From Bifidobacterium imperatoris (GTDB lineage: Bacteria > Actinomycetota > Actinomycetes > Actinomycetales > Bifidobacteriaceae), in assembly GCF_002860405.1 (NCBI RefSeq), contig NZ_NMWV01000042.1, positions 1-13,445 on the forward strand: DNA of 13,445 bases, in the 5' to 3' direction. Every line of letters begins with the position of its first letter. The first letter of the stretch is position 1. The notes beneath the pieces were generated by a model. That model saw only the letters and a list, made by a program, of their open reading frames with translations, did no database searches and was not told the origin of the DNA. Shown one piece after another: positions 1 to 13,445 of this stretch. The position numbers were made by a program, and so were the translations under genes.

Positions 1-447
1 GCGTGAACAAGCTGCATAATGTGTCGGATAAACGCGGGAGAACGGACGCAACACCATCTTCATAGCGGTCTTCGCATACTCACGCGGATTGCTCGTGGAA
101 TGGCTGTGCGCGATGCGCACTGGTACGTCAGCATCCTTGGCTGCCTTCAAGGGAAAGACGCTCAGGGAATTCATATGCGAATGCACGATCGACGGACGCA
201 GTTCGCGGAACAAACGTTCACACGCTTTCATATACGCGGGCAGACGCTTGTAGGAGGGAATCTCAAACACTCGTCCGCCCAGAGATTCGATCTCCTCGGC
301 CGGCACTACGGTCGAATCATCCTGCACGATGAAATCAAATTGCACGCGGTCATGGTCGACATGACGATAATGATTCATCACCGTGGCCTCCACGCCACCG
401 CCCATCATGCGACCAACCACTTGAGCTACTCGGATAGGAACATTCAT
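1..447 (-). CDS. GT4-type glycosyltransferase, N-terminal part (runs off the left edge)
   Basis: The leftward frame from an ATG at 447 is open for 149 codons to the window edge, so only the N-terminal part is present. It begins MNVPIRVAQVVGRMMGGGVE and continues with ATVMNHYR. This is the usual opening of a GT4 (glycosyltransferase group 1) enzyme: a first beta strand, then a glycine-rich loop, here GRMMGGGVEA at about residues 12-21. A later stretch, VHSHMNSLSVFPLKAAKDADVPVRIAHSHS read in two parts, is typical of the first Rossmann domain of EpsF-like GT4 enzymes. A GAGG Shine-Dalgarno lies about 10 bases upstream of the ATG. It is divergent from the EPS operon at 984 and is probably the first gene of a second, leftward EPS gene set. 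A cytoplasmic role adding a sugar to the lipid-linked repeat unit is inferred; donor and acceptor are unknown. Confidence 0.8.
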   Translation of the reverse strand, partial: MNVPIRVAQVVGRMMGGGVEATVMNHYRHVDHDRVQFDFIVQDDSTVVPAEEIESLGGRVFEIPSYKRLPAYMKACERLFRELRPSIVHSHMNSLSVFPLKAAKDADVPVRIAHSHSTSNPREYAKTAMKMVLRPFSRVYPTHYAACSR

Positions 448-486
448 CCGGCAAAACCTCAGATGATGCGGCCAATGAATGCAAAC

Positions 487-513
487 AAACTGACATAACG
501 GGCGTTATCGGCT
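487..513 (+). repeat. Left copy of a 27-bp perfect inverted repeat (IR-L)
   Basis: This sequence is the exact reverse complement of 942-968 over all 27 bases; identity stops at the next base on both sides. It lies 39 bases upstream of the leftward glycosyltransferase start at 447. Its core is an internal dyad, ATAACG (495-500), GG (501-502), CGTTAT (503-508). It could be a recombination site for DNA inversion or, less likely given the length of identity, a repressor operator. Confidence 0.9.
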
Positions 514-550
514 AACAGTCTCTTCTCCACGGTTCTTCCTCCCTGCCTGC

Positions 551-564
551 GGCACAACTGTGCC
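551..564. promoter_or_regulatory. Perfect 6+2+6 dyad, possible operator
   Basis: GGCACA and TGTGCC are separated by AC, giving a perfect palindrome. It lies about 15-25 bases downstream of the start point predicted for the leftward promoter candidate at 585-611, so a bound dimeric regulator could block leftward transcription. No regulator is identified and the dyad could be chance. Confidence 0.3.
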
Positions 565-584
565 TCACGACAAAACTACAGAGC

Positions 585-611
585 AGTATAACCTACGGGG
601 GTGTCTGTCAC
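585..611 (-). promoter_or_regulatory. Candidate leftward promoter inside the invertible segment
   Basis: Read on the minus strand, GTGACA (606-611) and TATACT (585-590) resemble the -35 and -10 boxes, five of six bases each, but the 15-base spacer is short. The start point would be near 578. As drawn it would fire left, through the 487-513 repeat, into the glycosyltransferase at 447. If the segment inverts, it would point to the operon at 984. Confidence 0.35.
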
Positions 612-751
612 CCTTGGAAATGAGACACGGGGGAACATGCATTTTTTGCTTATAAACCGCAGAATAACAATGTTTATGGGACTCCCGGCAAAAGAGATTG
701 CGAACAATTTCTTAACACATATTCCACGTTCTAGACATTAAAAACGGGTGG

Positions 752-780
752 TTAAGCGCTTGCATCGTGCTTGATATAGG
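752..780 (+). promoter_or_regulatory. Weak candidate rightward promoter
   Basis: TATAGG at 775-780 is preceded by TGA at 772-774, giving an extended -10 form. A poor -35 match, TTAAGC (752-757), lies 17 bases upstream. It points at the EPS operon at 984. The match is weak and this call mainly records that the segment does not clearly carry only one promoter. Confidence 0.2.
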
Positions 781-941
781 GAGGACTCAGGGATCAAACA
801 ACACTAAGAGGAGCCAAAAGAATCTAGAAGGTTTTCAAAGATGCACGATTCAATCTCTCGAAGATTGATGTCATTAAGACCTTAAATACGAAAAATAGGA
901 TTCTTGCCATCAAGCTTCCCAGCATATCTTCGAACGAATTA

Positions 942-968
942 AGCCGATAACGCCCGTTATGTCAGTTT
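942..968 (-). repeat. Right copy of the 27-bp perfect inverted repeat (IR-R)
   Basis: This is the exact reverse complement of 487-513, so the 2-bp core of the ATAACG/CGTTAT dyad reads CC here and GG in the left copy. It ends 15 bases before the ATG at 984, so the transcript leader and Shine-Dalgarno of the EPS operon begin at once after the repeat. Inversion would swap the promoter but leave both ribosome-binding sites intact. Confidence 0.9.
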
Positions 969-983
969 TGTGGGGGTTGCGGC

Positions 984-2168
984 ATGAGCGTGGTGTCATC
1001 GGTTCAGCATGTGTTCGTTGTGGGGTCGAAGGGGATTCCGGGTAGTTACGGTGGTTATGAGACGTTCGTTGATCGTCTGACGGAGCGTCATGCTTCGGAG
1101 CCGGGGTTGAAGTACCACGTGGCGTGTAAGTCGGTGTCGGAGTCGGGTCGTTTCTTGTACCATAACGCGGATTGCTTCAGGGTGAGGGTGCCGCAGATTG
1201 GCCCGGCTCAGGCGATTTGGTATGACGTTGCTGCGTTGAACGAGTGCGTGCGCTACATTCGCGCGAACCGTATCGAGAATCCCATCGTGTATGTGTTAGC
1301 ATGCCGTATCGGCCCGTTCGCTGCGCATTTCGAACGTGTGATCCATAAGCTGGGTGGCAAGTTGTACGTGAACCCGGACGGGCATGAGTGGATGCGTGCG
1401 AAGTGGAGCGCGCCGGTGCGTCGTTACTGGAAGCTGTCCGAGCAGATGATGACGAAGCATGCGGACCTGATGGTGTGCGATTCGGTGAACATGGAGCGGT
1501 ACATCCGCGAGGAGTATGCGGCGTATGACCCGCAGACCACGTTCATCGCGTACGGGGCGGACGCGCGTGCGAGCGAACTGGCGGACGACGATCCGAAGCT
1601 GATGGATTGGTTCCGCGATAAGGGGCTCTCCCCGAAGTCGTATTATCTGGTGGTGGGCCGTTTCGTGCCGGAGAACAACTACGAGACGATGATCCGCGAG
1701 TTCATGGCGAGCAGTTCGAAACGGGACTTTGCGCTGGTAACGAATGTTTCCGACAAGTTCCTCGAGGAGTTGAAGGAGAAGACGCATTTCGACCAGGATC
1801 CTCGCATCAAGTTCGTGGGCACCGTGTACGACCGTGAACTCCTGATGAAGATTCGTGAGGATGCATACGCATATTTCCACGGGCATGAAGTGGGCGGCAC
1901 GAACCCGAGCCTGTTGGAGGCGTTGGCCTCCACGGACTTGAACCTACTTTTGGGTGTGGGCTTCAACCGTGAGGTCGCGCAGGACGCTGCTCTGTACTGG
2001 TCCAAGGAGCCCGGCAACCTGGCTGCCTTGATCAACAGTGCCGATGCCATGACTCCTGACGAGATTCACGCGCTCGGCGTCAAGGCCAAGCAACGCATCG
2101 CTGACGCGTACAGCTGGCAACACATCGCCGACCAATACAAAAACGTCTTCCTCAACGAGACGAAATAG
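984..2168 (+). CDS. DUF1972 / Cps2T-like beta-1,4-rhamnosyltransferase
   Basis: Predicted cytoplasmic glycosyltransferase of 394 residues with the N-terminal DUF1972 domain followed by a GT4 C-terminal domain. Diagnostic pieces are GSKGIPGSYGGYETFVDRL at residues 14-32 and YVNPDGHEWMRAKW at about 128-141. In the C-terminal half VVGRFVPENN is the donor-site strand, and GGTNPSLLEAL (304-314) holds the usual conserved glutamate. The family includes streptococcal Cps2T/WchF, which transfers rhamnose to the first sugar of the lipid-linked repeat, so an early step in EPS assembly is likely; rhamnose itself is inferred. The ATG at 984 follows a GGGGG Shine-Dalgarno and sits 15 bases after the 942-968 repeat. 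This gene is markedly GC-richer than the rest of the operon, which suggests it is the conserved anchor of the cluster. Confidence 0.85.
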   Translation: MSVVSSVQHVFVVGSKGIPGSYGGYETFVDRLTERHASEPGLKYHVACKSVSESGRFLYHNADCFRVRVPQIGPAQAIWYDVAALNECVRYIRANRIENPIVYVLACRIGPFAAHFERVIHKLGGKLYVNPDGHEWMRAKWSAPVRRYWKLSEQMMTKHADLMVCDSVNMERYIREEYAAYDPQTTFIAYGADARASELADDDPKLMDWFRDKGLSPKSYYLVVGRFVPENNYETMIREFMASSSKRDFALVTNVSDKFLEELKEKTHFDQDPRIKFVGTVYDRELLMKIREDAYAYFHGHEVGGTNPSLLEALASTDLNLLLGVGFNREVAQDAALYWSKEPGNLAALINSADAMTPDEIHALGVKAKQRIADAYSWQHIADQYKNVFLNETK

Positions 2169-2177
2169 AGAGGCGAG

Positions 2178-3374
2178 ATGATGAAAATCCTCGCCATTCA
2201 CAATTTCCATCGTTCGGGTTCTGCAAGCGGTGACGATCAGGTATTTAAGAGCGAAACCAGTATGCTCGAGGAACATGGTCATGAAGTAATTCGTTATACA
2301 GTGTCGAATGATGAGTTCGACAAGGCGGGTGCAGCAGGTAAGTTGGCCGCTACGTTCGGCATGCTGTGGTCATTTAAGAACTACCGGGCGGTGACTTCTC
2401 TGATTCGTGAGCACCATCCCGACATAGTACATGTGCATACATTTTTCCCGCTATTGTCTCCGTCGATTCTGTATGCGGCGAAGCGTATGGGTGTGCCTGT
2501 GGTGGCTACATTGCACGATACTCGTTTCGTCTGCCCTGTGGCGACCTCACTGCGTGACGGACAGATTTGCAATGAATGTGGTGACGGTCATTATCTGCGG
2601 ATGGCTCGCCATGCCTGTTTCAAGGGATCTCGTCTGCAGAGTCTTCTCGTGGCGGGCATCTTCAAGTACCACCGCGTCCGTCGAAGCTTTTATAAGCAAA
2701 TCGATCGATACATTTGTCTCAATGAGAATCAGATTGACTTGTTAAAGGGTATAGGCTTCGATTCGTCGAAGATAGTAAAGAAATATAATTTTGTTCCTGA
2801 TGCTCAGGCGAATATGGCTGCTGAGCATGTATCTGGCTTGCCTGAACGGTATGCAGTTTTTTATGGTCGTATTGGTGCAGAGAAAGGCATTCGTGTACTT
2901 CAACGTATCTGGAATGAGATTGACGATATTCCGCTCGTGGTGATGGGCGGAGGCCCGCTGGAAAGCGAGTTCAAAGCTTGGGCGGATAAGAAGCCGAATG
3001 TCTATTTCCTTGGGTACACGCCGCATGAACAATGCATGGCTATTGCGAAAGCCGGAGAGTTTGTAGTGTTTCCCTCGATTTGGTACGAGGGCTGCTCGAT
3101 GGTCGAGATTGAATCCGAAAGCCTTGGATTGCCGCTTGTAGCAACCGACTTGGGGTTTTCTGTGGAAGCAGTCAATGACGGTATCAACGGTGTGAAAGTT
3201 CCATTGGGAGATATGCGCGGTTGGGTTACATCCATTCGTGGTCTTTGGGAAAAACCAGAGCTATGCAAAAAAATGGGCATAAATGCTCGTCAGGATTATG
3301 AGGACAAATACACACCTGAAAATAACTATCAACAACTGATCAGTATCTATCAATCCACTTCGGGAAGAGGTTGA
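2178..3374 (+). CDS. GT4 family glycosyltransferase (EPS)
   Basis: Predicted retaining glycosyltransferase with two Rossmann-like domains, 398 residues. The N-terminus (ILAIHNFHRSGSASGDDQVF) and IVHVHTFFPLLSPSI are typical of the acceptor domain. The C-terminal domain shows FYGRIGAEKGI and VMGGGP and an EX7E motif with E304 and E312 in YEGCSMVEIE. A cysteine-containing insert (CNECGDGHYLRMARHAC, about residues 131-147) resembles a subgroup of GT4 enzymes and could bind metal. The gene starts 9 bases after the rhamnosyltransferase. Two adjacent ATG codons are possible, at 2178 and 2181; the AGAGAGG Shine-Dalgarno is better spaced for the second. It probably adds the third sugar of the repeat unit; substrate is unknown. 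Confidence 0.85.
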   Translation: MMKILAIHNFHRSGSASGDDQVFKSETSMLEEHGHEVIRYTVSNDEFDKAGAAGKLAATFGMLWSFKNYRAVTSLIREHHPDIVHVHTFFPLLSPSILYAAKRMGVPVVATLHDTRFVCPVATSLRDGQICNECGDGHYLRMARHACFKGSRLQSLLVAGIFKYHRVRRSFYKQIDRYICLNENQIDLLKGIGFDSSKIVKKYNFVPDAQANMAAEHVSGLPERYAVFYGRIGAEKGIRVLQRIWNEIDDIPLVVMGGGPLESEFKAWADKKPNVYFLGYTPHEQCMAIAKAGEFVVFPSIWYEGCSMVEIESESLGLPLVATDLGFSVEAVNDGINGVKVPLGDMRGWVTSIRGLWEKPELCKKMGINARQDYEDKYTPENNYQQLISIYQSTSGRG

Positions 3375-3378
3375 TTCG

Positions 3379-4032
3379 ATGAGCTTCGATTCAAATATTG
3401 CAAACATTGACAAACTCATCATTCTCATGCGCACAGGCACCAAATTTATACGTGGATTGTGGATTCGTTTATTTCTTCGCGAAGCACATGGCTTATTACT
3501 GGTAGGACAACACGTCACCATATCCCATGCACATAATGTGCGTTGCGGGAAAAACGTAAAGTTTGAAGATTACGCAGAAATACAGGGACTGTGTTCTAAC
3601 GGTTTAAATTTTGGCAACGACGTCACTATTGGTCGCGCCACTATGATTCGTCCATCAAGCTATTATGGCGGCGATTACGGATATGGAATAACTATCGGTG
3701 ACAATTCCTCAATTGGCCCTCATGGGTATATAGGATGTTCTGGTCGTATTTACATCGGCAATAATGTGATGATAGGACCAAAGTGTAGCCTATTTGCGGA
3801 AAATCATGTATTTAGCAATTCGAATGAAAGCATAAAAAGCCAAGGAGTTCAACAGCGCGGAATAACAATTGGCGATGATTGTTGGATAGGCAGCAACGTT
3901 GTCATTTTAGATGGCGTATCGATTGGTAGTCATGTAGTAATCGGTGCAGGGACATTAATTGCAAAAGATGTTCCTGACTACAGCATTATTCTAGACAAAC
4001 GAGACAGAATGACACGTCAAAGAATAAAATAA
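3379..4032 (+). CDS. Hexapeptide-repeat (left-handed beta-helix) acyltransferase
   Basis: The 217-residue product consists largely of hexapeptide repeats of the type [LIV]GxxxxI. Examples are FGNDVTIG, IGDNSSIG, IGNNVMIG, IGDDCWIGSNVVILDGVSIG and IGAGTLIAKDV, which form a left-handed beta helix. ENHVFSN at 141-147 supplies the conserved histidine (H143) used as catalytic base in the xenobiotic/galactoside acetyltransferase group. Such enzymes normally act as trimers and use acetyl-CoA. In this position it is most likely a cytoplasmic O- or N-acetyltransferase that decorates a sugar of the EPS repeat unit; the sugar and site are unknown. It starts 4 bases after the preceding stop, with GAAGAGG as Shine-Dalgarno. 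A 142-base gap follows it, the largest within the operon. Confidence 0.85.
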   Translation: MSFDSNIANIDKLIILMRTGTKFIRGLWIRLFLREAHGLLLVGQHVTISHAHNVRCGKNVKFEDYAEIQGLCSNGLNFGNDVTIGRATMIRPSSYYGGDYGYGITIGDNSSIGPHGYIGCSGRIYIGNNVMIGPKCSLFAENHVFSNSNESIKSQGVQQRGITIGDDCWIGSNVVILDGVSIGSHVVIGAGTLIAKDVPDYSIILDKRDRMTRQRIK

Positions 4033-4174
4033 TTAAGAGTTAAGCACTTGTAGTACGAAGTTATTATGCACAATTTTATGTGCTGAATAAGAGAATTATA
4101 TTGGATAGTACTGGAGAACCATAAGGACAATACAGCCAATGGTTATATAACATATCCATATGAGGGGAGACTAA

Positions 4175-5170
4175 ATGTCTTTAGTTACAATCATTCTTCC
4201 TGCGTATAATGCTGAAAAGACGATTGCAAGAGCGATAGAATCAGCGCTTAGCCAAGAATATACAGATCTCGAGGTAATTGTAGTCGATGATGGATCCTCT
4301 GATTCGACATTGAACGTTTGTAAGGCCTTAGCAGATAAGGACAATAGACTCAAGGTTTTGCACATAAACAATAGCGGTCCAAGCGCAGCGCGCAACTACG
4401 GGCTGTCACGAGCAAACGGTGAATTTATTTGCTTTATGGATGCAGATGATGAAATGAGCTCGACAATGATTTCGCAGATGACCTCTAATATGCAAGACGA
4501 CATAGATTTGGTGGCATGCGGATACAAAGTACGATCCAATAATGGGGAACAAGCTTTTGAACAAAGGCTTGATGACAAAACATATTCGAATGATCACCTA
4601 TATGAATTTATAGGAAAACTGCAAGAAGCAAAAGCGTTCAATCCTCTATGGAATAAAATATTTCGCCGCAGTATAATCGACGGCAATAATCTAATAATGG
4701 ACACGTCCGTTGATATGGGTGAGGACTTTCTATTTGTTGTAGATTATTGTGAAAAAAGTAAAAAAAATTATAAGACACTTTCTTCGCCTCTATATAATTA
4801 TGAATTATCCAATAACGGATTACAGGTCACGGCAAATAGGAATAAGAACCTTGATCGCAGATTGTCGCAACTTGAACAATTGAATAAAATATTCAATCAA
4901 AGAAATTATCCAATGGATATAATCTATAAAGAAAAGTTGCGTATTCTCTATACTTCATTATTGGAATCCAGCGATTTACGTATCTTACTGAATGAAGTCA
5001 ATAAAAAAGAATATTTAAATGATTTTATTAATTTGGATGTAAAACTTAGCGGAAAGTATAACATCTTTCTGAAAATTCTTAAAATCAAGCATATTGGTAT
5101 CGTTTATTTATCCATAAAGCTCTTTAAATTGGTAAAGAAAATACAAGGAAAAAGTTTTAACTGGGGATGA
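4175..5170 (+). CDS. GT2 family glycosyltransferase (EPS)
   Basis: A 331-residue GT-A fold enzyme. The N-terminal half is a textbook GT2 domain: SLVTIILPAYNAEKTIARAI at residues 2-21, the nucleotide-binding VVDDGSSDST at 36-45, SGPSAARNYGL, and the metal-binding DXD as MDADDE (D89, D91, D92). WNKIFRRSII and MGEDFLF in the middle match the acceptor-side motifs of capsule GT2 enzymes. The C-terminal third is lysine- and isoleucine-rich with no recognised domain and may lie on the membrane. The start has a strong GAGGGGAGA Shine-Dalgarno. The gene is AT-rich compared with its upstream neighbours and uses codons such as ATA and AGA often, a sign of transfer. Product linkage cannot be read from sequence. 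Confidence 0.88.
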   Translation: MSLVTIILPAYNAEKTIARAIESALSQEYTDLEVIVVDDGSSDSTLNVCKALADKDNRLKVLHINNSGPSAARNYGLSRANGEFICFMDADDEMSSTMISQMTSNMQDDIDLVACGYKVRSNNGEQAFEQRLDDKTYSNDHLYEFIGKLQEAKAFNPLWNKIFRRSIIDGNNLIMDTSVDMGEDFLFVVDYCEKSKKNYKTLSSPLYNYELSNNGLQVTANRNKNLDRRLSQLEQLNKIFNQRNYPMDIIYKEKLRILYTSLLESSDLRILLNEVNKKEYLNDFINLDVKLSGKYNIFLKILKIKHIGIVYLSIKLFKLVKKIQGKSFNWG

Positions 5171-5171
5171 G

Positions 5172-6365
5172 ATGAAATTTAGCAAGAATCTTCAGATAGT
5201 ATTTATAGCACTTGCAATTATCCCTTTCTTTCAAAATGCAATTGGATATAAATACCCGCCACTCGGCCTAGTTGTTCAGTTCTCTAGATTTTTCTTCTTT
5301 ACCATATGTATTGCATTAATATTGATAAATGCTAGCGCCTTTAGCTTTATAACTAAAAATATAAAGATATACTTAATTATTGCACTTATATTTACATTTA
5401 TATGTTCCGCTATAGTAAATAATACGAATGTTGTTGCGGTATTACAGTTATCTTTATATATTTTATACCCATTTTTACTATTTTCTGTATGGTCGCATAG
5501 CCCGGTGGAAACCTTAAATATATGTAAGGGGGTAACATACGGTCTTAATATACTTGTTCTTGTAAACCTTGTCATGATGCTATGCTTCCCACAAGGCCTA
5601 TTTCAGACAGTAAGTTCAGACACAGTATCATATTATTATTTATTTGGTGCTAAAAATCAAATGGTTGCACCAATTATGACCTGCTTGTTCTTTAATGCGG
5701 AAACAGCGTACAGAAGCTACAACAAAATTGTGACGAAGACATCATTGTTTATGAGCCTCATATGTACATTGGAATTGATTATTGGCGGTAGTGGCACGGG
5801 ACTTATTGTTTTGTTTGTATTTATTGTTCTTTGTTTACTCGAATTAAAACATCGAACGATAAGTCCTAATTTATCTTTAATTGTGCTGCTTGCTTCTTTC
5901 CTAGGTATTGTTGTCTTTCGAATCCAGAATATTTTTAGTTTTCTTATTGTCGATGTTTTACATAAGTCTTTAACACTCTCCGATAGAACATACATTTGGG
6001 ATTCCGCAATTGAAAGTATTTTGTCGCACCTAATTCTTGGAACTGGAATTACTGATTCATTATCAGGTAATGTACATTTGAAATTATCATATTTGGTAAA
6101 AGATATTTTTGCCCATGACCTGTACCTGGATTATTTGCTTATGGGGGGAGTTCCGGCACTATGTATCTTTATTTGTCTCCTGATTTCTGTCAAGAATTCT
6201 TATTGTTATATTTTGAATAGGAATAGGACCTTTATTTGGTGGGGAATTGTAATATACCTATTTGCTTCCATTGTTGAAATATATACAACAAATTTTTGTT
6301 TATTCCTCATGTTTGCTTATATGAGTATATGTGACTATTCGATCAGGCACGGTCATTTGATTTAG
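5172..6365 (+). CDS. wzy: Wzy-like polysaccharide polymerase (O-antigen polymerase/ligase family)
   Basis: A very hydrophobic 397-residue membrane protein with roughly ten to twelve predicted transmembrane stretches, for example LQIVFIALAIIPFF, YLIIALIFTFICSAI, LFVFIVLCLLEL and LSLIVLLASFLGIVVF. Near the C-terminus, LGTGITDS and AHDLYLDYLLMGGVPAL (from A314) match the periplasmic-type loop and following helix of the Wzy_C family, where an HN/HD-x-YL pattern is common. It would polymerise lipid-linked repeat units on the outer face of the membrane. It starts 2 bases after the GT2 stop codon, implying translational coupling. It is the most AT-rich gene in the window (9 G/C in 60 bases at 5341-5400). 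Assignment rests on topology, motif and position next to a flippase; sequence conservation in this family is low. Confidence 0.8.
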   Translation: MKFSKNLQIVFIALAIIPFFQNAIGYKYPPLGLVVQFSRFFFFTICIALILINASAFSFITKNIKIYLIIALIFTFICSAIVNNTNVVAVLQLSLYILYPFLLFSVWSHSPVETLNICKGVTYGLNILVLVNLVMMLCFPQGLFQTVSSDTVSYYYLFGAKNQMVAPIMTCLFFNAETAYRSYNKIVTKTSLFMSLICTLELIIGGSGTGLIVLFVFIVLCLLELKHRTISPNLSLIVLLASFLGIVVFRIQNIFSFLIVDVLHKSLTLSDRTYIWDSAIESILSHLILGTGITDSLSGNVHLKLSYLVKDIFAHDLYLDYLLMGGVPALCIFICLLISVKNSYCYILNRNRTFIWWGIVIYLFASIVEIYTTNFCLFLMFAYMSICDYSIRHGHLI

Positions 6366-6382
6366 ATTTAAATGGGATATTT

Positions 6383-7855
6383 ATGACAAGTTTAAAAAAG
6401 AATCTTATTTATAATATGGCCTATCAGATACTGGTCATATTGCTTCCTCTTATTACAGCCCCTTATGTTTCAAGAGTCCTTGGTGCCGCTGGCCTCGGTA
6501 CGTATTCGTACGTTTATTCAATTTCTTATTACTTTGGCCTTGTAGGTATGCTCGGTATCACGAATCATGGTAGTCGAAGCATTGCGTTGCATCGAACAGA
6601 CAAGTTACAGACCGCACAAACATTTTGGAATATATATGCAATTCAGTTTATCAGTACGGGAATCGCGGTTCTTTTATATACCGTTTTTGCTTTTCTCTTA
6701 TTTAATGGCGATAAAATAATTGCTTATATTAATATTCTCTTCGTTATATCTTATTTGCTTGATATAAATTGGTTGTTCTTCGGTCTTGAGCAATTCAAGA
6801 TTACGGTCATTAGAAATACCATAATCAAGGTTGCGACCGCGTGTTCGATTTTTATTTTTGTCAAAAACCGTGATGATTTGTGGCTATACACACTAATTAT
6901 GGCTCTGGGAGCTTCATTAAGTCAAATCTATCTTTGGATGAATGTTCATAAATTTGTTCCATTCTGCAAGCCAAAGTGGTACGAGGTGAAAAAGAACATC
7001 AAGCCAGTAATAGTCTTATTTATACCTGCTATTGCCTATAGCATTTATAAGGTCTTAGACAAGATTATGCTTGGCGCCATGTCTGATATGACCCAGGTTG
7101 GTCTATTTGATAATGCGGAACGAATCGTAAATATCCCGGTAAGTCTCATTACTGCCTTTGGTACGGTTATGTTGCCGAGGATTTCCAATCTCATCGCATC
7201 TGGTGACTCAAATCAAATAAAGAAATACAATGCCATTTCGTTCCGCTACTTCACTATGCTTGTTTGTGGTGCGGCGTTTGGTCTTGCTGGAATTAGCAAT
7301 GTTCTCGCTCCAGTTTATTTTGGAGACGAATTCACAGGAAGTTCACCTATTATATTTGGCTTAAGCTTTAGTCTTATTTTTATGATCTGGGCTAACATCC
7401 TACGAACTCAGTATCTGATTCCCAATAAAAAAGATATGCCATACGTCATTTCGACATTGGTTGGTGCAGCTATCAATATTTCCATAAATTTGCTTTTAAT
7501 ACCCCACCTACAAGCAATAGGAACAATGATTGGTACCATCCTAGCCGAACTTTCTGTATTCTGTGTTCAATACATATTTACCAGAAAAGAATTCCCAACT
7601 CTTCAATATCTGAAATCGGGAATTGTGTTCTTCCCGATAGGGGCTTTAATGGGGATAGCTGTTTGGGTTGTCGGTCACATTCTCGGCTCAACGCTTATCA
7701 CACTGGTCGTTCAGATTCTCCTCGGTGCCTTCATCTATGGAATCGGGTCTCTGATTTATCTCATCGCAATTAAAGACGATCTATTCATTTCCATGTTAAA
7801 GAAAACTCTTCATATTAATATGAATCCGCATTTGCCAAAACATGCATCTATCTAA
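6383..7855 (+). CDS. wzx: Wzx-like flippase (polysaccharide biosynthesis/PST family)
   Basis: A 490-residue integral membrane protein with about twelve to fourteen predicted helices. The N-terminus is characteristic of Wzx: SLKKNLIYNMAYQILVILLP, then LITAPYVSRVLGAAGLGTYSY, then GMLGITNHGSRSIA. The loop DKIMLGAMSDMTQVGLFDNAERIV at about 227-250 is the conserved central segment of the family. Such proteins move undecaprenyl-diphosphate-linked repeat units across the cytoplasmic membrane by a MATE/MOP-type mechanism. It lies 17 bases downstream of the Wzy gene, and the pair defines a Wzx/Wzy-dependent EPS pathway. The Shine-Dalgarno before the ATG (GGGA) is modest. Confidence 0.9.
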   Translation: MTSLKKNLIYNMAYQILVILLPLITAPYVSRVLGAAGLGTYSYVYSISYYFGLVGMLGITNHGSRSIALHRTDKLQTAQTFWNIYAIQFISTGIAVLLYTVFAFLLFNGDKIIAYINILFVISYLLDINWLFFGLEQFKITVIRNTIIKVATACSIFIFVKNRDDLWLYTLIMALGASLSQIYLWMNVHKFVPFCKPKWYEVKKNIKPVIVLFIPAIAYSIYKVLDKIMLGAMSDMTQVGLFDNAERIVNIPVSLITAFGTVMLPRISNLIASGDSNQIKKYNAISFRYFTMLVCGAAFGLAGISNVLAPVYFGDEFTGSSPIIFGLSFSLIFMIWANILRTQYLIPNKKDMPYVISTLVGAAINISINLLLIPHLQAIGTMIGTILAELSVFCVQYIFTRKEFPTLQYLKSGIVFFPIGALMGIAVWVVGHILGSTLITLVVQILLGAFIYGIGSLIYLIAIKDDLFISMLKKTLHINMNPHLPKHASI

Positions 7856-7885
7856 TTTGTAAATCAAAGAAAAGGAGTAATAATA

Positions 7886-9034
7886 ATGTCCCGCAATGAC
7901 AAAACTGCCACAATCACATTCCATAACTCTTATAACTGCGGCTCTATGCTCCAGGCATTAGCTCTTCAAAGAGTCCTAATTGACAAATACGGTGCCGATA
8001 ATGATATTCTTGATTTTTCCAATCAGGGACAAAAAGAAATGTACAGCACTTTTTGGAAAGTCACCGGCTTGAAGTCATTTATAAAGAATGCACTTTGGGC
8101 CACTGTTTATAATCGTATTCAGCAACAGGCTGCCGCATACGAAGCGTTTGAGCATAAATATTTCCGTCTGTCACAAGATGGCTACACTTCTAATAAGGAA
8201 TTGACTGCCACTAATTCCAAGTATCGGAAATTCATCACTGGCAGCGATCAAGTATGGAATATCCACTGCATGGATGCCGATGACGCGTATTATCTCAACT
8301 TTGTTTCTGATTCCAACAAGCGATATGCCTATGCCGTAAGCTTCGGTGCCAATAATCCTTTTGCAGATAATTCGCTTAAGGATCACTACCTTGATCTTGT
8401 CAAGAAATTTAACAAAATCTCGGTTCGAGAACAGAATGCAAGGAAATGGGTTTCCGCAGCCACCGGTAGAGAGGTTTCACTCTGCGTGGACCCCACCATG
8501 TTGCTTTCTCAAGAAGAATGGGAGAAGACAGTACAACTCGGAAGTTCCCCCATTATCCAAGGCGACTACATCTTCTATTACTGCTTCAGCATCTCACAAG
8601 AGATAGCGTCCTTCCTCCACCAGGTATCCAAAAAAACCGGTATGCCGGTATACTTCTTTGAACCTAAGGAATGGGCTCTTCGTTGCTGCTGGAAGAACAA
8701 GATTCGCTTGGTGAAGAAATATGGCCCGGAAGCCTTCTTGAATTATATGAAATACGCAAAGATTGTCTTCACTACCTCCTTCCATGGAACAGCTTTCTCA
8801 ACGATTTTCCATAAGAACTTTTGGTACATCGATTCTGGGCATAATGATTTATCCAAGGATGATCGAGCCGTGTCGTTCCTAACCCAGCTTCAACTCACAG
8901 ATCGCTACAAAACCATTCCCTCGCTTCTCCGTGCAGATCTGTCAATAGCCCCTGATTACGCCCAACCGGATCAAGCGCTTGCACAACTCCGCGAAGAAGC
9001 TTTTGAATATATCGAGGGTATAGTAAATGACTGA
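7886..9034 (+). CDS. Polysaccharide pyruvyl transferase family protein
   Basis: A 382-residue protein of the CsaB/WcaK-type polysaccharide pyruvyl transferase family. Motifs in order: TITFHNSYNCGSMLQALALQ (9-28); ITGSDQVWN with G119-N125; YAYAVSFGAN; KISVREQNA; CVDPTMLLS; and TTSFHGTAFS (296-305), which is the late active-site region. Members transfer pyruvate from phosphoenolpyruvate to sugar hydroxyls to form a ketal; some family members act on other substrates, so the activity is inferred. The start is secure: AAAAGGAG lies 8 bases upstream of the ATG. It comes after the polymerase and flippase genes and overlaps the next gene by 8 bases, so it is probably made together with the GT14 enzyme. 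Confidence 0.85.
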   Translation: MSRNDKTATITFHNSYNCGSMLQALALQRVLIDKYGADNDILDFSNQGQKEMYSTFWKVTGLKSFIKNALWATVYNRIQQQAAAYEAFEHKYFRLSQDGYTSNKELTATNSKYRKFITGSDQVWNIHCMDADDAYYLNFVSDSNKRYAYAVSFGANNPFADNSLKDHYLDLVKKFNKISVREQNARKWVSAATGREVSLCVDPTMLLSQEEWEKTVQLGSSPIIQGDYIFYYCFSISQEIASFLHQVSKKTGMPVYFFEPKEWALRCCWKNKIRLVKKYGPEAFLNYMKYAKIVFTTSFHGTAFSTIFHKNFWYIDSGHNDLSKDDRAVSFLTQLQLTDRYKTIPSLLRADLSIAPDYAQPDQALAQLREEAFEYIEGIVND

Positions 9035-9926
9035 TAAATCCGATAAGCAGGCGTACCTGCTCATGGCACACAACAATCTTGAACAACTTAACTATCTGAT
9101 TAGATCTTTAGATTCGGAATTCAGTGATATTTTCCTTCATCTCGATGCTAAATCTAAAATCAATCCGAATGAGATTGTTAAACCTGTTTCTTCTCAGCTC
9201 TATTTCTGTAATCGAATTAATGTGTATTGGGCGGAATACAGTCAAGTGCAATGTGAGTTGAATCTATTGCGCCTTGCTACTCGGACAGGTAAGTACAATT
9301 ACTACCATCTGATATCCGGTATGGATTTTCCCCTGAAGACTCAGAGGGAAATCCATACCATGTTAAGAAATCGGAACGATATCTTCATTCATTTCACTAC
9401 GCCCAAAAATGTTGAACTAACATTACCTTTTGTACGCTACTATCACTTATTCCAAAAACAACTCTGTGTAGTCAATAGAGATCATACTTTTTCTATTTAT
9501 AAAGTATTTGAAAAAATCTTCATCCTGTTTCAACGATTAATTCGTTTGAATCGTATACCGAATGACATTGTGATTAAAAAAGGAGCAAACTGGTTCAGCA
9601 TTCCTGACGATTTCGCAAGATACGTTCTTGACCATCAGGATTACATAGAGAAGCTATTTAGGAACACTCGTAGTCCTGATGAATTCTTCATGCAAACTCT
9701 TGCGTTCAATAATCCCGATTACAAGAAACGTATATACAGGTTCAATGAGGATGATTCATCCGAATCATGTCTGAGACATATCGATTGGTTGAGAGGCAGC
9801 CCCTATACTTTCACCATAAATGATTATGATGAACTCGTTCACTGCGGGATGATTTTTGCAAGAAAATTTGATTTAAACAAAGATAGACAAATCATCATAA
9901 AACTTATGAGCCGTCTTTTTGACTAA
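9027..9926 (+). CDS. GT14 core-2/I-branching-type glycosyltransferase
   Basis: A 299-residue protein of the core-2/I-branching enzyme family (GT14). Evidence in order: QAYLLMAHNNLEQLNYLIRS at residues 8-27; IFLHLDAKSK (about 35-44); VYWAEYSQVQCELNLLRLA; YYHLISGMDFPLKTQ (95-109 region); and SPDEFFMQTLAFN at 216-228, in which E219 aligns with the catalytic glutamate of animal C2GnT enzymes. Bacterial members are usually annotated as beta-1,6-N-acetylglucosaminyltransferases, but other sugars such as xylose are known in the family, so the donor is uncertain. A branching role in the EPS repeat is inferred. The ATG lies inside the end of the pyruvyl transferase gene (8-base overlap). It is the last gene of the rightward operon. 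Confidence 0.85.
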   Translation: MTDKSDKQAYLLMAHNNLEQLNYLIRSLDSEFSDIFLHLDAKSKINPNEIVKPVSSQLYFCNRINVYWAEYSQVQCELNLLRLATRTGKYNYYHLISGMDFPLKTQREIHTMLRNRNDIFIHFTTPKNVELTLPFVRYYHLFQKQLCVVNRDHTFSIYKVFEKIFILFQRLIRLNRIPNDIVIKKGANWFSIPDDFARYVLDHQDYIEKLFRNTRSPDEFFMQTLAFNNPDYKKRIYRFNEDDSSESCLRHIDWLRGSPYTFTINDYDELVHCGMIFARKFDLNKDRQIIIKLMSRLFD

Positions 9927-10003
9927 AAAGCAATAGACAGGTTCTGGGCATGCATCATAGTCGGCCGCATATCGTTCTTCTCGGTATCATCTGCGACGAC
10001 AAT

Positions 10004-10063
10004 GATGTGGTCTGTTTTTTGTTTCGTCTCGTAGTAGAGGCGGAACAAAAAACAGACCACATC
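10004..10063 (+). terminator. Long hairpin after the EPS operon, probable terminator
   Basis: Arms 10004-10030 and 10037-10063 pair over 27 positions around a GTAGTA loop. Only two positions are not Watson-Crick, and both are T:G pairs in plus-strand RNA; in the minus-strand RNA they would be C-A mismatches. The structure therefore favours a rightward transcript, in line with ending the EPS operon 78 bases downstream of the last stop. A run of six T lies inside the 5' arm, not after the stem, so it is not a classic intrinsic terminator. Confidence 0.5.
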
Positions 10064-10118
10064 TTATCTCCTGGTAATGCCCTTGCATCCCCCCTGTCTG
10101 TCGATCCGTCATCTATAT

Positions 10119-10440
10119 TCAGCCCAGTAACCACTTGCCTAGCGTTCCAACTGGAATCACATAGATACCATCATCTCGCTGATAGGCGTACTCGCCTATG
10201 CCCACGAGAGCAGCCATGAATCCTGGCTCTCTAGCACGTGCACTCGGATTCTTCATCAGCTTGTTCCTGAGACGTATAAGATTCGTCGACGCATCCGCAA
10301 AATAACAGCGAGCCTTTACCTGAAGCCGTTTCGGATCTCTAGCTGGAGGCACCCATCCTTTCACCGGATCAATAACAAACATGCTCTCAAACATCGCCAC
10401 ATACTCGGACACCGTACGCTCCGAACGGCATCCAGCAGCG
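10119..10440 (-). pseudogene. C-terminal remnant of a DUF4143 (AAA_14) ATPase
   Basis: The leftward frame encodes a recognisable tail of the DUF4143-containing ATPase family without the N-terminal P-loop domain. SERTVSEYVAMFESMFVIDP, then VKGWVPPARDPKRLQ and KARCYFADAS, match the start of DUF4143. GIGEYAYQRDDGIYVIPVGTLG matches its very end. The middle of the domain, between NLIRLRNKLMKN and the GEYAY strand, is much shorter than normal, so there is an internal deletion as well as the N-terminal loss. The frame is open upstream of the ATG at 10412 to about 10440 and continues to look like DUF4143 there, so that ATG is not a real start. No function is expected. It may be an old copy of the ATPases common in this genus. 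Confidence 0.65.
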
Positions 10441-10681
10441 TTTGCGCGTCAATAGCGGACTTGGCACTTGAAAAATTGATACTTAAACAAGCCGGCAAGG
10501 CTCACTACGCCACTAGAAAGCCCCCAACCCGAAAAGAGTCGATACACCCTAATCCGGCCAATCCTCCCATCCAGCCGTTTTATCCAGCATAACGACGAAA
10601 ATCCGAATTCACCGCTAAGGGCTGCTCGCCAATCTTGAATCATGTCTGCCGGCTGTCATTCCCGCCAAAACCTGAGTTCGT
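10441..10681. other. Gap without a recognisable gene
   Basis: Between the DUF4143 remnant and the AAA+ ATPase I see no domain, RNA or repeat. The short leftward open frame at 10449-10643 encodes a sequence with no family features and no good ribosome-binding site. The region may be the eroded centre of the DUF4143 gene, but no P-loop remains. Confidence 0.4.
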
Positions 10682-11836
10682 CTATTCTTCAGACAGTCCA
10701 AGGGTCATGCGGATATATGCCGCATGTTCTCTGAGGTATTCGCGCAGGTACGGAATCGCAAAATCCACTTTCCCATACCCGCAATCCTCAATAACCTGCG
10801 CCTCGATCAATCTAATGCGGTAGATACCGGCATATTTCACATCTTTGCCCATGCGTTCGGCAATAGTTGACGTCGATGAAGGCCCATCATCCTGAGCCAT
10901 AGCCAGCAGATATGTTTTATCGATAGGAGAAAGACCATCCAGTTCAGGGCCGTGAACCGTATCTCCCAGGCGGCTCATCGCATCCTTCACACCAGCCTGC
11001 GCCTCATCGATTGACACCTCGACGGGGCCAGACAAATCATGATTACGTCGCACAACCCGCCAGATATGGTATCCAACCAATTGGATCATAAATGGGTAAC
11101 CCGCCGTCGCCTGTGTAGCAATATGGAGCGGCTCATCCTTCAGAATAATTCCGGAAGCATGGAAAGTATCGGCAAGAGCACTCGATACTTCCTCTAAAGG
11201 AATGTCGCCAAGTCGTTCCGGCTGTGCACGGCGCAAGAAAGTCATTACATCGTCATTCAACCATTTAGAAGACATCGAGGGAAGTCCGGCAAAGACCAAA
11301 GCCAAGTTACGATCCTCACTGATGAGATGCTGCGCTGCAGTTGCCACAGCTACCATATCCGATCTATCTGCTGCCTGGGCTTCATCAATCGTCACCAGTA
11401 ATCCCGCATTACGCTTTTCGAGCGTATCCAAACGAGCACTCATGGCTTCACGCAACGTCAAAGGCATGGAATCCCTCTCATAGCGCATTCCACCCAGACT
11501 GCCGCCAACATTAAAAACACTCACCGAAGGCTCAAATGAAAAACTGAAGTTCCCTTTCTGCGGCTGCATCTTGCTCAGTAATCGTTGGGCCATGCCAGCA
11601 GAAGCGGTTTCGCTAATGGCCTGCCAGCTGCGCTGTTCAGCTATGCGCCTGAACTCCGTTAGCATTACAGTTTTGCCAATACCTCTAGCCCCTGTGATTC
11701 TCATCAAACGCCCTGGAGCTCCAGACCCGTTATCCAATCCCTCTTGAAAATCATCAAGGACTAGATCTCGTCCAATCAATACTGGAGGAAGATGACCAGC
11801 ACTCGGTTTGAAAGGATTCGTTCTTGCGCTCACCAT
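10682..11836 (-). CDS. AAA+ (ORC/Cdc6-like, AAA_16) ATPase, function unknown
   Basis: An intact 384-residue P-loop ATPase. From the chosen start, the N-terminal leader is VSARTNPFKPSAGHLPPVLIGRDLVLDDF. It is followed by Walker A in RITGARGIGKTVML (about residues 46-59), and Walker B as GLLVTIDEAQ, with LALVFAGLPSM as the sensor-1 region. The C-terminus (SSTSTIAERMGKDVKYAGIYRIRLIEAQVIEDCGYGKVDFAIPYLREYL, read in parts) is a winged-helix domain. This architecture is related to Orc1/Cdc6-like and STAND-type ATPases, so DNA binding is plausible but the biological role is not known. Upstream, TTG at 11848 is in frame but overlaps GAGGGA, which is a good Shine-Dalgarno for the ATG at 11836, so 11836 is preferred. 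Three phased TTTTAGA repeats lie over its promoter. It is the only intact gene in this decayed stretch. Confidence 0.8.
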   Translation of the reverse strand: MVSARTNPFKPSAGHLPPVLIGRDLVLDDFQEGLDNGSGAPGRLMRITGARGIGKTVMLTEFRRIAEQRSWQAISETASAGMAQRLLSKMQPQKGNFSFSFEPSVSVFNVGGSLGGMRYERDSMPLTLREAMSARLDTLEKRNAGLLVTIDEAQAADRSDMVAVATAAQHLISEDRNLALVFAGLPSMSSKWLNDDVMTFLRRAQPERLGDIPLEEVSSALADTFHASGIILKDEPLHIATQATAGYPFMIQLVGYHIWRVVRRNHDLSGPVEVSIDEAQAGVKDAMSRLGDTVHGPELDGLSPIDKTYLLAMAQDDGPSSTSTIAERMGKDVKYAGIYRIRLIEAQVIEDCGYGKVDFAIPYLREYLREHAAYIRMTLGLSEE

Positions 11837-11849
11837 AGCTTCCCTCAAA

Positions 11850-11876
11850 TCTAAAACAATCTAAAAGGTTCTAAAA
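11850..11876 (-). repeat. Three TCTAAAA direct repeats at exact 10-bp spacing
   Basis: TCTAAAA occurs at 11850-11856, 11860-11866 and 11870-11876 (TTTTAGA on the coding strand of the ATPase). The 10-bp period places all three on the same face of the helix. The distal copy overlaps the predicted -10 box and the middle copy the predicted start point, so this looks like an operator array for autoregulation or another repressor. Confidence 0.6.
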
Positions 11877-11896
11877 AGGATAACAGAATCTGTCTA
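11868..11896 (-). promoter_or_regulatory. Candidate promoter of the AAA+ ATPase gene
   Basis: On the minus strand TAGACA (11891-11896) and TAGAAC (11868-11873) are separated by 17 bases, matching the -35 consensus at five and the -10 consensus at four of six positions. The start point would fall near 11861, giving a leader of about 25 bases with the GAGGGA Shine-Dalgarno. It is interleaved with the TCTAAAA repeats. Confidence 0.45.
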
Positions 11897-11999
11897 ATCC
11901 CAGCGGATAGTTGACGCGTGTCTTGAGGCATGGTTTACGGTCTGTTGATTGTTGACCGGTGTATGGATACACAATTGCAGCAGTCGGCATCACCCATCC

Positions 12000-12139
12000 A
12001 TCGAAGACAACGGGAGCGTTCGCAGCGAGTTCCTGCGTAACAAGGCCATCGTCAACACGATCCTCTCGGGCATGCCGGTCGCGGAGGCAGCCCGATACTA
12101 TGGAGGGACGCGCCAGTGGGTAAGATGGCTACAGTATAG
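12000..12139 (+). pseudogene. Fragment of a transposase N-terminal helix-turn-helix
   Basis: The rightward frame encodes VRSEFLRNKAIVNTILSGMP followed by VAEAARYYGGTRQWVRWLQ. This resembles the first helix-turn-helix of IS481/IS3-type transposases, where an alanine-rich helix, a short turn and a RQWV-type recognition helix are typical. After WLQ the similarity ends and a stop follows at 12153-12155, so the catalytic DDE domain is absent. The upstream part of the frame (from the ATG at 11949) has no family features and is probably not a true N-terminus. It is best read as the stump of an insertion sequence; the family assignment is tentative and no terminal repeats were found. Confidence 0.5.
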
Positions 12140-12180
12140 TTATCATCCGCAATGAAATCATCTGCAATAGAGCTAAGTAG

Positions 12181-12344
12181 TTACTTAACCAGCTGATCGC
12201 CATACCGGGCAACAAGCTCTGCGTTTACCCTTTCAAACTCAGGAATATAATCCGTGATTACGGTATTCACCAGACGCCGTGCGCGCTCCTCATCATAGAT
12301 ATGTGCGGAGTCATTGCGGAGACATAATTTTCATACTTTTTCAT
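12181..12344 (-). pseudogene. HEPN (HepT-like) toxin gene with internal deletion
   Basis: Leftward from an ATG at 12344 the reading starts MKKYENYV, the usual opening of HEPN proteins paired with MNT nucleotidyltransferases, but then reads out of frame and stops. In another frame, right after this opening, comes LRNDSAHIYDEERARRLVNT and VITDYIPEFERVNAELVARYG, ending at TAA 12181-12183. RNDSAHIY is an exact RX4HXY motif, the RNase active site of HepT-type toxins. Thus the start and the end of the gene are present, but the middle (about 70-80 codons by family length) is missing and the frames no longer join. The ATG overlaps the end of the restored MNT frame by 14 bases, the normal operon arrangement of HI0073/HI0074-like pairs. 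The toxin should be dead. Confidence 0.75.
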
Positions 12345-12619
12345 ATAAGACCTTTCCGCTACGCTCAATCTTCCTCCGCAACAACTCGGAAATCGGCTCA
12401 TCGAGGTTAATGACATCTAACTTGAGCAACGACCACAGATCGTTTTGCAAATGATCCTCGAAAGTATTGAAATCAGGACACCCGGATACAGCAAGATCGA
12501 TATCGCTTTTTGGGTCGCGCCGTTCCCTTCGCGCGAGAACCGAAAAGTATCACCTTACGCACGCCGGCAGCGGCAGCGAATTCGCGGATCTGCGCGTACA
12601 CGTCCTCGATGGGAACCAT
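12331..12619 (-). pseudogene. MNT (MntA-like) nucleotidyltransferase antitoxin gene with a frameshift
   Basis: The ATG at 12619 follows a GGAGGT Shine-Dalgarno by five bases. Translation runs MVPIEDVYAQIREFAAAAGV, RKVILFGSRAKGTARPK and then shifts out of frame at a run of five A (12507-12511 on the plus strand are T). Removing one A restores SDIDLAVSGCPDFNTFEDHL and onward to KVLYEKV with a stop at 12331, a complete 95-residue protein. The restored protein has GSX10DXD exactly: G27, S28, D39, D41. In the MntA/HepT systems this enzyme adds AMP to the toxin tyrosine to silence it. As written, the product would end soon after the shift without the DXD. A sequencing error or ribosomal slippage on the A-run are alternatives, but the partner gene is also broken, so real decay is more likely. 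Confidence 0.75.
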
Positions 12620-12697
12620 CAGAAACCTCCAATCCGCGCTGAACAAGGCCACATCAAACCCTAACTCATGCATGAACAACGCGGAGAAACAGTACAG

Positions 12698-13072
12698 TCA
12701 TTCCGCTGTATACAGGTTACTCGCCGAGATGAACGTCATGGAGTCATCCTCCTGGTACCGCTTTCTTGTGACTTCTGAGACCGGTAATTTGGTGAACAAC
12801 ATGAATCGCGCGTTTTCAGCTGGGTAGCCACGTACTAGGTCCGCACGTCGGTGCAATCGTTCAATGGCCTCAGTCTCGTTGAACGTATTGCGCCATTTGC
12901 ATTCGTCGAACAGAATGTTCTTTTCCTGCGGCTCGGCCGCGATCACATCAATATCGGTCTGTTCACGTGCAATCGGATCGTTGCCCCACCACTTGCCGAA
13001 TTGCGTGGCGATGAAAGGCAACTTACCTAAGGAATTGCGTCGCATCAGCCATTGCTGGCAGATGGTCTCGAT
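12698..13072 (-). pseudogene. C-terminal DUF234 remnant of an archaeal-type P-loop ATPase
   Basis: The leftward frame encodes IETICQQWLMRRNSLGKLPF, then IATQFGKWWGND, TDIDVIAAEPQEKNILFDECKWRNT and a regular end at 12698. This is the DUF234 domain found at the C-terminus of archaeal-type AAA ATPases, with a PD-(D/E)XK-like pattern (the aspartates of TDIDVIA and E-C-K). The P-loop domain and linker, normally more than 300 residues, are absent: a TGA lies just upstream at 13073-13075, and family similarity already begins before the ATG at 13045, so that ATG is not a genuine start. Such ATPases are scattered in accessory regions; a nuclease role is only suggested by the fold. The right-hand breakpoint lies within 160 bases of the transposase start at 13232, so the IS may have caused the truncation. 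Confidence 0.7.
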
Positions 13073-13231
13073 TCACACCCTCCCACTAAGTGTATTGAAA
13101 TTAACTGTATCACGATTAAGGTCGACGTGCCTCACGTTTTTTGAGCGCGTAGGGTGTGGTGGTGCCTCATCGGGAATGAGCGCGAACGGTATCGGTCCTG
13201 TTTGGCTTGTCTTATGGAAGACAGGATCAGC

Positions 13232-13445
13232 ATGGCGACGAAGCGGCAGGTCACCCTGAGATTCAGGGATGAATACATGAAGGCGTCGAAGAAGGACAAG
13301 GGACGCATCCTCGATGAGATGTGCTCCGTGCTGGGAATCGGCAGGAGCACCGCGAGACGCAGACTCACGGAAGCCGGGCGCGGCAGGCCGTCGATGTCGC
13401 CCGCGGAGCGGCCGAAGCGGTATTCGGAGCAGTCGCGCGAGCTGC
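13232..13445 (+). CDS. Insertion-sequence transposase, N-terminal part (runs off the right edge)
   Basis: The frame from ATG 13232 is open to the window end (71 complete codons). It reads MATKRQVTLRFRDEYMKASK, KDKGRILDEMCSVLGIGRST and ARRRLTEAGRGRPSMSP. The pattern Y-x-KASKKDKGRILDE followed by a short helix-turn-helix is typical of the N-terminus of ISNCY/IS1202-like and related integrase-fold transposases. The DDE domain would lie beyond the edge. An in-frame ATG at 13214 is possible, but AGGA at 13223-13226 suits 13232. The octamer TGAGCGCG occurs twice upstream (13142 and 13177) and may belong to the IS end, though I could not define a terminal inverted repeat. Confidence 0.65.
   Translation, partial: MATKRQVTLRFRDEYMKASKKDKGRILDEMCSVLGIGRSTARRRLTEAGRGRPSMSPAERPKRYSEQSREL

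Follow-up and report, generated by a model that had tools for sequence, protein, structure and literature searches.

Divergent EPS operons and an exact inverted repeat

The window, that is, the whole 13,445-nt stretch of Bifidobacterium imperatoris DNA analysed here, begins with two divergent EPS operons. The left operon is represented by its first gene (1..447, minus strand), which is cut by the window end and encodes a GT4-type glycosyltransferase (PF13439, PF13579) with 85% identity over 148 aa to its homologue in the related genome G024. The first gene of the right operon (984..2168, plus strand) encodes a DUF1972 protein (Cps2T-like rhamnosyltransferase), and the remainder of that operon (2178..9926, plus strand) covers GT4, hexapeptide transferase, GT2, Wzy-type, Wzx-type, pyruvyltransferase and Branch family members. 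The ORFs and Pfam families thus bear out the two divergent EPS gene starts, at 447 leftward and 984 rightward, that a preliminary description of this DNA had claimed. The EPS locus is probably chromosomal, because the protein encoded at 984, which is listed on two contigs, occurs on one of 2,696,962 bases, the longest.

Between the two gene starts, the 27-nt stretches 487-513 and 942-968 are inverted with respect to each other and 100% complementary, with 428 nt between the arms, as had been stated in the preliminary description. This pair alone was free of mismatches among the ten listed inverted pairs (minimum 14 nt). The layout is that of an inverton, in which inverted repeats flank a non-coding segment located between genes that it can drive, and the 428-bp interior (514..941) is referred to below as the cassette.

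Directly 3' of the right EPS operon, a near-perfect 27-bp hairpin (10004-10063; 93%, 6-nt loop) was observed, which could be a terminator or the remnant of a small mobile element. An Rfam element in the window was rejected, as the Rfam scan of the window gave 0 matches at gathering threshold.

The repeats carry dif arms around another core

Each of the two repeats reads AAACTGACATAA-CGGGCG-TTATCGGCT. In the left site (487..513, plus strand), which was defined by the exact inverted repeat and by the identity of its arms to the dif of the genus, the XerD-type arm occupies 487-498, the core 499-504 and the XerC-type arm 505-513. In the right site (942..968, minus strand), an inverted copy, the core is unchanged and reads CGCCCG on the plus strand (951-956). 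XerC and XerD half-site arms around a 6-bp core are the make-up of a Xer site, and the 27-bp length of the repeat would fit one such site. The XerC and XerD sides were assigned by comparison with the dif proposed for Frankia alni, CACGCCGATAATGCACATTATGTCAAGT, whose arms match those of the genus dif (as given in a passage of PMC3025954).

Comparative analysis of the genus showed what the arms resemble. The window arms TGACATAA and TTATCGG are the same as those of the genus dif at 15/15 compared positions in both copies; the outer arm bases, which are less conserved, were left out of the dif-arm requirement. When up to one mismatch was allowed, the pattern TGACATAA-N6-TTATCGG was matched in 108/112 Bifidobacterium genomes. 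Exactly one TGACATAACGTACATTATCGG was found in 93 of the 107 genomes with listed matches, and core variants were found in the other 14 (hand count). Ten genomes had a near-genome-length contig; in eight of them this copy was located at a relative contig position of 0.45-0.54, and the remaining two had it at 0.14 and 0.81, an argument from position that assumes that contigs often start at the origin. Read on the opposite strand, the site is AGCCGATAA-TGTACG-TTATGTCAGA. We took this recurring single-copy site to be the putative chromosomal dif of Bifidobacterium.

The window sites differ from it in the core, which is CGGGCG in the window and CGTACA in the chromosomal dif. They also differ in number and place, with two copies at an EPS locus instead of a single copy at the terminus. 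Because dif arms surround another core, the window repeats are, judged by their sequence, dif-like XerC/XerD sites and not dif proper. Matches to the same arm pattern with other cores were also observed in G006, G033, G040, G045, G056 (contig 36) and G103, among others, and second dif-like copies were present in G001 and G004.

Paired sites at EPS operon starts in ten genomes

A long-arm version of the pattern with a GC-only core (<=2 mismatches) gave 28 matches in 16/112 Bifidobacterium genomes, and the same pattern read backwards gave 0 matches in the 112 genomes. With a shorter version, 14/189 Bifidobacteriaceae genomes were matched, and all 14 were within the genus set. G/C cores were demanded by all the patterns used for the distribution, core and leader-frame analyses.

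Two or three GC-core sites were located at EPS operon starts in 10/112 Bifidobacterium species genomes, namely those of B. saguini (G002), B. oedipodis (G003) and B. avesanii (G005), and G024, G034, G035, G044, G056, G062 and G073. EPS-type Pfam families were above the cut-off in 18 of the 20 site-adjacent proteins scanned, and the families beside the sites were GT4 and GT2 glycosyltransferases, DUF1972, Alg14-like proteins, UDP-glucose dehydrogenase and DUF4422. The remaining two proteins gave weak matches, to a hexapeptide transferase in B. avesanii and to a GT2 just below the cut-off in G056. Most sites were no more than 90 bp from an EPS gene start, with a distance of 303 bp in B. avesanii, whose two sites were on separate contigs. 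Where adjacent sites shared a contig, they were inverted in 10/10 cases from 9 genomes, as they are in the window.

Four cores, CGGGCG, CGGCCG, CCGCCC and CCGCCG, were found across the ten EPS genomes, one per genome. Within genomes, the core was identical in 20/20 site pairs (11 genomes and the window) and the flanks diverged; the pattern used for this comparison allowed any G/C core and fixed most arm positions, which makes the core and the flanks the informative columns. Equal cores combined with divergent flanks would be the trace expected of a recombinase that needs equal cores.

A single site each was found with the long-arm pattern in G023, G049 and G069, and since there is one site in each, the switch may be locked or lost in these genomes. 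In G031 (L105:6950-7276), a partly decayed pair was observed in which the right site is an in-frame part of the Cps2T gene (MPSSADNGRYV...), and this is perhaps a locked switch. At 11/13 Cps2T-like loci of relatives without a strict pair, no site within 4 mismatches was found just upstream, so the dif-like switch device is not general.

An AAA-ATPase gene lies 3' of the EPS operon in the window (10682-11848), a 44-aa remnant of it (84% identity) is found next to the G069 site, on the side of the cassette (L121:7144-7275), and the 3.8-kb cassette of B. oedipodis contains two other ATPase genes (PF09820, PF13173/PF13635).

Several matches were located elsewhere. G030 contained two sites with the core GCGGCG on separate contigs (L085:7502 and L086:5855) and outside EPS genes, one of which adjoins a type I restriction-modification operon (Pfam) at its 3' end. 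The single site of G060, which is close to a Cas9 gene and not among EPS genes, looks like a chance match. Two Propionibacteriaceae MAGs, Nt197P3bin23 and bin38 (L007, L009, L010, L017), contained many dif-like copies with the core CGCACG within a few kb, including five direct copies in ~3.6 kb of L009, which resemble module or cassette arrays. A scan of viral contigs with the arm pattern matched 72 stretches; of 25 stretches from one search, the Bifidobacterium ones alone were taken up.

The cassette interior and a leader frame through the site

Cassette positions 512..772 align in the same orientation with one half of a B. saguini cassette (78% identity, 265 columns), and this conserved half is taken as the promoter half. 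It would read to the left (minus strand), as inferred from the direction of the start codon described below and of a -10-like TATACT (585..590, minus strand) that falls within it. The preliminary description had pointed to promoter-like boxes in the interior; of these, the TATACT, a putative promoter element without a consensus -35, stood, and a consensus sigma-70 promoter was rejected, since the consensus scan of 400-1050 returned 0 sites (shuffle mean 0.8). A palindrome-like GTTAAGCGCTTGC at 751..763, also within the conserved half, may be a regulator site, and a motif similar to it was seen by eye in the B. saguini cassette.

A leader ORF (459..530, minus strand; GTG...TGA, VEKRLLADNARYVSLFAFIGRII) runs from the left end of the cassette through the left site, and its stop lies 11 nt before the ATG at 447. 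Its GTG at 530 has a Shine-Dalgarno-like GGGAGG on its 5' side (538..543, minus strand). In the inverted form the leader would be VEKRLLADNARYVSFVGVAA, with its TGA overlapping the ATG at 984 (ATGA, 984-987). The earlier statement that inversion leaves both ribosome-binding sites in place outside the cassette was therefore incomplete, as the cassette carries a Shine-Dalgarno-like sequence and a start codon of its own.

The same frame was examined in the relatives. Read outward, the site can be translated in one frame as GCC GAT AAx xxx xxT TAT GTC (A-D-N or K-x-x-Y-V), and in the +2 frame a stop always falls within the site. The stop of the leader frame overlaps the EPS gene start (ATGA, GTGA, TTGA or TGATG kinds) in 15/30 flanks, and that of the +1 frame in 1/30. 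These 30 flanks are not independent, as they include the homologous G024/G035 and G044/G062 loci, a contig-end duplicate of B. saguini and two G030 flanks, and among the 15 overlaps the one at the G035 Cps2T gene is the homologue of the one in G024. The count took genes of at least 140 codons; the G035 site at a contig end (L079), G049, G060 and the right-hand, decayed G031 site did not enter it, and 0 fusions were counted since the next gene was taken. The leader frame of G073 forms an in-frame fusion with the Cps2T gene.

A start codon with a Shine-Dalgarno-like sequence was present at exactly one end in 9/9 complete cassettes, under a Shine-Dalgarno rule that was framed after the leader frames had been inspected; the window cassette has it at the left end. 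The start codon was located 16 to 34 nt before the CCGATAA of the site, and 19 nt before it in 6/9 cassettes. The cassette seems to supply the ribosome-binding site and the start codon for a leader translated through the site. A structured leader RNA was rejected, as 184/200 shuffles fold at least as well (z 1.31).

Related cassettes are found in both orientations

Comparison of orientation among relatives showed homologous cassettes in both directions relative to their genes. In G044 and G062, the interiors are antiparallel (87% over 237 bp) and the right-hand genes are parallel (94.6% over 387 bp of DNA, 95% for the protein). In G024 and G035, the interiors are parallel (93% over 193 bp), and a homologous GT gene is on the right in one and on the left in the other, its flank being 91% identical over 335 bp. 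The arm variant TGCCATAA travels with this GT gene, which would place the exchange between the variant base and the cassette edge, a span of ~20 bp including the core. In G044/G062, the arm variant CGACGTAA travels with the cassette and not with the gene; this is not what a simple core crossover would give, and it counts against the proposed switch mechanism.

The draft assembly of B. saguini contains the junctions expected of both orientations of one cassette with two flanks. At the start of its contig 14, 284 bases repeat 803-1087 as the reverse complement (99.6%), which joins one gene's flank to both ends of the cassette. Contig 10 opens with 289 bases that match the right end of this cassette exactly and then continues into another flank. 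The simplest cause of these double junctions would be a mixed culture; a true duplication could also produce them. A 77-bp overlap at contig ends in G035 gives the Cps2T leader two continuations, one into the cassette and one into a different flank. These relatives, which have the same kind of site, support the phase-variation switch that had been suggested for the window, and for this B. imperatoris strain we infer it from them.

Larger arrangements were also observed. G024 (L077, L161, L078; C14:1-38000) contains three sites and three operons, two of which face each other inside ~31 kb and one of which is outside, and G073 (L083, L162, L084; C23) contains two facing operons in ~22 kb between inverted sites. 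Inverting these ~31-kb and ~22-kb segments could possibly present another operon to the cassette.

Candidate recombinases and alternative explanations

XerC-like and XerD proteins were found in all three genomes checked. The recombinase search of G035 covered two families, PF00589 and PF00239, in a draft genome of the kind that can miss genes. PF00239 gave no match, and PF00589 gave two: XerD (TIGR02225, 360 bits, cut-off 330), and a XerC-like protein whose best match, TIGR02224 (XerC), scored 308 bits, below the cut-off of 335, a point against the XerC/XerD explanation. Inversion of the cassette is probably catalysed by XerC and XerD. Recombination at canonical dif depends on FtsK and takes place between directly oriented sites, which counts against an inversion by these enzymes. 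On Acinetobacter plasmids, XerC/XerD invert DNA between opposed equal-spacer sites in living cells, as described in passages of PMC9947245. When B. breve UCC2003 carried pMP7017, two genes for XerC were among the most upregulated and one eps2 half was down; the excerpted text of that report draws no link between the rise of XerC and the fall of eps2 (PMC10832533).

A dedicated tyrosine invertase, encoded elsewhere and descended from Xer with a preference for dif-like sites, could flip the cassette instead. More than two PF00589 proteins were found in 12/13 genomes searched, which speaks for such an enzyme, and to our knowledge the known switches all use dedicated invertases. We nevertheless regard this explanation as unlikely, since the arms are identical to those of dif and G035, whose contigs hold two configurations, has the XerC-like protein and XerD alone in PF00589 and 0 matches to PF00239. 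Moreover, among the listed PF00589 matches of 13 genomes, none was within the stretches extracted from those genomes. A bifidophage tyrosine invertase with its own short site, described in parts of PMC6109161, keeps an enzyme of this kind under consideration.

It is far less probable that the arms come from a Xer-using mobile element or a pdif-like module (IMEX kind), with inversion as a by-product. Xer-using elements and inversions between equal-spacer pXerC/D sites are known (passages of PMC5357621 and PMC9947245), and the G030 sites outside EPS genes, one of them beside the restriction-modification operon, would suit such an origin. However, the consistent inversion of adjacent same-contig sites, the short distance of most sites to an EPS gene start and the gene-coupled frame that crosses the sites all argue against it, and no mobility gene was seen between the window sites.

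That the repeats are regulator operators or structural DNA without recombination is the least credible reading: each arm does contain an operator-like internal palindrome, ATAACG-N2-CGTTAT, but the opposite orientations in relatives led us to reject a fixed operator, and both junction kinds in one assembly, a repeat length and layout fitting an 11-6-11 Xer site, and cores that are equal within each genome and of four kinds over the ten EPS genomes speak in the same direction. Homologous recombination between the 27-bp arms was rejected as the main route, as the arms are too short.

Discussion

We consider it likely that the EPS locus is subject to phase variation through a leader-coupled switch operated by XerC/XerD at inverted dif-like sites. 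In this mechanism, XerC and XerD, the housekeeping chromosome-dimer resolvases, would recombine the two inverted sites. The CGGGCG core that the sites share differs from the CGTACA core of dif, and the pair is therefore proposed to recombine with itself and not with dif. Each recombination event would flip the 428-bp cassette, which is proposed to carry the promoter together with the Shine-Dalgarno sequence and start codon of the short leader frame. The leader would be translated across the recombination site into the flank, with a stop that overlaps or lies close to the first EPS gene's start codon. With the promoter and the leader start both in the cassette, an inversion would hand both transcription and the coupled translation to the opposite operon. 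For the orientation that was sequenced, the prediction is that the left operon is on and the right operon (984-9926) off.

With somewhat less assurance, we also lean towards a broader proposal for the genus, in which XerC and XerD would double as Bifidobacterium EPS invertases, GC-only cores would insulate the EPS sites from dif, FtsK may link switching to cell division, and the leader that starts in the cassette and crosses the Xer site would be coupled to the EPS operon in front of it. The three sites of G024 would then form a multi-operon selector that also flips ~31 kb.

Invertible capsule promoters of Bacteroides likewise choose surface polysaccharides, with the serine invertase Mpi and the Tsr tyrosine invertases, and differ in having dedicated invertases and other sites. 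The Mpi and Tsr invertible promoters are named in passages of PMC4155821 and PMC6109161. Within Bifidobacterium, the locus is like eps2A/eps2B of B. breve UCC2003, where divergent EPS operons have an intergenic inverted repeat, promoter inversion turns one operon on and the other off, and the invertase of this invertible EPS promoter was yet to be identified, according to excerpts of a review (PMC4155821). The B. breve parallel drawn in the preliminary description thus holds at the level of arrangement. In contrast to the B. breve account, the repeat is here recognised as dif-like and XerC/XerD are proposed, and a leader frame is absent from the excerpted account in the review (PMC4155821).

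Similar inversions have been described outside EPS loci. For the pXerC/D (pdif) sites of Acinetobacter, passages of PMC9947245 report reversible inversions in clonal populations between opposed Xer sites with identical six-base spacers; those sites belong to plasmid modules with resistance genes, whereas the sites here flank a surface-sugar promoter cassette that is probably chromosomal. At the mba/UU172 loci of Ureaplasma parvum, a Xer-named tyrosine recombinase inverts DNA at short repeats and varies surface loci, and, unlike the arrangement proposed here, XerC bound the inverted repeats and CodV bound the putative dif site (parts of PMC3599477). The bifidophage Rin shufflon is likewise a case of inversion by a tyrosine recombinase in Bifidobacterium, with multi-site shuffling that varies phage receptor-binding proteins, but its recombinase adjoins the shufflon and its 11-bp rix site is unlike dif (passages of PMC6109161).

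A literature search of open-licence PMC papers found no link between Xer/dif and Bifidobacterium EPS, and the excerpted parts of the inverton papers PMC13343947 and PMC11892184 contain no mention of Xer or dif sites, nor did a word search of PMC5903667 turn one up. Within the scope of open-licence PMC papers, invertible EPS promoters are known from B. breve, and the dif-like sites, the proposed role of XerC/XerD and the leader frame are apparently new.

The flippable segment probably picks which of two sugar-coat gene sets is on. If the sites are dif-like, candidate enzymes can be named for the B. breve type of EPS switch, and a leader frame that crosses the site points to switches of this kind controlling translation besides transcription. 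If the proposal is true, surface-sugar switching in a major infant-gut genus would use the chromosome-segregation machinery, and such a switch could therefore arise from two 28-bp sites without the acquisition of an invertase.
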